DNA from: Roseivirga thermotolerans
Lineage (GTDB): Bacteria > Bacteroidota > Bacteroidia > Cytophagales > Cyclobacteriaceae
Direction: 5' to 3'
Assembly (NCBI RefSeq): GCF_014653175.1
Contig: NZ_BNAG01000002.1
Coordinates: 62,001 to 126,000, forward strand
DNA length: 64,000 nt
Position 1 is the first letter of the stretch; the number at the start of each line of letters is the position of its first letter. A model generated the notes under the pieces. The model did no database searches, was not told the origin of the DNA, and worked only from the letters and a program-made list of their open reading frames with translations. Of the stretch, positions 1 to 64,000 are shown piece after piece. A program made the position numbers and the translations under genes.

Positions 1-22
1 GACACCGGGGTGTGGCCGACTC

Positions 23-1060
23 TTAAAAGCGAGTAATTATGCTGACGCCCGGGAGCCCTTCGGTGCCTATTTTGGGCAAAAGCCTGCAGGCGTCTTCCAA
101 GCTAATTTCGCTGTCAATCATTCGTTCAGGCTTAAGTCGGCCGGAAGCTATTTGTGCCATCATCTCTGGATACGCATGAGCCTGCATACCATGGCTTCCC
201 AGTATTTCCAATTCGTTGGCCACTACTAGTTGCATGGGCAGCCTGGGTTCAAAATCGTTGCCTGCCAGTAACCCCACCTGCACGTGGCGTCCGCGTTTTC
301 TTAAGTTGGCCACCGAATTGTAAGCAGTGTGTTTGCTACCCAAAGCATCAATAGAAAGGTGAGCCCCTCCATGACTTGCTTCTTTTACGGCCTCAATCAC
401 CTCCACTTCGCGTGCATTTACCAGTACATCGGCACCCAAGTGCTGAGCCAGAGAAAGTGCTTTTGGCTGAATGTCTATGGCAATTACCTGTGCTCCGGCT
501 GCTTTGGCAATCATAAGGGCCGAAAGGCCAACACCACCACAGCCATGAATAGCTACCCATTCTCCCTGTTTTAACCTTCCCTGATGAACCACAGCCCGAT
601 ACGAGGTGATGAATCTACAGCCCAGGCTGGCTGCAGTTCGGAACTCCACACTGTCTGGTAGCTTTACCAGATTCACATCGGCATAGTGAATACTCACATA
701 CTCCGCAAAACTGCCCCAATGGGTAAATCCCGGCTGAAATTGGTGGTCGCAGACCTGATGATTGCCGCTGGTGCATTGTTCGCAGTGGCCACAGCCGCCT
801 ACAAAAGGCACGGTTACCCTGTCGCCCACCTTAAAGCGTTTTACACCCTTGCCGGTTTCTACAATGGTACCGGCCAGTTCATGTCCCGGTACATGGGGCA
901 AACGAATGTCTGCATCGTGTCCCATCCACCCATGCCAGTCCGACCGGCATAAGCCGGTAGCATTTACCTGTAGTACTACTCCCCCGGCTACCACCGAAGG
1001 ATCCGGAACGGTTTCTATAGATATGGGGCCACCAAACGTATCAAAAATCGCAGCTTTCAT
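23..1060 (-). CDS. zinc-dependent alcohol dehydrogenase (MDR superfamily)
   Basis: Medium-chain dehydrogenase/reductase, 345 aa, expected to interconvert an alcohol and an aldehyde using NAD(P). Catalytic-zinc ligands are visible: Cys38 in GLCRSD, His43, and the GHE motif near residue 60. The structural-zinc Cys cluster GGCGHCEQC lies near residues 90-105. The Rossmann motif GCGGVG is near residue 172, and an Asp at the end of the second strand (VIAIDIQ) points to NAD rather than NADP. The ATG at 1060 is preferred; a TTG one codon upstream is possible but weaker. It is transcribed divergently from the DUF4412-like gene. The substrate cannot be read from the sequence. Confidence 0.93.
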   Translation of the reverse strand: MKAAIFDTFGGPISIETVPDPSVVAGGVVLQVNATGLCRSDWHGWMGHDADIRLPHVPGHELAGTIVETGKGVKRFKVGDRVTVPFVGGCGHCEQCTSGNHQVCDHQFQPGFTHWGSFAEYVSIHYADVNLVKLPDSVEFRTAASLGCRFITSYRAVVHQGRLKQGEWVAIHGCGGVGLSALMIAKAAGAQVIAIDIQPKALSLAQHLGADVLVNAREVEVIEAVKEASHGGAHLSIDALGSKHTAYNSVANLRKRGRHVQVGLLAGNDFEPRLPMQLVVANELEILGSHGMQAHAYPEMMAQIASGRLKPERMIDSEISLEDACRLLPKIGTEGLPGVSIITRF

Positions 1061-1121
1061 CAATCCTGAAAATTATTCCATCATTTCACACCTCAATCGT
1101 CTACGGTGTTTACATGATCGT

Positions 1122-1129
1122 TACATTTG
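1122..1129 (+). promoter_or_regulatory. Bacteroidota -7 element TACATTTG
   Basis: Exact match to TAnnTTTG, 17 bases before the ATG at 1147. An upstream in-frame ATG at 1114 would lie ahead of this promoter, so the element also supports the shorter start of the downstream gene. Confidence 0.6.
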
Positions 1130-1146
1130 AATATAAATCAATAGTT

Positions 1147-1797
1147 ATGAAAAAGTTATTTCTCCTCCTAAGCATTTGCTCAATTGTAGTCTTGAGCTCC
1201 TTTACCTCTGAAACTAAACGTTTTGAAGGCGACATAATCTACAGCATTACCTATGTGCAATTACCAGACGATTTGAAAGGCTATGAGTCTATGCTTCCCG
1301 GTGAGATCACCATGACCATTTCCGGCAACAAATCAATGTTGCGTCAGGAGGTTATGGGGGGTAGCCAAACTATTATCTCAGATGAAACATCGGGTACGGG
1401 AGAAATAATGATGGATATGATGGGGCAAAAATTCCATATCAAGCTAAGCAAAGAAGACATTGAAAAAGAAGAAGAGTCCATGGGTGAATCAACCGTAAAA
1501 TCGCTTGAAGGCTCAAAAACCATTTTGGGTTATAAGTGTCAAAAAGGCCAGCTTATTAATGGTGGACAAACCATAGACGTTTGGTATACCAAACAAATCG
1601 ATGCCACTCATAAGGAATTTGAAAAGCTTAATGGTTTTCCTCTGGAGTATGAAACAGAGGAGCAGGGCATGAAAATGCGCATAACAGCCACCAAGGTAGC
1701 CGAGCGTAAAGTAGATCCAAAAGAATTTGCCGTTCCCGAGGGATACACCACTTACACCATGGCTGAGTTCGAAAAGCTTATGGGGGGCGGCTATTAA
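1147..1797 (+). CDS. exported DUF4412-like protein
   Basis: Protein of 216 aa beginning MKKLFLLLSICSIVVLSSF, a clear Sec signal peptide, followed by a soluble domain rich in Met, Glu and Lys. The opening FEGDIIYSITY, the central KTILGYKC and the YETEEQGMKMRITATKV segment resemble the DUF4412 family of periplasmic or surface beta-rich proteins common in Bacteroidota. No catalytic motif is seen. The start at 1147 is chosen because it puts the signal peptide at the N-terminus and sits just behind a TAnnTTTG promoter. The next gene follows after 24 bases and is probably co-transcribed. Function unknown. Confidence 0.8.
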   Translation: MKKLFLLLSICSIVVLSSFTSETKRFEGDIIYSITYVQLPDDLKGYESMLPGEITMTISGNKSMLRQEVMGGSQTIISDETSGTGEIMMDMMGQKFHIKLSKEDIEKEEESMGESTVKSLEGSKTILGYKCQKGQLINGGQTIDVWYTKQIDATHKEFEKLNGFPLEYETEEQGMKMRITATKVAERKVDPKEFAVPEGYTTYTMAEFEKLMGGGY

Positions 1798-1821
1798 TTT
1801 TCAACCTTAAACAATTATCTC

Positions 1822-2259
1822 ATGTATACAGGACTTTTACATGCACATTCGGGCCTCCGGTGGGTAGTGCTCATTCTACTCATTGCGGCCATATTCAACG
1901 CCTTTGGTAAGAAAAATGGAGGCGTATGGACGGCCAAAGACAAAAAGATTACACTTTTTGCTATGGTGTTTACCCATATCCAACTGGTCTTGGGTATTAT
2001 ACTCTATTTTATGTCGCCTAAGGTGCAGTTTGTTGAAGGGTTTATGCAAAACCCGGTATATCGTTTCTTTGCGGTAGAACACATCACGCTCATGATCATT
2101 GCTATAGCCCTCATCACCATTGGCTACAGCAAGGCTAAAAGAGCTGCCACCGATGCCAAGAAATTTGGTGCCGTGGCCACCTTCTATCTTGTGGGCCTTA
2201 TTTTAATACTTGCTTCAATTCCCTGGCCCTTCCGAAATCTGGGCTCAGGCTGGTTCTGA
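1822..2259 (+). CDS. small four-helix membrane protein, cytochrome-b-like
   Basis: Protein of 145 aa with four predicted hydrophobic helices, around residues 10-28, 44-64, 80-100 and 120-138. The N-terminus MYTGLLHAHSGLRWVVL carries two His and an Arg, and a conserved-looking HITL sits in helix 3. Small Bacteroidota proteins of this form are often labelled cytochrome b-like, but no proven heme-ligand pair can be assigned here. It follows the DUF4412-like gene and is closed by a strong terminator at 2267. The role is unknown. Confidence 0.75.
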   Translation: MYTGLLHAHSGLRWVVLILLIAAIFNAFGKKNGGVWTAKDKKITLFAMVFTHIQLVLGIILYFMSPKVQFVEGFMQNPVYRFFAVEHITLMIIAIALITIGYSKAKRAATDAKKFGAVATFYLVGLILILASIPWPFRNLGSGWF

Positions 2260-2266
2260 TAAAAGC

Positions 2267-2298
2267 CCCTGCCGGTAGCAATCTAGCTGCTGGCAGGG
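2267..2298 (+). terminator. stem-loop terminator after the two-gene operon
   Basis: Arms CCCTGCCGGTAGC and GCTGCTGGCAGGG pair over 13 bp with G-U pairs around a 6-base loop, starting 7 bases after the stop at 2259. The following ATTTACCTTT is a weak U-tract. It probably ends transcription of the operon at 1147-2259. Confidence 0.75.
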
Positions 2299-2410
2299 AT
2301 TTACCTTTCCCCTTAGTTTTAGTCTTTATAGTGGCCCTTTCAAGGCGCAACTAGAACATGGCCTGTGTCCAAGGTGTCGGGCATATATCTATTCTGACAC
2401 ATAAGCTACT

Positions 2411-2507
2411 TGCTTTTTTTGGGCGTGCCCCAAGGGTCGGGCTATTCGCTACTACTCCTCACCCGAGTAACTCGGGTTGCGGGGTATCCGCTGCTATCCC
2501 TCACGCT
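2411..2507. repeat. dispersed intergenic repeat of the GGGCGT...TATCCCTCACGC type
   Basis: The segment opens with a T-run and GGGCGTGCCCC, has GGGTCGGGCTATTCGCT in the middle with an ACCCGAGTAACTCGGGT palindrome, and ends CTGCTATCCCTCACGCT. Sequences of this form recur between genes in many Bacteroidota genomes. It fills most of the 306-base gap between the terminator at 2298 and the M20 peptidase stop. No gene is supported here. Confidence 0.55.
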
Positions 2508-2565
2508 ATAGCCAAGACTCAGGAGGTACCCTCCATAGTTGGGCGATTAAAGAGACTTCCGGCCT

Positions 2566-4017
2566 CTAGTTGCTGTTTATAATCAGCTGTCGGTAAAAAC
2601 GGATGGCGTTGGCGTAGTCTTCCAACAAAATATGTTCGTCAATACCATGAAAGGTATTAATGTTATCCTCGTTGACGTGGTAAGGTACAAAGCGATACAC
2701 ATGTTTGCTGATTAAAGAAAAATGCCGGGCATCAGTGGCTCCAATTACCAGGTTTGGTGCAGTGTGGGTATCTTCAAAAATTTGCTTTATGCTTCGGTTA
2801 ATCCACTCATAGCCTTGACTGTCAGTGGGCGAAACAGGCGATGGGTTGGAGTTGAAACCATAAAACCGGGCCTTTACCCTGTTATCATCAATCACCTCAA
2901 TAGCATGTTTCAATACTTCCTCAGCCGTTTGACCCGGAATAATTCTAAAGTTTACTAGAGCGCGGGCTGTAGTGGGAATCACATTTTCTTTAATTCCTGC
3001 TTCGAAAATGGTTGGAGCAGTGGTGGTTCGTACCAAGGCATTACCGGCATTGCTTGCGTTTTCGTAGGTGGTTACAATCAGTGAACTGAATAGCTTTCGG
3101 TTGGCAAATGCCATTTTATTAATAAAGCCCATTTCTGGCCCAAGTTGTTCTATAAAACCCTGCATGGCATCGGAGATTGAGGCCGGCAGTGGCTCGGCCT
3201 TTAGTTTGGCTACCGCTCCGGCTAGCACATCTATAGCTGTTTCTTTAGCCGGTTGAGAGGAGTGGCCGCCCTCCATATCTACTGTAAATTCAATGGTAGT
3301 GGAGCCCTTTTCTGCCACACCAATCATGGCTACGTCACGGTCGACTCCCGGCACCAGCCCTTGCGTAATGGCGTAGCCTTCATCCAGTACGTATTCTGCT
3401 TCAATCCCCTGATTTTTCAAGAAGCTTGCTATGGTTTTGGCTCCCAGTTCGCCTCCCACCTCTTCATCGTGTCCAAAGGCCAGGTAAAGTGTTCTTTTCG
3501 GTTGAAAACCCTCGGCCAGTAAGAGCTCTACAGCTTCCATAATGCCCACCACCGAAAATTTATCGTCAATGGTACCTCGTCCCCATATTTTGCCATCCTT
3601 TATTTGCCCTTCAAAAGGTTCCACCGTCCATTTCTCGGGAGAAGCTATCGGTACCACATCAATATGCCCCATTAGTACCATGGGCTTTAATTCTGTGTGC
3701 GAACCCTTCCATTTGTAAAGGTGGCTAAAGCCGTTAAATACCCTATGTTCCAGAAGGCTATCGGCCAAAGGGTAGGTTGTTTTAAGGAATGCATTGAAAA
3801 GGCTAAACTGCGAAGAGTCAAATTTGGCCGGGTCTTCGAAGGAGATGGTTTTTAGTCTCAGCGCCTCTTGCAAATGAGCGGTAGCACTAGCCGGAACGTC
3901 TATCTTTTCTACCAGGGCAACCTCCAGCTGTTTGGAGCTAAAAGTAAAGGTTTTAAAGAGAATATAGCCTACAAGTGCTACTAATAGCAGAAGTACTGAA
4001 ACCAGTAGTTTTTTCAT
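2566..4017 (-). CDS. membrane-anchored M20 family metallopeptidase
   Basis: Protein of 483 aa with an N-terminal hydrophobic anchor (residues 4-24) followed by a complete M20 zinc-peptidase. The motifs occur in order: GHIDVVP near residue 117 (first metal His and Asp), GRGTIDDK near 146 (bridging Asp), DEEVGGE near 185 (catalytic Glu), and a C-terminal His in FHGIDEH. Length and the PM20D1-like layout fit carboxypeptidase-S-type enzymes that cleave small peptides or N-acyl amino acids outside the inner membrane. The start is an ATG placing the anchor at the terminus. Downstream lie repeat sequences. The substrate is not known. Confidence 0.92.
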   Translation of the reverse strand: MKKLLVSVLLLLVALVGYILFKTFTFSSKQLEVALVEKIDVPASATAHLQEALRLKTISFEDPAKFDSSQFSLFNAFLKTTYPLADSLLEHRVFNGFSHLYKWKGSHTELKPMVLMGHIDVVPIASPEKWTVEPFEGQIKDGKIWGRGTIDDKFSVVGIMEAVELLLAEGFQPKRTLYLAFGHDEEVGGELGAKTIASFLKNQGIEAEYVLDEGYAITQGLVPGVDRDVAMIGVAEKGSTTIEFTVDMEGGHSSQPAKETAIDVLAGAVAKLKAEPLPASISDAMQGFIEQLGPEMGFINKMAFANRKLFSSLIVTTYENASNAGNALVRTTTAPTIFEAGIKENVIPTTARALVNFRIIPGQTAEEVLKHAIEVIDDNRVKARFYGFNSNPSPVSPTDSQGYEWINRSIKQIFEDTHTAPNLVIGATDARHFSLISKHVYRFVPYHVNEDNINTFHGIDEHILLEDYANAIRFYRQLIINSN

Positions 4018-4056
4018 ACTTAAAGTTAGCCGAAAACCTGTGAAGCTTTAAATAAA

Positions 4057-4257
4057 ACTGAGTTCGATGTACGAAAAGAACGTCATACCGGAAAAACAGG
4101 CCTTAAACTCTCAAAAAAGGCTGTTTTATCCGGTATCTCAACCGAGCCTAAATGAGATTGCGGATATTTTCCTTTGCGTATATGAAGTTTTCAGAGGAAA
4201 ATTCCGCAATGACGTCCTAAGAGGGGATTTTTACTACTTACTTACATCGAACTCAGG
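4057..4257. mobile_element. MITE-like element, copy 1 (201 bp)
   Basis: First of three near-identical elements (others at 34585 and 54151). The right end reads CTTACATCGAACTCAGG, and the left end is its inverted complement with two or three changes. A perfect 9-base direct repeat TTAAATAAA flanks it at 4048-4056 and 4258-4266, as expected of a target-site duplication. Inside are two hairpin arms (CCGG-AAAACAGGCC type and GCGGAT-TTTTCCT type) enclosed by ACGTCAT/ATGACGT. It sits between the M20 peptidase promoter region and the 3' side of mscL. No transposase is encoded. Confidence 0.85.
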
Positions 4258-4268
4258 TTAAATAAAGC

Positions 4269-4328
4269 ATCTCAAAAGTGGTACAGGCAGGCTATAGGAA
4301 GGCTCTTTTACCTCGCCACCTTTGAGAT
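4269..4328 (-). terminator. long hairpin downstream of mscL
   Basis: ATCTCAAAAGTGG at 4269-4281 pairs with CCACCTTTGAGAT at 4316-4328 with a single mismatch around a 34-base loop region. It begins 9 bases past the mscL stop on the minus strand. The poly-T tract after it is poor, so it may be a 3'-end stabiliser rather than an intrinsic terminator. Confidence 0.45.
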
Positions 4329-4336
4329 TCTGACAC

Positions 4337-4741
4337 TTACTTTTTGAGCAAATCTCTTATTTCAGTAAGAAGTAGCTCTTCTTTAGATGGTGCAGGAGGA
4401 GCTGCCGGCTTGGCTTCTTCTTTCTTCTCCCACTTTTCCTTCATTCGGTTATATCCCTTTACAATCATGAATACGGCCATAGCCACAATAAGGAAGGTGA
4501 GTATGGTATTGATAAACACCCCATAGTTGATGGCTACCTCTGCCGTGCCTTCTGCGGTTGCCTCTTGCAACACAATTTTCATGGTAGAAAAATCAACGCC
4601 TCCAAGCAGCAAGCCAATAGGCGGCATGAGCACGTCATTGACCAAAGATTTGGCAATAGCTCCAAAATAAGTGGCCATAATAAGACCAACGGCAATTTCT
4701 ACTACATTGCCTTTCGAGATGAATTTCTGAAATTCTTTCAT
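4337..4741 (-). CDS. mscL: large-conductance mechanosensitive channel MscL
   Basis: 134 aa, the normal length for MscL. The protein forms a homopentameric inner-membrane pore that opens under high membrane tension to release solutes after hypo-osmotic shock. The N-terminal amphipathic segment KEFQKFISKGNVVEIAVGLIMA, the DVLMPPIGLLLGGVDF loop, the second helix FINTILTFLIVAMAVFMIVK and the cytoplasmic tail KEELLLTEIRDLLKK all match the family. It follows the AI-2E-type permease on the same strand with a 221-base gap, so it may have its own promoter. Confidence 0.97.
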   Translation of the reverse strand: MKEFQKFISKGNVVEIAVGLIMATYFGAIAKSLVNDVLMPPIGLLLGGVDFSTMKIVLQEATAEGTAEVAINYGVFINTILTFLIVAMAVFMIVKGYNRMKEKWEKKEEAKPAAPPAPSKEELLLTEIRDLLKK

Positions 4742-4962
4742 TAGTAATTAACGTTTAAGGTTGATTGTTGGCCCCGAAGGGTATGAAGAAAGATAAGAAA
4801 TAATCTCTGGTGGAGGGAGGGTGAATATACACACTTTTTTGATAATGAGACGATTGTAACCAGAGACCCCCTAGACTCAAACAGCTACTATCTTGCAAAA
4901 AATCAGATTTATCGGGCTGCCCTTTTCTCAAGCGTTGCTTTGCACCTGTAACCAGTAGAGCC

Positions 4963-5991
4963 TTATTGCCCTGACATTAATTGGGCTATCATTCGGGTGC
5001 TTTTGTATTGCTCGAAGAGCACTTTTAGAAAAACCGTAATAGGAATGGACATTATGAGTCCGGGTACTCCCCAAACAAATCCCCAAAGCATAAGGGCAAT
5101 GAGTATGGTAATGACATTGATAGAGAAAGACTTGCCCATGAAAATGGGTTCCAGAACCCCGCCAAATAAGGCCTGAACACCCGTGGCCGATAATGCGAAG
5201 AACAATAGCATAGACGCAGAGTCTATTTCTACAAAAGCAAAAATGGTAACGGTTATTACGCAAATTACGGACCCCACCATTTGAACAAAGTTGATGGCAA
5301 AGGCGAACAGACCCCAGAAAATAGGGAAGCTTACGCCAAAAAACCAGCAGACCAGTCCGGTGCCAATTCCCGTAAGCAAGCTCACAAAGAACTTCACCTT
5401 AATGAAGGTGAGCAGGTCTTTTTCTATTTTCCGGAAGGTCTTTATAGAAGCAAACTGCTGCTTTATAAGCGTAGATCGCATTATTTTTTGCACATCGAAC
5501 GACTCTGCCAACAAAAGAAGTACAAAGAATATGGTGGTGAGCAACATAGATATTGTTCCACTCACAAAATCGACCGTAGGTACCAGATTTTTCATTACGG
5601 CCTCTTTGCTCACCAGGTCTTTGAGTGTTTCTTCGCCTTTGAGAAAATCTACACCAAAAAAGCCTTCCAGACTTGCAATGAGCTGTCCTAGTTTAGCTTT
5701 GGCTCGTTCAAAAAACTGATTGTCCGTAGCCAGAATTTCACGACTAGAAAGCTGCATGAGTTCTCCAAAGAGCTTAAAGCATATGGCCATAATAACCACC
5801 ACTATAAATATGTTGAGGTATTTGGGGCTGCCTTTCTTTTTGAGCCACCGCATGAGTGGTAGAAATATGAGTGCAATGAACATGCTCGATACCAAAGGAA
5901 TGAAAATAAAAGACAGGGTTTTGAGCATGTAGAAAACCAGTGGCACCACTATTATAAGCAGTAATATGTTGGTTGTTTTTCTGTCGTTCAT
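4963..5991 (-). CDS. AI-2E family transporter (PerM/YdiK-like permease)
   Basis: Protein of 342 aa with about seven or eight hydrophobic helices: two at the N-terminus, one near residue 60, a central soluble segment (residues 80-150), then four or five toward the C-terminus. The segment FGGVLEPIFMGKSFSINVITILIALMLWGFVWGVPGLIMSIPI is the diagnostic C-terminal signature of the AI-2E/UPF0118 family. Members export varied small solutes or ions, and the AI-2 label is historical. The ATG at 5991 lies about 20 bases behind an exact -7 element at 6011-6018. Confidence 0.9.
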   Translation of the reverse strand: MNDRKTTNILLLIIVVPLVFYMLKTLSFIFIPLVSSMFIALIFLPLMRWLKKKGSPKYLNIFIVVVIMAICFKLFGELMQLSSREILATDNQFFERAKAKLGQLIASLEGFFGVDFLKGEETLKDLVSKEAVMKNLVPTVDFVSGTISMLLTTIFFVLLLLAESFDVQKIMRSTLIKQQFASIKTFRKIEKDLLTFIKVKFFVSLLTGIGTGLVCWFFGVSFPIFWGLFAFAINFVQMVGSVICVITVTIFAFVEIDSASMLLFFALSATGVQALFGGVLEPIFMGKSFSINVITILIALMLWGFVWGVPGLIMSIPITVFLKVLFEQYKSTRMIAQLMSGQ

Positions 5992-6010
5992 TGCTGTGCG
6001 TTAAGGCCCG

Positions 6011-6018
6011 CAAAGTTA
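6011..6018 (-). promoter_or_regulatory. Bacteroidota -7 element TAACTTTG
   Basis: Exact TAnnTTTG on the minus strand, 19 bases upstream of the permease start at 5991. Confidence 0.55.
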
Positions 6019-6069
6019 TACCACATAGGGCAAGAAATGTTTAGTACACCCAAATAAGTTTATGTGAAC

Positions 6070-6831
6070 TTATTGGCTCACCCGAAAGTACAGTTCATCG
6101 ACTCCCGTGTTTTTAGACTGTATATGGTAGGCGGAAATAATTACTTCATAGGAGCCCGTTTTTTCCAGCGGCAGATTGGCCACGAAAGTATTGTCTTCCT
6201 TTAGTTGCATGGTTACGGTACGAACATATTCACCATCAATAGAGACCATTGCCTCTACCTCCATGCGCCCCGCATCCCAGAGGCCTCCGTCAGAAATGGT
6301 GCAACCACACATCATTACTATATTGGCTTTTAATTCTACGCTTGTCGTTTCTTTCAAAGAGAAACCCTGATGGGTCTGTGGGTAAAGGCCATCGACCACA
6401 AAACCCGGTATTTCCACAACAATTCCCTCGCCATCCATGGGTTTGCCGGGAATGAGCCATGCCTGAGTTTGAGCCATAACGCGTGCTTCTTCGTGGTGTG
6501 CTGGCGCCTGCGCTTCTATGGTTACCAGCAAAGGCTTGCTCAGAGACAAGTTGGCTTCAAAGTAGGCAGCCCCATCGGTGATGGATTGGTACCGCTCTCT
6601 GGCAGTGCGCATAATGAGGTCTGTATTGCCCGTTCCACCTTTGGTATATCCTTTAGCCAGTATTTCATTGGTTTGGGCATCACGGATTATGATAAGCGAA
6701 CCGCCCATGCTGGAGCCAATAAATTTGGCGTCTTTGGCCTGAGTGCGAACCACAACTTTCGTAGCCTTAGCTTGTTGCGCCATAAGGGTGGGAGCAGCAA
6801 AAAGGAGAATAGCAATCAGAATATTTTTCAT
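6070..6831 (-). CDS. secreted protein of unknown function
   Basis: Protein of 253 aa that starts MKNILIAILLFAAPTLMAQQ, a typical signal peptide cut after Ala-Gln. The mature part is predicted to be beta-rich: an N-terminal domain containing GGSLIIIRDAQTNEILAKGYTKGGTGNT, then a C-terminal Ig-like segment ending YEVIISAYHIQSKNTGVDELYFRVSQ. A CGC pair (MMCGCTI) near residue 170 could bind metal or form a disulfide. A longer in-frame start at 6879 is rejected because a TAnnTTTG element lies between it and the chosen ATG. I recognise no family. It is single and divergent from paaN. Confidence 0.7.
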   Translation of the reverse strand: MKNILIAILLFAAPTLMAQQAKATKVVVRTQAKDAKFIGSSMGGSLIIIRDAQTNEILAKGYTKGGTGNTDLIMRTARERYQSITDGAAYFEANLSLSKPLLVTIEAQAPAHHEEARVMAQTQAWLIPGKPMDGEGIVVEIPGFVVDGLYPQTHQGFSLKETTSVELKANIVMMCGCTISDGGLWDAGRMEVEAMVSIDGEYVRTVTMQLKEDNTFVANLPLEKTGSYEVIISAYHIQSKNTGVDELYFRVSQ

Positions 6832-6848
6832 GGTAAAGAGGTATACTT

Positions 6849-6856
6849 CAAAGTTA
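6849..6856 (-). promoter_or_regulatory. Bacteroidota -7 element TAACTTTG
   Basis: Exact TAnnTTTG, 17 bases upstream of the ATG at 6831. It decides the start of the secreted protein, since the longer frame would begin upstream of the promoter. Confidence 0.6.
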
Positions 6857-6983
6857 ACCATTCGCCACCGCAAATTCATAGTCCAGAAGAAGACTACTGC
6901 ACGGCTTTCCCTTTTAACAATCGGTTCAGGCTATTGTTCTTTGTGCATTTAGAGCTAAATTCGAAACCAAACAAACGTTAGTT

Positions 6984-8651
6984 ATGGGATTGACAACTGC
7001 ACAAAAAGAAATTTTAGATAAAGCCATTGAGGCATTACACACCCGGGTTTTTCATGCCCAATATCCTGAACACCCATCTCCGGCCATTTATGGAGAAACA
7101 GCCGATGAGGAAGGTAAGAATGCCTTTAAACAACTACGTAAAGGTAAGTTTGAGGAGCTACAACAAAGTGGTGAAGAGGCATGGGTAGGCGAAGAGCACT
7201 CTCCTTATTTCGATGAACCCGTAGGTACTACCTATCCGCAGTTTTCTAATGATGTACTGCTTGAGCGTGCTGAAAAAGCTTTCCATAGCTGGAGAAAGGT
7301 ATCTAAAGAAGATCGGGCAGCGGTACTAATCGATTCGTTAGAACGATTTTCTAAGCGATTTTTTGAAAATGCCTATGCTACTATGCATACCACAGGGCAG
7401 GGCTATATGATGGCTTTTCAGGCCTCTGGTCCGCATGCGGCAGACCGGGCACTGGAGGCGGTAGCAGCCGGTTATGAGGAGTTGGGTCGTTTCCCGGAAA
7501 AAGCAGTTTGGGAAAAGCCCATGGGTAAGTATAACCTGACTATAAACAAAGAGTGGAGAGCTGTGCCAAAAGGCATTGGATTGGTAATAGGCTGCTCTAC
7601 CTTCCCTACATGGAATTCTGTGCCGGGCGTTTATGCCAACATGATTACCGGAAACTCAGTAATTGTAAAACCCCACCCGGGAGCAGTTTTACCAATGGCC
7701 ATTGTGGTGGCAGAGATTAGAAATGCCTTGCGAAGTGCGGGCTTCGATCCGGAGGTTTGCCAATTGGCAGTAGATACCAAAGACAAACCCATAGCCAAAG
7801 AATTGGCCGAACATCCCAAAGTGAAGCTGGTAGATTTTACCGGTAATTCTGAGTTCGGAAGCTATCTGGAATCTTTGCCCAAAGCAGTATTTACTGAGAA
7901 AACAGGGGTGAATTCTATGATTTTGGATTCTACCGATAATCTGGATAAGATGATTCAGAACATTACATTTTCGGTAGCACTCTATTCCGGGCAAATGTGT
8001 ACTGCTCCACAAAACTTTTTTATTCCCGAAGGCGGAGTAAAGACACCGGAAGGAGTAGTGAGCTTTGATGAGGTGGCTCAAAAGATTGTAGAATTTACAA
8101 ACGGACTTATAGATAACCCGAAAGCCGGACCTTTTGTAGCCGGAACCATTCAAAACCCATTGACAGCCGAAAGAACAACTTCTGCTGCCAAGTCTATTGG
8201 AGGCAAGGTAAGGTTGGAAACCCGTAGCATTGAGCAATCGGTGCCTTATTTTAAGAATGCCAGAACCCAAACACCTACTTATATTGAGCTGACTGCGGCC
8301 GATAAGGATAAGTTTTCTAAAGAAATGTTTGGCCCAATAGCCTTCCTCATCAAGACTAAAGATACACGCGAATCAGTGGCACTGGCTCGTGAAATGGCCG
8401 AAACCTATGGTGCAATATCGTGCGGAGCTTACACCACAGATGAGGAAATGAAAGAATATATTGCCGATGAGATGTCACTGGCAGCAACCCCGGTCTCGTT
8501 TAATCTTACCGGTCAAATCTTTGTAAACCAAAACGCTGCGTTTTCTGATTTCCACGTAACAGGAGGCAATCCTGCCGGAAATGCTTCTTTCACTAACCCG
8601 GACTATGTCAACAGACGGTTTACCTGGGTGGGGATGCGAGAACCTGCATAG
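6984..8651 (+). CDS. paaN: PaaN-like aldehyde dehydrogenase
   Basis: Protein of 555 aa in the aldehyde dehydrogenase superfamily; length and sequence match the PaaN (phenylacetic acid degradation) subgroup rather than the 480-aa classical enzymes. Visible features are the Rossmann-side GLVIGCSTFPTWNSVPGVYANMITGNSVIVKPHP near residue 195, VDFTGNSEFGSYLE near 283, EKTGVNS and the catalytic Cys in GQMCTAPQNFFIP near residue 338. The family oxidises a ring-opened or fatty aldehyde to the acid with NAD(P). No other paa genes are in this window, so the pathway link is by homology only. TAAATTCG at 6956-6963 is a 7/8 promoter match. Confidence 0.85.
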   Translation: MGLTTAQKEILDKAIEALHTRVFHAQYPEHPSPAIYGETADEEGKNAFKQLRKGKFEELQQSGEEAWVGEEHSPYFDEPVGTTYPQFSNDVLLERAEKAFHSWRKVSKEDRAAVLIDSLERFSKRFFENAYATMHTTGQGYMMAFQASGPHAADRALEAVAAGYEELGRFPEKAVWEKPMGKYNLTINKEWRAVPKGIGLVIGCSTFPTWNSVPGVYANMITGNSVIVKPHPGAVLPMAIVVAEIRNALRSAGFDPEVCQLAVDTKDKPIAKELAEHPKVKLVDFTGNSEFGSYLESLPKAVFTEKTGVNSMILDSTDNLDKMIQNITFSVALYSGQMCTAPQNFFIPEGGVKTPEGVVSFDEVAQKIVEFTNGLIDNPKAGPFVAGTIQNPLTAERTTSAAKSIGGKVRLETRSIEQSVPYFKNARTQTPTYIELTAADKDKFSKEMFGPIAFLIKTKDTRESVALAREMAETYGAISCGAYTTDEEMKEYIADEMSLAATPVSFNLTGQIFVNQNAAFSDFHVTGGNPAGNASFTNPDYVNRRFTWVGMREPA

Positions 8652-8689
8652 GCCGGTGAAATATTAGGAATTCCCTGTTTGAGGGTGGG

Positions 8690-8840
8690 TCGGGGATGAC
8701 GGTTCCGTATGATTGCCGTCATCCCTAACCTGATTGGCAATCACGAACCATCACCACAATCATCATCCCCGACTTAATGATCAGGAATGACAAACCCTCA
8801 TCAATAGTGTCATCCCCGACTTGATCGGAGATCTCTGTTT
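8690..8840. repeat. imperfect inverted repeats of the CATCCCCGACTTGATCGG type
   Basis: Between two converging genes lie several copies of GTCATCCCCGACTTGATCRG-like units in both orientations: GGGTCGGGGATGACGG at about 8686, CATCATCCCCGACTTAATGATC at about 8763, and GTCATCCCCGACTTGATCGGAG at about 8810. They can fold into long hairpins and may act as a bidirectional terminator. No gene is present. Confidence 0.55.
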
Positions 8841-8845
8841 TAAGC

Positions 8846-9634
8846 TCATCTCACTTTTGCTTTCTTAATCATCCTTGCAAACAATCCGGGTAGAAAACGC
8901 TTAGCGTAAGCTCCGTAAGATTCTTTTCCAATGTAGACTTCCCTTTTCTCTTTAATCATTGCTCTGATAATGGCTTTGGCGCATTCATCTGGTGTGAGTC
9001 CATTGGCCTGAGCACTGTCCATACTGCCCAGTGCTGAGCCATCACCAGTGAAGGCATTAATACTTACATTCGTTTTAACAAAGCCGGGGGCGGCAATGGT
9101 CACTTTAATACCACTGTCTTCCAATTCCGCTCGCATGCTGTCATAGAACCCATGCAGTGCATGTTTGCTTGCTGCATAACCAGATCGATATGGCGTACCG
9201 AAGATTCCGGTTAGGCTGGTAACCACTACAAAGTGTCCAGAGCCTCTTTCCAGCATATGAGGGAGAAGTGCCTTTGTAAGCCCGACTGACCCGAAGTAGT
9301 TTACTTCCATCAGGTCGCGGTCCACTTGAAGAACTGTGTCTTTGACCAGCGATCTTTGGCTGCGGCCTCCATTGTTGATTAGGATGTCTACTTGGTGAAA
9401 GGCAGAAATGGCTTCCTGAACTTTAGGCTCGAAGGTTTCCGATTGCATCAAATCGAGCGGAAGCACTTTGATTCTATCCTGATTCGAACATTCAGATTTT
9501 ACCCTTTTGAGTTCTTCTTCTCTTCTTGAAGAAAGGATAAGATTAATTGGAAACTGGGAAAGCCGTTTGGCGAGTGCTTCGCCAATGCCTGACGATGCTC
9601 CTGTGAGCCAGATGGTTTTGTTTTGTAGGTTCAT
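8846..9634 (-). CDS. short-chain dehydrogenase/reductase (DHRS7-like)
   Basis: Classical SDR of 262 aa. It shows the cofactor motif TGASSGIG near residue 12, NNGG in place of the usual NNAG near 89, and the catalytic Ser and Tyr-x-x-x-Lys in TSLTGIFGTPYRSGYAASK near 140-160. An NAD(P)-dependent oxidation or reduction of a hydroxyl or keto group is expected; the substrate is unknown. The start MNLQNKTIWLTG at 9634 (or ATG at 9640) is chosen. The longer frame to 9691 adds MAKLRGIPAYAGQT, which is just the translation of an intergenic REP-like palindrome. Confidence 0.9.
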   Translation of the reverse strand: MNLQNKTIWLTGASSGIGEALAKRLSQFPINLILSSRREEELKRVKSECSNQDRIKVLPLDLMQSETFEPKVQEAISAFHQVDILINNGGRSQRSLVKDTVLQVDRDLMEVNYFGSVGLTKALLPHMLERGSGHFVVVTSLTGIFGTPYRSGYAASKHALHGFYDSMRAELEDSGIKVTIAAPGFVKTNVSINAFTGDGSALGSMDSAQANGLTPDECAKAIIRAMIKEKREVYIGKESYGAYAKRFLPGLFARMIKKAKVR

Positions 9635-9644
9635 ACCCATATTA

Positions 9645-9676
9645 GTTATTGTCTGACCTGCGTAGGCAGGAATCCC
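9645..9676. repeat. REP-like palindrome (ACCTGCGTAGGCAGGAATC)
   Basis: Member of the dispersed family TCATTCCTGCGCAGGCAGGAATC, with other copies near 10000, 11972, 48624, 56597 and 58170. It lies in the divergent gap between the SDR and the GIY-YIG remnant. Confidence 0.6.
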
Positions 9677-9699
9677 TCTTAATTTGGCCAAATTAAATC

Positions 9700-10049
9700 A
9701 TGGGTAAAAACGGTTATGTATACATCCTGTCAAATACTCATAGAACTGTATTTTATACCGGAGTTACTTCCGATTTGGAAAGCAGAGCCTATCAGCATGA
9801 AAATGGTTTAATGAAAGGGCTTTCTAAGAAATACAATTGTGTTTGATTTACTATGAGGGTTTCAATCATATTGAGCCTGCAGTTGCTCGAGAGAAATTAC
9901 TCAAGAAGAGGAAAAGGGAATGGAAGGAGAGAATCATTAAAGAAATGAATCCGGAAATGAGAAGGTTGAATGATGATGTTTTTCGAAAAAAAAAGGAGAT
10001 TCCTACCTGCGCAGGAATGACAGACCTGGAGTTGGTCAGGTCCCGATAG
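9700..10049 (+). pseudogene. frameshifted GIY-YIG nuclease family gene
   Basis: From the ATG at 9700 the frame encodes MGKNGYVYILSNTHRTVFYT, the start of a GIY-YIG domain (GYVYI ... FYTGVT), then ESRAYQHENG and KGLSKKYN, and hits TGA at 9844-9846. The rest of the domain (LIYYEGFNHIEPAVAREKLLKKRKREWKERI) continues in a different frame from about 9840. Together they form one complete UvrC-like GIY-YIG protein of the 85-100 aa type split by a frameshift near 9838-9844. The tail of the second frame runs into a REP-like palindrome (IPTCAGMTD). Either the gene is dead or the base call is wrong. Confidence 0.8.
9996..10024. repeat. REP-like palindrome (ATTCCTACCTGCGCAGGAATG)
   Basis: Same family as the palindrome at 9645; it overlaps the 3' end of the GIY-YIG remnant and supplies its terminal codons. 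Confidence 0.55.
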
Positions 10050-10165
10050 TTATCGGGATTGGGCTCAACGCGCGCGAATCAGCAAGCATTAGTTAAGTCC
10101 ATGGACTTCTGCCACAGATGGATGATGGCACGGACTATCTCCCTCTTTGAAAAAGGAGGGGTAGC

Positions 10166-10672
10166 CTATTTCTTGAGATAAGTTACAAAGTCAAAGGCAT
10201 ATTGGTGCTTTTCGTCTGCCGGGTGGTGAACGCGGGTTTCTTCCTTCCAGTTTTTGTGTTCGAACTCGGGGAAGAATGTGTCAGCCTCTTCGATAATGGC
10301 ATTGACCTCCGTGATATGCATTTTATCGACCAGTCCTTTGTCTAGCGAGTCCTTGTAAATGACTCCGCCACCAATGATGAACACTTCCTCTACCTTCAGT
10401 TCATTTTGGGCTAACTCAAAGGCAGCTTCGAGACTATTGACGGCAAAGTGACCTTTCGGAGCCTCATAGTCTTTTTGTCTGGTAACGATAATGAAGGTTC
10501 TTTTGGGGAGAAGTCCGGGCAGCGAATCGAAGGTTTTTCGACCTAAGATCACAGCATGATCTAAGGTGACTTGCTTAAAGAAGCGGAAGTCATCGGGCAA
10601 TCGCCAAAGTAGGTCATTATCCTTTCCTATGGCGTTGTTCTTTGATTTTGCGACTACTATTGTTCTGATCAT
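10166..10672 (-). CDS. folA: dihydrofolate reductase
   Basis: 168 aa. Reduces dihydrofolate to tetrahydrofolate with NADPH, needed for thymidylate, purine and formyl-Met-tRNA synthesis. Seen: the N-terminal IVVAKSKNNAIGKDNDLLWRLPDDFRFFK with the substrate-binding Asp, the cofactor segment ILGRKTFDSLP, and FIIGGGVIYKD near residue 98. The ATG overlaps the fmt stop by 4 bases (10669-10672), so the two are translationally coupled. The pairing is sensible because Fmt consumes formyl-tetrahydrofolate. Confidence 0.97.
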   Translation of the reverse strand: MIRTIVVAKSKNNAIGKDNDLLWRLPDDFRFFKQVTLDHAVILGRKTFDSLPGLLPKRTFIIVTRQKDYEAPKGHFAVNSLEAAFELAQNELKVEEVFIIGGGVIYKDSLDKGLVDKMHITEVNAIIEEADTFFPEFEHKNWKEETRVHHPADEKHQYAFDFVTYLKK

Positions 10673-11589
10673 AGGCTATTCCCTCTTAAGAAATCTTCAA
10701 TCTTCATGCGCTTTTTGCCCTGCATTTGCAGTTCTTTAATGGCCAGTGCCTTTCCTCCGGTTTGTATATGGAGGTAGGTTTTATTGTCAGTAGAGTAGTC
10801 TCCGGGATTTTCTCCGGCCACAGCAAAGTCGAGCTTCTCGGTGTCGTAAATCTTAAACTGCACCCCATTTATTGTGGTCCAGGCTGCAGGGTAGGGCGAC
10901 AATCCACGGATGAAGTTATACACTTCTTCCGAAGATTTTTTCCAGTCGATTTCGCAGGTTTCTTTAAAAATTTTGGGGGCATGTTTAATTTCTCCGCTTT
11001 CGTCTTGCGGTAGTTGCGGATAGTCGCCCTGTTGAATGGCTTTAACCGTTTTTAGCACAAGATTGGCTCCCTTCGCCATTAAACGTTCATACAAATCACC
11101 CACATTGTCGTCTTCTTCGATAGGTTCTTTTTCCTGAAAAATAATATTGCCGGTATCGATCTCATGCTTGAGGAAGAAGGTAGTTACTCCTGTTTCCTTT
11201 TCCCCGTTAATAATCGCCCAGTTAATTGGCGCTGCTCCACGATATTGTGGAAGCAGTGAAGCATGCAAGTTGAAAGTTCCAATCTCTGGCATATCCCAGA
11301 CAACTTCCGGCAACATGCGAAAAGCGACCACAATTTGCAGGTTGGCTTTGTAGCTTCTCAGCTCTTCAATAAACTCAGGAGACTTTAGATTGGTGGGTTG
11401 AAGCACCGGAATGTTTTGAGAAACGGCATAGCCCTTTACAGGAGAAGTGGCCAGCTTTTGTCCCCTGCCCTTGGGTTTGTCAGGAGCTGTAATCACTGCC
11501 ACCACATTGAAGCCATTTTCAACCAGTTTTTGTAAGCTTGGTACCGCAAATTCCGGGGTACCCATATATATAATTCGGAGGTCTGTCAT
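10669..11589 (-). CDS. fmt: methionyl-tRNA formyltransferase
   Basis: 306 aa, normal length. Transfers formyl from 10-formyl-tetrahydrofolate to initiator Met-tRNA. The N-terminal IIYMGTPEFAVPSL, the formyl-THF site HASLLPQYRGAAPINWAI near residues 109-124 (catalytic Asn-His-Asp triad region) and DTGNII near 143 are all present, followed by the C-terminal OB-like domain with GLSPYPAAWT. An exact -7 element lies at 11608-11615. First gene of the fmt-folA operon. Confidence 0.97.
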   Translation of the reverse strand: MTDLRIIYMGTPEFAVPSLQKLVENGFNVVAVITAPDKPKGRGQKLATSPVKGYAVSQNIPVLQPTNLKSPEFIEELRSYKANLQIVVAFRMLPEVVWDMPEIGTFNLHASLLPQYRGAAPINWAIINGEKETGVTTFFLKHEIDTGNIIFQEKEPIEEDDNVGDLYERLMAKGANLVLKTVKAIQQGDYPQLPQDESGEIKHAPKIFKETCEIDWKKSSEEVYNFIRGLSPYPAAWTTINGVQFKIYDTEKLDFAVAGENPGDYSTDNKTYLHIQTGGKALAIKELQMQGKKRMKIEDFLRGNSL

Positions 11590-11607
11590 TCAGTGATTTT
11601 CTGAAGG

Positions 11608-11615
11608 CAAAAATA
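11608..11615 (-). promoter_or_regulatory. Bacteroidota -7 element TATTTTTG for fmt-folA
   Basis: Exact TAnnTTTG on the minus strand, 18 bases upstream of the fmt ATG at 11589. Confidence 0.55.
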
Positions 11616-11659
11616 GGGAATGTATTGGAAGGTTCATTGCCTTTGAAAGTTCAAGTATC

Positions 11660-11720
11660 CATCCCCAACTCCTTCCGATAGCTATCGGGAGCGGTGTCCG
11701 AAGGCCGGAGGTGGATTTTT
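11660..11720. repeat. dispersed repeat with GATAGCTATCGGGAG...GGTGTCCG...CGGAGGTGG
   Basis: A related copy lies at about 54078-54130 (TCGATAGTAATCGGGAGAGGTGTC...GGGCGGAGGTG). The CCGATAGCTATCGG core is a palindrome. It belongs to the repeat cluster that fills 11590-12153, where no gene is supported. Confidence 0.5.
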
Positions 11721-11776
11721 CATCCTGACCTAAGGAGGGATCGGCTAGAGAGGTTTCTAGTTATTGATATTCAATT

Positions 11777-11932
11777 TACTTTTCTTTTGATTCTCCAAAA
11801 GAAAAGTAACAAACCTGCCTTTGCCGAAGCGGCTACGCGCAGGCAGGCATCAAAACCATCGAAGTAACAAGGTGCTTTTAGCTAATAGCTCAGTCGATGG
11901 TCACGCTGATGCTGGATTCCAGCCCTCCTTGG
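11777..11932. repeat. dispersed repeat R2, copy 1 (CATCAAAACCATCGAAG...TCGATGGTCACG)
   Basis: It starts with the palindrome CTTTTCTTTTGATTC/CAAAAGAAAAG, then ACCTGCCTTTGCCGAAGCG, CTACGCGCAGGCAGG, CATCAAAACCATCGAAG and TCGATGGTCACGCTGATG. Copies 2 (20821-20990) and 3 (51033-51150) share these blocks in the same order. ACCATCGA and TCGATGGT can pair with each other. Confidence 0.7.
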
Positions 11933-11971
11933 GAGTTAGAGGCTGCTGGTTACTAATTCCTTTCCTTAATT

Positions 11972-12042
11972 AATGTCATTCCTGCGCAGGCAGGAATCCC
12001 CCAAAAAATATCAGGAGATTCCCGTTTACACTGGGATGACGC
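11972..12042. repeat. REP-like palindrome pair
   Basis: GTCATTCCTGCGCAGGCAGGA at about 11972 is followed some 30 bases on by GGAGATTCCCGTTTACACTG and GGATGACG, a diverged inverted partner. Same family as 9645. Confidence 0.55.
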
Positions 12043-12153
12043 TACTTTCTTCATGTTTTAAATCTTAAGGAGCTGCAGATAGGCGGAGTGGGTCACTCAA
12101 AATCCTGATACAACAAGTGCCTCTCACGCATGGCTTTGGAGAAACCTCGGTAC

Positions 12154-12960
12154 TTAGTTCTTTCTTGATCTATAATACTCAATTCTATCATTGATTTCTT
12201 CAGCATGTAGATTGAAGTCACCAATATTCAAGATTTGGCCACTTTTATTTGTGTTCAGAATTAAATCTTGGTCTGACCTTCCTCGGATGCCTTCTCTAGC
12301 TTCAAATTTCATTATTTCTTCCCATCGATATTTTTCGTCATTTACAGAAACTCCATTATGGTCAATAGAAAGGTTCAGTCCTAATACTCTCTTAACCTTT
12401 TTTAATCCTTGGCTGAGTCTGTAGATCGAAAGTATAATTATAAGTGCTCCTAAAACTTGGTTTCCGGAAAACACCAAGTATCCTCCAACCAAACTCATTA
12501 AAATGGGTAATAATAAATCTATAAGCAGATTTGATTTTGGATAATAGAGTCTGGTAATGATTGGGAAATCCCTCTCTATTTCAATTTCAATTGAAGAGGG
12601 TTGATCCGCATATATCCGCAATAACTCTCTTTGTCGTTTTGTTATTAGGGCTGTTCTATTAAACCAGCTTCCTTTTGGCCACAGTAGTTGGCCTTTTACA
12701 GCTTCGCTCTCCAACATTTCTATGTTATTAACATTCTTGTAGGCCCAAACTTTCCACCATGTGATGGATAAGCTCCAGTAAAACCAACTGAAGATAAAGC
12801 CCGCCAAGAAAGAAACTAGATAATAGTTGCTAGCATCTTCCAGCCCTCTAAAGGTTATTAAACCAGTTATTGAGGTTCCTATTAATAGAAAAATTGCTGG
12901 GAGGGTAACTAACAGTTGACCTTTTTTAATTGCTCTATTGATAAGTTTTTGTTCCTTCAT
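12154..12960 (-). CDS. membrane protein of unknown function with C-terminal PH-like tail
   Basis: Protein of 268 aa with two hydrophobic helices near residues 17-37 and 46-66, a soluble loop, then a hydrophobic pair near 142-178. The C-terminal 70 residues (LNLSIDHNGVSVNDEKYRWEEIMKFEA) look like a small PH-type or bPH2-like beta domain. It overlaps the NamZ-like gene by 4 bases (12957-12960), so it is probably translated with it. Base composition is a little more AT-rich than its neighbour. I recognise no named family. Confidence 0.7.
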   Translation of the reverse strand: MKEQKLINRAIKKGQLLVTLPAIFLLIGTSITGLITFRGLEDASNYYLVSFLAGFIFSWFYWSLSITWWKVWAYKNVNNIEMLESEAVKGQLLWPKGSWFNRTALITKRQRELLRIYADQPSSIEIEIERDFPIITRLYYPKSNLLIDLLLPILMSLVGGYLVFSGNQVLGALIIILSIYRLSQGLKKVKRVLGLNLSIDHNGVSVNDEKYRWEEIMKFEAREGIRGRSDQDLILNTNKSGQILNIGDFNLHAEEINDRIEYYRSRKN

Positions 12961-14117
12961 TGAAAGTCAGGGTACATCAAATACTTCTTGCGAATTGCTT
13001 TGTAAGCATTCAGCTTAGGTTGCCAGGTGGCTCTGATTTGCTCTTCAGTTAAGCCGGCTTCTACTTGCTTACGAAATTCCTTGGTGCCTGCTAGCAGGTC
13101 AATGTAATCTCTGAAGAAGGTGGTGTCATCTTTCAGTTCATTGTGATACAGAAGCAGATATTTGAGGGTGAATTCATGAGGGGCCTCTATGCCTACAAAA
13201 CTCTGCCCAAAACATTCTTTCCCTTCCAATGGTGGGTATTTGGAACCTGCATTGGGCTTTGGAGTGAATGAGTAAGAACCAAGCGTATAATCAGGGTGGC
13301 CAATAACCTCGAAAGGATGGTCAGTGCCTCGCCCCACGCTTACTACAGTGCCTTCAAACAGGGCCAGACTGGGGTAAAGGACAATAGAATTATCTGTTGG
13401 CAGGTTGGGCGATGGACTGATAGGTAATGAGTAGGTCTGCGTATGGTCCCAACCTTTCATTGGAACGACTGTCAAGTCGGCCTTTACTTCCCCTTCAAGC
13501 CAACCTTCACCATTAATCATCTTGGCCAATTCACCAACAGTTAGCCCATGAACTACGGGTATTGGATGCATGGCCACAAAGCTGTTGATGTCGTCATCTT
13601 TGACAGGGCCATCCACATACATGCCGTTGGGATTGGGCCGGTCGAGAACCAGCACTTTTTTGCCATTTTCGGCTGCCGCTTCCATCACATAATGCATGGT
13701 GCTGATAAAAGTGTAAAAACGCACGCCAACATCCTGAATGTCGAAAATGAGTACATCCACATCGGCTAGCATTTCGGCCGAAGGTTTTTTGGTTTTGCCA
13801 TAAATAGAAATGATGGGCAGGCCGGTTTTAGGATCTTTGGTATTGTCGATTGTTTCACCATCGGGTGCTTCTCCTCTAAAGCCATGCTCGGGAGCCATCA
13901 CTTTCACCACATTCACCCCTCTGCTTAAAAGGGTGTCAACCAAATGGGTTTGACCTATGGTTGAGGTTTGGTTTACCACCAAAGCCACTCGTTTGCCTTC
14001 CAATAAAGGTAGGTATGCGTCCATGCGCTCGGCACCCAGGCTTAGGTCTTGAGTTTCTTGTGCTTGCGAACAGGCAAAACATGAAAAAATGAGAAGGGAT
14101 AGGAATAGGCGAATCAT
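12957..14117 (-). CDS. namZ: DUF1343 lipoprotein, NamZ-like exo-beta-N-acetylmuramidase
   Basis: 386 aa. The leader MIRLFLSLLIFSCFACSQAQ ends in a lipobox-like FSCFAC, so surface or periplasmic lipidation is likely. The body is the DUF1343 family: GKRVALVVNQTSTIG near residue 41, MAPEHGFRGEAPDGE near 74, DVDVLIFDIQDVGVRFYTF near 119 and LDRPNPNG near 160. B. subtilis NamZ (YbbC) of this family releases MurNAc from the non-reducing end of muropeptide glycans, so a cell-wall recycling or scavenging role is likely. Transcribed divergently from the LolC/E-type permease. The symbol is by homology. Confidence 0.85.
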   Translation of the reverse strand: MIRLFLSLLIFSCFACSQAQETQDLSLGAERMDAYLPLLEGKRVALVVNQTSTIGQTHLVDTLLSRGVNVVKVMAPEHGFRGEAPDGETIDNTKDPKTGLPIISIYGKTKKPSAEMLADVDVLIFDIQDVGVRFYTFISTMHYVMEAAAENGKKVLVLDRPNPNGMYVDGPVKDDDINSFVAMHPIPVVHGLTVGELAKMINGEGWLEGEVKADLTVVPMKGWDHTQTYSLPISPSPNLPTDNSIVLYPSLALFEGTVVSVGRGTDHPFEVIGHPDYTLGSYSFTPKPNAGSKYPPLEGKECFGQSFVGIEAPHEFTLKYLLLYHNELKDDTTFFRDYIDLLAGTKEFRKQVEAGLTEEQIRATWQPKLNAYKAIRKKYLMYPDFQ

Positions 14118-14127
14118 CTGCTTCGTT

Positions 14128-14135
14128 TATCTTTG
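14128..14135 (+). promoter_or_regulatory. Bacteroidota -7 element TATCTTTG
   Basis: Exact TAnnTTTG in the 15-base divergent gap, 27 bases before the TTG at 14163. The alternative TTG start at 14133 overlaps this element, which argues for the later start. Confidence 0.55.
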
Positions 14136-14162
14136 AGCGTTGAGGCTAAAATAACCATTATC

Positions 14163-15392
14163 TTGAACCTCCCTTACTTCGTTTCTAAAAGAATAAATAA
14201 TACTGAAAAAGGTAGTTTTTCTGGTACCATCCATAAAGTGGCTATCGCTAGTGTGGCATTGGGTATAGCCATTATGGTTATTTCTTTTATGGTTTTGGGA
14301 GGTTTTCAGAACAGCATTAAAGACAAGATTTTTAGTTTTTCGGGCCATCTGCAAGTTAGAAAGTTCACTCTGGCCAACGCCTACGAAGAAGATCCTATTA
14401 CTTTGGAAACCTCTGTACGCGAACAGGTATTAGCGCATTCTCAAATACGCCACATTCAGGAATTTGCTCATAAGCCGGGCCTCATATCTATGAACAATGA
14501 GGTTTTTGGCCTTTTATTTAAAGGAATGGGGCCTAGTTTCGATACACTTTCTTTTGCTCCTTACTTGCAGGAGGGGAGTTTTCCTGTGTTTTCTCAGTCG
14601 GGCGAGTTTTCGAACGAGGTACTCATTAGCGAGAAACAAGCCAGACAAATGCAAGTGGGAGTTGGCGATAAGGTGGTGGCGTATTTCATAATGGATCCTC
14701 CAAGGGTTCGAAGCCTGGTGGTTAAGGGCATCTTTACTTCGGGTTTGGAAGATTTCGATGCTCAGGTGGTGATTGGAGATATTGGACTTGTGAGAAGTCT
14801 AAACGGATGGAGCGATGATCAGGTAGGGGGCTATGAGGTTTTTGTAGAAGACTATGCCCATATTGAAGCGGGACACGATGCGCTCAACGACATAGTTAAC
14901 GGAGAAGAGTATGGCTATCTGACTATCCGAATGGATGAGAAATTTGCCAATGTGTTCGATTGGCTCAATTTACTGACTCAAAATGTGTACATATTGATCG
15001 GCCTCATTCTATTTGTGGCCTGTTTCAATATGGTTTCGGTGCTTTTCATACTCATTATGGAACGCACCTCAATGATTGGTTCATTCAAAGCGTTTGGGGC
15101 TACCAATCAGCTCATTAGGCGTATTTTTACTTTTAATGGTGTAAGGCTGGTACTAAAGGGGCTATTAATAGGAAACGGCATTGCCCTTATTTTTGGTTGG
15201 CTACAATACAGTTATCAGGTCATTCCTCTCGATGCGGCCACTTATTACATGGGCCATGTACCAATTGACTGGAACTGGTGGAGATTTGTGGCCATTAATG
15301 CAATTACCTTACTGTTGGTTGGAGTAACACTTATTTTACCTACGGCTATTATTTCACGGGTTAGTCCCGTTAAAGCCATCCGCTTCGATTAG
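14163..15392 (+). CDS. FtsX-type ABC permease, LolC/LolE-like
   Basis: About 409 aa from the TTG giving (M)NLPYFVSKRI. The layout is that of lipoprotein-releasing permeases: a TM helix near residues 30-55 (VAIASVALGIAIMVISFMVLGGFQNS), a large MacB-PCD-like periplasmic domain (60-260), then three C-terminal helices including the FtsX core FILIMERTSMIGSFKAFGATNQLIRRIF. With a LolD ATPase encoded elsewhere it would move lipoproteins out of the inner membrane. No ATG is available near the N-terminus; the choice between TTG 14133 and 14163 is made on the promoter at 14128. Its 3' end overlaps the convergent glycosyltransferase by 39 bases. Confidence 0.85.
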   Translation: MNLPYFVSKRINNTEKGSFSGTIHKVAIASVALGIAIMVISFMVLGGFQNSIKDKIFSFSGHLQVRKFTLANAYEEDPITLETSVREQVLAHSQIRHIQEFAHKPGLISMNNEVFGLLFKGMGPSFDTLSFAPYLQEGSFPVFSQSGEFSNEVLISEKQARQMQVGVGDKVVAYFIMDPPRVRSLVVKGIFTSGLEDFDAQVVIGDIGLVRSLNGWSDDQVGGYEVFVEDYAHIEAGHDALNDIVNGEEYGYLTIRMDEKFANVFDWLNLLTQNVYILIGLILFVACFNMVSVLFILIMERTSMIGSFKAFGATNQLIRRIFTFNGVRLVLKGLLIGNGIALIFGWLQYSYQVIPLDAATYYMGHVPIDWNWWRFVAINAITLLLVGVTLILPTAIISRVSPVKAIRFD

Positions 15393-16142
15393 TCCGGGCT
15401 GAAGCGGCATTTCTCTCCTAAAGGTTCGAAACAGGCTGTTGAGTTTAATTTGAATAACCCCCAATACGGCTTCTTTTATAATACCCCCACTCATTTTCGA
15501 TTCACCTTTGGTGCGGTCTGTAAATATGATGGGTACCTCCTCAATACTGAATCCGTATTTCCAGGTAAGAAATTTCATTTCTATTTGGAAGGCATAGCCC
15601 ATGAATCGAACCCTGTCCAGTTCAATGGTTTCCAACACAGAGCGATGATAACATTTAAACCCCGCAGTGGTATCGTTAATGGGCATGCCCGTAATAAGGC
15701 GCACATAATGGCTGGCAAAATAGCTGAGCATAACCCTGCTCATGGGCCAGTTTACTACATTCACCCCTGTAACATAGCGCGAACCAATAGACATATGACT
15801 CCCTTTCAGAGCACAGGCTTCATAGAGCCGGATAAGGTCTTGCGGATTGTGCGAGAAATCTGCATCCATTTCAAAAATATACTCGTAGTCGCGCCTGAGC
15901 GCCCATCTGAAGCCATGAATGTATGCCGTACCCAAACCCAATTTGCCCTTTCTTTCTTCCAGATAGAGCCTGCCCTCATACTGAGGCATAAGTTTTTTTA
16001 CAATTTTGGCCGTACCATCAGGAGAATTGTCATCGATTATCAGTAGATGAAAATCTTTTGGAAGAGCCATTACGGTCTGAATCATTTCCGCAATGTTCTC
16101 TTTTTCGTTATAAGTGGGAATTAATACAATACTATCACTCAT
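15354..16142 (-). CDS. family 2 glycosyltransferase, polyprenol-phosphate mannosyltransferase-like
   Basis: 262 aa, GT-A fold. MSDSIVLIPTYNEKENI opens the protein, LLIIDDNSPDGTA supplies the nucleotide-binding Asp, EMDADFSHNP near residue 96 is the DxD metal site and GSRYVTG near 123 follows. These match dolichol-phosphate mannose synthase (DPM1) and bacterial Ppm-type enzymes, which attach a sugar to a polyprenyl phosphate at the membrane. No C-terminal membrane domain is present, which fits the soluble DPM1 class. The ATG at 16142 is chosen because the TTG at 16154 lies inside the -7 element. Confidence 0.92.
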   Translation of the reverse strand: MSDSIVLIPTYNEKENIAEMIQTVMALPKDFHLLIIDDNSPDGTAKIVKKLMPQYEGRLYLEERKGKLGLGTAYIHGFRWALRRDYEYIFEMDADFSHNPQDLIRLYEACALKGSHMSIGSRYVTGVNVVNWPMSRVMLSYFASHYVRLITGMPINDTTAGFKCYHRSVLETIELDRVRFMGYAFQIEMKFLTWKYGFSIEEVPIIFTDRTKGESKMSGGIIKEAVLGVIQIKLNSLFRTFRREMPLQPGLIEADGFNGTNP

Positions 16143-16151
16143 AGGAATCGG

Positions 16152-16159
16152 CAAAGCTA
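16152..16159 (-). promoter_or_regulatory. Bacteroidota -7 element TAGCTTTG
   Basis: Exact TAnnTTTG on the minus strand, 9 bases upstream of the ATG at 16142, giving a very short leader. Confidence 0.5.
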
Positions 16160-16286
16160 AACGATTTCCAATAAAGAGCGATTCAGGGATGGAAATTAAC
16201 TTTCCTTATTTTAGCTCTAAATTGAATATAAGGAGAAACGACTGTTTGAGCACAGCGTTGATCGGTTTTCTATAAAAGATGTTAAG

Positions 16287-16805
16287 ATGAATCTTGCGAA
16301 ATGCGTATTTCTAGATAGAGACGGGGTGCTCAACGAAGAGTTGGGATTTCAGATTACTGATCTGAAAGATTTTAGGCTTAAGCAGGGAGTAGGGGGCTTT
16401 TTACGAAGCTTGAAAGATGCAGGCTATCTATTGATTGTAGTAACCAACCAGAGTGGTATTGCTAAGGGGAGCTATACTGAAGCATTTGTGTATGAATGTC
16501 ATGCCATTGTACAGCATGCGTGCGGAGGGATAATGGATGCCTTGTATTTCGCACCGGGGCACGAGTCGGTGAGTAAAAGTTTACTGCGCAAGCCGGATTC
16601 GCTCATGTTTGAAAAGGCCATAGCCAAATTTGGAATTGATCCTACCCAAAGCTGGATGATAGGAGATAAGGAAAGAGATCTTATTCCGGCTAAAAAACTG
16701 GGCATAGGAGCTATTCATTTGACCGACAAGCAAGCTTCTGAATACGCTGATTTTAAGGTGAGTGACTTAGTCGAAGCAGCCGCTGTAATTTTGAATGATG
16801 AATAG
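16287..16805 (+). CDS. HAD-IIIA phosphatase, GmhB/histidinol-phosphatase-like
   Basis: 172 aa. HAD motifs: VFLDRDGVLNEE (nucleophile Asp9 and Asp11), VVTNQSGIAKG near residue 50, RKPDSLMFEKA with the motif-III Lys near 107, and MIGDKERDLIPAKKLG near 128. This is the GmhB fold (D-glycero-manno-heptose-1,7-bisphosphate phosphatase), but the zinc-binding Cys/His loop of true GmhB is mostly absent (YFAPGHESVSKS), so the substrate may differ. It stands alone between a glycosyltransferase and a lipoprotein operon. Confidence 0.85.
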   Translation: MNLAKCVFLDRDGVLNEELGFQITDLKDFRLKQGVGGFLRSLKDAGYLLIVVTNQSGIAKGSYTEAFVYECHAIVQHACGGIMDALYFAPGHESVSKSLLRKPDSLMFEKAIAKFGIDPTQSWMIGDKERDLIPAKKLGIGAIHLTDKQASEYADFKVSDLVEAAAVILNDE

Positions 16806-16966
16806 TTACTTCCGTCTTCCGACTTCGGTCTTCCGTCTATGTACCCACTACTCATTACCGGCCTTGGCCACGTTCATCCTGAAAATCACCGTGTTCACCG
16901 ATAAAATTTGAGTAGGTCTGAGGGTTCGGCCACATTTGAAGCATGAAAAGTCAAAAACTCAAAACC

Positions 16967-17905
16967 ATGAAAAAGTTAAAAGTATTTGCGGCCTTCAGTG
17001 CTTTGGTCTTCCTGATGAGCTCTTGTGTGTATTCTCTATTCCCAATCTATACGGAAGACACCCTTGTTTATTTGCCTGAACTAGTAGGTAAATGGTTTAC
17101 TGACCCTAACGATCCAGATGACTATATAGAGTTTACTCCAATGGGTGAATCTAATAATGAAAAGGAAGATGGAATTACAATGAATGAAGACAGTGATGGC
17201 GATCAGGATACATATTCCTATGCTATGCAAGGTGACGGATGGAGCATTAAGTCTGATGATCCCATTACAGTAGAAATTGATGGCAAGGAGGTTTCTGATC
17301 CCGTAAAAGTTAAAGCTTACTATGATGAGCTGTTTTCGGGAATGAAAACTGATTTGAAAAAGGGAGTCGGGGAAATGGCTGGGCAACTGGATTCAGCTAT
17401 AAACTCTGAAGGCAACGAGTTTGGAAAGATGCTGAAGGACCTGGGGAATGGTGTTGGCGAATTGGGCAAAGCTCTTAAAGAGACCGAAGCGAAATTCAAG
17501 GGTTCGGCATACCTCACTAGGGAGCAAAGCTATAAAATGACCGCAATGAATGATGGTGAAAAGGAGGTGTACCAAGTACACGTAGTAAAGATTGGAGAGG
17601 ACTATTTCCTAGATATTTACCCTTTGCCAGAATTCACAGATTCTTCTTTCGGTGAAAATATGTTTCCGGTTCATTCCTTTATGAAAATGAATTTAGAGGA
17701 AGGTAAGTTGAAATTAACATTATTCGATCTTAAAAAACTAAATGAGCTTTTCGAAAGAAACTTAGTAAGACTTAGACACGAAATGGTAGATGGAACGGTG
17801 CTAATTACCGCTCAGCCCAAAGATATTCAGAAATTCCTTAGTAAATACTCGAATGATGAGAGGGTCTTTGAAGAAGGAGAAATCTACACCAAAATGGCTC
17901 AATGA
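16967..17905 (+). CDS. lipoprotein of unknown function, first gene of a LytS/LytTR operon
   Basis: 312 aa starting MKKLKVFAAFSALVFLMSSC, with the lipobox Cys near residue 20. The rest is soluble and acidic, containing LPELVGKWFTDPNDPDDYIEF near residue 38 (a lipocalin-like opening) and several Lys-Glu-rich helices. An in-frame ATG at 16943 is less likely because it would move the signal peptide inward. CACATTTG at 16931 is a 7/8 promoter match. The stop overlaps the histidine kinase start by 4 bases (17902-17905), so the lipoprotein is part of the same unit and could be its sensor partner or target. Family not recognised. Confidence 0.75.
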   Translation: MKKLKVFAAFSALVFLMSSCVYSLFPIYTEDTLVYLPELVGKWFTDPNDPDDYIEFTPMGESNNEKEDGITMNEDSDGDQDTYSYAMQGDGWSIKSDDPITVEIDGKEVSDPVKVKAYYDELFSGMKTDLKKGVGEMAGQLDSAINSEGNEFGKMLKDLGNGVGELGKALKETEAKFKGSAYLTREQSYKMTAMNDGEKEVYQVHVVKIGEDYFLDIYPLPEFTDSSFGENMFPVHSFMKMNLEEGKLKLTLFDLKKLNELFERNLVRLRHEMVDGTVLITAQPKDIQKFLSKYSNDERVFEEGEIYTKMAQ

Positions 17906-18912
17906 GAAAGTTACAGCAGGTCATAAACTCAAAATGGATTCAGCACCCGGTTTTCTGGGTGCTCTCCGTTTATGCGATTGGTAACTATTTCGCCATTTCC
18001 AACCTCTTGAAGTTCATCGACTTTTTCTACTCGCTGCTGTTCCACATTCCTTTGCTCTTTTTAGTTTATGTGAATCTTTTGATTCTCGTTCCGAAACTTC
18101 TCAAGAAGGGCAAATATCATTTTTATATTCCGGCCGTAGCGTTACTCCTATTGGTTACCTATGGTGTGCATGAACTCACGTTCGAATTGATTTTGCCCGC
18201 CCTTCCAACGGAGTACTACATGGTATCCTTCACAGATGCTGAGGTGCTGATCACCATATTTATTATTTATCTGGTATTAAGCACACTCCTCACACTTTCA
18301 AAGTCGTGGTATAAGCTCCAGCAGGTGGAAAAGGAGAAGCTTTCCATTGAACTGAACTCCTTGAAAACTCAGGTGAACCCTCACTTTCTATTCAACAGTT
18401 TGAACAGTATTTATTCTCTGGCCCTAGCCAAAAGTGAACGGACTGCGGAGACCGTGTTGGAGCTTTCCAACCTGTTGCGTTACATGCTCTATGAAGTAGG
18501 AGAAGAAAAGGTGGATATTGAGAAAGAGGTTGAAATGATTGAGAATTACATTGAGCTGCAAAAGTTGAGGGCCGATGATTCCACCAAGGTTCATTTTGAG
18601 GTGCAGGGAAATTTGAAGGATAAGAAAGTAGCTCCTTTACTCTTCTTTCCACTGATTGAAAATGCCTTTAAGCATGGAGTGAAAGGTGTTTCTGAGTCGG
18701 CTTTTATTGAAATGACACTGAATGTGGGAAAGGGAATTGAGTTTAACATTATCAATAATAAAGGCAAAGTAGATGACCTGGAACAGGGCAAGTACGGAGG
18801 TATTGGGCTGGAGAATGTAAGGCGTAGGTTGGAGCTGATTTATCCAAAATCTCATGAGTTCGAAATTGCTGAAACTGAGAAAGTTTTTGAAGTTAAATTG
18901 AAACTGAAATGA
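17902..18912 (+). CDS. LytS/YpdA-type sensor histidine kinase
   Basis: 336 aa. Four hydrophobic helices near residues 18-36, 42-64, 74-98 and 110-130, a short coiled segment, then the His_kinase domain. The phospho-acceptor region reads LKTQVNPHFLFNSLNSIYSLAL near residue 155, the N-box is PLIENAFKHGVKG near 252 and the G-box is GIGLENVRRRLELIY near 298. It is tied to the response regulator gene by a 4-base overlap (18909-18912). The signal is unknown; the membrane part has no periplasmic domain of note. Confidence 0.95.
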   Translation: MRKLQQVINSKWIQHPVFWVLSVYAIGNYFAISNLLKFIDFFYSLLFHIPLLFLVYVNLLILVPKLLKKGKYHFYIPAVALLLLVTYGVHELTFELILPALPTEYYMVSFTDAEVLITIFIIYLVLSTLLTLSKSWYKLQQVEKEKLSIELNSLKTQVNPHFLFNSLNSIYSLALAKSERTAETVLELSNLLRYMLYEVGEEKVDIEKEVEMIENYIELQKLRADDSTKVHFEVQGNLKDKKVAPLLFFPLIENAFKHGVKGVSESAFIEMTLNVGKGIEFNIINNKGKVDDLEQGKYGGIGLENVRRRLELIYPKSHEFEIAETEKVFEVKLKLK

Positions 18913-19592
18913 TCCGATGCCTAATTGTTGATGATGAACCATTGAGCCGTCAGGTGCTGAAAGGCTTTGTGGCTGATCATCCGGACTTAGAGTTGGCAGG
19001 AGAGAGCAAAGATGCTCTGGAAGCCATGAGCTTTCTAGAGAAGTATGAGGTAGACCTGCTCTTTCTGGATATCAATATGCCCAAGCTTTCTGGGGTGAAT
19101 TTCTATAAATCGCTACAGAAGAAACCGGAAGTAATCTTCACCACCGCTTATTCTGAATTTGCTGTAGAAGGCTTTGAACTGAATGCCATCGATTACCTGA
19201 TGAAGCCTATTGCTTTCGAGCGTTTTATCAAGGCCATTCAAAAGGTGAAAGATAAGCTCGGTCAGAACAGCACTTCTCTTCCAGTTCAGGATTACATTAT
19301 GCTGAAGGCCGATAAGAAGATGTACCGAACGCCTTATGAAGACATTCTTTTCTGCGAAGCCTTAGGTGATTATGTGAAAGTTCACCTGAAAGACAAAGTG
19401 CTGATTGTCACTACCACCATGAAGAAGCTACTGGCTGAACTGCCAGAGCAAATCTTCCTTCGCACACATAAATCATACATCATCAATAAAACCAAGGTGG
19501 AGTATATTGAAGGCAATCAGATCAAGATTGGTAGTCAGATGATTTCCATTGGCCAGAGTTATAGAGATGTGGTTTTAAAGGCCTTGGGTTGA
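18909..19592 (+). CDS. LytTR-type response regulator
   Basis: 227 aa. N-terminal receiver: DDEP near residue 8, the phospho-Asp in LLFLDINMPKLSG near 55, TTAYSEFAVEGFE near 80 and Lys in DYLMKPIAFERF near 98. C-terminal LytTR DNA-binding domain from about 125 (DYIMLKADKKMYRTPYEDILFCEALGDYVKVHL ... FLRTHKSYIINKTKVEYIEG). Partner of the upstream LytS-like kinase. It ends the operon; repeats follow immediately. Confidence 0.96.
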   Translation: MIRCLIVDDEPLSRQVLKGFVADHPDLELAGESKDALEAMSFLEKYEVDLLFLDINMPKLSGVNFYKSLQKKPEVIFTTAYSEFAVEGFELNAIDYLMKPIAFERFIKAIQKVKDKLGQNSTSLPVQDYIMLKADKKMYRTPYEDILFCEALGDYVKVHLKDKVLIVTTTMKKLLAELPEQIFLRTHKSYIINKTKVEYIEGNQIKIGSQMISIGQSYRDVVLKALG

Positions 19593-19649
19593 GCAATTAA
19601 TGGAGTCCTGTGCGAGAACAAAGTTTGACTTCAGTCAAACTTGGGACGT

Positions 19650-19730
19650 GGCAATCCGCCTGTTCCGGCACAAAAGGATATTAATTACAAATCGACTGCT
19701 CAGGCATCTTCGTTACAAACGAAGATGAGT
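19650..19730. repeat. dispersed repeat R1, copy 1
   Basis: GGCAATCCGCCTGTTCCGGC, then ATTACAAATCGAC, then a hairpin with arms CATCTTCGTT and AACGAAGATG (19705-19727). Further copies are at 20447-20530 and 20685-20740, with diverged copies near 48810 and 50205. It lies directly downstream of the orphan gene at 19744-20241. Confidence 0.7.
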
Positions 19731-19743
19731 TTAGAACTGATAC

Positions 19744-20241
19744 TCAAGTTTTTTGACTGTTTATCTCGGAGATATCATGGTAATAGGCAACCAAGACTTT
19801 TGAATTCATTGATTTAACCCATTGCGTTCTAATTAGCCTAGATTCAATTTTTATTTTCCCAAAATTGAAGTCTCTACTCTTAAATATGGTGTCAATTAGC
19901 TCTTGTTTGGAAATTTTTAGCCATTTCCCACCATCTTTATAGCCTCCATGATTTCCTCTTTTGGCTACCAGCCTTCCACTTTTCATGGTTACATCAGTAA
20001 AGGCACCGTTGTCACCATGAGGCCATGGTTTATCGTCTTTCTGTAGACCGTAAAAAGCATCATAAAATCTCAAGGTCATTCTGTGATCTAGTTTTGAAAC
20101 CAAGGTCTCAATCTCTGACTTACTTGTAGATTCATTCAGTTCAATTGATATGATTCCCTTTTCTCCATACTTAAAACCTCTGATTCTATCAATGAGCGTT
20201 TCAAGCAGGTTTTTAATAGGGGATATTCGAGGGTTAATCAT
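19744..20241 (-). CDS. orphan protein of unknown function between R1 repeats
   Basis: 165 aa from the ATG at 20241 (MINPRISPIKNLLETLIDRI); a TTG further up at 20265 is possible. No signal peptide or membrane helix. The N-terminal half looks mixed alpha/beta, and the middle has DDKPWPHGDNGAFTDVTMKSG and AKRGNHGGYKDGGKWLKISKQEL, which are Gly/Lys-rich turns. AT-richer than the neighbouring operon and bracketed by R1 copies at 19650 and 20447 in the same orientation. No family recognised. Confidence 0.6.
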   Translation of the reverse strand: MINPRISPIKNLLETLIDRIRGFKYGEKGIISIELNESTSKSEIETLVSKLDHRMTLRFYDAFYGLQKDDKPWPHGDNGAFTDVTMKSGRLVAKRGNHGGYKDGGKWLKISKQELIDTIFKSRDFNFGKIKIESRLIRTQWVKSMNSKVLVAYYHDISEINSQKT

Positions 20242-20446
20242 GGTGTGATTTATTAAGTAATTCAACCAGTGCTCACATTTTAAGAGTGCTTAACTTGAAT
20301 TTGGGCTTTAAGTCCAAGATAATATATGTTCGCACCACAGGTGCTAACTAGTAAAGAGTTTTAAAGGTGTTGGGTTAAACAGCCGCAGTTAAAGCACCCT
20401 GTCATTGCGAGAAATGAAACATGCATCAGCAAGGTTTCATGACGAA

Positions 20447-20530
20447 GCAATCCGTCTGTTGCTGGCACAAAAGAGTGTCGATTACAAATCGACAGCTCTA
20501 GCATCTTCGTTACAAACGAAGATGAGGTTG
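20447..20530. repeat. dispersed repeat R1, copy 2
   Basis: AGCAATCCGTCTGTTGCTGG, GTCGATTACAAATCGACAGC and the hairpin arms CATCTTCGTT/AACGAAGATG at 20502-20524. Copy 1 is about 800 bases upstream in the same orientation. Confidence 0.7.
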
Positions 20531-20684
20531 AGTTCTTTTCCATCCTGAGCGAAGCCGAAGGATCTGCCCAATGCCTGGCCGATCCCTCGGTAAACTCGGG
20601 GTAAAAAGTTTAGCTGATTATGCCCAACGCCTTGGTTTCTTTCCATTCCACATGAGTAAAGTCCGGGCAAGCTTAAGGTATTAA

Positions 20685-20740
20685 ATAGTACCGATTACAA
20701 ATCGACAGCTCTGGCATCTTTGTTACAAACGAAGATGGAT
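20685..20740. repeat. dispersed repeat R1, copy 3 (partial)
   Basis: Has CCGATTACAAATCGACAGCTC and the hairpin CATCTTTGTT/AACGAAGATG at 20715-20737, without the leading AATCCG part. Followed by TCCTGAGCGAAGCCGAAGGA, another dispersed motif also found at about 20545. Confidence 0.65.
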
Positions 20741-20820
20741 TAATTTTTTCCTATCCTGAGCGAAGCCGAAGGATCTAAAGGTTGTCCTTTTAGAGTATCA
20801 TTCTAACTGAGTCTTTGAGC

Positions 20821-20990
20821 TTGCTTTTCTTTTGACTCTCCAAAGAAAAAGTAACAAACCTACCTGTCGGGAGGCAGGAGAAAAAGCGACCAACCTGCCT
20901 TTGCCAAAGCGGCTACGCGCAGGCAGGCATCAAAACCATCGAAGTGGCATTGGCATTCTTAGATTCGGTTGCGGTCGATGGTCACGTCCC
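20821..20990. repeat. dispersed repeat R2, copy 2
   Basis: Same block order as 11777-11932: CTTTTCTTTTGACTCTCC, ACCTGCCTTTGCCAAAGCG, CTACGCGCAGGCAGG, CATCAAAACCATCGAAG, GTCGATGGTCACG. The stretch 20242-21144 is entirely repeats; short open frames in it are repeat-derived. Confidence 0.7.
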
Positions 20991-21021
20991 GACAGTTATC
21001 GGGATTGGTATAATTATAAAT

Positions 21022-21061
21022 AAAAAGCTTGCTCTTCGTAATAAATAAAGAGCAAGCTTTT
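21022..21061 (-). terminator. intrinsic terminator of the lipoprotein gene
   Basis: AAAAAGCTTGCTCTT pairs with AAGAGCAAGCTTTT over 14 bp around an 11-base loop. Read on the minus strand it is followed by TTTTTATTTATAATT. It lies 84 bases past the stop of the lipoprotein gene at 21145. Confidence 0.8.
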
Positions 21062-21144
21062 AAAAAGTTTTTATTGCTGTTCAGCTTTAAAGATAAGTTA
21101 ATTAAGCATTATTCAACTTTCTCAAGAGTTGATCATGTCATAGT

Positions 21145-21639
21145 TTATTTAATCAGTTGCAATTTAGACTTTAGATTATCAGGGATTTCGTCTATGGATA
21201 AAATCTTGAATTCTTTTGAGTCGGTGGAAGCTACAGATTGGCTTAAAGTTTCATTAATATAGTCTTGTTCCAATTTGTACATCGCTCCAGTTGCTGGATC
21301 TACGATTAACATGCCAAGAATACCTCCTAAAAGTAAGTTTCCCCAGTACCATCCATCTACCTTAAATGTAACCGGTACAACTTTTTCATTATAGCCTGCT
21401 TGGGTGAACTTTATCTGATACTCGGCTCTTTTGAAGAAACCGTCCCCAGACTTCAGAGTAACCGTTGCAGGGGTATTCCCTTTATAAATTTCTACCCCTT
21501 TTGAGTTTGTTACTACTATGTTGGAATTTGGGTTGCTACTGATACTTAAAGGATAAGTGCTTTTGCTTAAGATGCTGGCACAACCTGTAGATAGGAGGCA
21601 GATTATTGCAGCTCCAATGAGTGATAGTGTTTTTTTCAT
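21145..21639 (-). CDS. lipoprotein with PEGA-like beta region
   Basis: 164 aa. The signal peptide MKKTLSLIGAAIICLLSTGC ends in a lipobox (LSTGC, Cys20). The mature part starts with NPNSNIVVTNSKGVEIYKGNTPATVTL, which looks like a PEGA-type beta domain, followed by a Gly-rich hydrophobic stretch WYWGNLLLGGILGMLIVDPATGAMYKL that may dip into the membrane. The function is unknown. It has a clear terminator at 21022. Confidence 0.78.
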   Translation of the reverse strand: MKKTLSLIGAAIICLLSTGCASILSKSTYPLSISSNPNSNIVVTNSKGVEIYKGNTPATVTLKSGDGFFKRAEYQIKFTQAGYNEKVVPVTFKVDGWYWGNLLLGGILGMLIVDPATGAMYKLEQDYINETLSQSVASTDSKEFKILSIDEIPDNLKSKLQLIK

Positions 21640-21991
21640 TGTTTTTAATTTGTGAATGAATTGGTTGATTTAAAGATGATCAGTCCTAAAAAACAATTAA
21701 ACATACAAAAAAATGTCATTAATATCATTGGTTGTCATAAATCATCACAGATGAGATGGATTTTAGTTGCTTTGAATTTCTTTCACATATATTAAGAACA
21801 AAGACCTTAATGAGTGATGAAGACATAACAATGGTGCTAAATCTTATCAATTTTGTCACTCCGATAATTCTTAGTGCGAACTAGTTGATTTGTTTCTTAC
21901 TTTCCCATCCTGAGCATTACTTATAGCTATCGGGGGAAGGATCGGCAAAATGTATGGCCGATCCCTCGGTAAACTCGGGATAAAAAAAGGA
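21640..21991. other. intergenic stretch without a supported gene
   Basis: AT-rich spacer (21640-21890) followed by a TCCTGAGC...ATAGCTATCGGGGGAAGGATCGG repeat unit near 21906-21985. No open frame with coding character and no RNA gene seen. Confidence 0.5.
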
Positions 21992-23392
21992 TTAGCTAAT
22001 TATACTTAAAGCCTTAGTCTCTTTCCATCCACCACGGGTAAAGTCAGGGAAAGCTTGAGGCATGCCGCCTTCAGCTACAGATTTCTCACTCAAAGGACCA
22101 ACCGCGCTCCAGAAGCAACCTTCGTATACGTTTTGATCCAGAGGGGTGCCGGTGCGCAGACACTCTACAATGCGATAACGCATAATGCCGTCCATTCCAC
22201 CGTGGCCACTGTTTTTGGTGCTCTCATTGAGCTTCTTGTACAGCGGGTGATCATATCTTTCATATAAAGCCGCCAAGGCCTCTCTTCCTTGAGCCCACTG
22301 ATGATGGTTGTCGGTAAGTCCTTCCACACCACCCTCCAAAGCAACGCGTGTGGGGAAGCCGGCCAATGTGCCCAAAGTACCCTGTATTAGGTTAAGTCTT
22401 GAGTACGGACGCGGGCTGGTTTCGTCCCATTGCACCATAATGGTTCTGCCAAGTTCAGTTTTGATTATAGAGGTGTTCAGGTCGCCTCCTTTATACTCTA
22501 ATTGATTCCACTTATGATCGGCTGCATAGTTGGCCTTGGCATATTTGGCCCTGCCCATTGCCGGGGTAGAGTAGGATACCATTGTGCCGAAATTATCGTC
22601 AGTTCTTGCCAGGTTCATATACTGTGCCACCGGACCCAAACCGTGAGTAGGGTAGAGGTTACCGTTTCGGTTGGCATAGTGGTGGGTTCTCCATGAGCCT
22701 GTCCCACGTTCCTGCTCTTCCATCTGGAACCGCAGTTCGTGTATGTAAGAGGCTTCGCCATGTAAAATATCGCCAATCAACCCTTGCCTGCACATATTTA
22801 AGAACATGAGCTCGTCTCGGCCATAGTTTACATTTTCCATCATCATGCAATGCTTTCCCGTAGCTTCAGAGGTGTCTACAATAGCCCACATATCTTCTAT
22901 GGTGGTGGCCATAGGTACTTCTACAAATGCGTGAGCCCCCTGCTTCATGCTTTCAATAGCCATTGGTGCATGGTTCACCCAATTGGTGCTTATAATTACC
23001 GCATCCGGTTTAACTTCTTCAAGCATTTGCTTCCAGCCATTTTCACTGCCATGGTAGAGCTTAATGTCCTGATGGCGCTGTCCGTTGCCTGCTTCTTTAC
23101 ATCGGTCGGCTGAACGCTGCGCCCAGTCTTCGTATAAATCGCTTATGGCCACAATTTCAGTGCCTTCAAGACTGGCGAAGTCCCGGGCATGCCCGCTGCC
23201 ACGAGCTCCCACTCCAATAAGAGCTATTCTTACACGGTCTAGTTTTGGGGCGGCAAAGTCTCCCATGTATTGAGAGCCGCTAGGTCTGGTTTGCTCTTCC
23301 TCTGAACAACTGGTAAATGCCGTTGCTGTAGCCAGAGCGGCAGCCGAAAGTGAGGTTTTCTTTAAAAAATTCCGTCTGTCGAGTTTAGACAT
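21992..23392 (-). CDS. GH109-type Gfo/Idh/MocA protein with Tat signal
   Basis: 466 aa. N-terminal twin-arginine leader LDRRNFLKKTSLSAAALATATAFTSC, with a following Cys that could also be lipidated. The Rossmann fold begins VRIALIGVGARGSGHARDF near residue 55, and the EVPMATT motif near 158 replaces the usual EKP. NLYPTHGLGPVAQYMN near 245 and the preceding WRTHHYANRNG match NAD-dependent alpha-N-acetylgalactosaminidases of CAZy family GH109. Those enzymes hydrolyse by a redox-elimination route with bound NAD. Tat export fits folding with cofactor in the cytoplasm. The glycan target is not known; no other CAZyme genes are adjacent. Confidence 0.88.
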   Translation of the reverse strand: MSKLDRRNFLKKTSLSAAALATATAFTSCSEEEQTRPSGSQYMGDFAAPKLDRVRIALIGVGARGSGHARDFASLEGTEIVAISDLYEDWAQRSADRCKEAGNGQRHQDIKLYHGSENGWKQMLEEVKPDAVIISTNWVNHAPMAIESMKQGAHAFVEVPMATTIEDMWAIVDTSEATGKHCMMMENVNYGRDELMFLNMCRQGLIGDILHGEASYIHELRFQMEEQERGTGSWRTHHYANRNGNLYPTHGLGPVAQYMNLARTDDNFGTMVSYSTPAMGRAKYAKANYAADHKWNQLEYKGGDLNTSIIKTELGRTIMVQWDETSPRPYSRLNLIQGTLGTLAGFPTRVALEGGVEGLTDNHHQWAQGREALAALYERYDHPLYKKLNESTKNSGHGGMDGIMRYRIVECLRTGTPLDQNVYEGCFWSAVGPLSEKSVAEGGMPQAFPDFTRGGWKETKALSIIS

Positions 23393-23513
23393 AGTTTGTA
23401 GTGAGTTAACGTTGAAAGGGCATATTCTTACCTTTTTGGCATAAAGTCAAACCCTTTCTTAAGTTTGCTTGGCTTTCCTTTGATTTGCTGAAGTCTCTGA
23501 TCATTTTAGTTCA

Positions 23514-24704
23514 ATGAAAAAAATATTTCTGCAAGGGATTTTTGCCCTACTGCTGTGTGCCTGCTCCAAGCCCGGTACCACCGATCTGGTCAGCTTTGAG
23601 GTATATTGCGAAATGGTGGCCAATGGCGCCAAACCAATTGCTCTCAGCCACCCCATGACAATGGAGGAGGCCGATCGGGCAATGCCAGAATTTGCACAAG
23701 TGGCCCGGAAAAATAACTTGTATGTATATAGGGAAGATAACTTTCCGGTTAGCGCTTTGTTCCCCGCTGAGACTACCAGGGAAAGGTCTGTCTTCGTTAT
23801 CTTCAAAGACAGCCTTCGGTTAGAGCAGTACAGACAACTTAAACAAGACATTGCCGGAAGGAGGTGGGACGATCAGTTGCTTGCCAGGCGCATGGGGCGT
23901 CTTTTAGGATATAGTACTCAGGGTATCAACCATTTGTTGATGGAGAACACCGCCTTTCGAACAATTAACTCTTTTGGTATTAAAGAGCAAACCACTCACC
24001 TGTACTATAATGATCTTGCAAGGGCTAAGCAGTTCTATGCTGAACAATTGGGATTTACCCCGCTTGAAGATAACCGTTTTCAAATAAGCTCTACGTCCTA
24101 CATTCAGCTGCATGCTCTATCTGCTGAACACTCCAAAGAACAACCTAAATCAACGGCCATTGCCCTGCTTACCGATCAGTTGCCTGAATGGTACGCCTAT
24201 GTTCAGAAGCTGGGAATTCCCATAAAGTATAGTTACAAACCTAAGGAGGGTGGACCACACGATGGTTTTGTGGCTATTGATCCTGAAGGATATCTTCTGG
24301 AGTTTGAGCAGTTCAAGCAGCATCCGGAAAATGAACTACTAATGGCTGCACTGAGTAAGGTGCCGTATTTGACAACTACTGTCGATTCTTTAGGCTTCTA
24401 TGGCTCTATTACCTGGACATACCACCAAGATTTATTGGCACAACAAAATTACTATCAAGAGATGTTGGGTTTTGAAATGGTAGCTGACCAGGGGTGGACA
24501 AAGATATTTCAGACCTCCCACAGTAGCTTTATAGGGTTGGTGGATGAACGAAGAGGCATGGAGAACTATGCCAACGAAAAAGCAGTGGAGATTGGCTGGA
24601 AAGTAGAACGATTGGAGGCTTTACAAAACTATTTGAGAACCAGTAATCCCGGCTTCTCGGGTAGTCTGATTGGCCCTGAGTTATATACCTACCGTTTTTA
24701 TTAG
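23514..24704 (+). CDS. lipoprotein with two glyoxalase-like (VOC) domains
   Basis: 396 aa starting MKKIFLQGIFALLLCACSKP, with lipobox LLCAC. Residues 20-135 form an alpha/beta region with no assigned family. Two VOC repeats follow: THLYYNDLARAKQFYAEQLGF to FVAIDPEGYLLEFEQF (about 162-272), and WTYHQDLLAQQNYYQEMLGFEM onward (about 300-396). The first has the His and Glu spacing expected for a metal site; the second ends early and its ligands are less clear. VOC proteins span glyoxalases, dioxygenases and resistance proteins, so the function is open. Lipidated VOC proteins are unusual. Confidence 0.85.
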   Translation: MKKIFLQGIFALLLCACSKPGTTDLVSFEVYCEMVANGAKPIALSHPMTMEEADRAMPEFAQVARKNNLYVYREDNFPVSALFPAETTRERSVFVIFKDSLRLEQYRQLKQDIAGRRWDDQLLARRMGRLLGYSTQGINHLLMENTAFRTINSFGIKEQTTHLYYNDLARAKQFYAEQLGFTPLEDNRFQISSTSYIQLHALSAEHSKEQPKSTAIALLTDQLPEWYAYVQKLGIPIKYSYKPKEGGPHDGFVAIDPEGYLLEFEQFKQHPENELLMAALSKVPYLTTTVDSLGFYGSITWTYHQDLLAQQNYYQEMLGFEMVADQGWTKIFQTSHSSFIGLVDERRGMENYANEKAVEIGWKVERLEALQNYLRTSNPGFSGSLIGPELYTYRFY

Positions 24705-24733
24705 AGAGGAGTTATCTACTAAAATTAGGCTCT

Positions 24734-24790
24734 AAAAAAAAATGTCATTCCGAACTTATCCGTTTAAGGTAGATAGGTTCAGAATGACAT
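24734..24790 (-). terminator. strong intrinsic terminator between convergent genes
   Basis: ATGTCATTCCGAACTT (24742-24757) pairs with AGGTTCAGAATGACAT (24775-24790). On the minus strand the stem is followed by a run of nine T. It serves the lipoprotein gene ending at 24840. The arms also match the dispersed GTCATTCCGAACTTG repeat seen at 55146. Confidence 0.8.
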
Positions 24791-24839
24791 AAAGTCATTT
24801 TCAAGACAACCTTTTTTTTGACTGGGGCTGTCGTGCTTC

Positions 24840-25322
24840 TTATTGTTTTTCCAGGTTGAAGACATAACGCCCATCAGCCCCACTAACCCCGGCAGCTACA
24901 CCACCAGAGCGGGTGTAATCAACGGTCATAGTAAGTGTAGGTGGCGTAGCACTTGCATTCAGCGATATGCTGTACACATTGGAATTGTCTCCATCGAAAA
25001 TTACCTCATTGATGTTGTTTCCATTAAAGTCCCAGGTGCCGCTGGCTCCAAAAAATGGATCACCATCAGTACTGGTGTATGTTTTGCTGGTGGCATTTCC
25101 CCTAATGGTCATGGAGAAGTTTTCCAGCCCGTTGGCAGGAGCGCCATCGAAGGTAACCGATGTAGCTACCCAGGTAACACCGGAAGTACCCGCAAGGTCT
25201 ACTAGCCGTTGTTCTTCAGGGGTAAGGCTGGGACCATCATCGCCACCGCCTCCGCAAGAGAAAACAGTCAATACAATAAGCAGCAGGCTGAGGGGTAGAA
25301 AGTAGCTTTTAATCTTGTTCAT
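24840..25322 (-). CDS. small lipoprotein, lipocalin-like
   Basis: 160 aa. The leader MNKIKSYFLPLSLLLIVLTV leads to FSCGGGGDDG, so the Cys is lipidated and followed by a Gly/Asp linker. The mature part (LAGTSGVTWVATSVTFDGAPANGLENFSMTI ... GTWDFNGNNINEVIFDG) is Thr/Ser/Asn-rich and predicted beta, in the style of Bacteroidota lipocalin-like or DUF5004-type surface lipoproteins. Precise family not assigned. It ends at the terminator at 24734-24790. Confidence 0.75.
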   Translation of the reverse strand: MNKIKSYFLPLSLLLIVLTVFSCGGGGDDGPSLTPEEQRLVDLAGTSGVTWVATSVTFDGAPANGLENFSMTIRGNATSKTYTSTDGDPFFGASGTWDFNGNNINEVIFDGDNSNVYSISLNASATPPTLTMTVDYTRSGGVAAGVSGADGRYVFNLEKQ

Positions 25323-25384
25323 GTTGGGTTTGTTGTAGAATCAATAATAATTACTTTTTCAGAAAAAATGAGCTTATACCAAGA

Positions 25385-26002
25385 CTATTTGAAGTCGGGA
25401 ATATGTAAGCTCTCTGTACAAAATTCATATTCATGTTTTTGGTTGGAGCTTACTAATACTAGCTTATCTTCTAAAATAGGCTCTACTGACTTCCTATACC
25501 AGGCTATTCCTGCCGTATCTAAATTGGTAGTGGGTTCGTCTAAAAGGCATATCTCGCTTTGCGAATAAAAACAAAGCCCCAACTTAAGTCTCTGCTTCAT
25601 GCCCGAAGAAAAATTTCGAATAGGTTTTTCGGCACTATTTTGCAGGTACACCAATTCTACAAAGTCATTGATGGTTAACCCTACTTTGAGCTTCTTAAAT
25701 TTAAAATGGAAGGTTAGGAATTCACGAAGGGTAAACTCCTCAATAAGCTCCAGGTATGGTGTAGAAATATCGAAGTGTTGATAGACTAATTCTGTCGGTA
25801 CCGGTTTGTTGTTGAACGTATAGGTGACCTTACCTTCTGAAGCCGGAATATACCCACATAGCACCTGTAAAAAGGTAGATTTACCACTGCCATTGCCGCC
25901 TGTTATAGCACAATGCTTGCCTTTTTCGAAGGCTATGGATAGGTTCCTGAATATCCACTCACGGTTAAATTTTTTACCTAAACCTTCAACCGCAATCTGC
26001 AT
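25385..26002 (-). CDS. stand-alone ABC transporter ATP-binding protein
   Basis: 205 aa nucleotide-binding domain only. Walker A GGNGSGKSTFLQVL near residue 35, signature NFSSGMKQRLKLGL near 128 and Walker B ICLLDEPTTNLD near 150; the H-loop residue is not obvious (VLVSSNQKHEYEF). It starts one base after the lpxA stop, so it is the last gene of the lpx operon. No permease is next to it. It may power a lipid or LPS-related exporter, but this is inference from position. Confidence 0.9.
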   Translation of the reverse strand: MQIAVEGLGKKFNREWIFRNLSIAFEKGKHCAITGGNGSGKSTFLQVLCGYIPASEGKVTYTFNNKPVPTELVYQHFDISTPYLELIEEFTLREFLTFHFKFKKLKVGLTINDFVELVYLQNSAEKPIRNFSSGMKQRLKLGLCFYSQSEICLLDEPTTNLDTAGIAWYRKSVEPILEDKLVLVSSNQKHEYEFCTESLHIPDFK

Positions 26003-26003
26003 A

Positions 26004-26786
26004 TTACTTGGCGCTATATCCTTTCATTACTCCCCGGTCAGAATTTCTAAAGAAATTGATGATTTCATCGCGTTCTTTCGAGGGGGTCATTTCAAGTTCT
26101 ACCAAATCGAGGGCTTTGGAGTTGTTCAACCCTTTAAGGAATATGTAGCGATAAATTTCCTGGATCTCCGCAATCTTCTCGTTGGAGAAACCGCGTCTTC
26201 TAAGGCCAATGGAGTTAATGCCTGCATAGCTGAGGGGTTCACGCCCGGCTTTGGTATAGGGAGGCACATCTTTTCGCACCAATGAACCACCGGAAACCAT
26301 GGTATGGGCACCAATATTCACAAACTGGTGAACAGCGGCTGCTCCGCCAACAATAGCCCAGTCATCGATAGTTACATGGCCGGCCAATTGTACGGCATTC
26401 ACCAAAATACAATTGTCGCCAATTATACAGTCGTGAGCTACGTGTGTATAGGCCATAATCAGGCAGTTCTTGCCAATCACAGTTTTGTTGGTGGCGTCTG
26501 TTCCCCTGTTCAGGGTTACACACTCACGGATTACGGTGTTGTCGCCAACCTCTAAAACGGTGTCTTCACCACCAAATTTCAGGTCTTGAGGAATGGCCGA
26601 GACAACTGCACCGGGGAATATTTTTACGTTTTTACCAATTCTTGCACCTTCCATAATGGTCACGTTGGAGCCTATCCAGGTGCCTTCTTCTATGACCACG
26701 TTTTTGCTAATGGTTACGAAAGGTTCTATCACCACATTTCGCGCAATTTTGGCTTCCGGGTGAATGTATGCTAGGGGTTGATTCAT
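26004..26786 (-). CDS. lpxA: acyl-ACP--UDP-N-acetylglucosamine O-acyltransferase
   Basis: 260 aa, normal length. First step of lipid A synthesis: 3-O-acylation of UDP-GlcNAc by 3-hydroxyacyl-ACP. Hexapeptide-repeat beta-helix from residue 5 (IHPEAKIARNVVIEPFVTISKNVVI) to about 185, with the catalytic His in MAYTHVAHDCIIGDNC near 120, then the alpha-helical C-terminus (INSIGLRRRGFSNEKIAEIQEIYRYIF). The ATG at 26786 overlaps the lpxC-fabZ stop as ATGA; the longer frame to 26825 is rejected. Confidence 0.96.
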   Translation of the reverse strand: MNQPLAYIHPEAKIARNVVIEPFVTISKNVVIEEGTWIGSNVTIMEGARIGKNVKIFPGAVVSAIPQDLKFGGEDTVLEVGDNTVIRECVTLNRGTDATNKTVIGKNCLIMAYTHVAHDCIIGDNCILVNAVQLAGHVTIDDWAIVGGAAAVHQFVNIGAHTMVSGGSLVRKDVPPYTKAGREPLSYAGINSIGLRRRGFSNEKIAEIQEIYRYIFLKGLNNSKALDLVELEMTPSKERDEIINFFRNSDRGVMKGYSAK

Positions 26787-28171
26787 TGATTCTTTACAAT
26801 TCTTGCGGTCATAGATGCTTCGCACACCAGGGTGTTTCCAACGTAGGCGTATCCATTCATTTGAGCAATGCCTCGTTTGATTGGAGCCGTGAGTTCACAC
26901 TTGAACTTGATGGTGTCTCCGGGGATGACCATTTTTCTGAATTTACATTTGTCGATACCGAGGAAATAGGGTGTGTAGTTCTCAGGATCGGGTACGGTGT
27001 TCAAGACAAGGATACCACCAATTTGAGCCATAGCTTCAATTTGTAGCACTCCCGGCATTACCGGGTTTCCGGGGAAATGGCCTGTAAAAAAGGGTTCGTT
27101 AACGGTAACATTCTTTATACCTGCTACGGTAGTTTCATCCAGATGAAATATCTTGTCTATCAGCAAAAACGGATATCGGTGAGGTAGAATTTGTGTGATT
27201 TGGTTGATATCCATTACCGGCTCAACGTTCGGGTCGTAATATGGTGCTGAGCTCTTATTGGCCATCATAGCCTTCTTTAATTTTTTGGCAAATGCTACGT
27301 TGGCAGCATGCCCGGGCCTTGCGGCCAGTATTTGTGCTTTTATGGGGCGGCCAACGAGCGCTAAATCTCCTACTACATCCAATAGTTTATGGCGGGCAGG
27401 TTCATTGCGGTGTCTAAGTTCAACATTGTTTAGAATGCCCTCCTTCTTTACCTCTACTTTGGGTTTGTTAAACAAACCGGCCAGGTAATCAAGCTCCTCG
27501 TCTTTAACCACTCGGTCTACCACCACAATGGCATTGTTTAGGTCGCCACCTCGAATGAGGTTGTTTTTATAGAGCATTTCCAGTTCGTGCAGAAAACAGA
27601 AAGTTCTGCTCGAGGCAATGTCTTTTTTAAAGTCTTGAATATCGGTTAGCGAAGCATGCTGGCTACCTAGTACTGGCGAGTTGTAATCGACCATTACCGT
27701 AACCCGAAAATCGTCTAGAGGGAGTGCTGCAATTTCTACGTCTCTTTCCGGGTCGCGGTACATTATGCTTTCGGTGACCTCCAGAAAGTTTCGCAGTGCA
27801 TTTTGCTGCTGTACGCCCACCTTCTCCAAAGCCTCGATAAACATTTTAGAGCTGCCGTCCAATATTGGAGGCTCGGGCCCATCAATTTTAATGAGTACGT
27901 TGTCTATTTCCAGGCCTACTAAAGCAGCCAGAGTATGTTCTACGGTATTCACCCGGGCTCCATTGTGTTCTATGGTAGTGCCTCTCGAAAGGTCTACAAC
28001 ATAGTCTACATCAGCATCTACAACCGGCTGGTCGGGCAAGTCAATTCGCTGGAATTTAATGCCGTGGTTAGGTGGGGCAGGAGTGAAGGTCATATTGGCA
28101 GTGACACCCGTATGGAGGCCAACTCCAGATACCGTTATGGATTCCCTAATCGTATGCTGCTTTGTCTTCAT
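26783..28171 (-). CDS. lpxC-fabZ: bifunctional LpxC-FabZ (deacetylase / 3-hydroxyacyl-ACP dehydratase)
   Basis: 462 aa fusion, standard in Bacteroidota. LpxC half (1-305): VSGVGLHTG at the start, zinc His in [10 protein letters not shown] near residue 79, second ligand pair in [16 protein letters not shown] near 235-245, and catalytic His in [10 protein letters not shown] near 265. FabZ half (about 315-462): [13 protein letters not shown], then [23 protein letters not shown] with catalytic His and Glu. The first half deacetylates UDP-3-O-acyl-GlcNAc (committed step of lipid A); the second dehydrates 3-hydroxyacyl-ACP in fatty-acid synthesis. Fusion links the competing uses of hydroxyacyl-ACP. 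Confidence 0.97.
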
Positions 28172-28195
28172 GCTTTCTGCGAAAATGCCGCAAAT

Positions 28196-29218
28196 TTATA
28201 ACTTTTTTTCCAGTTCCTTGACCCGTTCAATAAGATTAGGAAGGTTGCGGAGAATAACGCTTGCCCGCAGAAAATCTTTGTGTTCCATAATAGGTGAGCC
28301 GAACCAGACTTTGCCCTCCTGACTAATGGTTTTAGGCACACCCGCCTGGGGGCCGATAATGGTTTTGTTGGCAATACTTAAATGGCCGGTAATACCTGCT
28401 TGTCCGCCTATTTGGCAATTTTCTCCGATTTTGGCACTTCCTGAAAGCCCGGCTTGAGAGGCTATTGCCGTATTTTTACCCACTTCAACATTGTGAGCTA
28501 TTTGCACCAGGTTGTCTATTTTGGCTCCCTTACGAATTACTGTAGATCCCATAGTTGCACAGTCTATGGTGGTATTGGCTCCTATATCTACGTTGTCTTC
28601 TATAATTACATTTCCGGTTTGAGGAATGCTTTTGTACGTGCCATCGGCTTGGGGTGCAAAACCAAACCCATCGCTGCCAACAACCACTCCTGAATGCAGA
28701 ACGCAGTTGGAGCCTATTTTGCAATTGGCATATACCTTTACTCCGGGATATAGAATGGTATTATCGCCTACTTCTACATGGTCTCCCAAATACACCTGCG
28801 GATATATTTTGGTGTTTTTGCCCACTTTAACGTTTTCGCCCAGATACGAAAAAGCCCCCAAATACACCTGTTCTCCATAGCTGGCCGACTCGTGCTGAAA
28901 AGAAGGCTGCTCGATGCCTGTTTTTACTTTGGCTGTCATTTTTTCGTACTCCTCGAGCAATCGGGCAAAAGCACTATAAGGGTCATCGACCCGAATAAGA
29001 GCTCCTTTAACCGGCTTTTCGGGTGCAAAATCACTTTTTACAATAACTGCACTTGCGCTAGTTGAGTAAATGTATGGTAGGTACTTGGGGTTGGCCAGAA
29101 AGGCTATGCTACCCGGAGTGGCTTCTTCAATCTTCTCCAGACGGTTCACCCTGGCTGTTCCATCTCCTTCTACTTTTCCTCCCAAAAGAGAGGCCACTTG
29201 TTCTACAGATATTTCCAT
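28196..29218 (-). CDS. lpxD: UDP-3-O-acylglucosamine N-acyltransferase
   Basis: 340 aa from the ATG at 29218 (MEISVEQVASLLGGKVEG). N-terminal uridine-binding domain to about residue 100, left-handed beta-helix of hexapeptide repeats from VYLGAFSYLGENVKVGKNTKIYPQVYLGDHVEV through about 300, with the catalytic His in NLVQIAHNVEVG near 240, and a short C-terminal helix. Adds the N-linked 3-hydroxyacyl chain in lipid A synthesis. A TAnnTTTG element 20 bases upstream supports the start; the longer frame to 29263 would begin ahead of it. Confidence 0.96.
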   Translation of the reverse strand: MEISVEQVASLLGGKVEGDGTARVNRLEKIEEATPGSIAFLANPKYLPYIYSTSASAVIVKSDFAPEKPVKGALIRVDDPYSAFARLLEEYEKMTAKVKTGIEQPSFQHESASYGEQVYLGAFSYLGENVKVGKNTKIYPQVYLGDHVEVGDNTILYPGVKVYANCKIGSNCVLHSGVVVGSDGFGFAPQADGTYKSIPQTGNVIIEDNVDIGANTTIDCATMGSTVIRKGAKIDNLVQIAHNVEVGKNTAIASQAGLSGSAKIGENCQIGGQAGITGHLSIANKTIIGPQAGVPKTISQEGKVWFGSPIMEHKDFLRASVILRNLPNLIERVKELEKKL

Positions 29219-29235
29219 GGTTATATTTCTGAGAG

Positions 29236-30468
29236 TCACAAATTTATGTCTTTTGGCCAGCATCGATAGTACTTGCGCACTATTTTACTCATGGCCTTAA
29301 TGTTAGGCAGGTCAGCAGCTTCTACTACATCTCTCACCTCGCCATTTTTAGAGACAATCATTATCTTTTTATCGTTGGCCAGATAGGCATTATTGGTTAC
29401 CTGGCCTGTTGAAAAGAAGTACTTTACATCTTTGGGTTTTATGCCGTAAGCCTCGGCAATTTTAGTCTGAAACGCTTCTTTTTCTTCCCTGCTGGTAGGT
29501 TCCTGGCTAAAATGTATTTTAAAGAGTTCCCGGTTCAGTAACATTTGGCACAGTTTGGAGAGTATTGGGTCTTTATGTTTAGCCCAAATTTTAATGGCTC
29601 CCCAGAGATCATAATCATCAAGGTCTAAGAAGGCTTCCAGTGTCTTGGGGTTCTCGGCAAATTGTTCCAGACCTATTTCCTGTTCAAAAAACAGCCTGAG
29701 GCTGTCACTCATAAATAGAGTTTCCGGCTGCTTCCGGGTTAGCTTTTTTGCTCTGTTAATAATAGATACCAGCATTTTTTCGGCACTTACACCCGCTTTG
29801 TGCAGGTATACCTGCCAGTACATAAGGCGTCTGGCACTCAAAAAGTTTTCTATGCTGTAAATTCCTTTTTCCTCTACCACCAGTTGGCCGTCTTTTACAT
29901 CGAGCATTTTAATGATGCGGTCGGCCCCTATGGTCCCCTCTGATACTCCGGAAAAGAAGCTATCGCGTTTTAGGTAGTCGAGTCGGTCTATGTCTAACTG
30001 ACTGGAAACCAGTTGGTGTAGAAAGGGTTTGTGACAACTGCCGTTGAATATATCGAGTGCCATTGTGAGTGCACCATTAAACTCCTGATTCAGCCGCGAA
30101 ATAATTATGCGGCTCAGGTGTTCGTGCGGTACATCTTCCAGTAGGCTAAATTCCAGAGCATGAGAGAAGGGGCCATGGCCCACATCGTGTAACAAAATGG
30201 CAATAAGAGCACCTTCATATTCACTTTCTGAAATTTCTACACCTTTGTTTCTCAGGTTGTCCAGGGTTATAGACATGAGGTGCATAGCACCCAGCGCATG
30301 GTGAAACCGAGTGTGGTGAGCACCGGGATAAACCAACTCTGCCAACCCCATTTGTTTAATACGTCTGAGGCGTTGAAAACTAGGGTGGTTTATAATATCG
30401 AAAATCAGCTCATTTCTGATGGTGATGAACCCGTAGACCGGGTCATTGATTATCTTCCGCTTGTTCAA
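29236..30468 (-). CDS. HD domain phosphohydrolase (SAMHD1/dGTPase-like)
   Basis: 410 aa. The HD metal site is complete: RFHHALGAMHL near residue 54 (His), LLHDVGHGPFSHALE near 92 (His-Asp), and Asp in LDIDRLDYLKRDSFF near 157. This arrangement fits bacterial SAMHD1-type dNTP triphosphohydrolases, which cut dNTPs to nucleoside and triphosphate. The start is TTG (MNKRKIINDPVYGF), with no ATG near; this opening is typical of the family. Divergent from porX with a 50-base gap and upstream of lpxD. Confidence 0.92.
   Translation of the reverse strand: MNKRKIINDPVYGFITIRNELIFDIINHPSFQRLRRIKQMGLAELVYPGAHHTRFHHALGAMHLMSITLDNLRNKGVEISESEYEGALIAILLHDVGHGPFSHALEFSLLEDVPHEHLSRIIISRLNQEFNGALTMALDIFNGSCHKPFLHQLVSSQLDIDRLDYLKRDSFFSGVSEGTIGADRIIKMLDVKDGQLVVEEKGIYSIENFLSARRLMYWQVYLHKAGVSAEKMLVSIINRAKKLTRKQPETLFMSDSLRLFFEQEIGLEQFAENPKTLEAFLDLDDYDLWGAIKIWAKHKDPILSKLCQMLLNRELFKIHFSQEPTSREEKEAFQTKIAEAYGIKPKDVKYFFSTGQVTNNAYLANDKKIMIVSKNGEVRDVVEAADLPNIKAMSKIVRKYYRCWPKDINL
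29239..29246 (-). promoter_or_regulatory. Bacteroidota -7 element TAAATTTG for lpxD
   Basis: Exact TAnnTTTG on the minus strand, overlapping the last codons of the HD gene, so the lpx genes can be transcribed separately from it. Confidence 0.55.
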
Positions 30469-30518
30469 ACTTTGTGCTTTAATTCTCTTAAATTCGAGCT
30501 TCTTCTCAATTTTGATTC

Positions 30519-32081
30519 ATGCAAAGATATAACATTTTGTGGGCTGATGACGAGATCGATCTGCTGAAACCGCATATCCTTTTTCTAAAAGACAGAGGCT
30601 ATGATGTGACACCCGTAACCAGTGGTGCCGATGCCATTGAGGCGGTGGAGCAAAAACCCTTTGATCTTGTTTTTTTAGATGAAAATATGCCGGGTATGAC
30701 GGGCCTGGAAACACTGAGCTATATTAAAGGAAGCCGTCCGGCTCTTCCTGTGGTTATGATTACCAAAAACGAGGAAGAACACATAATGGAAGAAGCTATT
30801 GGTGCTAAAATTGCCGATTACCTCATAAAGCCACTTAACCCCAATCAGATACTTATTTCGGTAAAGAAACTGCTGGACAATCGCAGACTAGTGAGCGAAC
30901 GAACCAACCTACATTATCAGCAAGATTTCAGGAATATCAGCATGAAGGTCAATGACTGGATCGACCACCACGAATGGGCCGAAATCTATAAAAAGCTGGT
31001 GTATTGGGAACTGGAAATTGAGGGGACGGAAAACAAGAGTATGGCGGAGGTTCTGGAAATGCAGAAAGTAGAGGCTAATGCTAATTTTGCCCGTTTTGTG
31101 GCCGAAAACTATTCGGAATGGCTTAATAATCCGGAGGCTGATAGACCGCTAATGTCGCACCAATTGCTTGCCAATAAGGTGTTTCCTGCCCTTAACGACT
31201 CTCCGGCCTTTCTCATTATTATCGATAACCTGAGGTTCGACCAGTGGAAAATTATTGAGCGCGATATTCTTGGCTATTTCAACCTGATGGAAGAAACAGC
31301 CTACTATTCTATATTGCCAACAACGACAGCCTATGCCCGAAATGCTATCTTTTCCGGTGAACTGCCTCTGGCCATGAGCCGGAAGTATCCGCAATTGTGG
31401 GTACATGACGATGACAGCGAAGAAGGCAAGAACAACAATGAGGAGGCATTTTTAAAGGAGAACCTTAAGAAGCATCGACTGAATGTTAAAACGAGCTATC
31501 ACAAAATAATCCATGCTAATCAGGGTAAGCAACTCAACGATAACTTCAATAACCTGCTTAACAACCAGCTCAACGTAGTGGTCTACAACTTTGTAGACAT
31601 GTTGTCGCATGCTAGAACAGACATTCGAATGATTAAAGAATTGGCGGCCGATGAAGCGGCCTACAGGTCGCTGACCAAGTCGTGGTTTCTGCACTCTCCT
31701 TTGTTCGATTTGCTGCGGCTCATTGCAGATAAGGGTTTGCGGGTAATGATTACTACAGACCATGGCACTTACAGAGTGAAACGCCCTTTTAAAATTGCTG
31801 GCGACAGAAATGTGAATACTAACCTTCGTTATAAGCAGGGTAAGAATTTGGGCTACCATGGTACTGACGGAATTTTTGAGGTACGAAAACCAGAAGAGCT
31901 CCATTTGCCAAAACCCAATGTGTCTACCTCGTATGTATTTGCTACAGACGATACTTTCTTTGCCTACCCGAACAATTACAATCACTACGTTAAGTATTAC
32001 AGAGATACTTTTCAGCATGGTGGCGTATCGCTAGAAGAAATGATAATTCCTTTTATTTCATTAATTTCGAAGAGGGCTTAA
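30519..32081 (+). CDS. porX: PorX-type response regulator with PglZ phosphatase domain
   Basis: 520 aa. Receiver domain (1-120): WADDEIDLLKPH, phospho-Asp in LVFLDENMPGMTG near residue 54, and Lys in DYLIKPLNPNQIL near 104. A helical linker follows (about 130-205), then a PglZ/alkaline-phosphatase-superfamily domain with FLIIIDNLRFDQW near 228, the nucleophile Thr region SILPTTTAYARNAIF near 265, VDMLSHARTD near 358 and TTDHGTYRVKRP near 408. PorX with the PorY kinase controls type IX secretion genes in Porphyromonas and Flavobacterium. It lacks a DNA-binding domain and acts with a sigma factor or via its phosphodiesterase activity. porY is not in this window. Confidence 0.95.
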   Translation: MQRYNILWADDEIDLLKPHILFLKDRGYDVTPVTSGADAIEAVEQKPFDLVFLDENMPGMTGLETLSYIKGSRPALPVVMITKNEEEHIMEEAIGAKIADYLIKPLNPNQILISVKKLLDNRRLVSERTNLHYQQDFRNISMKVNDWIDHHEWAEIYKKLVYWELEIEGTENKSMAEVLEMQKVEANANFARFVAENYSEWLNNPEADRPLMSHQLLANKVFPALNDSPAFLIIIDNLRFDQWKIIERDILGYFNLMEETAYYSILPTTTAYARNAIFSGELPLAMSRKYPQLWVHDDDSEEGKNNNEEAFLKENLKKHRLNVKTSYHKIIHANQGKQLNDNFNNLLNNQLNVVVYNFVDMLSHARTDIRMIKELAADEAAYRSLTKSWFLHSPLFDLLRLIADKGLRVMITTDHGTYRVKRPFKIAGDRNVNTNLRYKQGKNLGYHGTDGIFEVRKPEELHLPKPNVSTSYVFATDDTFFAYPNNYNHYVKYYRDTFQHGGVSLEEMIIPFISLISKRA

Positions 32082-32090
32082 AGCAGGAGA

Positions 32091-32516
32091 ATGAAGCTAA
32101 AGGCAAACAGTGTGGGAGACCTCCCTGAATTGGCCTCCAAGATGGTTGAATGGGCCGGAGGTGAAAAGATTTGGGTATTGAATGGAGAAATGGGAGCCGG
32201 GAAAACAACACTTTCTAAGGCTATCGGTCAGGTACTAGGAGTAATAGATACGGTGCAAAGCCCAACATTTTCTATCGTCAACGAATACCTGACATTATCA
32301 GGAGATTCGATTTACCACTTCGATTTTTATCGCCTGAAACATCCTGAAGAGGCTTTGGCCATTGGGGTAGAAGAATACTTCGATTCCGGCAATTTATGTT
32401 TGATCGAATGGCCACAGAAAATAGGTAACTTGTTGCCCGAAAGGCATTTGGCTATACGTATTGAAGACTTAGGTAACGAACAACGAGAATTTACATTAAC
32501 GCATAATGGCAGGTAA
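32091..32516 (+). CDS. tsaE: tRNA threonylcarbamoyladenosine biosynthesis ATPase
   Basis: 141 aa. Walker A GEMGAGKTTLSKAIG near residue 33, then QSPTFSIVNEYL near 60, the HFDFYRLKHPEEALAIGVEEYF signature near 83 and LIEWP near 111. TsaE works with TsaB and TsaD to make t6A37 in ANN-decoding tRNAs. AGGAG lies just upstream of the ATG, an unusually clear Shine-Dalgarno for this phylum. It overlaps ald by 11 bases. Confidence 0.96.
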   Translation: MKLKANSVGDLPELASKMVEWAGGEKIWVLNGEMGAGKTTLSKAIGQVLGVIDTVQSPTFSIVNEYLTLSGDSIYHFDFYRLKHPEEALAIGVEEYFDSGNLCLIEWPQKIGNLLPERHLAIRIEDLGNEQREFTLTHNGR

Positions 32517-33732
32517 GGAAAAAACAGGGTTTGCTCAATTGGCTAAAGAGGGTAGTTTATATCCTCAGGAGCAATTACTCAAGGTAAAATCCGGGGCTAA
32601 AAACATGCTCATTTCTGTGCCCAAAGAGGTGTCTTTTCAAGAAAACCGGGTAAGTCTTACTCCAGCCGCAGTGGGTATACTGGTAGCTAATGGCCATGAG
32701 GTGCAGGTGGAGCAAGGAGCGGGCGAACATGCTCATTTTTCAGATGCAGAGTATGCTGAAAACGGGGCCAATATTGTGTACTCTAAGAAAGAGGCTTTTG
32801 AAGCAAACCTTATTGTGAAGGTAGAACCACCAACCAGTGAAGAAATTGACCTGATGAAGTCAGGGGCTACGGTATTTTCGGCCATGCAACTAGCCAATAC
32901 CTCGGCTGCCTATTACGAAGCGCTTAATAAAAAGAAGATCAGTGCACTGGGTTTTGAGTTGCTTCAAGACAAAGCCGGAGGCTTGCCTATAGTGAATGCA
33001 ATGAGCGAACTGGCCGGCAGTTTGGCCATACCCATAGCGGTAGAGTATCTGAGCACAGCCAATGGCGGAAAAGGAATCATTCTGGGAGGTATAACAGGAG
33101 TACCACCCACACGCGTAATTATTTTAGGAGCAGGTACTGTGGCAGAATATGCCTCCAGAGCTGCCTTAGGATTGGGGGCAGAAGTGCGTATTTTCGACAA
33201 CGAAATTTACAAGCTCAGAAGAATAAAGCACAAGCTGGGTAATCAGGCTTTTACTGCGGTAATAGATAGTGTCACGCTGAGTCAGTCTCTACTCTCGGCC
33301 GATGTAGTGATAGGAGCGCTTAGAGCCGAAAAAGGCAGAGCCCGATGCGTAGTAACTGAAGAAATGGTAGCTAGTATGAAACCCGGTTCGGTTATAATTG
33401 ATGTTTCCATAGATCAGGGCGGCTGTATAGAAACTTCTGAGATTACCACGCACGATGAACCGGTATTCAGAAAGTTTGATGTGATTCACTATTGTGTGCC
33501 GAATATTGCTTCCAGAGCTGCAAGAACAGCCACTACAGCCCTCAGCAACATACTTACTCCCGTGCTGCTTAAATTGGCCGAAACAGGTGGAATTGATGAT
33601 ATGATGTATGCGTACAGTTGGTTTAGCCAGGGTATTTATGCCTACAAAGGCTGTACAACACATCTGGAAATTGCCAAGCGATTTAACCTGCCATACAAAG
33701 ATTTAAGTCTGCTGATGGCCGCACGGTTTTAG
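32506..33732 (+). CDS. ald: alanine dehydrogenase
   Basis: 408 aa. Reversible oxidative deamination of L-alanine to pyruvate with NAD. After an extension of about 33 residues (FAQLAKEGSLYPQEQLLKV, common in Bacteroidota) comes ISVPKEVSFQENRVSLTP, the pyruvate-binding opening with Lys and Arg. The catalytic region is GATVFSAMQLANTSAAYY, the NAD-binding Rossmann motif is VIILGAGTVAEYASRAALGLGAEVRIFDN near residue 205, and the C-terminal domain has HYCVPNIASRAARTAT. The start overlaps tsaE. The end overlaps the convergent BLUF gene by 4 bases. Confidence 0.95.
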   Translation: MAGKEKTGFAQLAKEGSLYPQEQLLKVKSGAKNMLISVPKEVSFQENRVSLTPAAVGILVANGHEVQVEQGAGEHAHFSDAEYAENGANIVYSKKEAFEANLIVKVEPPTSEEIDLMKSGATVFSAMQLANTSAAYYEALNKKKISALGFELLQDKAGGLPIVNAMSELAGSLAIPIAVEYLSTANGGKGIILGGITGVPPTRVIILGAGTVAEYASRAALGLGAEVRIFDNEIYKLRRIKHKLGNQAFTAVIDSVTLSQSLLSADVVIGALRAEKGRARCVVTEEMVASMKPGSVIIDVSIDQGGCIETSEITTHDEPVFRKFDVIHYCVPNIASRAARTATTALSNILTPVLLKLAETGGIDDMMYAYSWFSQGIYAYKGCTTHLEIAKRFNLPYKDLSLLMAARF

Positions 33733-34151
33733 TCTTTTACTATTTGGCTACTCAATGCTGTAAAGAGGCTCTTGGCTATTGTGCTTTCTTTCTTTTCAGA
33801 GTCAATTTCGGTAAACTCGGTTACTCCGGAGTGATCTTTCAGGTTTTTATCGTCCAGTGTTTTAAAGGCCATCGTCCAGTTGGGGTAAATGCGGTACTCA
33901 CTTTCCTTCATATGCAGTAGCAATACATCGTAGTGGCGTGGGTCATGTTTTATCCGATCGAATAAATCGAGTAAAACCTGGAATTCTCCTTCCAGTATTT
34001 GTAAAAACTGCCCACCATGAAAGAGCAAACAGCCTGTAATATGGTTGGCTTCGTTGAAGCTTCTGGCAGTAGAAAGTATGTCATTAAAATCTTTTTCGCT
34101 AAGTCCGGAACTGGCCGTACTTCTGTAAATGAGTTCGTATAGCATAGGCAT
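33729..34151 (-). CDS. BLUF domain blue-light photoreceptor
   Basis: 140 aa, a stand-alone BLUF protein binding FAD. The flavin-contacting residues known for AppA and PixD are present: Tyr in LYELIYRSTA (residue 9), Asn in FNEANHITGCLLF (near 35), Gln in GGQFLQILEG (near 48), and a Trp in RIYPNWTMAF near 90. The C-terminal 40 residues (SGVTEFTEIDSEKKESTIAKSLFTAL) probably form an amphipathic helix for output by protein contact. ATG at 34151 or 34145. It is convergent with ald; the output partner is unknown. Confidence 0.93.
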   Translation of the reverse strand: MPMLYELIYRSTASSGLSEKDFNDILSTARSFNEANHITGCLLFHGGQFLQILEGEFQVLLDLFDRIKHDPRHYDVLLLHMKESEYRIYPNWTMAFKTLDDKNLKDHSGVTEFTEIDSEKKESTIAKSLFTALSSQIVKD

Positions 34152-35011
34152 TACACTAGGTGTTTCAATATACTAAAAATGCATTTACAGAAGGCAGGTC
34201 AACCATACCTTACTGCATAAAGATGGCCAATCACCTTTTGAAAAAGATTGGAGCAGCTCCTGAACGAACAACAATCTTTTTTTGAGTAAGAACCAGCAAT
34301 AAATGGGGTATATCCAAATGGCTGACAGGATGGTGTACAGGCTGAAAGAAAGTGTTTTGCCTGAGCCCCTTCTTTGCGCATTTGAATTACTGCCAGACAA
34401 GGTGCGCTGCCGGTAAGAAGGTGGAACTGTATAAATGAATACAATAACCGTTCTTGACGGCTCATATCACTGTTTTCACAGAAGCCATGTGTTTCAGGTT
34501 TTCAGCCGCGCTGTGAGTAACTGAACCAGGCTGTTCAATACTTTAAAGCCGTGCTTTTGTCATACCATGAGTTAATTATTTTAACCTGAGTTCGATGTAA
34601 GAAAAGAACGTCATGCCGGAAAAACAGGCCTTAAACTCTCAAAAAGGCCTGTTTTGTCGGTATCTCAACAGAGTCTAAATGAGATTGCGGATATTTTCCT
34701 TTGCGTATGTGAAGTTTTCAGAGGAAAATTCCGCAATGATGTCCTAAGGGGGACATCTTACTACTTCCTTACATCGAACTCAGGTTATTTTAGGTTGCGG
34801 ACTAGTCTAAATTAGATTCCTTTGGAAGGGAGTGTTCTTAAAATATGAGGCTATAATGGCAAGCGGGTATGGAAAAGTATCGCTAAGTTCTGGAAGTCTT
34901 TATGCAGATGTTTAGGCGTTTATTTGAGGCTCAGACCGGCTTAGTAAAAACTTTAATTGGGCTGCAGTAAGGCTTATAAAAAATCTCAAAACTATTTCAT
35001 TTCTTTGCACC
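34152..35011. other. intergenic region of 860 bases, mostly non-coding
   Basis: Contains MITE copy 2 (34585-34784). The remainder, 34152-34570 and 34800-35011, has short open frames with no coding character (Cys- and Ser-rich translations, no recognisable motif). TTTCTTTG at 35000-35007 is a 7/8 -7 match placed only 4 bases before the ATG at 35012. Confidence 0.5.
34585..34784. mobile_element. MITE-like element, copy 2 (200 bp)
   Basis: Perfect 17-base terminal inverted repeats CCTGAGTTCGATGTAAG / CTTACATCGAACTCAGG. Flanks TTATTTTAA (34576-34584) and TTATTTTAG (34785-34793) agree at 8 of 9 positions, consistent with a 9-base target duplication. One base is missing in the right arm of the first hairpin (TTTTGTCGG instead of TTTTATCCGG), which breaks the open frame seen across copies 1 and 3. 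Confidence 0.88.
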
Positions 35012-35464
35012 ATGTTGGAGTTGAAAAGGGACGTTTTCCGAATGTGTTCGGAGAAAGTCGGTGCACGCATCAATACCTTGGAGGCCGAGCTCAGAAGCCT
35101 GAGCGAGTCTGCAGCCTCAGATACAAAAAGCTCAATGGGCGATAAGTATGAGACTTCTCGCGAAATGGTTGGGTTAGAGCAGGAGAAGGTAAGTGAACAA
35201 TTGGACGATGCTCGTCAGATGCGTAAAGTGCTGGAAAGCCTCAACGTAGAGCATAGTGCTTCCAAAATTATCCAGGGTTCGTTGGTCCGTACATCAACGG
35301 TGCTTTTCTACATTGCCGTTTCGTTGGGAAAAATAACCGTAGGGGGTAAAGATGTCTTTGTTATTTCCCCCGTATCGCCCATAGGTAAAGAGCTAATGGG
35401 AAAGGAAGTTAATCATTCCATTGCTTTCGCAGGTAAGATGGAGCGTATTATTGCCATTGCCTGA
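35012..35464 (+). CDS. GreA/GreB C-terminal-domain-like protein
   Basis: 150 aa. The N-terminal half is a predicted coiled coil (INTLEAELRSLSESAASDTKSSMGDKYETSREMVGLEQEKVSEQLDD), and the C-terminal half has SLGKITVGGKDVFVISPVSPIGKELMGKEVNHSI, which resembles the FKBP-like C-terminal domain of GreA/GreB transcript-cleavage factors. The acidic tip residues of true Gre factors cannot be confirmed. Such proteins are often mislabelled 3-oxoacyl-ACP synthase in Bacteroidota. Single gene after a repeat-rich gap. Confidence 0.75.
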   Translation: MLELKRDVFRMCSEKVGARINTLEAELRSLSESAASDTKSSMGDKYETSREMVGLEQEKVSEQLDDARQMRKVLESLNVEHSASKIIQGSLVRTSTVLFYIAVSLGKITVGGKDVFVISPVSPIGKELMGKEVNHSIAFAGKMERIIAIA

Positions 35465-35586
35465 GTAGTTTCAGGTATTTTATCCTTCTCTTTTTTGGAA
35501 TTAGACTGTATTAAAGGCCACCTGAAGCAACTACTGATCATTGTAAGTGCTTCAGAGGGCCTTCTGGTCAGGTGCTATCACATAAT

Positions 35587-37182
35587 CTATTTTTCGGTCA
35601 GTTGGCCTTCAAAAAGTAGCCAGCTATTAGGGTCTAACTCAATCTTTGAAGGTCGGGTACTCAGTTCGGGAGACCATACCATCTGTTTTTGGTGTACCGG
35701 AATTTTGCGGAGCTCCGACTGTCCGTTGGGGTAGGTGATTTTCACTTCCAGATCAAATAAAAACTCTTCCTGTTGGCGCTGGTTGATTTCCATTTCCAAC
35801 TTTCCGTTTTTATAGGTCCATGTGGCTTCTATCTTCGGTTGTCCGGCTTGCATTATCCACTGCTTAAAGAATTGCGCCAAGTCCAGTCCACTGACTTCTT
35901 CGAATACCTTTCTGAGGTCTTCGGTATAGGCGTTGGCTAGTTTGTACCTGGCATAATAGGTGCGGATGGCTTGCCAAAACAGTTCATCGCCCACTTCTTT
36001 TCTGAGCATGTGCAATACCCAGCCGCCTTTTTGATAAGAGTTGGTATTGAGCAGTTGCATATAATCTTCTATGGCTTTGTTTACAACGGGCACTCGGCTT
36101 TGTTTGCTATAATCAATGATTTGCTGGCGCTGCTCTTTTACACGCTGCACAAAATTGTCGCGTCCATATTTCTGCTCCATGTACAGGTTAGTAAAGTAGG
36201 TAGCAAAGCCTTCGCTCAGCCATACATGATGCCAGTTGGCTTCAGAGGCTGAGTTGCCGAACCATTGGTGGGCTATTTCATGAGCAATTAATCCTTCAGA
36301 GGTGCGCTGCCCGTTTACAGAGTTTTCGGAATAGAAGATATTGGAGGCATTCTCCATTCCGCCAAACTGTGTTTTAGATTGTACGTTGGCCAGTTTGGAA
36401 AAGGGGTAGGGGCCAACATGGTTAATGAACCAATCGGTGATGGGTAGGGCAAGGGCATAGTCATGAAAGCCTTTTTCCCGATCTTGCGGATACACCCAGG
36501 CAGAAATTGGAATGCCATAAATATCTCCGCTATTTTGAATCGCAAACCGGGCAGCTCCAATAACCATTACTTTAGTAGGAATGGCCACTTCCGATCTCCA
36601 ATGAGTAAGGGTTAACTTGTCATCGATGTTCGATCGCTCAACCAGTTTTCCGTTGCCAATAACCTGATAATGTGCAGGGGCTGTCACAATCCACTCCACC
36701 GTAGCTTTGTCAGAAGGGTGATCCACAATGGGCAGCCAGTGCTTTCCGCGATCAGGCCAGTTGTCACCAAAAAAGGTGCGGTCGCCATACTTGTTTTTAG
36801 AAATAATCAGACCGTTAGCAGGAACTCCTTCATAGGCTATGAGAAAGGTGACCCTTTCTCCCGATTTTGCCGGATAGTTAAGAGTAAGTTGGTTGTTTTT
36901 GTGGCTAAAATCAATACGTTTGCTATTGGCCATTACCACGTTTACTTTCATTCCTTTTCCGTTGTTTTCGTTCACCAGGTCAAAGTGAAAGTCCGGGCTA
37001 TCTTTTAAGAAATGAACAGTTACGTGAGCAATGCCTGTAATTTGGTCATTTACATCTGTTAGTTGTAGTTCAAAACGATAGTGTTGCACATCAATGGTGG
37101 CTAACCTTTCGTAGTGCTTTTGGCTATATACACCAACCGATAGAAGCCCCAGTAGTATAGAGGTAAGAATGAATCGTTTCAT
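35587..37182 (-). CDS. secreted M1 family zinc aminopeptidase
   Basis: 531 aa with signal peptide MKRFILTSILLGLLSVGVYS. The N-terminal beta domain is followed by the exopeptidase motif GGMENASNIFYSE near residue 275, the zinc motif HEIAHQWFGNSASEANWHHVWLSEGFATYF near 300-330 (HExxH-18-E) and a downstream Tyr in NSYQKGGWVLHMLRKE near 385. The long C-terminal helical domain of aminopeptidase N is absent, replaced by a short beta tail, so this is the short M1 type. Periplasmic or surface peptide trimming is likely. Confidence 0.94.
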   Translation of the reverse strand: MKRFILTSILLGLLSVGVYSQKHYERLATIDVQHYRFELQLTDVNDQITGIAHVTVHFLKDSPDFHFDLVNENNGKGMKVNVVMANSKRIDFSHKNNQLTLNYPAKSGERVTFLIAYEGVPANGLIISKNKYGDRTFFGDNWPDRGKHWLPIVDHPSDKATVEWIVTAPAHYQVIGNGKLVERSNIDDKLTLTHWRSEVAIPTKVMVIGAARFAIQNSGDIYGIPISAWVYPQDREKGFHDYALALPITDWFINHVGPYPFSKLANVQSKTQFGGMENASNIFYSENSVNGQRTSEGLIAHEIAHQWFGNSASEANWHHVWLSEGFATYFTNLYMEQKYGRDNFVQRVKEQRQQIIDYSKQSRVPVVNKAIEDYMQLLNTNSYQKGGWVLHMLRKEVGDELFWQAIRTYYARYKLANAYTEDLRKVFEEVSGLDLAQFFKQWIMQAGQPKIEATWTYKNGKLEMEINQRQQEEFLFDLEVKITYPNGQSELRKIPVHQKQMVWSPELSTRPSKIELDPNSWLLFEGQLTEK

Positions 37183-37319
37183 TTTACCAAGCTAACTAAA
37201 AAGTGATTATTGGGAAATGATTTCTACCTCCCTCTGTTTTGAAAATGAATCAAAAAATTGATGGAGTACTGGTTAAATCAGAATTTGAAGTCGATTAAAC
37301 TTGTTTGAAATCAAATTTT

Positions 37320-37871
37320 TCAAGCCAGCCAAAAGAGGAAAACCAAAGGGAAAGCCACTCCGGCAAGGGCCAGCCACCAACCTCTTTTCTTAAAGCTATA
37401 CTTACCACTGGCAATGAACATACCCGTTAGCGCAATGATGATCATGGCGCCACCAAAAATATCGGAATACCATATCCAGGCCGAGTTGGTGGTTTGGTGC
37501 AAGTCGGCCATTTCGGCCAGTCCATATCTTCGGCCAAAAAAGTCCAGAGTACCTTCTCCGTTTTCCAGACTTACCTCTGCCATAGCATCTTGAAAGTAGA
37601 TTCTTAGGTTACCGTTTTGTATTCTAAAGTTGCGGTATTCGTTGCCGACACCTGTCTGCGGAATTAGTGATTTCACTAACTCATCGTTGTATTCTTCAGT
37701 GTCCGGCAGGTTTAGCGTAAGAGGTTCCGAACTGAGGGTGTATTGACGCGAGTTAAAGGTTCTCCTGTGGTTCAGTGCTATTCCCGAAATAGAAAAGGCT
37801 AGAATGAGCCCTACAAAAAAGTAGGCAATGTCTCGGTGGTAGTTGCGGCAGAAGTTCTTAAACTTTCTCAC
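37320..37871 (-). CDS. PepSY-associated TM protein
   Basis: 183 aa. TM helix near residues 15-33 (DIAYFFVGLILAFSISGIALNH), a periplasmic PepSY-like loop of about 90 residues (VSLENGEGTLDFFGRRYG), then two C-terminal helices (FGGAMIIIALTGMFIASGKY and WWLALAGVAFPLVFLFWLA). Bacteroidota PepSY-TM proteins are often tied to siderophore uptake or ferric reduction, but no TonB receptor is adjacent. The start codon is GTG. Role not certain. Confidence 0.82.
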   Translation of the reverse strand: MRKFKNFCRNYHRDIAYFFVGLILAFSISGIALNHRRTFNSRQYTLSSEPLTLNLPDTEEYNDELVKSLIPQTGVGNEYRNFRIQNGNLRIYFQDAMAEVSLENGEGTLDFFGRRYGLAEMADLHQTTNSAWIWYSDIFGGAMIIIALTGMFIASGKYSFKKRGWWLALAGVAFPLVFLFWLA

Positions 37872-37979
37872 TTAATTTTATTTAGACTGATTATAGATAG
37901 CGGCAAAAATAGTGGATGAGTGATTCGAAACAAGTGCAACCGACAATTTTTTTAAATTGGCCAGATGAAAATCTGATGA

Positions 37980-38822
37980 ATGGAAAATCTGGTAAACTTC
38001 TTTGCTGATATACCCACCGAATTTCGGGCGGGGATCTTAATTGGTGGTATAGTGGTCTTTTGGATACTGGAAGGAACGCTGCCCCTTTTTCGCTTTCAAT
38101 ACAAGAAGATTCGTCATGCCGGAATTAACCTTTTCTTTACCCTCACCACTATGATTATTGGGTTTGGTTTGGCAGGAGCACTATTGTATGCTTCAGATAC
38201 GGTGGCTGCCAACCATTTTGGATTATTGTATATTATAGACCTTCCTCTTTGGGCTCAACTGGTAGTTGGTGTACTTCTTCTCGATTTAATAGGGGCTTAC
38301 CTTGTGCATTGGACAGAACACAAGGTTAAATGGATGTGGAAATTTCATTTGGTTCACCATACCGACACTACGGTAGATGTAACTACAGGGCTGCGTCATC
38401 ATCCCGGAGAAACCGTGTTCAGAATAGGGTTCACTATTTTGGCCGCAATTATTGTGGGGGCACCTATGTGGATCATCATGTTCTACCAGAGTATGTCGGT
38501 GCTGTTTGCACACCTTACTCACGCCAATATTAACATGCCGAGATCGGTGGATAGGGCTTTATCTTGGGTTTTTGTGACTCCACTCATGCATAAGGTACAT
38601 CACCATTATACACAACCACTTACCGATACCAACTACGGAAATATCTTTTCCTTTTGGGATCGCATTTTCGGCACTTTTGCTCAGGTAGATGATACCCGGG
38701 AATTGAAGTACGGCATCGATACCCATATGGACCCGAAAGAGAATGATGAAATGGGTAATCTGCTAAAGATTCCTTTTCAGGCTTACAGACCTCCGGTGGG
38801 CACTAAGTTTGGAGGGGAATAG
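37980..38822 (+). CDS. sterol desaturase / fatty acid hydroxylase superfamily protein
   Basis: 280 aa integral membrane di-iron enzyme. The His clusters are HWTEH near residue 116, HLVHH near 129, HANIN near 184 and HKVHHHY near 204, with HH in GLRHHPGE. This set marks the superfamily that hydroxylates or desaturates lipids with O2. Four hydrophobic helices precede and separate the clusters. Possible substrates in Bacteroidota include carotenoids and sphingolipid-like or fatty acyl chains; the sequence does not decide. Transcribed alone. Confidence 0.9.
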   Translation: MENLVNFFADIPTEFRAGILIGGIVVFWILEGTLPLFRFQYKKIRHAGINLFFTLTTMIIGFGLAGALLYASDTVAANHFGLLYIIDLPLWAQLVVGVLLLDLIGAYLVHWTEHKVKWMWKFHLVHHTDTTVDVTTGLRHHPGETVFRIGFTILAAIIVGAPMWIIMFYQSMSVLFAHLTHANINMPRSVDRALSWVFVTPLMHKVHHHYTQPLTDTNYGNIFSFWDRIFGTFAQVDDTRELKYGIDTHMDPKENDEMGNLLKIPFQAYRPPVGTKFGGE

Positions 38823-38952
38823 GAGTATTTCCTTAAGTCGCTAAATGTCAATCGGTTGATTTGCTAAAAAGATAAGCCATATTCCACAGTTCAATATTTT
38901 AAAACTATAATTTTAGCCTTAATTCTGTCGGTAAGTTGCTTTCAGACTCACC

Positions 38953-40335
38953 TCACCACTTCTTTCTAAGTGGCTCTTCCAGGGGTAAGTACCACCAGGC
39001 CCATCCCCACCACGGACGTTTTACGTTGGCCAGATCTACCGTAGGGTCAATAATGAGTTGTGGCTTTCTGCCGTTGAGCGATGCAGTAGCCTGCGCAAAA
39101 ACCATTACATCCATATCCATCAGTGCGTATTCTTGCTTCAGAAACTGGGCAAACTCCCAAATCATATAAGGTTTGCCTTCCATATCATTAATTTGCCATT
39201 CTTTCAGGTAGCCTCTCAGGTCAACCAGTATGCGCTCCCCATTGGCCTTGTTTTCCAAGATAAAATTGGTTTCGCCCGATTTACTTCTAAGCTTCATATG
39301 CCAGGCATACCGATGTCCTCCTTCGGTCCAGTGCACATTACCGGGAATAAACCAATGCCTGAATGGAAGAACAAGCTGTAAGGTTACAAAAATGGCCAAT
39401 GCCCAGAGAACGAGCTTTCTTTTGCGAACACCCGGCATTACATGGGCGGTTTCAAGTGCAGCCGGACGAGCTAGCTTTAAGCGCACGAAAAGCTTTCTGG
39501 GCCAGTCAGGAGCAAAGAATATAGTAGTGGCACCAATCATAAACCACGGAAATATGCCTATGCTAAAGAGTTGAGAGTTCATTAGGTGGAAGGCAGTAAT
39601 GAGTATAAATGCCGGCCATCGCGACTTTTTCCAAAGTAAAAAGGGCACAATGAGCAGGTCTAGCAGCAAGCCACTATATGAAATGAACAGAACCATCCAT
39701 TGTTCTTCGAAATAGGTGCCTAAGATGGGGAAATCAGGGTCAAGCCACATGGCTAGTGGATAGCCCTGCAGCCAGTCTGGATTGAGTTTGGCAACGCCTC
39801 CAAAGAAATACGGCACTGCTATAATGAACCTTAAGAGCCAGAGTGTCCACAGTGGAGCCGTTCTGTTGCGCAGTTTTTTCCAAATCAGGCTGTCAACGGA
39901 GAATCCTTTGTGCGCAGGCAGAAAAATGAGCAGAAAGCTTATAAGTACCACCAAATAGAAATGATTCAGATAGCGGGCCTGTTCCAGCAGATAGGTATAA
40001 GTAAAGAGAAGGAAAAACAAACCGGCCGAAACGCGATAGAGAAAACCGATGGCAATAAAAAGAGCTAAAAGCCCCAGAATGAGCCATAGAATAAACATGT
40101 AATCTTCCGGTAGTGGCTTGAAGTTAAAGGGTGCATAGCTAAAGTTAAAGTACGGCTCAATCCAATACCTGTAGATCCACCCGTAGCGGAAGTAACGCGT
40201 TACCTCCCAAAACATGATGCCACCAAACAGTACCCTAAACAACAGAAGAAAGGCATTGTCTACCGGTTCAAACAGCTTTTCTTTCCACTGTCTGGACCAT
40301 ATTTCTGATAATTCGCCCGAATGCTTTGAGGTCAC
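38953..40335 (-). CDS. HTTM protein, vitamin-K-dependent gamma-carboxylase-like
   Basis: 460 aa. About seven hydrophobic helices over residues 25-275 form the horizontally transferred transmembrane (HTTM) domain, then a C-terminal beta region. The segment PYFFGGVAKLNPDWLQGYPLAMWLDPDF near residue 175-200 corresponds to the human GGCX stretch containing the catalytic Lys218, and the Lys is kept (AKLNPDW). Human GGCX carboxylates Glu to Gla using reduced vitamin K; in bacteria the substrate is unknown. The start is GTG. It is not linked to an obvious Gla-substrate gene. Confidence 0.88.
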   Translation of the reverse strand: MTSKHSGELSEIWSRQWKEKLFEPVDNAFLLLFRVLFGGIMFWEVTRYFRYGWIYRYWIEPYFNFSYAPFNFKPLPEDYMFILWLILGLLALFIAIGFLYRVSAGLFFLLFTYTYLLEQARYLNHFYLVVLISFLLIFLPAHKGFSVDSLIWKKLRNRTAPLWTLWLLRFIIAVPYFFGGVAKLNPDWLQGYPLAMWLDPDFPILGTYFEEQWMVLFISYSGLLLDLLIVPFLLWKKSRWPAFILITAFHLMNSQLFSIGIFPWFMIGATTIFFAPDWPRKLFVRLKLARPAALETAHVMPGVRKRKLVLWALAIFVTLQLVLPFRHWFIPGNVHWTEGGHRYAWHMKLRSKSGETNFILENKANGERILVDLRGYLKEWQINDMEGKPYMIWEFAQFLKQEYALMDMDVMVFAQATASLNGRKPQLIIDPTVDLANVKRPWWGWAWWYLPLEEPLRKKW

Positions 40336-40394
40336 TGAAAAAGGGTCTGGTTAAAATTGGCGGGTACCTTTTGGTACACGACCTATAAAATTAA

Positions 40395-40655
40395 CTAACC
40401 CCTACATTCCTCAATGGCTTTTTCCAATATTCCCATGATTTTCTCCTCATTCATGCCAATCATAGAGGCAGGGAAGCCCACTTTTAGGTTTTGTATACTT
40501 AGGGTTTGTGCCGAAGGGTCAAAAGCATAGTCGAGTGAAATGCCATTTTTGCTCAAATAACCGCTATGGGCAACCATTTCAATGCCCTGTCCTTTGAGCT
40601 TGGCACTCAGGCAATCGAATATGGAAAGGTCTATGGAGTTAAATGTCTTGTTCAT
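40395..40655 (-). CDS. small conserved-looking hypothetical protein
   Basis: 86 aa from the ATG at 40655 (MNKTFNSIDLSIFDCLSAKL). Soluble, with an alpha-beta pattern: GIEMVAHSGYLSKNGISLDYAFDPSAQTLSIQNLKVGF then a helix MNEEKIMGILEKAIEEC. It overlaps the 3' end of the DUF4494 gene by 17 bases, so it is expressed with it. No family recognised. Confidence 0.7.
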   Translation of the reverse strand: MNKTFNSIDLSIFDCLSAKLKGQGIEMVAHSGYLSKNGISLDYAFDPSAQTLSIQNLKVGFPASMIGMNEEKIMGILEKAIEECRG

Positions 40656-41166
40656 CTTCGTCTTCTTCTTGGGCATGAACGCTCTCGGCTTCTACTTCGG
40701 CTACAGGTCTGAAGTTACCTTCAGGAAGCTTTTCTTCGTCTTTATAGTGATGAAAAACCTCAAGAATCGGAGATTCTTTAACCTCCGGTACCACAAAGGT
40801 GACCAACATGTTGTTCAGGCTTTCATGAATGCGCTCATAGGCCATCTTTACATCTTGAGCTGTAACCAGCATTATATTAGTTACTTTCTTCTCCTTGCCA
40901 CTGTCTGCATCGGCCACCATATAAGATACCTTGGCCTGGTAAAATTGATCGGCATCTTTATACTCAAAAACATCTACTATTTTACTCTTAGCAATACTGG
41001 TTACGGCAAACTCGCCCATTACCCGCTGTCCCATCTCTTCATAAATTCGGGCTTCAGCTTCAGTAAACGAAAGGGCATCGGCCAGGTAGGCCTCAGTTAC
41101 ATTTTTCAATCGGCCGTGCTCGTCCTCTTTTTGATATTTGACTTTGCAGGTAAACCAGGTTTTCAT
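40639..41166 (-). CDS. DUF4494 family protein
   Basis: 175 aa soluble protein. MKTWFTCKVKYQKEDEHGRLKNVTEAYLADALSFTEAEARI and SIAKSKIVDVFEYKDADQFYQAKVSYMVADADSGKEKKVTNIMLV match DUF4494, a Bacteroidota-specific family of unknown role. The tail (VHAQEEDEDEQDI) is very acidic. First gene of a two-gene unit with the 86-aa protein. TAACTTCG upstream is a near match to the -7 element. Confidence 0.88.
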   Translation of the reverse strand: MKTWFTCKVKYQKEDEHGRLKNVTEAYLADALSFTEAEARIYEEMGQRVMGEFAVTSIAKSKIVDVFEYKDADQFYQAKVSYMVADADSGKEKKVTNIMLVTAQDVKMAYERIHESLNNMLVTFVVPEVKESPILEVFHHYKDEEKLPEGNFRPVAEVEAESVHAQEEDEDEQDI

Positions 41167-41275
41167 TTGATGTCTTTTAATTGGAACGCGAAGTTAAGAG
41201 GGTAAGAATGAAAAAGAAATTTGGATTGTCACTTTCGAGTGAATTTGACCATTTTCAATTGAACCGGTCTTTCCA

Positions 41276-41434
41276 TTACCATTGGGTGAAGAAATAAAGA
41301 CCGAAGCCAGCCCTAAAGCCAGCCTGAAAAGGAGAGGGCTCGCAATTCTTTTTAATGGCAACAGAGTTGTTTTCAGACGCTTTATATAGACTTTTCATAT
41401 TGAGTTTGAGGCCTTGGCTGTTCTTTGGGCAAGT
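41276..41434 (-). pseudogene. possible remnant of a beta-barrel protein gene
   Basis: Within a 475-base gap an open stretch reads GLKLNMKSLYKASENN ... PFQAGFRAGFGLYFFTQW followed by a stop. The alternating aromatic/Gly pattern ending in an aromatic residue is what the last strand of an outer-membrane beta-barrel looks like. There is no signal peptide and no upstream body. Could be chance. The rest of 41167-41641 shows nothing else I can support. Confidence 0.2.
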
Positions 41435-41641
41435 TCAAAATGATAAGTAGGAAAATATGTTCTGCCTGCCTTGGTTTTCTTACCCTGACTTAGGCTGATT
41501 AAGCTATGGAGGTACTGTTTATGACGACAGGGAGACACAACACTTAACTACGACTGAAGGCTTCCTATTCCAACAACATAAGGATAAGGCATGGGCATAG
41601 TTGGTTTTTTAAATCCATCAATTCTTCCGTATTTCGTCCCA

Positions 41642-42817
41642 ATGAGTAGCGCAGTTTTTCCTTACAAATCGGCCATAGTAGTTACCTGTTTTCCCGAGCA
41701 AAGCCCCTGGCTGGCTAGCGAAATTGAAGCGTTGGGGTTTGAGGTAGTTTCCACCAATATTTCTGAAGTAGAAACCGTGGGTTATATGGACGATTGCCTG
41801 CGGCTGAATATGTGGTTGCGAACAGGAAGCCGTGTGCTTTATCAGATACAGCGTTTCCCTGCCAAAAATGCCAACGATTTGTACAGCAGGGTGCGAGCTA
41901 TTCCGTGGGAAAAGTATTTGCATGCAGATGGCTATTTTAGCATTACCTCTTATGTTAAAAACGATACCATTCGAGACGATAGGTTTGCCAACGTGAGGGT
42001 GAAAGATGCCATTGTAGACCGCATGGTAGAAAAAACCGGCAAACGCCCGGATTCGGGTCCCAACAAAGATCGAACGGTTATTCACATTTACTGGAAAGAA
42101 GATAAAGTAAGGATTTACTTCGATACCTCCGGTGAAACCATAGCCAAACACGGTTACAGAAAACTGCCCTTTAAAGCTCCAATGATTGAATCTTTAGCCG
42201 CTTCGACCATAAGGGCCAGCGAGTGGGATGCTCAGACACCCTTCGTAAACCCTATGTGTGGTAGTGGTACTTTGGCTATAGAAGCCGCTCTGTTCGCTAT
42301 CAATAAAGCCCCCGGGCTGGAAAGAGAAAACTTTGGTTTCATGCACATAAAGGGCTATGATGAAGAGTCGTGGCAAGGCTATCAGCGCTTAGCCAAATTG
42401 CAAATGAAGGCACCGGCTCCCGGGCTTAAAATTGTGGCCTCAGACATGAACCGCGATGCCATTAAAGCTGCGAGGGCGAATGCCAAAACGGCCGGTGTTG
42501 AAGAACTGATCGATTTTCAGCTTTGTGATTTTCGAGAGACACAAATGCCGGAAGAGCCGGGAGTAATTATGATTAACCCTGAGTACGGTGAACGACTGGG
42601 AGAAGAAGAGAAGCTACTGGAGGTATACAGGCAAATCGGTGATTTCTTCAAGCAGAAGTGTCAGGGCTATACCGGTTTTATATTTACAGGAAACATGAAC
42701 CTGGCCAAAAGCATTGGTTTGAGAACCTCTGCACGAATTCCCTTTTACAATGCAAAAATTGAATGTAGATTACTGAAGTACGAGTTGTACAAGGGCTCCA
42801 AAAAACAAAAGGATTGA
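41642..42817 (+). CDS. THUMP-domain class I rRNA methyltransferase (RlmL-like)
   Basis: 391 aa from the ATG at 41642 (MSSAVFPYKSAIVVTCFP); the frame is open back to 41591 but that extension has no coding look. N-terminal ferredoxin-like and THUMP domains (to about 150), then a SAM-binding fold: NPMCGSGTLAIEAALFA near residue 206, ASDMNRDAIKAARANA near 262 and the N6/N2 methyltransferase motif IMINPEYGERLG near 305. NPEYGER replaces the usual NPPYGER. It probably makes m2G in 23S rRNA, as RlmL does. It is joined to the patatin gene by TTGA. Confidence 0.88.
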   Translation: MSSAVFPYKSAIVVTCFPEQSPWLASEIEALGFEVVSTNISEVETVGYMDDCLRLNMWLRTGSRVLYQIQRFPAKNANDLYSRVRAIPWEKYLHADGYFSITSYVKNDTIRDDRFANVRVKDAIVDRMVEKTGKRPDSGPNKDRTVIHIYWKEDKVRIYFDTSGETIAKHGYRKLPFKAPMIESLAASTIRASEWDAQTPFVNPMCGSGTLAIEAALFAINKAPGLERENFGFMHIKGYDEESWQGYQRLAKLQMKAPAPGLKIVASDMNRDAIKAARANAKTAGVEELIDFQLCDFRETQMPEEPGVIMINPEYGERLGEEEKLLEVYRQIGDFFKQKCQGYTGFIFTGNMNLAKSIGLRTSARIPFYNAKIECRLLKYELYKGSKKQKD

Positions 42818-44994
42818 AAGCATTAAACGCTATTTTTCACAGCTTTCCTATCAAACTCCTGGTGGTGCACATAAAGCACAATCAGTTTTTATTGCTCTAC
42901 TGGTTTTTCTTGTTTTCTACTGTGGCCGGTGGTTTCGGTAAAAATTTGGGCATTCCCTATTTGTTTCTCGATCCAATATACCTCGATTCGGTAGGGTTTT
43001 GGGGCTTTTTTATTATGGGGCTCAGCCTGGCCGGGTTTTCCATGGCTTTTAACATCACTTCTTACATTCTTGACGGATTCCGTTTTCCTTTTCTTGGCAC
43101 CCTGCCAAGGCCCTTTACTCACTTTTGCCTGAACAACTCCATTTTACCACTCAGTTTCATGACCTTCTATGTGGTAAAAATTATTCAGTTTCAGCGCGAT
43201 TACGGTCTGTACAGCACTGGTGAAATAGCCAACTCATTGCTTGGTTTATTTACAGGGTTCGTAATTATGCTGGTGTTGCTCTTTAGCTACTTTACACTTA
43301 CTAACCGCGATATTCGGGCCGTAATGCGCAAAAAGGCCCGCAAGCAAATTAAGGCCGGCATCAGCCAGAAGCGCAATGCCTTTCGGCAGTTGCAAAGGCT
43401 GCGCAGGGGCAATGTGCGTTGCGACCATTACGTGTCCATTAGGCTCGGATTTTTTTCCACCAAGCGTTTCGAAAAGTACTACGACCGGGTGGCTATTCTT
43501 GGCATTTTTAAGCAAAACCAGCGCAACGCCATTATTGCAGAGAGTTTTCTAATTGTCACTGTTTTTGGTCTGGGTCTTTTTCAGGAGTCTAGGGCATTTC
43601 AAATTCCGGCAGCGGCCTCCAGTGTGCTGTTGCTCACGGTAATTATTATGGCTACAGGAGCTCTGAGCTACTGGTTGCGGTCCTGGGTAGTTACGGCAGC
43701 CATTGGTTTGCTTATTATTTTTAACCTGCTCTTTAGTGAGTTTAACTGGGGCTATCGTTATCCGGCCTATGGAATAGACTATACCGTTGGAAAAACTCCC
43801 TACAACCTGGACGAAATCCATGAGATTTCCGGCAAAGACGATATTGAAGCCTCCAAGGCCTATTGGCTGGATATGCTCAATAACTGGAAAGCCAAAACAG
43901 GGCAAGAGAAGCCCAAAATGCACCTGATTGCTGTTAGTGGTGGAGGGCAACGTTCTGCATTATGGACCACCAATGTGTTGCAACATATAGATTCCGTAAA
44001 GCAAGGGCAGTTGATGAACGAAACGTTTCTCATTACAGGAGCTTCAGGAGGGTTAATTGGCGCTGCCTTTTATCGCGAGCTTTTCTGGTTGGGCAACGAT
44101 CCTCGGAATAGCATCCATCGGCACGAGATAGGCAACCAGATTTTAAATCCTTTAATTTTCAAGCTGCTCATCAACGATATTTTCCTGAAAGTAAAATCGT
44201 TCGAATATGCCGGGCAGCGATACAAAGTAGAACGAGGCCATACGTTTGAACAGAACCTAGCCAAGAACCTCAATGGGGCACTAGACAGGCCTCTGGCCGA
44301 TTATCGTTCGCCCGAATACAGGGGAGAGATTCCTGCACTTTTGGTGAGCCCTCTTATTACCAATGATGGTCGTAAACTCTATATTTCGCCACATCCGGTA
44401 AGCTTTTTGAACTACCGCGATGAGGAAAATACCATTGTACAAGGCGTAGATTTCAGGTCGCTGCTTAGGGAACATCAGCCCGATAGTTTGCGGTTTCTTA
44501 CGGCCCTTCGAATGAGTGCTACTTTTCCCTATGTGGTGCCCACCATAACCTTGCCCACCGAACCGCCTATTCAAATTGCCGATGCCGGTATTTCTGATAA
44601 TTATGGGATTGTAGACGGACTTATTTTTCTCAATGTGTTCAAAGAGTGGATTATGGAAAATACCAGCGAGGTGGTGTTCATTACCATTCGCGATTCCAGC
44701 AAAGAAGACGAGCTTACCGCGCCCGAACCACAAAACGTAATGGAGCGGTTCTTCTCCCCAATACAGTCGGTTTACAAGAGTTGGGATAAGGTGCAGACCA
44801 TAAAGAACGACCAGTGGTATGAACTCACCAAAGAGATTTTTGGAGATCATCTCAAAAGGGTAGAGTTTCAATACACCTATCAAACCCTCAACAGGGCCTC
44901 GCTGAGCTGGCGACTCACAGAATTCGAAAAGCAAAACATAGTAGAATCTATTCATTTGCCCGAAAACCAACGGGCTCTGCAAAAGTTAAAGTAA
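42814..44994 (+). CDS. patatin-like phospholipase with N-terminal membrane domain
   Basis: 726 aa. About seven hydrophobic helices over residues 25-310, then a soluble patatin domain: oxyanion loop AVSGGGQRSALWTTNVL near residue 372, nucleophile Ser in LITGASGGLIGAAFY near 408, and the catalytic Asp in IADAGISDNYGIVDG near 590. The Ser-Asp dyad is intact, so lipid acyl-hydrolase activity is expected, probably at the inner membrane. The start is TTG overlapping the methyltransferase stop (TTGA), implying coupled translation. The membrane half is unlike classical bacterial patatins. Confidence 0.85.
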   Translation: MKALNAIFHSFPIKLLVVHIKHNQFLLLYWFFLFSTVAGGFGKNLGIPYLFLDPIYLDSVGFWGFFIMGLSLAGFSMAFNITSYILDGFRFPFLGTLPRPFTHFCLNNSILPLSFMTFYVVKIIQFQRDYGLYSTGEIANSLLGLFTGFVIMLVLLFSYFTLTNRDIRAVMRKKARKQIKAGISQKRNAFRQLQRLRRGNVRCDHYVSIRLGFFSTKRFEKYYDRVAILGIFKQNQRNAIIAESFLIVTVFGLGLFQESRAFQIPAAASSVLLLTVIIMATGALSYWLRSWVVTAAIGLLIIFNLLFSEFNWGYRYPAYGIDYTVGKTPYNLDEIHEISGKDDIEASKAYWLDMLNNWKAKTGQEKPKMHLIAVSGGGQRSALWTTNVLQHIDSVKQGQLMNETFLITGASGGLIGAAFYRELFWLGNDPRNSIHRHEIGNQILNPLIFKLLINDIFLKVKSFEYAGQRYKVERGHTFEQNLAKNLNGALDRPLADYRSPEYRGEIPALLVSPLITNDGRKLYISPHPVSFLNYRDEENTIVQGVDFRSLLREHQPDSLRFLTALRMSATFPYVVPTITLPTEPPIQIADAGISDNYGIVDGLIFLNVFKEWIMENTSEVVFITIRDSSKEDELTAPEPQNVMERFFSPIQSVYKSWDKVQTIKNDQWYELTKEIFGDHLKRVEFQYTYQTLNRASLSWRLTEFEKQNIVESIHLPENQRALQKLK

Positions 44995-45086
44995 GAGAGA
45001 TTAAAGCCTACCAATGGTTTTAACCGTTTTAATGAGCGGTGTAAAAAGCTATCCTAACAAGTGTTAGGAAAAAGTCTCATTTTGGC

Positions 45087-45094
45087 TAAATTTG
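45087..45094 (+). promoter_or_regulatory. Bacteroidota -7 element TAAATTTG for icmF
   Basis: Exact TAnnTTTG, 22 bases before the ATG at 45117. The preceding 45000-45080 has a weak GTTTTAACCGTTTT / AGTGTTAGG spacer but no clear terminator. Confidence 0.6.
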
Positions 45095-45116
45095 CCATTC
45101 TAGAAATGGATGATAT

Positions 45117-48100
45117 ATGCAAGAAGTAGCTCCTTATAAACCCAAGAATAAGATTAGAATTGTTACTGCCGCCTCATTGTTCGATGGTCACGATGCGGCC
45201 ATTAATATTATGCGCAGAATTATTCAGGCCACCGGTTGCGAGGTAATTCACCTCGGACACGACCGTAGCGTGGAGGAAGTGGTGAACACGGCAATTCAAG
45301 AAGATGCCCAGGCCATAGCCATGACGTCTTACCAAGGGGGACATAACGAGTACTTCAAGTATATGTATGACTTACTCAAGGAGAAGGGTGCCGGACACAT
45401 TAGAATCTTTGGAGGGGGTGGAGGAGTAATTCTTCCGGAAGAAATAAAAGAGCTAATGGACTATGGCATTACGCGCATTTATTCACCGGACGATGGCCGC
45501 GCCATGGGATTGCAGGGAATGATAAATGACATGGTGAAGCAGTGCGATTTTCCTACCGGACAAAACTTAAACGGAGAGGTAAATCACTTAAAAGAAAAAG
45601 ATGTAAAATCCATAGCCAGAGTTATATCGGCTGCAGAAAACTACCCGGAAGAATCTAAACCTGAACTGGATAAAGTTCACCAACTGGCAGAGGCGGTAAA
45701 GACACCGGTGCTCGGAATAACCGGAACCGGAGGAGCCGGAAAATCATCGTTGGTCGATGAATTGGTAAGAAGGTTTTTGATCGACTTTAAGGAAAAGCGC
45801 ATTGGTATTATCTCGGTAGACCCTTCCAAGCGAAAAACGGGTGGAGCCCTGTTGGGCGACCGAATTCGCATGAACTCCATTAACAACCCGCGGGTATATA
45901 TGCGCTCGCTGGCTACGCGCCAGTCCAACCTGGCCTTGTCCAAGCATGTGCGCGAGGCGGTTCAGGTGCTGAAGGCCGCGGAATATGATCTCATTATTTT
46001 AGAGACCTCAGGCATAGGTCAGAGCGATACGGAAATTCTCGATCACTCCGATGTTTCTCTTTATGTAATGACACCGGAGTATGGAGCAGCAACACAGTTG
46101 GAGAAAATAGATATGCTCGACTTTGCCGACATAATTGCCCTCAACAAATTCGACAAACGTGGTGCTCTCGATGCCTTGCGCGATGTAAAAAAACAGTACC
46201 AACGTAATCACGGGCTTTGGAACGCCAAAATTGACGATATGCCGGTGTTTGGCACCATTGCGTCCCAATTTAACGATCCGGGCATGAATTCGCTCTACAA
46301 GTCTATTATGGATAAGATTGTGGAGAAAACACAGGCCGATCTAAAGTCTACTTTTGAGATTACCAATGAAATGTCGGAGAAGGTCTATGTGATTCCGCCT
46401 AACCGAACCCGATACCTTTCTGAAATTGCCGAAACAAACCGGGCATACGATGCCACAGCACTAACACAGGCCGAGGTAGCAGATAAACTATATGGACTCC
46501 AGAGGTCTATCGATACCCTAAAAGACTCTACCATTGCAGACCGCGATAGGCTGATTAAAGGCCTACAAGAATCTTTTGAGCAAGTCAAAATGGACCTCGA
46601 TCCTTACAACTGGCAACTCATTGAGCAGTGGGAAGAAAAGAAAAGAAAATATTCGGACCCTGTTTATTCCTTCAAGGTTCGTGACAAGGAAATTAAAATT
46701 AAGACCCATACCGAATCGTTATCGCATACTCAAATACCGAAAGTATCACTGCCTAAATTCAGAAGCTGGGGCGATGTAATTCGCTGGTCTTTGCAGGAAA
46801 ATGTGCCGGGAGAGTTTCCATACACCGCGGGAATCTACCCTTTCAAAAGAGAAGGCGAAGATCCTACCCGTATGTTCGCGGGAGAAGGTGGCCCGGAAAG
46901 AACCAACAGACGCTTTCATTATGTGAGCTTGGGCATGCCGGCCGCAAGGCTTTCCACGGCATTCGATTCCGTGACCCTTTATGGTAACGACCCCGACTAC
47001 AGGCCGGATATTTATGGAAAAATTGGTAACTCAGGGGTAAGTATTTGCTGCTTGGATGACGCTAAAAAGCTCTATTCAGGCTTCAATTTGTGCGATCCGA
47101 CCACATCGGTTTCAATGACCATCAATGGTCCGGCTCCAATGCTCTTAGGCTTCTTTATGAATGCAGCCATTGACCAGCAGTGCGAAATCTACATCAAGGA
47201 GAATGGTCTGGAAGATGAAGTAAATGCCAAGATTGAAGCCATTTATAAAGAAAAAGGAGTAGCCAGACCGCAATATCAGGGTGAACTGCCCGAAGGTAAT
47301 GATGGGCTCGGGCTTATGTTGCTTGGGGTAACAGGCGACCAGGTATTACCGGCCGATGTATATAACCAGATAAAGGCTAAAACCCTTTCTGTAGTACGCG
47401 GAACAGTGCAGGCCGATATTCTGAAAGAAGACCAGGCGCAAAACACATGTATTTTCTCTACTGAGTTTGCCCTTAGACTAATGGGCGATGTTCAGGAGTA
47501 CTTTATCGAACACTTAGTTAGAAACTTCTACTCCGTTTCTATTTCGGGCTATCATATTGCCGAAGCAGGAGCTAATCCAATTACCCAGTTGGCTTTTACA
47601 TTGGCCAATGGCTTTACCTACGTAGAGTACTACCTAAGCCGGGGCATGGATATTAACGCCTTTGGACCAAACCTTTCATTCTTCTTTTCCAATGGTATAG
47701 ATCCGGAGTATGCGGTGATTGGCCGTGTGGCCAGAAGAATTTGGGCGAAAGCTTTGAAAAATAAGTATGGAGCCAACTCACGGGCCCAAATGCTCAAATA
47801 CCATATCCAGACTTCAGGGCGATCGTTGCACGCGCAGGAAATTGACTTCAACGATATAAGAACCACGTTACAGGCCTTGTATGCTATTTACGATAACTGT
47901 AACTCTCTTCATACCAATGCCTACGATGAAGCTATTACAACTCCAACAGAAGAGTCGGTAAGAAGAGCCATGGCCATTCAGCTCATCATTAACAAAGAAC
48001 TGGGGCTGGCTAAAAATGAGAACCCTATGCAGGGCTCGTTCATTATAGAAGAGCTAACGGACCTAGTAGAGGAGGCTGTTTTAGCCGAATTCGATAGAAT

Positions 48101-48497
48101 AACTGAAAGAGGGGGCGTGTTAGGAGCCATGGAAACCATGTATCAGCGCAGCAAGATTCAGGAAGAGTCGCTTTACTACGAGACGCTCAAGCATACCGGA
48201 GAATTCCCAATTATTGGTGTGAATACCTTCCTGAGTTCTAAGGGCTCTCCAACGGTTCAACCCAAAGAGGTAATTAGAGCTACTACGGAGGAGAAGGAGT
48301 ACCAGATCAGCATGTTGGGCAATCTGCATAAGGGCAATGCTCAAAAGGCCAAAGAAATGATTGACAGGGTACAGAAAGCCGCTGTTCAAAACCAAAATAT
48401 GTTTGAAGAACTAATGGAGGCTTGTAAGTATTGCTCACTGGGTCAAATCACCAGTGCCTTGTTTGAGGTAGGTGGGCAGTATCGTAGGAACATGTAA
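45117..48497 (+). CDS. icmF: fused isobutyryl-CoA mutase IcmF
   Basis: 1126 aa in three parts. B12-binding domain (1-145): [29 protein letters not shown]. MeaB-like GTPase (190-420): [39 protein letters not shown]. Mutase TIM barrel (520-1126). The residues that tell isobutyryl-CoA from methylmalonyl-CoA mutases favour the former: Phe in GIYPFKRE and Gln in DQAQNTCIF where methylmalonyl-CoA mutase has Tyr and Arg. IcmF interconverts isobutyryl-CoA and n-butyryl-CoA (and pivalyl/isovaleryl-CoA in some) with adenosylcobalamin, with the GTPase half acting as chaperone. Single gene with its own promoter. Confidence 0.96.
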
Positions 48498-48599
48498 TGT
48501 TTCTGAGGTGGTGATCAGTTAATCGGTGATCAGAAATCAGGGCCTGAAACCCCATTTTTTAGCACCCATTTCGGAATTAAGGGGGGCGGACATCAGTTG

Positions 48600-48660
48600 A
48601 TAGGAAATCAGTGTTTTGGATTGTCATTCCCGCGCAGGCGGGAATCTCCAAATCACTGGC
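48600..48660. repeat. REP-like palindrome (GTCATTCCCGCGCAGGCGGGAATC)
   Basis: GC-rich member of the family at 9645, centred on about 48635. The region 48498-48909 holds only repeats: TGATCAG units near 48506-48540, this palindrome, then the R1-type block from 48706. Confidence 0.6.
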
Positions 48661-48705
48661 AAAGAATATACTAGTAGTGAGCTAATCAGAAATAAAGAGT
48701 TGGGA

Positions 48706-48860
48706 ATGGCACGAACCAGTGGTCAGACCAGTAAGCAAAGGTTGCCAAGCCAACCGGATTTCATCATTGAGAGGAGCAAAAGTGACGCAGCAAACGTTTG
48801 AGACGCGGGCAATCCCTTTGTTGCTGGCAAGTAGTCATGCCGATTACAAATCGGCTTTTG
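48706..48860. repeat. extended R1-type repeat, left copy flanking the orphan gene
   Basis: GTGGTCAGACCAGTAAGC, AAAGGTTGCCAAGCCAACCG, then GGGCAATCCCTTTGTTGCTGG and CCGATTACAAATCGG. A diverged direct copy lies at 50094-50265, so the two bracket the orphan gene at 48910-49935. Confidence 0.7.
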
Positions 48861-48909
48861 AGTCATCTCCGTTGGAAACTCGAGTTGTTTACGACCGATA
48901 AGTTAATAA

Positions 48910-49935
48910 TTACCTTATCATTTTTGGACGAGCTTCTCGGAACCAGTTTTCGATCTTCATTATTTGTTCAAATTGCTCTTCTAAATTTCTGTCTTTTTCA
49001 ATTTCATCAAAGGGAGGATAGTAAATTGAGACAAGTAAGAACTCTCGAGTTTTTTTAGTGACGTTAATATTGTTGAGCAAAAATATGATGCCTTTTAATA
49101 TGTCCTTGAAGAATTCAAAAGAGAACTCTTTGATCAGAGTGGTTGGAGTACTCAATATCTCGGAGCCAATTTTTAACCCCCTATTTTCTTCTATTAGATA
49201 ATGGTAAGACTCCAGATCAAACCCTTGATTTCTATATATCGCATCATGTCTACACTGTTGAAGACAATGAAAGAAATCCTTCCTTTTTTCTTGAAACCTA
49301 TAATGCCCCCATACATTGTTTGTTAATGTGTAGACTAAAAAATCAGATTTACTTGCAAAGTCTTTTTCCGTTTTTTGCCCAATAAACTTGCGAGGGAACC
49401 AATATTTAAACATAGGATTGAAATATTCCGGTGGTGAGTGTGCTTTAAAATACTCACTAAATCTGTTCCATAGCTTTGTATGATCTTCTTGTAATACTTT
49501 GTAATCAGTATGCCACTGAGACTGCCTTTCTTTAAAATGAAATCTGATTGATTCTCTCGGGTTGAATGCTATGTTAATAGATGGTTTGATTTGAAAAGAC
49601 AAGTCCCCTTTTAGTGCCATGAAACTTTTAGCCGTATGATAACATGAGTTATAGCTCATTATGGCCGATGCGGATTTATGTCTTTTGTCGTAAAGTAGGT
49701 AAGAAGCACTGAGATAATTATACGACATCAACAAATGCCTCACACATTGTCTGATTGTATAGACTGCAATAACTTTTTCTTGTAAACATTTGATTTGTTG
49801 ATCATCTCCTTTGGAAAATATAGGTTCTAACCCAAGACCTTTTTCATTTTGTCCAAAATACAGAGTATACTTATTCTTGTATGCTAAATTGGCGGCACAC
49901 TGAATACTTTGTATTAATCTTTTCGATGGTTTCAT
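48910..49935 (-). CDS. orphan protein of unknown function, AT-rich, repeat-bracketed
   Basis: 341 aa, soluble, rich in Lys, Tyr, Phe and His. The only structural hint is YNYLSASYLLYDKRHKSASAIMSYNSCYHTAKSFMALKG near residue 70-108, a helical pattern that recalls HEPN-type helices, but no RxxxxH catalytic motif is visible. Its codons are clearly more AT-rich than icmF upstream. Direct repeat copies lie on both sides (48706 and 50094). Looks like acquired accessory cargo. No family recognised. Confidence 0.65.
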   Translation of the reverse strand: MKPSKRLIQSIQCAANLAYKNKYTLYFGQNEKGLGLEPIFSKGDDQQIKCLQEKVIAVYTIRQCVRHLLMSYNYLSASYLLYDKRHKSASAIMSYNSCYHTAKSFMALKGDLSFQIKPSINIAFNPRESIRFHFKERQSQWHTDYKVLQEDHTKLWNRFSEYFKAHSPPEYFNPMFKYWFPRKFIGQKTEKDFASKSDFLVYTLTNNVWGHYRFQEKRKDFFHCLQQCRHDAIYRNQGFDLESYHYLIEENRGLKIGSEILSTPTTLIKEFSFEFFKDILKGIIFLLNNINVTKKTREFLLVSIYYPPFDEIEKDRNLEEQFEQIMKIENWFREARPKMIR

Positions 49936-50093
49936 AAATAACTATAATTCGTCTCAGTCCCATGCTTCTCCACTAAACCAGCTTTAACCATTTGAGACAA
50001 TAGACTTTTTTACGGTTGGCATTAAAAGGGATAATACGAAAATATACGATAATTATACGATCTGGAAATTAGCGAGTATTTAAGCATTCGCTG
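49936..50093. other. upstream region of the orphan gene, no other gene seen
   Basis: AT-rich stretch with an unusual cluster of ACGAAAATATACGATAATTATACGAT near 50034-50060 (three ATACGA/ACGATA words). It could hold a promoter or a regulator site for the orphan gene at 48910-49935; no coding frame is supported. Confidence 0.35.
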
Positions 50094-50265
50094 ATGGCAC
50101 ACCACTGGTCAGACTAGTAAGCAAAGGTTGCCATACCAACCGAATTTAGTGATTGCGAGCCGGCCTAAAGGTCGGCAGACATGGAATAAAATAAATTCTT
50201 TAAGACATGGCGATCCGTTTGATGATTGTAAGCGAGAATGCCGAGTACCAATCGACTCCTACGAA
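50094..50265. repeat. extended R1-type repeat, right copy flanking the orphan gene
   Basis: CTGGTCAGACTAGTAAGC, AAAGGTTGCCATACCAACCG, later ATGGCGATCCGTTTGATG and GCCGAGTACCAATCG. Same order and orientation as 48706-48860. An extra hairpin GCCGGCCTAAAGGTCGGC sits in the middle. Confidence 0.65.
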
Positions 50266-50284
50266 CCGTCCTTATAAGCAAGGG

Positions 50285-50812
50285 TTAGTGAAGTAACTTC
50301 AAAACCTTCTTTCGAAAACGGCATACTTGGTCTTCAAAATTCTTCGGCAACTTATTGGCAGAGGTGTCACGATAGAGCATACCCTGATATTGCATATCAA
50401 AGTATATGGAGCTATTCCTGAAAGGAACTTCAAAGCCTTCAGGGAGTTCCGGACTGGCACCTACTGAAAGCAAAAATGTATGTTTACCTGCCAGTTGTTT
50501 ACCCATGGCTTTGTGTCTTTTGGTTAAATCCGTGAGTCTGTCGAAGAAGGTTTTCATTATTCCGCTCATGGCATACCAATACACCGGTGTAGCAAACACA
50601 ATAGTTTGTGACTCGTGCACGGCCCTTGCCAGTTGATTGAATTCATCATTGGCCGGGTAGCGCTGACTATAGGAATAGCCCTCAAAAAAGAAGTTTTGCA
50701 AGTCCATAATATTTGCTTCTCCCGGAGCAAAAACCTCATTCACCAGTTTTAAGGTGTTGCTATCACTTCTTGCACTCCCTACAATAACCAGGGGCTTGGT
50801 TTTAAAACTCAT
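50285..50812 (-). CDS. NADPH-dependent FMN reductase-like flavoprotein
   Basis: 175 aa with a flavodoxin fold. The FMN phosphate loop is VGSARSDSNTLKLV near residue 11-24, and the isoalloxazine loop is TPVYWYAMSGIMKTFFDRLTDL near 75-95. These match the FMN_red/NAD(P)H-dependent oxidoreductase family, which reduces quinones, iron complexes or azo compounds. Single gene between repeat clusters. Confidence 0.9.
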   Translation of the reverse strand: MSFKTKPLVIVGSARSDSNTLKLVNEVFAPGEANIMDLQNFFFEGYSYSQRYPANDEFNQLARAVHESQTIVFATPVYWYAMSGIMKTFFDRLTDLTKRHKAMGKQLAGKHTFLLSVGASPELPEGFEVPFRNSSIYFDMQYQGMLYRDTSANKLPKNFEDQVCRFRKKVLKLLH

Positions 50813-51032
50813 AGGATCGCAACAGCCCCGGGCTATGAATAGTTCGAGAGCTTTGTTTGGTCACTTGGTGGTTCTATGGGATAAGATCGTCAATTATAAA
50901 TCGAAATAAGCCAGGGCTTGTTGGTGGCAGGGCAGTATCGCCATTGGTTCAAAATTCAAGGTTTTAAGTTTAAAGTTGGCTGTGTCTTGTCCATGGTCGA
51001 TAGCCCACGGCCAAGTCAATCGGATTCCGTCA
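50813..51032. other. repeat-derived spacer, no gene
   Basis: Holds a diverged R1 fragment (TCGTCAATTATAAATCGA at about 50888) and the lead-in to R2 copy 3. No coding frame is supported between the flavoprotein start and 51179. Confidence 0.4.
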
Positions 51033-51150
51033 TTGTGAACCTGCCTGTCGGCAGGCAGGAGAAAAAGCAACCAACATCAAAACCATCGAAGTGGCATTGG
51101 CATTCTTAGATTCGGTTGCTGTCGATGGTCACGCTGATGTTGCACCTCCA
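51033..51150. repeat. dispersed repeat R2, copy 3
   Basis: ACCTGCCTGTCGGCAGGCAGG, then CATCAAAACCATCGAAG, TGGCATTGGCATTCTTAG and GTCGATGGTCACGCTGATG. The CATTGGCATTCTTAGATTCG block is identical to copy 2 at 20945. Confidence 0.7.
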
Positions 51151-51179
51151 CCCTCTAGCGTGTAAGAAAGAGTGCTGTC

Positions 51180-51533
51180 TTATCCTATTCCAACTACTTG
51201 ATCCAATTGACCTGCCAAGAGAAACTTATCGCTTGATATTTCATATTCACTCTCAAGATATAATAGGACTGCATTCAATGAAGGGAAAGAATCATGTTCT
51301 TTTCCATATAGCTGATCAGGATCAAGGCTTGAAAAATCATAAATGCTTGTTAACCCTTCATCGCTTTCATCAAATTTTTCAAAGACCAATAGATGAATCC
51401 CATGTCGATCCTTTTGGAGAGAGAAGTATCTATAGCATTTGAAGCCTTGATGATAGAATTCACCAATGAATTGCTCTACTACTTTTCCAGCATTTAGTAG
51501 GGGTGCTATTTCACATTCATTCAGATATCTCAT
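51180..51533 (-). CDS. small orphan protein of unknown function
   Basis: 117 aa soluble, acidic protein beginning MRYLNECEIAPLLNAGKVVEQF, with a mixed alpha/beta look (GIHLLVFEKFDESDEGLTSIYDFSSLDPDQLYG). It is AT-richer than neighbours and sits directly after R2 copy 3. No family recognised; the frame is open over the whole length with reasonable codon use. Confidence 0.6.
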   Translation of the reverse strand: MRYLNECEIAPLLNAGKVVEQFIGEFYHQGFKCYRYFSLQKDRHGIHLLVFEKFDESDEGLTSIYDFSSLDPDQLYGKEHDSFPSLNAVLLYLESEYEISSDKFLLAGQLDQVVGIG

Positions 51534-51705
51534 GTAGATTTAGGTCTCAATACTCAATACCATTCTTCATTCCTCAAAAATATGTGATTATGCGGAGTAG
51601 TTTTTTTGATTGAGACTCTAATTACCTACCTCGTCAACCCTATCATCAATCCCCTCACAATTTTCTCTTTCGTATGAATATATTTCTCAAGCTATTTTTT
51701 CAGCT

Positions 51706-52380
51706 TTATGGTTGTTTCACCGGGTTGTTGGAGAATTTAAAATTCTTGGCCGATTGCGGCTCTGGTAGTCCGGGTTTACAGTCTGAGTTAGGAACGAGCC
51801 TTCCGGATTGCACTTCAAGCTCTAATACGCCCGCCCAAACATCCAGGTCATAGTCTGCAGAGTCATCAGCTGCTTCAACTTCCCTGACCTTTGCAGAAGC
51901 ATCTTCAATATCTATGGCTATAACTAGCGTACCATCGAGTTCTTTCTGATTAGGTATTCTTGCTTCGTTCCATCGGCCCGGAATAATGTTTTCCGTAATT
52001 ATTTCCAAGGCCTCCATCTTTTCGGCATCTTCTTCAATCAACCTGGCCTTTCCAAAAACATTCACCGATCGATAATTTACCGAATGGTGAAAGACCGATC
52101 TGGCCAGCACAATGCCGTCCAGATGAGTAACATTGAGGCTTACTTTTTCTTGGTTTAATAAAGAGAGCATCATGCGGTTTTTAAGCGAACCGTGGATAAG
52201 TATAGTATTTCCTTTTCGCCCATAAGCGGTTGGAATTACTATAGCAGTTTCCTCAAACACATAGGGGATCTGACAAATGAAATGAGAGTCTAAAATGTTG
52301 TAAATGAGTTCTTTGTTGTACTGGGCTCGTTTCGACTCTCGAACCACTTTGTTCAAAGGGTTTTTACTGAATTCTGACAT
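51706..52380 (-). CDS. pyridoxamine 5'-phosphate oxidase-like flavin protein
   Basis: 224 aa, FMN-binding split barrel: CQIPYVFEETAIVIPTAYGRKGNTILIHGSLKNRMM near residues 35-70, LARSVFHHSVNYRSVNVFGKARLIEE near 92-117, and IPGRWNEARIPNQKEL near 133. This is the family often found beside MocR regulators; it may oxidise a B6 vitamer or only bind flavin or heme. Divergent from the MocR gene across a 67-base gap that carries a repeated operator-like word, so it is probably the MocR target. Confidence 0.88.
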   Translation of the reverse strand: MSEFSKNPLNKVVRESKRAQYNKELIYNILDSHFICQIPYVFEETAIVIPTAYGRKGNTILIHGSLKNRMMLSLLNQEKVSLNVTHLDGIVLARSVFHHSVNYRSVNVFGKARLIEEDAEKMEALEIITENIIPGRWNEARIPNQKELDGTLVIAIDIEDASAKVREVEAADDSADYDLDVWAGVLELEVQSGRLVPNSDCKPGLPEPQSAKNFKFSNNPVKQP

Positions 52381-52414
52381 GACCTGAGTTTTGTTCAGTT
52401 AAATGTCTACATTT

Positions 52415-52462
52415 ATCGGACTACTTATGTAATCCGGTTTTTAATATATGAGTAGTCCGGTT
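52415..52462. promoter_or_regulatory. three-box operator between PNPOx-like and MocR genes
   Basis: The word GTARTCCGGTT appears three times: inverted as ATCGGACTAC (52415-52424), direct as GTAATCCGGTT (52429-52439) and direct as GTAGTCCGGTT (52452-52462). Boxes 1 and 2 form an inverted repeat; boxes 2 and 3 are direct repeats 23 bases apart. TACATTTA at 52408, a 7/8 -7 element, abuts box 1. Box 3 overlaps codons 2-6 if translation starts at 52448. MocR/GabR/PdxR proteins bind such arrays. Confidence 0.6.
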
Positions 52463-53932
52463 ATGGTGGCACTTCCTCATTTAATCAATATCGATCGGGA
52501 CACTGAGTTACCAGTCTACCTCCAGATTAGTAATGGACTTATTCAACAGATTAAGGCTGGTGTATTGCGCCCCGGTAGCAGGTTGCCGGGAACCAGGGCT
52601 ATGGCCCAGAGTTTTGCAGTACACCGCAAAACTGTGGTAGCTGCCTATGAAGAGCTATTCAGCCAGGGGTGGATTGATGTACGGCCATCACAGGGTACTT
52701 TTGTGAGCGAAAGTTTACCGAACGTACTGCCCCATAAACTAAGTGAAGTTTCGGAAGGAAGAAGTATAAAACACTCCGGTTTTACTTTCTATACCAAAGC
52801 TCATTTGAAAAGGGTTTTGCCTGATATACCTCAGGGGCTGACTCTGGATGAAGGTATTCCGGATGTGCGAATTGCCCCGGTCAATGATATCATTAAACAT
52901 TATAGAAGCTTTGTTGCCCGGTCGTATAATAGCCGTCATTTAAGCTACGGCTCGGTGTATGGCGATGCTTTATTGCGCGAAACACTGGCCGGTTTTCTTC
53001 AGGAAACCAGAGGGATGGCCGTGGATAAGGACAACATAATGATTGTGAGAGGTAGCCAAATGGGGACTTATCTGGCCTCACAGCTACTTTTTAAAAACAA
53101 AGAACTGGCCGTGGTAGGCGAGACCAACTACATTGCAGCCAACCTTACCATGCTGGAAGCTGGGGCGAAGGTCAAAACAGTTTCTGTAGATCTTAAGGGA
53201 ATTCGTACCTCTGAGCTTCGAAAACTCTGTGGGCAGGAAAAAGTAACTGCCGTGTACGTAACCTCACATCACCATCACCCCACTACTGTAACCCTTAGTG
53301 TGGAAAGGAGAATAGAGCTCCTCCAATTGGCTGAAGAATATGGTTTTGCCATTTTGGAAGATGACTACGATTATGATTTTCACTATCGAAATGCACCTTT
53401 GCTTCCTCTGGCCAGTGCCGATCGTTCGGGGCAGGTAATTTACATGGGTGCCATTTGCAAAATTGTGGCACCGGCTTACCGTGTTGGTTACTTGGTGGCT
53501 CCCAAAGATTTTATCGATGAAGTAGCACACCTCAGAAGAATTATTGATAGGCAAGGTGATGCTATTTTAGAAAGATCCATAGCGCTTATGATTCGTCAGG
53601 GCGACTACCAAAGGCATACCAAAAAGGCTCTGAAAATCTACAGGGATCGCAGAGATCACTTTTGCCAATTGCTGAAAACTGAGTTGAGTGAATTTGTGCG
53701 CTTCAAAGTTCCGGAGGGAGGACTTGCCGTGTGGGTTGAACTTCGGGAGGATATGAGCTGGATAGACATTGCGGAAGCCTGCAGGCAGAAAGGGTTAAAC
53801 ATTCCTGATTATCAAACTTATAACTTCAATCATACGGCTAATAATGGAATACGAATGGGTTTTGCTTCCATCAATTTCCAAGAGCAAACTCAAATAGTTT
53901 CAGTGTTGAAGGAGGTGATGAATCACCTCTAA
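52448..53932 (+). CDS. MocR-family regulator (GntR HTH fused to aminotransferase)
   Basis: 494 aa. N-terminal GntR winged helix (residues 14-80: ELPVYLQISNGLIQQIKAGVLRPGSRLPGTRAMAQSFAVHRKTVVAAYEELFSQGWI), then a class I aminotransferase-like domain (110-490) with the PLP Lys in YMGAICKIVAPAYRVGYLV near 340 and EDDYDYDFHY near 303. These regulators sense PLP or a related amine (PdxR, GabR) and control a divergent neighbour; here that neighbour is a PNPOx-like gene, which suggests B6 control. Start at 52448; an internal ATG at 52463 is also possible. Confidence 0.92.
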   Translation: MSSPVMVALPHLINIDRDTELPVYLQISNGLIQQIKAGVLRPGSRLPGTRAMAQSFAVHRKTVVAAYEELFSQGWIDVRPSQGTFVSESLPNVLPHKLSEVSEGRSIKHSGFTFYTKAHLKRVLPDIPQGLTLDEGIPDVRIAPVNDIIKHYRSFVARSYNSRHLSYGSVYGDALLRETLAGFLQETRGMAVDKDNIMIVRGSQMGTYLASQLLFKNKELAVVGETNYIAANLTMLEAGAKVKTVSVDLKGIRTSELRKLCGQEKVTAVYVTSHHHHPTTVTLSVERRIELLQLAEEYGFAILEDDYDYDFHYRNAPLLPLASADRSGQVIYMGAICKIVAPAYRVGYLVAPKDFIDEVAHLRRIIDRQGDAILERSIALMIRQGDYQRHTKKALKIYRDRRDHFCQLLKTELSEFVRFKVPEGGLAVWVELREDMSWIDIAEACRQKGLNIPDYQTYNFNHTANNGIRMGFASINFQEQTQIVSVLKEVMNHL

Positions 53933-54150
53933 TCCCTCTTTGTAAGGAGGAGAATTCGGTATGATCCGGTTTTTTTATCCCGATCGAAGTCGAGGGGTTG
54001 GCCAAAGATTCTAGTTGTGCAGATCCTTCGACAAGCTCAGGATGGAGAAAATAATGCAGTTTCGGATAGCATGGATGTCTTCTAACTCTCGATAGTAATC
54101 GGGAGAGGTGTCTGCTGGGCGGAGGTGAATTAACTAATATTCTATTTTAA
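53933..54150. repeat. mixed dispersed repeats
   Basis: Includes GATCCTTCGACAAGCTCAGG at about 54021 and TCGATAGTAATCGGGAGAGG with GGGCGGAGGTG at 54085-54130, the second copy of the repeat at 11660. No gene. Confidence 0.5.
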
Positions 54151-54351
54151 CCTGAGTTCGATGTAAGAAAAGAACGTCATGCCGGAAAAACAGGCCTTAA
54201 ACTCTCAAAAAGGCCTGTTTTATCCGGTATCTCAACAGAGCCTAAATGAGATTGCGGATATTTTCCTTTGCGTATGTAAAGTTTTCAGAGGAAAATTCCG
54301 CAATGACGTCCTAAGGGGGATATTTTACTACTTCCTTACATCGGACTCAGG
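54151..54351. mobile_element. MITE-like element, copy 3 (201 bp)
   Basis: Terminal inverted repeats CCTGAGTTCGATGTAAG / CTTACATCGGACTCAGG with one mismatch. Hairpin A at 54182-54227 (CCGGAAAAACAGGCCTT with AAGGCCTGTTTTATCCGG) and hairpin B at 54251-54304 (ATTGCGGATATTTTCCT with AGGAAAATTCCGCAAT) are enclosed by ACGTCAT and ATGACGT. Flanks CTATTTTAA and TTATTTTAG match at 7 of 9 positions. No transposase. Confidence 0.87.
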
Positions 54352-54773
54352 TTATTTTAGGGGTACTTACTTAAGTAGCAAGAAGTATATTTCTGAACCT
54401 AGCCTCCATTTGTGTCTTCACAAATGGCTGTTAAAAGACGCTGTGAGGACACAGCTTGTGGCTAAATTAAGATTGTTTCAATTCTAAAAGAGATAATGGA
54501 GAACCGTCCCTTAGGATGACAACAGAGAAGTCCTCCTGCCTTCGGCCACCTCCTTTTTTAAAGGAGGAATGTTTCTGCTAGTATTGAGAGCAATACTATC
54601 AATCCCTGTTTTCTGATTTCCGTTCACTGATCAACTCATCCACCGATCAACCAGCCACCAAACCCGAGGATTAAAATATTTTTTCTAGATTCTGTCCCGA
54701 AAGGTCAAAACGATCGTCAAACCCATGAATCGCGATTTTTCAAAACGAATTTCAAACTCATAATTTTTAAACA
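54352..54773. other. intergenic region of about 420 bases without a gene
   Basis: Contains CATTTGTGTCTTCACAAATG (54408), a small palindrome, a GTGATCAA/GATCAACC-type repeat at 54600-54660 related in inverted form to 48506-48540, and the leader of the YCII gene. No coding frame is supported. Confidence 0.4.
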
Positions 54774-55118
54774 ATGCAAAAGTATTTATACCTGTTTAGA
54801 GGTGGCGATGCCCGAATGGCTGAAATGTCCCCTGCAGAAGTTGAAGCTCATATGGATGAATGGAGAGCCTGGATGCAGGGCCTTGCCGAAAAAGGACAGC
54901 TCATTGACGGCTTGCCGCTAAAGGCCGAAGGTAAGCAAGTTTCTAAAGGCGGAGCTGTAGTTACTGATGGCCCTTTTGCCGAAGGTGCCGAAATTGTAGG
55001 AGGCTACCTAATGGTCAATGCCTCATCGTTAGAAGAAGCCACCGAAATATCTAAAGGCTGCCCAATTCTGGATGCTGAAGACGGGCATATTGAAATCAGA
55101 GAGATTCAGGATATGTAA
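54774..55118 (+). CDS. YCII-related (DGPF) domain protein
   Basis: 114 aa. YLYLFRGGDARMAEMSPAEVEAHMDEWRAWMQGL and the diagnostic VVTDGPFAEGAEIVGGYLMVNASSLEEATEIS. DGPF proteins of this kind are the usual neighbours of ECF42-type sigma factors, which follows here 146 bases on. The biochemical function is not established; the fold is a dimeric ferredoxin-like barrel. Confidence 0.92.
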   Translation: MQKYLYLFRGGDARMAEMSPAEVEAHMDEWRAWMQGLAEKGQLIDGLPLKAEGKQVSKGGAVVTDGPFAEGAEIVGGYLMVNASSLEEATEISKGCPILDAEDGHIEIREIQDM

Positions 55119-55145
55119 TTCATTAACTTAGGGAGGTGTTAACAT

Positions 55146-55240
55146 ACGCGTCATTCCGAACTTGTTTCGGAATCTTTTGTATTAAAGACCCTGAAACAAG
55201 CCTGCCTGTAGGCAGACAGGTTCAGGGTGACGGTTGGTTT
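55146..55240. repeat. GTCATTCCGAACTTG-type inverted repeat
   Basis: GTCATTCCGAACTTGTTTCG at one end and CAGGTTCAGGGTGACG at the other pair with each other, with an inner CCTGCCTGTAGGCAGACAGG hairpin. Related to the terminator stem at 24734. Lies between the DGPF and sigma genes, so it may attenuate read-through. Confidence 0.6.
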
Positions 55241-55264
55241 TTAAGCTAACACCTCCTTTTTCTT

Positions 55265-56512
55265 ATGCCTTCTGCTGTCAATCAAACGCTGGATCATCTT
55301 TTTCGTCACGAATATGGAAAGCTGGTTTCCTTATTTGCCAACAAGTATTCTCCGCACCTTATCGATACCATTGAAGATGCAGTTCAAGAGGCTCTCTACA
55401 AAGCGGCCAGGCAATGGTCGTTTCAGCCCATGCCCAACAACCCCTCTGCCTGGTTATACCGAGTGGTCAATAATCAGATTATTGATTATTTAAGAAAGGA
55501 AGCCAAATCGGTTTCTTACGAACAGGCAGTTACGGCCGATGCCATTGGCGAAGAAGAAAGCAGGCTACCCGAAGAAAAGGTGATTGTAGATGATCAGCTT
55601 CGAATGATTTTTGCCTGCTGTCACCCGGCCATGAAACCAACCGAGCAACTTATGCTCAGCCTAAAGTTGCTTTGCGGACTTTCTGTAAAAGAAATTGCCC
55701 GAGCATTGTTAAAACAGGAAGAAGCTACGAAACGAGCCATTACACGGGCAAAAGTCAAATTCAGAGAAGAGGTTGGGGCCTTGAAAGTACCTGAGGGTGG
55801 CGATCTGGAAAACCGGTTGGAAGCGGTGCTTCAGGTGATTTACCTGCTTTTCAATGAAGGCTATAAGGCTACCGAAGGGAACCAGCTGATGAAGCAAGAT
55901 TTGTGTGAAGAAGCCATACGTCTGGCCTTTTTGTTGACCAATGAGCGAAGTTGCAATAAAGGCGAGCTGAAGGCGCTTATAGCCATGATGTTGTTTAAGG
56001 CGGCTCGTTTTCCGGCACGAACTGATGAGGCAGGTAATCTGCTGACCCTGGAAAATCAGGATCGATCCAAGTACGATGAAGAGCACATCAAGTGGGGATG
56101 GCATTTTTTACATGATTCTTCGAAGTTCGAAGGTTCATCGGTTTATCAGTTGGAGGCTGCCATATCATGCTATTACACCACAGCTGAGACCTACGAAAAA
56201 ACCAACTGGAAAGCCATTCTAAGTCTTTACGATACGCTGGTTAAACTGAAGCCGGTACCCGTAGTACAGATGAGCAGAATATTGGTGTTGAGTAAGGTGA
56301 AAGGGGCAACTGCGGCCCTTAAAGAAATGGAGGGCTTGGAAGAAGTAATTGAAGGGAATCAGTCCCTTCTTGCCCTAAAGGCCGATTTATATGCTGAAAT
56401 TGGTAATTGGTCAGCGGCCAGGGTTCATCTGCAAAAAGCGATCGGTCAGGCTTTGAATATTACGGAGAGAAGGTTTCTGGAAAAGAAGCTCCAGAGTTGG
56501 ATTGGGAAGTGA
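55265..56512 (+). CDS. ECF sigma factor with C-terminal extension (ECF42-like)
   Basis: 415 aa. Sigma region 2 (HEYGKLVSLFANKYSPHLIDTIEDAVQEALYKAARQW, residues 14-55), region 4 (LKLLCGLSVKEIARALLKQEEATKRAITRAKVKF, about 130-165), then a long helical DUF6596/TPR-like extension (170-415) including RLEAVLQVIYLLFNEGYKATEG. This extended form with an adjacent DGPF gene is the ECF42 pattern; no anti-sigma factor is seen, which fits that group, where the extension controls activity. Confidence 0.92.
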   Translation: MPSAVNQTLDHLFRHEYGKLVSLFANKYSPHLIDTIEDAVQEALYKAARQWSFQPMPNNPSAWLYRVVNNQIIDYLRKEAKSVSYEQAVTADAIGEEESRLPEEKVIVDDQLRMIFACCHPAMKPTEQLMLSLKLLCGLSVKEIARALLKQEEATKRAITRAKVKFREEVGALKVPEGGDLENRLEAVLQVIYLLFNEGYKATEGNQLMKQDLCEEAIRLAFLLTNERSCNKGELKALIAMMLFKAARFPARTDEAGNLLTLENQDRSKYDEEHIKWGWHFLHDSSKFEGSSVYQLEAAISCYYTTAETYEKTNWKAILSLYDTLVKLKPVPVVQMSRILVLSKVKGATAALKEMEGLEEVIEGNQSLLALKADLYAEIGNWSAARVHLQKAIGQALNITERRFLEKKLQSWIGK

Positions 56513-56596
56513 TCTTGGGTCGATTTTATATTGAGCACTCTGATATATTTGTTGCAAACGAGTATAAGTGGCTTTGACTGGATTGGATGTAGTCTC

Positions 56597-56690
56597 TTGT
56601 CATTTCCGTATAGGAGGGAATGCCCGTCTTTCACAACAGAATAACTGGGAGATCCGATTTCTACCTGCGCGGGAATGACAGCAGAAACAA
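56597..56690. repeat. REP-like palindrome pair
   Basis: TGTCATTTCCGTATAGGAGG at 56598 and ATTTCTACCTGCGCGGGAATG at about 56660, diverged inverted copies of the family at 9645. Between convergent genes. Confidence 0.5.
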
Positions 56691-56693
56691 AGT

Positions 56694-58100
56694 CTACTTC
56701 TTCCTCACACTCTCCAGCATGGAATCCATATCAGATTTTGTGTAGACTTTACCTTGAAGCACCATGCTGCTGATGCTTTGAGTATTGCTAATGTCTTCCA
56801 GCGGATTATCATTCAGAATGAGTAAATCTCCTGATTTGCCTGCCTTCAGGCTTCCGTAGAAATCATTCACTTCCAGAAACTTGGCTCCGTTAATAGTTGC
56901 GGCCTTAAGGGCCTCAATTTCCGGCAGACCGGCATCGACCAAAGCCTTCAATTCCCCATGCAACGATTGGCCGGGGTACACATAGCTATTGGAGGCACCG
57001 CAGTCTGAGCCGGCCAGCAGCTGAACTCCTGCCTTGTGTAGCTTAGGCACAAGGTTTATGAAGGTATTGTTCAGATCAATACGCATTTGAGTGAACGCTT
57101 CATTGGCACTCAGCGCGCTACGAATTCGCCCCTGATAGGTGGCAATAATACCGTTTCCTATGTAGTTCAGATACTCATCATTAGAGTGGTCTACCTCTTT
57201 GAGGTAAGTCAATGTGTTGCCAATAAAAAGGGTGGGGGTAACATAGGTGTTGTGGTTGCGCAACAGATTGAATGTTGTTTGTTCCTGAGCTTCACCGGTA
57301 GAGGCCATCAGCCGATTCATAGAGCCCCAAAAGCTGGCTTTTCCGGCAATCACATCATTTGTTACTTCCTGTTCTTCTGCCGATGTGCCCTTTAGCACAT
57401 AATATAGATGTTCGATTGAGCCGAGTCCTGCTTCCACCGCTTCATTAAGCATTACCGTAAATGGCATATGACCGGAGGTTTTAATGCCGCGTTTTTGTGC
57501 TTCTTCTAATATCCACAGGTAAGCATCGCGTGAAATGCGGCTGTCATAGAGCTTGATAAAATCAACGCCCATGCTGGCGAGTGAATCTACTGCCTTTGCA
57601 GCCTCAGCTTGTGTGGTAACGGAAATAGAGCCCGCCCAAGTTGCTCCCGGCCCGTCCAGCTTCGGACCCGAAGTAAAGATTTTAGGGCCTATCATGGTTC
57701 CCTCTTTAATAGCCTTCTGCCAGTCAAATATCTGGTGCGTCATATCGCCTCCGGCTTCGCGCACCCCGGTTATGCCATTGGCTGTAAATAGTGGAATCAA
57801 ATTCTTGTTTTCCTCAATGAGTTCTTCGCCACCCCTAAAATGAATGTGCATATCCCAAAGCCCCGGGATTACAAATTTCCCATCGGCCTCTATCGTCTGC
57901 GTAGCATTGTACTTTCTTGAGTAATCGTCAGAGATGAAGGCAATGGAGCCTTCTTTTATGCCAATCATACGATCGCTAAGTATTTCACCACTTTCCACAT
58001 CTATTACTTCCGCATGAGTAATAAGAATGTCTACCGCTTCTTTGGGTTGACATGAATATATAGCAAGAGCAAAGAGTAAGAGAAGAACGCTGGATTTCAT
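56694..58100 (-). CDS. exported amidohydrolase (imidazolonepropionase/prolidase-like)
   Basis: 468 aa. Leader MKSSVLLLLFALAIYSCQPK with lipobox Cys17. The metal-binding set of amidohydrolases is complete: DMHIHFRG near residue 83, Lys in VDFIKLYDS near 180, His in TSGHMPF near 213, His in GSIEHLYYVL near 233 and Asp in LLAGSDCGASN near 368. Related exported enzymes cleave X-Pro or N-acyl amino acid bonds or imidazolone-like rings; the substrate is not known. Alone on its strand. Confidence 0.9.
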   Translation of the reverse strand: MKSSVLLLLFALAIYSCQPKEAVDILITHAEVIDVESGEILSDRMIGIKEGSIAFISDDYSRKYNATQTIEADGKFVIPGLWDMHIHFRGGEELIEENKNLIPLFTANGITGVREAGGDMTHQIFDWQKAIKEGTMIGPKIFTSGPKLDGPGATWAGSISVTTQAEAAKAVDSLASMGVDFIKLYDSRISRDAYLWILEEAQKRGIKTSGHMPFTVMLNEAVEAGLGSIEHLYYVLKGTSAEEQEVTNDVIAGKASFWGSMNRLMASTGEAQEQTTFNLLRNHNTYVTPTLFIGNTLTYLKEVDHSNDEYLNYIGNGIIATYQGRIRSALSANEAFTQMRIDLNNTFINLVPKLHKAGVQLLAGSDCGASNSYVYPGQSLHGELKALVDAGLPEIEALKAATINGAKFLEVNDFYGSLKAGKSGDLLILNDNPLEDISNTQSISSMVLQGKVYTKSDMDSMLESVRKK

Positions 58101-58164
58101 AAGGCTTGTTTTCTTAAAAGTAATTGAATTCCCTTTTCTATTCAGATTGATTTTTTTGAATGGA

Positions 58165-58205
58165 AGGAACTATCATTCCCACGTAGGTGGGAGTCCACAT
58201 TGGTT
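58165..58205. repeat. REP-like palindrome (TCATTCCCACGTAGGTGGGAGTC)
   Basis: Member of the 9645 family, upstream of the amidohydrolase. CCTGCGGATTGCAGGCGTG at about 58233 is another small hairpin. Confidence 0.5.
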
Positions 58206-58325
58206 GGTAATATTTCTGAAATCCCGTGCAGGCCTGCGGATTGCAGGCGTGCTGCTATGGCGTTAGAAGGAGAATTTGCGGTAATCCTTACAAAGATTTA
58301 GTTCTGAATAACTAGTTTCAAATCC

Positions 58326-58748
58326 ATGTTCAAGGTCATTCTTCGTTTTGGGTTGATAATAGCCGCTTTGTTGATTCTCTTTCAGCTAAGCAGGATGTCG
58401 CTATTGATTCCGGATATGTCCTCAGATCTTATTCTGGGTTTAGTGGGTGCCGCGTTTATAGGTTTGGGTATTTATTTAGGGCTTAAGTTCAGAAAGGTGG
58501 AAATCGTGGAGGTTGGGACGGTGATTGAAATTGATGAGCAGCAGATCGAAGCCCTCGGGCTCACTGAAAGGGAAATGGAAGTGCTCCGGCTTATTGCCAG
58601 CGGGCTTTCTAATGTAGAAATTGGAGAGAAGCTCTTTGTTTCGGAAAACACCGTCAAAACTCATGTATCTAATCTGTTTGTCAAGCTCGATGTGAAGCGC
58701 AGAACTCAGGCAGTTACCAGAGCTAAAGAGTTGAGGATAATAGAGTAG
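58326..58748 (+). CDS. membrane-anchored LuxR-type HTH regulator
   Basis: 140 aa. Two TM helices (residues 5-22 and 33-53), a short linker and a LuxR/GerE helix-turn-helix ([59 protein letters not shown], 77-136). No receiver domain, so it is not a classical response regulator; the membrane helices may sense the signal directly. Upstream of DUF4199. Confidence 0.9.
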
Positions 58749-58926
58749 TACACTTTCTACTTTCTCTTTTTTGGGGGCTATGGCTAATCTCACTGGATGG
58801 CTTAAGGAATAGACACAGAGGGTGGCCACGAAACAGAAATCAATCAAAGATTCACTAATTTCATACAAAAGTATGAGTCCCATTGCTCGCAAAACCGACT
58901 GTTTTGGCTGAAAAAAAAGTGAACAA

Positions 58927-59445
58927 ATGAAAAATCTCATTATCAAATTCGGATTGATTGGTGGCCTTTTAATGGTCGGTTTTGGCTTTGTATCTGTTGC
59001 GCTTGTGGGCACTGCAGAAGGAGGGTACGCATTGGGAGAAATTATTGGCTACGCCTCCATTCTGGTGGCTATGTTGCTAATTATTGTGGCTCAGTTGAAT
59101 TACAGAAAGGAGCAGGGAGGGCTGCTTTCATTCAGTGAAGCTTTTAAAATTGGTTTGGGAATCTCCTCTATTGGTGGTTTGGCCTTTGGCTTGTATAATG
59201 CCGTGTATGTGTTGTGGATTGATCCAGACTTTATGAGAAATTATTTTGCTTACACGGAGAATATTCAAATTACAGACCCTTCGTTCGAAGCGAAATATCA
59301 GGTCCATCTGGATAGTTATGGCTTTTTTGCTTCTACTTTTGGGCAATCACTGCTTATGTTTCTTACCGTATTTCTAATTGGTTTTGTAATTAGTATTATT
59401 GGAGGATTGCTTTTGCAGCGAAAACAAACCTTAAAAACCACATAG
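58927..59445 (+). CDS. DUF4199 membrane protein
   Basis: 172 aa. Four hydrophobic helices: residues 5-27, 35-55, 73-98 and 132-160. The cytoplasmic segment NYRKEQGGLLSFSEAFKIGLGIS between helices 2 and 3 is the DUF4199 signature. The family is Bacteroidota-specific and of unknown role. Followed after 3 bases by the DUF1684 gene. Confidence 0.9.
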   Translation: MKNLIIKFGLIGGLLMVGFGFVSVALVGTAEGGYALGEIIGYASILVAMLLIIVAQLNYRKEQGGLLSFSEAFKIGLGISSIGGLAFGLYNAVYVLWIDPDFMRNYFAYTENIQITDPSFEAKYQVHLDSYGFFASTFGQSLLMFLTVFLIGFVISIIGGLLLQRKQTLKTT

Positions 59446-59448
59446 CCC

Positions 59449-60051
59449 TTGGGTCGATTTATTCTTACACTATCATTTTTTGCCGTTCTGACCTTGACTA
59501 AAGCTCAGAACGGTAGTTATTTACAGGAGGTAAAGGCCTGGCAGGAAGAACTAAATAAAGAATACCTTGACCCCAACAAGTCTCCCTTAACCGAGCAACA
59601 GAGACGAAGTTTTCAAGGGCATCGGTTTTATCCCATACAAGAGAAATATAGAGTTATAGCTCGCTTCGAGCCAACGCCCGACTCGAAGCCCTTTCCATTA
59701 GGCACCAGCAAGGGTACTACCAAAGTATATAAGAGAATAGGTGTCCTTCATTTTCAACTTGATGGTGAGGACTATACACTGGAGGCGTATGTAGAACAGA
59801 GAAGGTTCAGTTTACCCGGTCAGCCAATTTATGTATTCCTTCCTTTGGTGGATGAAACTACAGGTAATGAAACCTATGGAGCAGGACGATATATGCATTA
59901 TGAGGGAATCCCGGAAGGAACGGAGTGGGTGATAGACTTCAACAAACTCTACAATCCGTATTGTGCCTATAGCGACAACTATGAGTGCCCCAAAGTGCCC
60001 GAAGCGAATTATCTGCCCATTAAGATTGAGGCCGGAATAAAGGGGTATTAG
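59449..60051 (+). CDS. exported DUF1684 protein
   Basis: 200 aa with signal peptide (M)GRFILTLSFFAVLTLTKAQ. The mature part has the DUF1684 pattern: EVKAWQEELNKEYLDPNKSPLTEQQRRSFQGHRFYPI, then GTTKVYKRIGVLHFQLDGEDYTLEAYVE, ETYGAGRYMHYEGIPEG and the C-terminal VIDFNKLYNPYCAYSDNYECPKVPEANYLPIKIEAG. Function unknown. The start is TTG; operon with DUF4199. Confidence 0.88.
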   Translation: MGRFILTLSFFAVLTLTKAQNGSYLQEVKAWQEELNKEYLDPNKSPLTEQQRRSFQGHRFYPIQEKYRVIARFEPTPDSKPFPLGTSKGTTKVYKRIGVLHFQLDGEDYTLEAYVEQRRFSLPGQPIYVFLPLVDETTGNETYGAGRYMHYEGIPEGTEWVIDFNKLYNPYCAYSDNYECPKVPEANYLPIKIEAGIKGY

Positions 60052-60103
60052 AAGTATCGGGGAAATCGTATGGCCACCGAGGTCTATTGAGATGTGTTAT
60101 TAT

Positions 60104-60125
60104 ATTTTCAGAAATTATTGAAAAT
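60104..60125. promoter_or_regulatory. GbsR operator candidate, site A
   Basis: Arms ATTTTCA and TGAAAAT separated by 8 bases (GAAATTAT), 27 bases upstream of the gbsR-like ATG. A nearly identical palindrome lies at 61014-61035. TATCTTAG further down is a 7/8 -7 element, so a bound repressor would block the promoter. Confidence 0.6.
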
Positions 60126-60151
60126 AAAAAAAATATCATTATCTTAGCACC

Positions 60152-60652
60152 ATGCAATACGATAAAGCGAAAGATCAGTTTATTCAAGCTTGGGGTACAT
60201 TAGGGTCCGCTTGGGGAATTAATAAGGCTATGGGGCAGATTCACGCACTTCTGCTGATTACTGAAGAAGCTTTGACCACTGAGGACATAATGGAAGAGCT
60301 TAAGATTTCCAGGGGCAATGCCAATATGAATCTAAGGTCTTTGATGGACTGGGGCATTGTACAGAAAGTCTTGAAACCGGGGGAGAGGAAAGAGTATTTT
60401 ACTACCGGGAAGGATATTTTGGAACTGGCCAGACAGGTATCGAGAGAAAGGAGAAGGAGAGAGATTGAGCCGGTAATGAGAGTTTTAAATGAAGTGCAAG
60501 AAGTGGAGGGCAATACACCTCAGGTGGAGCATTTCAAAAAAGTAACAGGAGACTTATCAGGCTTTACCAAACAAGTGGATGGTGCCCTAGATAAGTTTAT
60601 TCGCTCTGATAAAAACTGGTTTTTTCAGGTTTTAATGAAGTTGATGAGATGA
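60152..60652 (+). CDS. GbsR/MarR-family transcription regulator
   Basis: 166 aa. Winged HTH in residues 25-80 (INKAMGQIHALLLITEEALTTEDIMEELKISRGNANMNLRSLMDWGIVQKV), then a charged wing (PGERKEYFTTGKD) and a C-terminal dimerisation helix region. GbsR relatives are mostly repressors that sense a small ligand. Two matching palindromes, before this gene and before the 135-aa gene, suggest it regulates itself and the downstream membrane genes. Overlaps the next gene by 4 bases (ATGA). Confidence 0.92.
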   Translation: MQYDKAKDQFIQAWGTLGSAWGINKAMGQIHALLLITEEALTTEDIMEELKISRGNANMNLRSLMDWGIVQKVLKPGERKEYFTTGKDILELARQVSRERRRREIEPVMRVLNEVQEVEGNTPQVEHFKKVTGDLSGFTKQVDGALDKFIRSDKNWFFQVLMKLMR

Positions 60653-61008
60653 TAGAGAGGGTGCTAATTTTTTCTATGAATCTCTTCTTATGCTTAATTG
60701 CGTATCTGATCTATCTTGGGTCAGAGGGTGAAATGTTCTTTGGTCTAATTGGTTTAATGGGTTTTGCTTTGTTGCAGCCAATGGCCACATTCGGATTGAG
60801 GCGCACGACTAAGTCGGCAGGCCGAAAGTTTGTGATCTGTAATAAAGTATACTGGTTAATGTCAGCCATTTGTGTGTTAGCAATCACCATAGTGCTCTTG
60901 TTTGAGATTAAGATTATCGCGCATTTGTTCGTTCTCTTTCCTATCAGTATAGCTGTTTATCAACAGGTCAATTTGACTCTTCAGGCTTATTGGAGTAAAA
61001 AAATTTAA
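60649..61008 (+). CDS. small membrane protein in the GbsR operon
   Basis: 119 aa with four hydrophobic helices (residues 4-22, 29-46, 68-86, 88-108). Its start overlaps the gbsR-like stop. It looks like a distant paralogue of the 135-aa protein encoded at 61045: both have a central basic loop (FGLRRTTKSAGRKF versus TSQRTRSARITKGF) and a C-terminal YQQ/YQY segment. Function unknown. Confidence 0.8.
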   Translation: MIERVLIFSMNLFLCLIAYLIYLGSEGEMFFGLIGLMGFALLQPMATFGLRRTTKSAGRKFVICNKVYWLMSAICVLAITIVLLFEIKIIAHLFVLFPISIAVYQQVNLTLQAYWSKKI

Positions 61009-61013
61009 TAATG

Positions 61014-61035
61014 ATTTTCAAAAAATATTGAAAAT
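61014..61035. promoter_or_regulatory. GbsR operator candidate, site B
   Basis: Arms ATTTTCA and TGAAAAT separated by 8 bases (AAAAAATAT-like spacer), identical arm sequence and spacing to site A at 60104. It ends 10 bases before the ATG at 61045. Downstream bases AATAATAAAAATAT also resemble the site A flank. Confidence 0.6.
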
Positions 61036-61044
61036 AATAAAAAT

Positions 61045-61452
61045 ATGGAAAGTTATAGAATATACATCAACACACATCTAATAGCATTATTGGCTATTAT
61101 TTTAATTATCGCAACGGTGTTGGTAAGTGGAGAAGTATCTTATTTCTATCTACTTGCTCTTGTACAAATGCCGTTGGCCTTTATTCAGCATCTCACAGGC
61201 ATTCATTTTATTACAAGCCAGAGAACGCGGTCTGCCAGAATAACTAAAGGATTCAGGCTTTACTGGATTTTATCCATTGGCTATTGGTTGGGCTTATTTG
61301 TTCTCTATGAGTATATCAATACTGGGCGGTGGTTAATGGATATTTACCTTTTTGCTATCAGTTGGCCTATACCTATTTACCAATACTGGTTGGTGAAGAA
61401 CTCCTATAACGACAGACTGGCTTATGATGTCACAAAACCAGGAGGGCAATGA
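61045..61452 (+). CDS. small membrane protein behind operator site B
   Basis: 135 aa with four hydrophobic helices (residues 10-27, 31-50, 72-90, 97-118). LIALLAIILIIATVLVSGEVSYFYLLALVQMPLAFIQHLTGIHF opens the protein. It overlaps the TIGR01777 gene by 4 bases. No family recognised; see the possible paralogue at 60649. Confidence 0.8.
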   Translation: MESYRIYINTHLIALLAIILIIATVLVSGEVSYFYLLALVQMPLAFIQHLTGIHFITSQRTRSARITKGFRLYWILSIGYWLGLFVLYEYINTGRWLMDIYLFAISWPIPIYQYWLVKNSYNDRLAYDVTKPGGQ

Positions 61453-62369
61453 AGAAGGTTGTTATTTTTGGAGGTTCCGGCTTTTTGGGCTTGTCTCTGG
61501 CCGATTATTTAGAGACAAAAGGCTTTGTGCCGATACTCATTGCAAGGCATCATATAGATACGCCTTACCGGCTTATTTTGTGGGATGGCTATTCCATTGG
61601 TAGTTGGTGTAGTCAACTAGAAGGAGCTGAAGCCGTGGTGAACTTTGCCGGGAAAAGTGTAAACTGCCGCAAAACACCAGATAACCGCGACCTCATTCTT
61701 CGATCGAGGCTCGAGGCCACAGAGGCTATCGGTGAGGCGCTTAAGCGGCTCAAAAAGCCTCCTAAGGTTTGGGTACAAATGTCTACGGCTCACATTTATG
61801 GAGATCCGCCAACCAGAAGATGTAATGAGAATTCAATAACCGGAGTAGGATTGGCTCCAGAGGTAGGAAGAGCCTGGGAGCAAAAGTTTCGGGTTATGAA
61901 GCCTGATTCGGTGAGGGGTATTGTTTTGCGAACAGGCTTTGTACTCGGTGCATCGGGTGGTGCTTACAAAGAACTGAAAACCCTGGTTAGACTTGGTTTT
62001 GGCAGCGCAATAGCTTCTGGTAAGCAGGGGATGAGTTGGATTCACCAAAGGGACTTCAATCGAATTGTATTTCAGGCAATAGTCAACGATTATTACTCAG
62101 GAGTCTACAATGTAACTTCACCTTATCCCTGTTCCAATGCCGAACTAATGAAACAACTTAGAAAAGTATTGGGATGGCCTATTGCCATTCCATTACCCAC
62201 ATGGGCATTGCGCATCGGAGCTAGATGGATACTGAAAACTGATGAGGAACTGGCAATATATGGCCGCTACGTTATTCCCGAAAAATTATTAGTTCAAGGA
62301 TTCAGGTTTCGGTTTACAAAAATACAGGATGCGCTTCTGGATATTGTAGCAACTACTTCTAAATCCTAA
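61449..62369 (+). CDS. TIGR01777-family NAD(P)-dependent epimerase-like protein
   Basis: 306 aa extended SDR. GGSGFLGLSLADYL at residues 7-20 is the NAD(P) loop; NFAGKSVNCRKTPDNRDLILRSRLEATEAIGEAL near 73-106 is the TIGR01777 signature; STAHIYGDP near 117 is in place of the canonical Tyr-Lys pair. Plant and bacterial members affect cell division or pigment chemistry, but the reaction is not defined. Joined by 4-base overlap to the upstream membrane gene and 3 bases from the SRPBCC gene. Confidence 0.9.
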   Translation: MKKVVIFGGSGFLGLSLADYLETKGFVPILIARHHIDTPYRLILWDGYSIGSWCSQLEGAEAVVNFAGKSVNCRKTPDNRDLILRSRLEATEAIGEALKRLKKPPKVWVQMSTAHIYGDPPTRRCNENSITGVGLAPEVGRAWEQKFRVMKPDSVRGIVLRTGFVLGASGGAYKELKTLVRLGFGSAIASGKQGMSWIHQRDFNRIVFQAIVNDYYSGVYNVTSPYPCSNAELMKQLRKVLGWPIAIPLPTWALRIGARWILKTDEELAIYGRYVIPEKLLVQGFRFRFTKIQDALLDIVATTSKS

Positions 62370-62372
62370 ACA

Positions 62373-63293
62373 ATGGCACGATTAACTTTTAAAGATTTCT
62401 GGAGGAATAAAAGCTTTAGAATAAGTATAGTTCAGACCCTCTTCTTTATGGGCTGGGGCATGGTTTTTTTGCACTACAACATAGTAGAGTATGCCTGGGT
62501 AATGTTTCTTGTGTTTCCGATCATTTTAGGTTTAAGTCTGGGCGTATTGCCTAGTACATCATCGGTGGTTAAGGGTTTGCTTGTAGCCATGCTCATATTC
62601 TTTGTGTTCTGCATTGTTTCTGGACTGGAAGGACTCATATGTACGGTCTTCCTAATACCTCTCATCTTGCCTCCGGTATTTTTGGGGTTTATTATTGCCC
62701 ATCTTTTTAAACAGTATCGGTTGTTAAGTCGCAAATCCGAGTTATCTATTCGGCTATCTCCTTTACTGGTACTACTTCTATTGGGGCCACTAGAACATTT
62801 CACTCTTCAAAATGATAAGACAGTTAACTCCGTTTCGACTCAGATAATTTTGCCTTACCCACCAACAGAAGTTTTTCATGCCATTAAGTCTATCGACACC
62901 CTCTATGGCCCTAAACCCTTCTTAATGCAACTGGATTTACCGGTTCCTCACAAATGCATCCTCGAAAGAGAAGAGGTGGGTGCTTACAGGATTTGCTACT
63001 TTGAAGGAGGGAAGATTGTGGAGGAAATCACAATGTTTGAGCCCGGCAAACTGCTTGCAATGGATGTAATTGACTATGAGCTAACGGGTAGGCGTTGGTT
63101 AGGTTTTAAAGAAGCCATTTATACATTCGATAGCCTGACTACCGGACAAACAAGACTCACACGAACAACTACCTACACTTCTGAGTTATATCCACGAGCC
63201 TATTGGAAGCCTTTTGAAAAAGAGGGCATACAACAGGAACACCACTATGTGTTTGAGAATTTAAGAAGAAAGCTGGGCGACAGAGGACACTAA
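62373..63293 (+). CDS. membrane protein with C-terminal SRPBCC-like domain
   Basis: 306 aa. Four hydrophobic helices in residues 14-140, then a START/SRPBCC-type domain (150-300) including VSTQIILPYPPTEVFHAIKSIDTLYGP, AYRICYFEGGKIVEEITMFEPGKLLAMDVIDYELTG and RLTRTTTYTSELYPRAYWKPFEKEGIQQEHHYVFENL. SRPBCC domains bind hydrophobic ligands. Pairing of TIGR01777 and SRPBCC genes is known from light-response and pigment clusters of Bacteroidota; here no photolyase gene is adjacent. Confidence 0.8.
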   Translation: MARLTFKDFWRNKSFRISIVQTLFFMGWGMVFLHYNIVEYAWVMFLVFPIILGLSLGVLPSTSSVVKGLLVAMLIFFVFCIVSGLEGLICTVFLIPLILPPVFLGFIIAHLFKQYRLLSRKSELSIRLSPLLVLLLLGPLEHFTLQNDKTVNSVSTQIILPYPPTEVFHAIKSIDTLYGPKPFLMQLDLPVPHKCILEREEVGAYRICYFEGGKIVEEITMFEPGKLLAMDVIDYELTGRRWLGFKEAIYTFDSLTTGQTRLTRTTTYTSELYPRAYWKPFEKEGIQQEHHYVFENLRRKLGDRGH

Positions 63294-63362
63294 TGTCAAC
63301 TTCTACTTAAACCATACAGATATTTTTAAGATATTGAAAGTCCTCTACATCTCTCAGTACAT

Positions 63363-64000
63363 ATGTTAGAATTGTTCAGACACGTTTTTGATAGCAATTT
63401 CATGCCTCATGGGCATTGCTATTTTTGGGAAAAAGAAATACTCATCCCTATTGTTATTGGAGACGGCCTGACCTTCATATCCTATATGCTCATCCCTGTA
63501 GTATTGTGGAGGTATGTGAAGGCGCGGAATGACCTAAAGTTTTCTTTTGTATTCAAGGCCTTTGCAGCCTTTATATTCTTTTGCGGCATTGGCCACCTCG
63601 TAGACATAGTAAACATTTGGGAGCCTTACTATCGGGTAAGCGCCATCACAAAAATGTGCACGGGCCTGGTTTCACTCGGTACTATTGTTCTGCTCTTTAA
63701 GTTTTTTCCAAAAGCCCTTAAAATTGGTCTTCCGGGCCAGGTAGAACAGATTAACAAAGAGCTCAAGCGCCAAAACCATGAGTTAGAAGAACTCAATGAT
63801 TTCTACAACGACACCATGAAGACCGTTCGGTTAGGCTATTGGCATTTGGACCTTAGAAACAATGAATTGTTTTGGAGCCCTGTAGTGTATGAAATACACG
63901 AAATGGAGCCCGGTACTCCAGTTAGTGTAGAGAGTGCCATTAGCTACTATCATCCAGACCATATTCATTTAATCACAGGAGTTGTTCAGGAGGCTATTGA
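63363..64000 (+). CDS. sensor kinase with ethylene-receptor-like N-terminus and PAS (cut by window end)
   Basis: Partial, 212 codons present. Three TM helices (residues 25-50, 62-86, 95-118) form an ETR1-like domain with Asp34 (IGDGLTF), Cys74 and His78 (FFCGIGHLVDI). ETR1 uses Asp25, Cys65 and His69 around Cu(I), with the same spacings of 40 and 4. A coiled linker (QVEQINKELKRQNHELEELNDFYNDTMKTV) leads to a PAS domain (RLGYWHLDLRNNELFWSPVVYEIH ...) that runs off the edge. A histidine kinase should follow. This domain occurs in cyanobacterial ethylene receptors and in other bacteria where the ligand is unknown. Confidence 0.85.
   Translation, partial: MLELFRHVFDSNFMPHGHCYFWEKEILIPIVIGDGLTFISYMLIPVVLWRYVKARNDLKFSFVFKAFAAFIFFCGIGHLVDIVNIWEPYYRVSAITKMCTGLVSLGTIVLLFKFFPKALKIGLPGQVEQINKELKRQNHELEELNDFYNDTMKTVRLGYWHLDLRNNELFWSPVVYEIHEMEPGTPVSVESAISYYHPDHIHLITGVVQEAI

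Follow-up and report, generated by a model that had tools for sequence, protein, structure and literature searches.

Three near-identical elements recur in a 64,000-nucleotide stretch of Roseivirga thermotolerans DNA (the window), and they raise two questions: what are they, and what moved them? The genome containing the window comprises 4.21 Mb in 12 contigs and is 99.99% complete. A preliminary description made from the window had read the elements as MITE-like, with a 9-bp target duplication, ends of no named family and no transposase of their own, so that an insertion sequence with the same ends would have to act in trans. We conclude that the element is very probably a non-autonomous MITE of the IS982 type that carries a pair of REP-like hairpins as cargo.

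The repeat family in the window and the genome

All three elements were found where the preliminary description had placed them (Table 1). They measure 203, 202 and 203 bp when the outer A and T of the inverted ends are counted, and the literal TTAAATAAA repeat reported beside copy 1 is present.

Table 1. Positions in the window of the three elements and their parts
Feature	Positions	Strand	Remarks
Putative MITE, copy 1	4056..4258	+	left end has A for the outer C at 4057; genome match G000:C2:66058-66257
Left 7-bp target duplication, copy 1	4049..4055	.	TAAATAA
Right 7-bp target duplication, copy 1	4259..4265	.	TAAATAA
Tail-to-tail CGTC-headed REP-like hairpin pair, copy 1	4081..4214	+	covariance model match G000:C2:66081-66214
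Putative MITE, copy 2	34584..34785	+
Left 7-bp target duplication, copy 2	34577..34583	.	TATTTTA
Right 7-bp target duplication, copy 2	34786..34792	.	TATTTTA
REP-like hairpin pair, copy 2	34609..34741	+	covariance model match G000:C2:96609-96741
Putative MITE, copy 3	54150..54352	+
Left 7-bp target duplication, copy 3	54143..54149	.	TATTTTA
Right 7-bp target duplication, copy 3	54353..54359	.	TATTTTA
Left IS982-type terminal inverted repeat, copy 3	54150..54167	+	ACCTGAGTTCGATGTAAG; such ends occur on IS982 elements
Right IS982-type terminal inverted repeat, copy 3	54335..54352	-	one change
REP-like hairpin pair, copy 3	54175..54308	+	unit A 54175-54234 (CGTCATGCCGG..CCGGTATCTCA), linker, unit B inverted 54247-54308

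Three copies in the window had been taken to imply many in the genome. With copy 2 as the query the genome yielded 28 matches, 25 of them near-full-length (90-100% identity) and three partial. One of the partial matches (L026/L327) is a decayed copy with both ends degraded, and the expectation is thus borne out by 25 near-full-length copies and one decayed copy in 4.2 Mb. A genome search for the end, also proposed in the preliminary description, found 44 occurrences of the 14-base end CTGAGTTCGATGTA (at most one mismatch) and one of the reversed control. The repeat family is far beyond chance. The copies are 91-98.5% identical to their own consensus, with a median of 96%, which lends moderate support only to the further claim that their spread was recent. 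Two lone end-like matches (C2:654832 and C4:90677) were dropped, the surrounding sequence being unlike the element, and when the genus was scanned for the 17-base end (three mismatches or fewer) the matches listed outside the window's genome were mostly chance-like.

Both orientations are represented among the 25 near-full-length copies. By mechanical ORF calling, 11 of the 25 lie between convergent genes, 11 between genes in the same direction and three between divergent genes, the last against an expectation of 25% (p = 0.10). The same ORF calling places one copy only, L016 (G000:C2:685471-685672), inside an open frame. Contig G000:C2 (917 kb), which holds the window, has 12 of the 25 copies on 22% of the genome (binomial 0.003), an excess that may reflect either local hopping or regional tolerance. 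Copies L022 (G000:C3:502500-502696) and L024 (C2:628405-628605) share about 230 bp of left flank as well as the element, at 91% identity; they are a duplicated segment and not two independent insertions.

Target duplications and an empty site

Both ends could be read in 24 copies; the remaining one, L018, is damaged at its left end and was left out of the count. In all 24 an A stands to the left of CCTGAG and a T to the right of CTCAGG. The flank positions that would have to match these bases in a 9-bp duplication hold the required T and A in 9 of the 24 copies each. Because the outermost A and T are invariant and yet unmatched in most flanks, they are part of the element. We accordingly reject a 9-bp duplication in favour of one that is 7 bp long in most cases and ranges from 6 to 9 bp. 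Counted in this way, the duplication is perfect in 17 of the 24 copies (6-9 bp; exactly 7 bp in 12) and not in the other seven. Mispaired left and right flanks give a perfect duplication in 2.0% of cases; the corresponding binomial probability of 17 in 24 is 4e-24, a value that takes the copies as independent, though the left flanks of L022 and L024 are duplicates of each other. All 17 perfect duplications begin with T and finish with A. Each copy in the window has a perfect 7-bp duplication, including copies 2 and 3, whose duplications had been doubted and which are both exact and identical in sequence.

The preliminary description had also suggested a comparison with empty sites. For one insertion, L017 (G000:C1:384153-384354), we joined the flanks and searched 19 genomes of the genus, all of which matched at least one flank. 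In G013, G018 and G016 the junction is spanned by one continuous alignment that lacks the 200-bp insert. Seven genomes (G001, G002, G003, G005, G006, G012 and G014) have 14-203 bp between the two flank matches and five (G004, G007, G008, G010 and G011) have 0.77-1.15 kb, the gap expected with the element present being about 320 bp; the matches are on different contigs in G015, and one flank alone matched in G009 and G017. The test shows that the element is absent at the aligned site in three sister species; it does not show an exact single target, the intergenic sequence being too diverged for the target to be read at single-base level. With duplications in 17 of 24 copies and this empty site, transposition with target duplication, claimed in the preliminary description, is shown as far as comparison of sequences can show it.

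In the sister genome G012, a hairpin pair (L079, G012:C2:33912-34044) lies about 0.6 kb from a conserved gene pair (G012:C2:34631-35370). The same conserved pair holds an insertion in the window's genome.

The inverted ends and the missing transposase

Ends of IS982 elements are described (PMC7335449) as beginning with AC and following the consensus AC(N)6T(N)5TT, with duplications of 2-10 bp. The 18-bp end ACCTGAGTTCGATGTAAG agrees with four of the five conserved positions, the last T being an A, and the element's 6-9 bp duplications (mode 7) fall within the reported range. The ends, for which no family had been named, are of the IS982 type.

Complete insertion sequences with such ends were found in other genomes. 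An exact scan for the motif AACSTGAGTTCGNNNTAAG in 390 genomes of the order matched seven genomes, and no match to the reversed control was seen. The 984-bp element L161 has both ends and an IS982 transposase that scores 255 bits against NF033520 (NCBIfam, IS982; cut-off 130 bits). From the window's own taxonomic family, L123 is 1032 bp long and has an IS982 transposase (266 bits, NF033520), AACCTGAGTTCGAT on one side, a more changed partner on the other and a duplication of 5 bp, TTTTA. L116, which belongs to the window's own genus, has AACGTGAGTTCGGGATAAG ahead of an IS982 transposase of 260 bits; the left end alone is seen there, the stretch at the expected right-end site being masked. A 1049-bp element of Gelidibacter (L224) has both ends and a transposase found by tblastn.

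In genome_contigs, 94 stretches contain the 19-base end without a mismatch, compared with about 2 expected by chance (a hand estimate). Eighty loci with this end comprise nine with an inward IS982 transposase, 19 with a partner end at MITE distance, 28 near a contig end (one of which, L249, also has a 50-bp end pair) and 24 with none of these. An IS982 match lies inward of 10 of the 83 end copies at these 80 loci and outward of none of the 83 (Fisher 0.0015), in a comparison for which IS982 queries only were used, the longest frames of hitless slices were viewed by eye, and the inward slices were shorter than the outward ones (51 of 83 versus 79 of 83 reach 600 nt). The end is kept letter for letter far beyond the genus, the nine loci with an inward transposase being seven from Cyanobacteria, one from Thioploca and one from Gelidibacter, the sole member of the Bacteroidota. 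Duplications at the 20 MITE-size pairs of this sample, scored as for the window's family, are 5 bp long in 12 cases and 4, 7 and 8 bp in one case each, and there is none in five; set beside the window's family, these values indicate that duplication length varies between hosts. From the shared ends we infer strongly that the transposase belongs to the IS982 family.

IS10/IS50-like ends start with CTGA. The ends described here contain CTGAG, and the duplication was first read as 9 bp, as might be expected of a MITE that belonged to a different DDE family, such as an IS10/IS50-like one, whose duplications are 8-9 bp long. However, the duplication is mostly 7 bp and the element starts with AC, PF01609 has no match at E 0.001 in the window's genome, and the transposases identified beside such ends, in an end-copy search with IS982 queries only, are IS982. 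PF01609 matches eight places in five of the 19 genus genomes; L116 is the only one of these loci with a matching end, and it proved to be IS982. We regard an origin from another DDE family as extremely improbable.

The preliminary view of a MITE-like element that depends on an insertion sequence in trans is supported by these findings. Insertion sequences with such ends were found elsewhere (both ends in L123, L161 and L224, the left end in L116) and not in the window's genome, where NF033520 and PF01797, like PF01609, have no match at E 0.001. Within the genus, NF033520 matches two of the 19 genomes, above the cut-off in G007 and below it in G008, and G007 has no hairpin pair among the covariance-model matches listed. 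No parent was found; the IS982 elements viewed, unsystematically, showed no sequence in common with the family beyond the ends. As this genome has no IS982 transposase, the family looks stranded here.

DDE transposases bind and cut the ends of their elements. An IS982-family enzyme would have acted at the 18-bp ends and inserted the element at AT-rich T-N(4-7)-A sites, giving mostly 7-bp duplications. With this enzyme absent from the assembly, the family may have spread earlier, or by way of an enzyme that has since been lost or was passing through.

The hairpin pair and its relation to known systems

The preliminary description missed a pair of REP-like hairpins in the interior of the element. 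Unit A (CGTCATGCCGG...CCGGTATCTCA) and the reversed unit B (TGAGATTGCGG...CCGCAATGACG) lie tail to tail between the ends, and each has a CGTC head followed by complementary AT, as in the CGTC-tagged REP families. CGTC families 1-4 have stems of 8-9 bp, loops mostly of 4-5 bases, a tail near CCA and mostly head-to-head pairing, whereas the units here have longer, interrupted stems, long loops, the tail TCTCA and tail-to-tail pairing. Given these differences in stem, loop and tail, we call the units REP-like and not members of a CGTC family.

The fold of copy 3 is predicted at -88.3 kcal/mol (z = -11.3 versus shuffles). An alignment of 19 hairpin pairs, five from the window's genome and 14 from sister species (L004, L022 and L025 were excluded from the 22 extracted as near-duplicates), has 41 consensus base pairs, 14 of which are changed on both sides (compensatory changes across the genus), and a covariance model made from it matches at least 13 of the 19 genus genomes. 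So stable a fold, the double changes and the siting of the copies, with few between divergent genes, could also belong to a structured RNA or a regulatory cassette that has been conserved for its function and copied by ordinary duplication. We consider that origin improbable: fold and compensation are expected of any maintained inverted repeat, and the precise ends, the target duplications and the empty site in sister species show transposition. The two readings do not exclude each other: an effect on transcripts is possible for a mobile element too.

IS982-like ends were sought within 75 bp of 45 hairpin pairs that are not part of the 25 full copies: seven in the window's genome and 38 in sister species, with a tandem array in G013 and matches that were weaker or unlisted left aside. 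Scores above the 99% level of shuffled arms were reached by 14 pairs, from six species, and 12 of these pairs are at or above the 99.9% level. In 10 of the 14, the distances from the pair to the ends are 23-24 and 50-54 bases, the arms of the window's family being 25 and 44. The other 31 pairs are without IS982-like ends. The architecture of a pair within ends is common to part of the genus, and end-less pairs are common as well; these may be decayed MITEs or may have moved otherwise. The G013 array (L310 996-2541; G013:C23:84795-86340) consists of six tandem units spaced about 289 bp apart, of which the last is incomplete; every unit has a hairpin pair headed by CGTC, with a CTAGTCTTAGG..CCTAAGACT palindrome close by.

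The end-less pairs indicate that pairs may also spread alone, and the core of the element is a REP-like inverted pair. Both would fit a REPIN-like element in which a RAYT (an HUH tyrosine transposase) moves the hairpin pair and the inverted ends are incidental. To our knowledge, however, HUH enzymes of the RAYT type make no target duplication, and the copies do have target duplications. Genes matching PF01797 occur in 14 of the 19 genus genomes, in two Y1 transposase classes: one of about 137-182 aa with strong scores, the other mostly of about 170-220 aa, RAYT-like and with weak scores. One study (PMC6006769) describes a subclass of such genes, mainly from Bacteroidetes, whose flanking structures are atypical and recur at other places in the genome. 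By contrast, the 20 RAYT-like genus loci that we examined, out of about 38 weakly scoring PF01797 places listed, contain two heads and 10 tails (one mismatch), or 0.6 per locus versus 0.4 in shuffled sequence, and nowhere a head and tail together as a unit; at L345 a lone tail and a lone head lie on opposite sides of the gene, about 0.45 and 1.1 kb from it. With no PF01797 match in the window's genome and no complete hairpin unit beside the gene at the 20 loci, a RAYT was rejected as the mover, and we judge this reading very improbable. On the IS982-type MITE reading, which we prefer, the two CGTC-headed hairpins would travel as cargo, because they are situated inside the duplicated copies.

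Inverted pairs headed by GTCA are found inside IS982-ended MITEs of G323 and G210 (another family of the order), of Aquimarina and Cellulophaga and of a Flavobacteriales genome. A GTCA..TGAC pair is present in 16 of 31 elements with interiors longer than 30 bp, versus 6.3% of block-shuffled interiors, counts that overstate independence, the elements being related within about five genera. At a stricter match level GTCA (14 of 31) has the highest count among seeds containing G or C, and it is equalled or exceeded by AT-only seeds (AAAA and TTTT 16, AATT 15, ATTT 14), as AT-rich hairpins would give. By the 4-mer test 15 of the 31 have no GTCA pair, including the window's L001 (one head changed), two from G323 and three from Cellulophaga, and none was found by this test in Lutibacter, Ekhidna, Tannerella, Calditrichaeota or one cyanobacterial element.

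Minimal IS982 palindromes of 50-53 bp, made of two ends and a short loop, occur in G047 (L158, L163, L172 and L177) and in Lutibacter (L249 5885-5934), and some of them have short target duplications. The four G047 elements, from four of five pairs listed, are 53 bp long and consist of ends only. Compatible with the preferred IS982-type reading is an origin in two steps, in which such a palindrome arose and its loop was subsequently invaded by a REP pair. The minimal palindromes lend this some weight, as do the REP pairs within palindromes of A. variabilis and H. neapolitanus reported by Di Nocera et al. (PMC3733652). On the other hand, no intermediate was seen in the genus, and similar arm lengths recur across species, so that the event, if any, was old; we think two steps possible and rather doubtful.

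The element resembles IS982 insertion sequences such as IS1187, IS195 and ISCca4 in its ends, which start with AC and share four of the five conserved positions, and in duplications within 2-10 bp; it differs from them in having no transposase gene, in its length of about 203 bp (845-1282 bp for the insertion sequences) and in its unrelated interior. IS982-derived MITEs are already known. MITECca01 of Cardinium cOegib, about 240 bp long and derived from ISCca4, is likewise a non-autonomous, multi-copy element of the IS982 type, according to the accessible sections of its description (PMC9769881), which contain no mention of REPs that we saw. Its parent insertion sequence is present there in intact copies, whereas the element described here has no parent in its genome and carries a REP-like pair.

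CGTC-tagged REPs occur in several phyla, Bacteroidetes included, and have no dedicated transposase, as reported by Di Nocera et al. 2013 (PMC3733652). Like the units described here, they are palindromic sequences in inverted pairs, with CGTC followed by AT; the units differ from them in the stem, loop, tail and orientation given above. As CGTC REPs are reported without a dedicated transposase, IS982 is a plausible vehicle for CGTC-headed REP-like pairs, a link for which we found no paper in the literature searched; this is not proof of absence. Hairpin pairs inside IS982-type ends with target duplications offer a concrete and testable route by which CGTC-tagged REPs could spread. Only tentatively do we extend this to a general role, in which IS982-family transposases, DDE enzymes acting on ends around the pair, would be the vehicle and the "missing transposase" of CGTC-headed REP-like pairs throughout the Bacteroidota, and the end-less pairs would be the remains of decayed or truncated MITEs.

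A similar relation has been proposed for QMITE2 of Coxiella burnetii, in the part of the report consulted (PMC5896051), where REPs are regarded as shortened MITEs. QMITE2 is about 190 bp long and has inverted ends and duplications of 7-9 bp, and its shorter form is a REP; unlike the element described here, it belongs to a different host and sequence family, and no IS982 parent is named for it in that part. As in the proposal for Coxiella, the family described here suggests that eroded MITEs may be among the palindromes currently classed as REPs.
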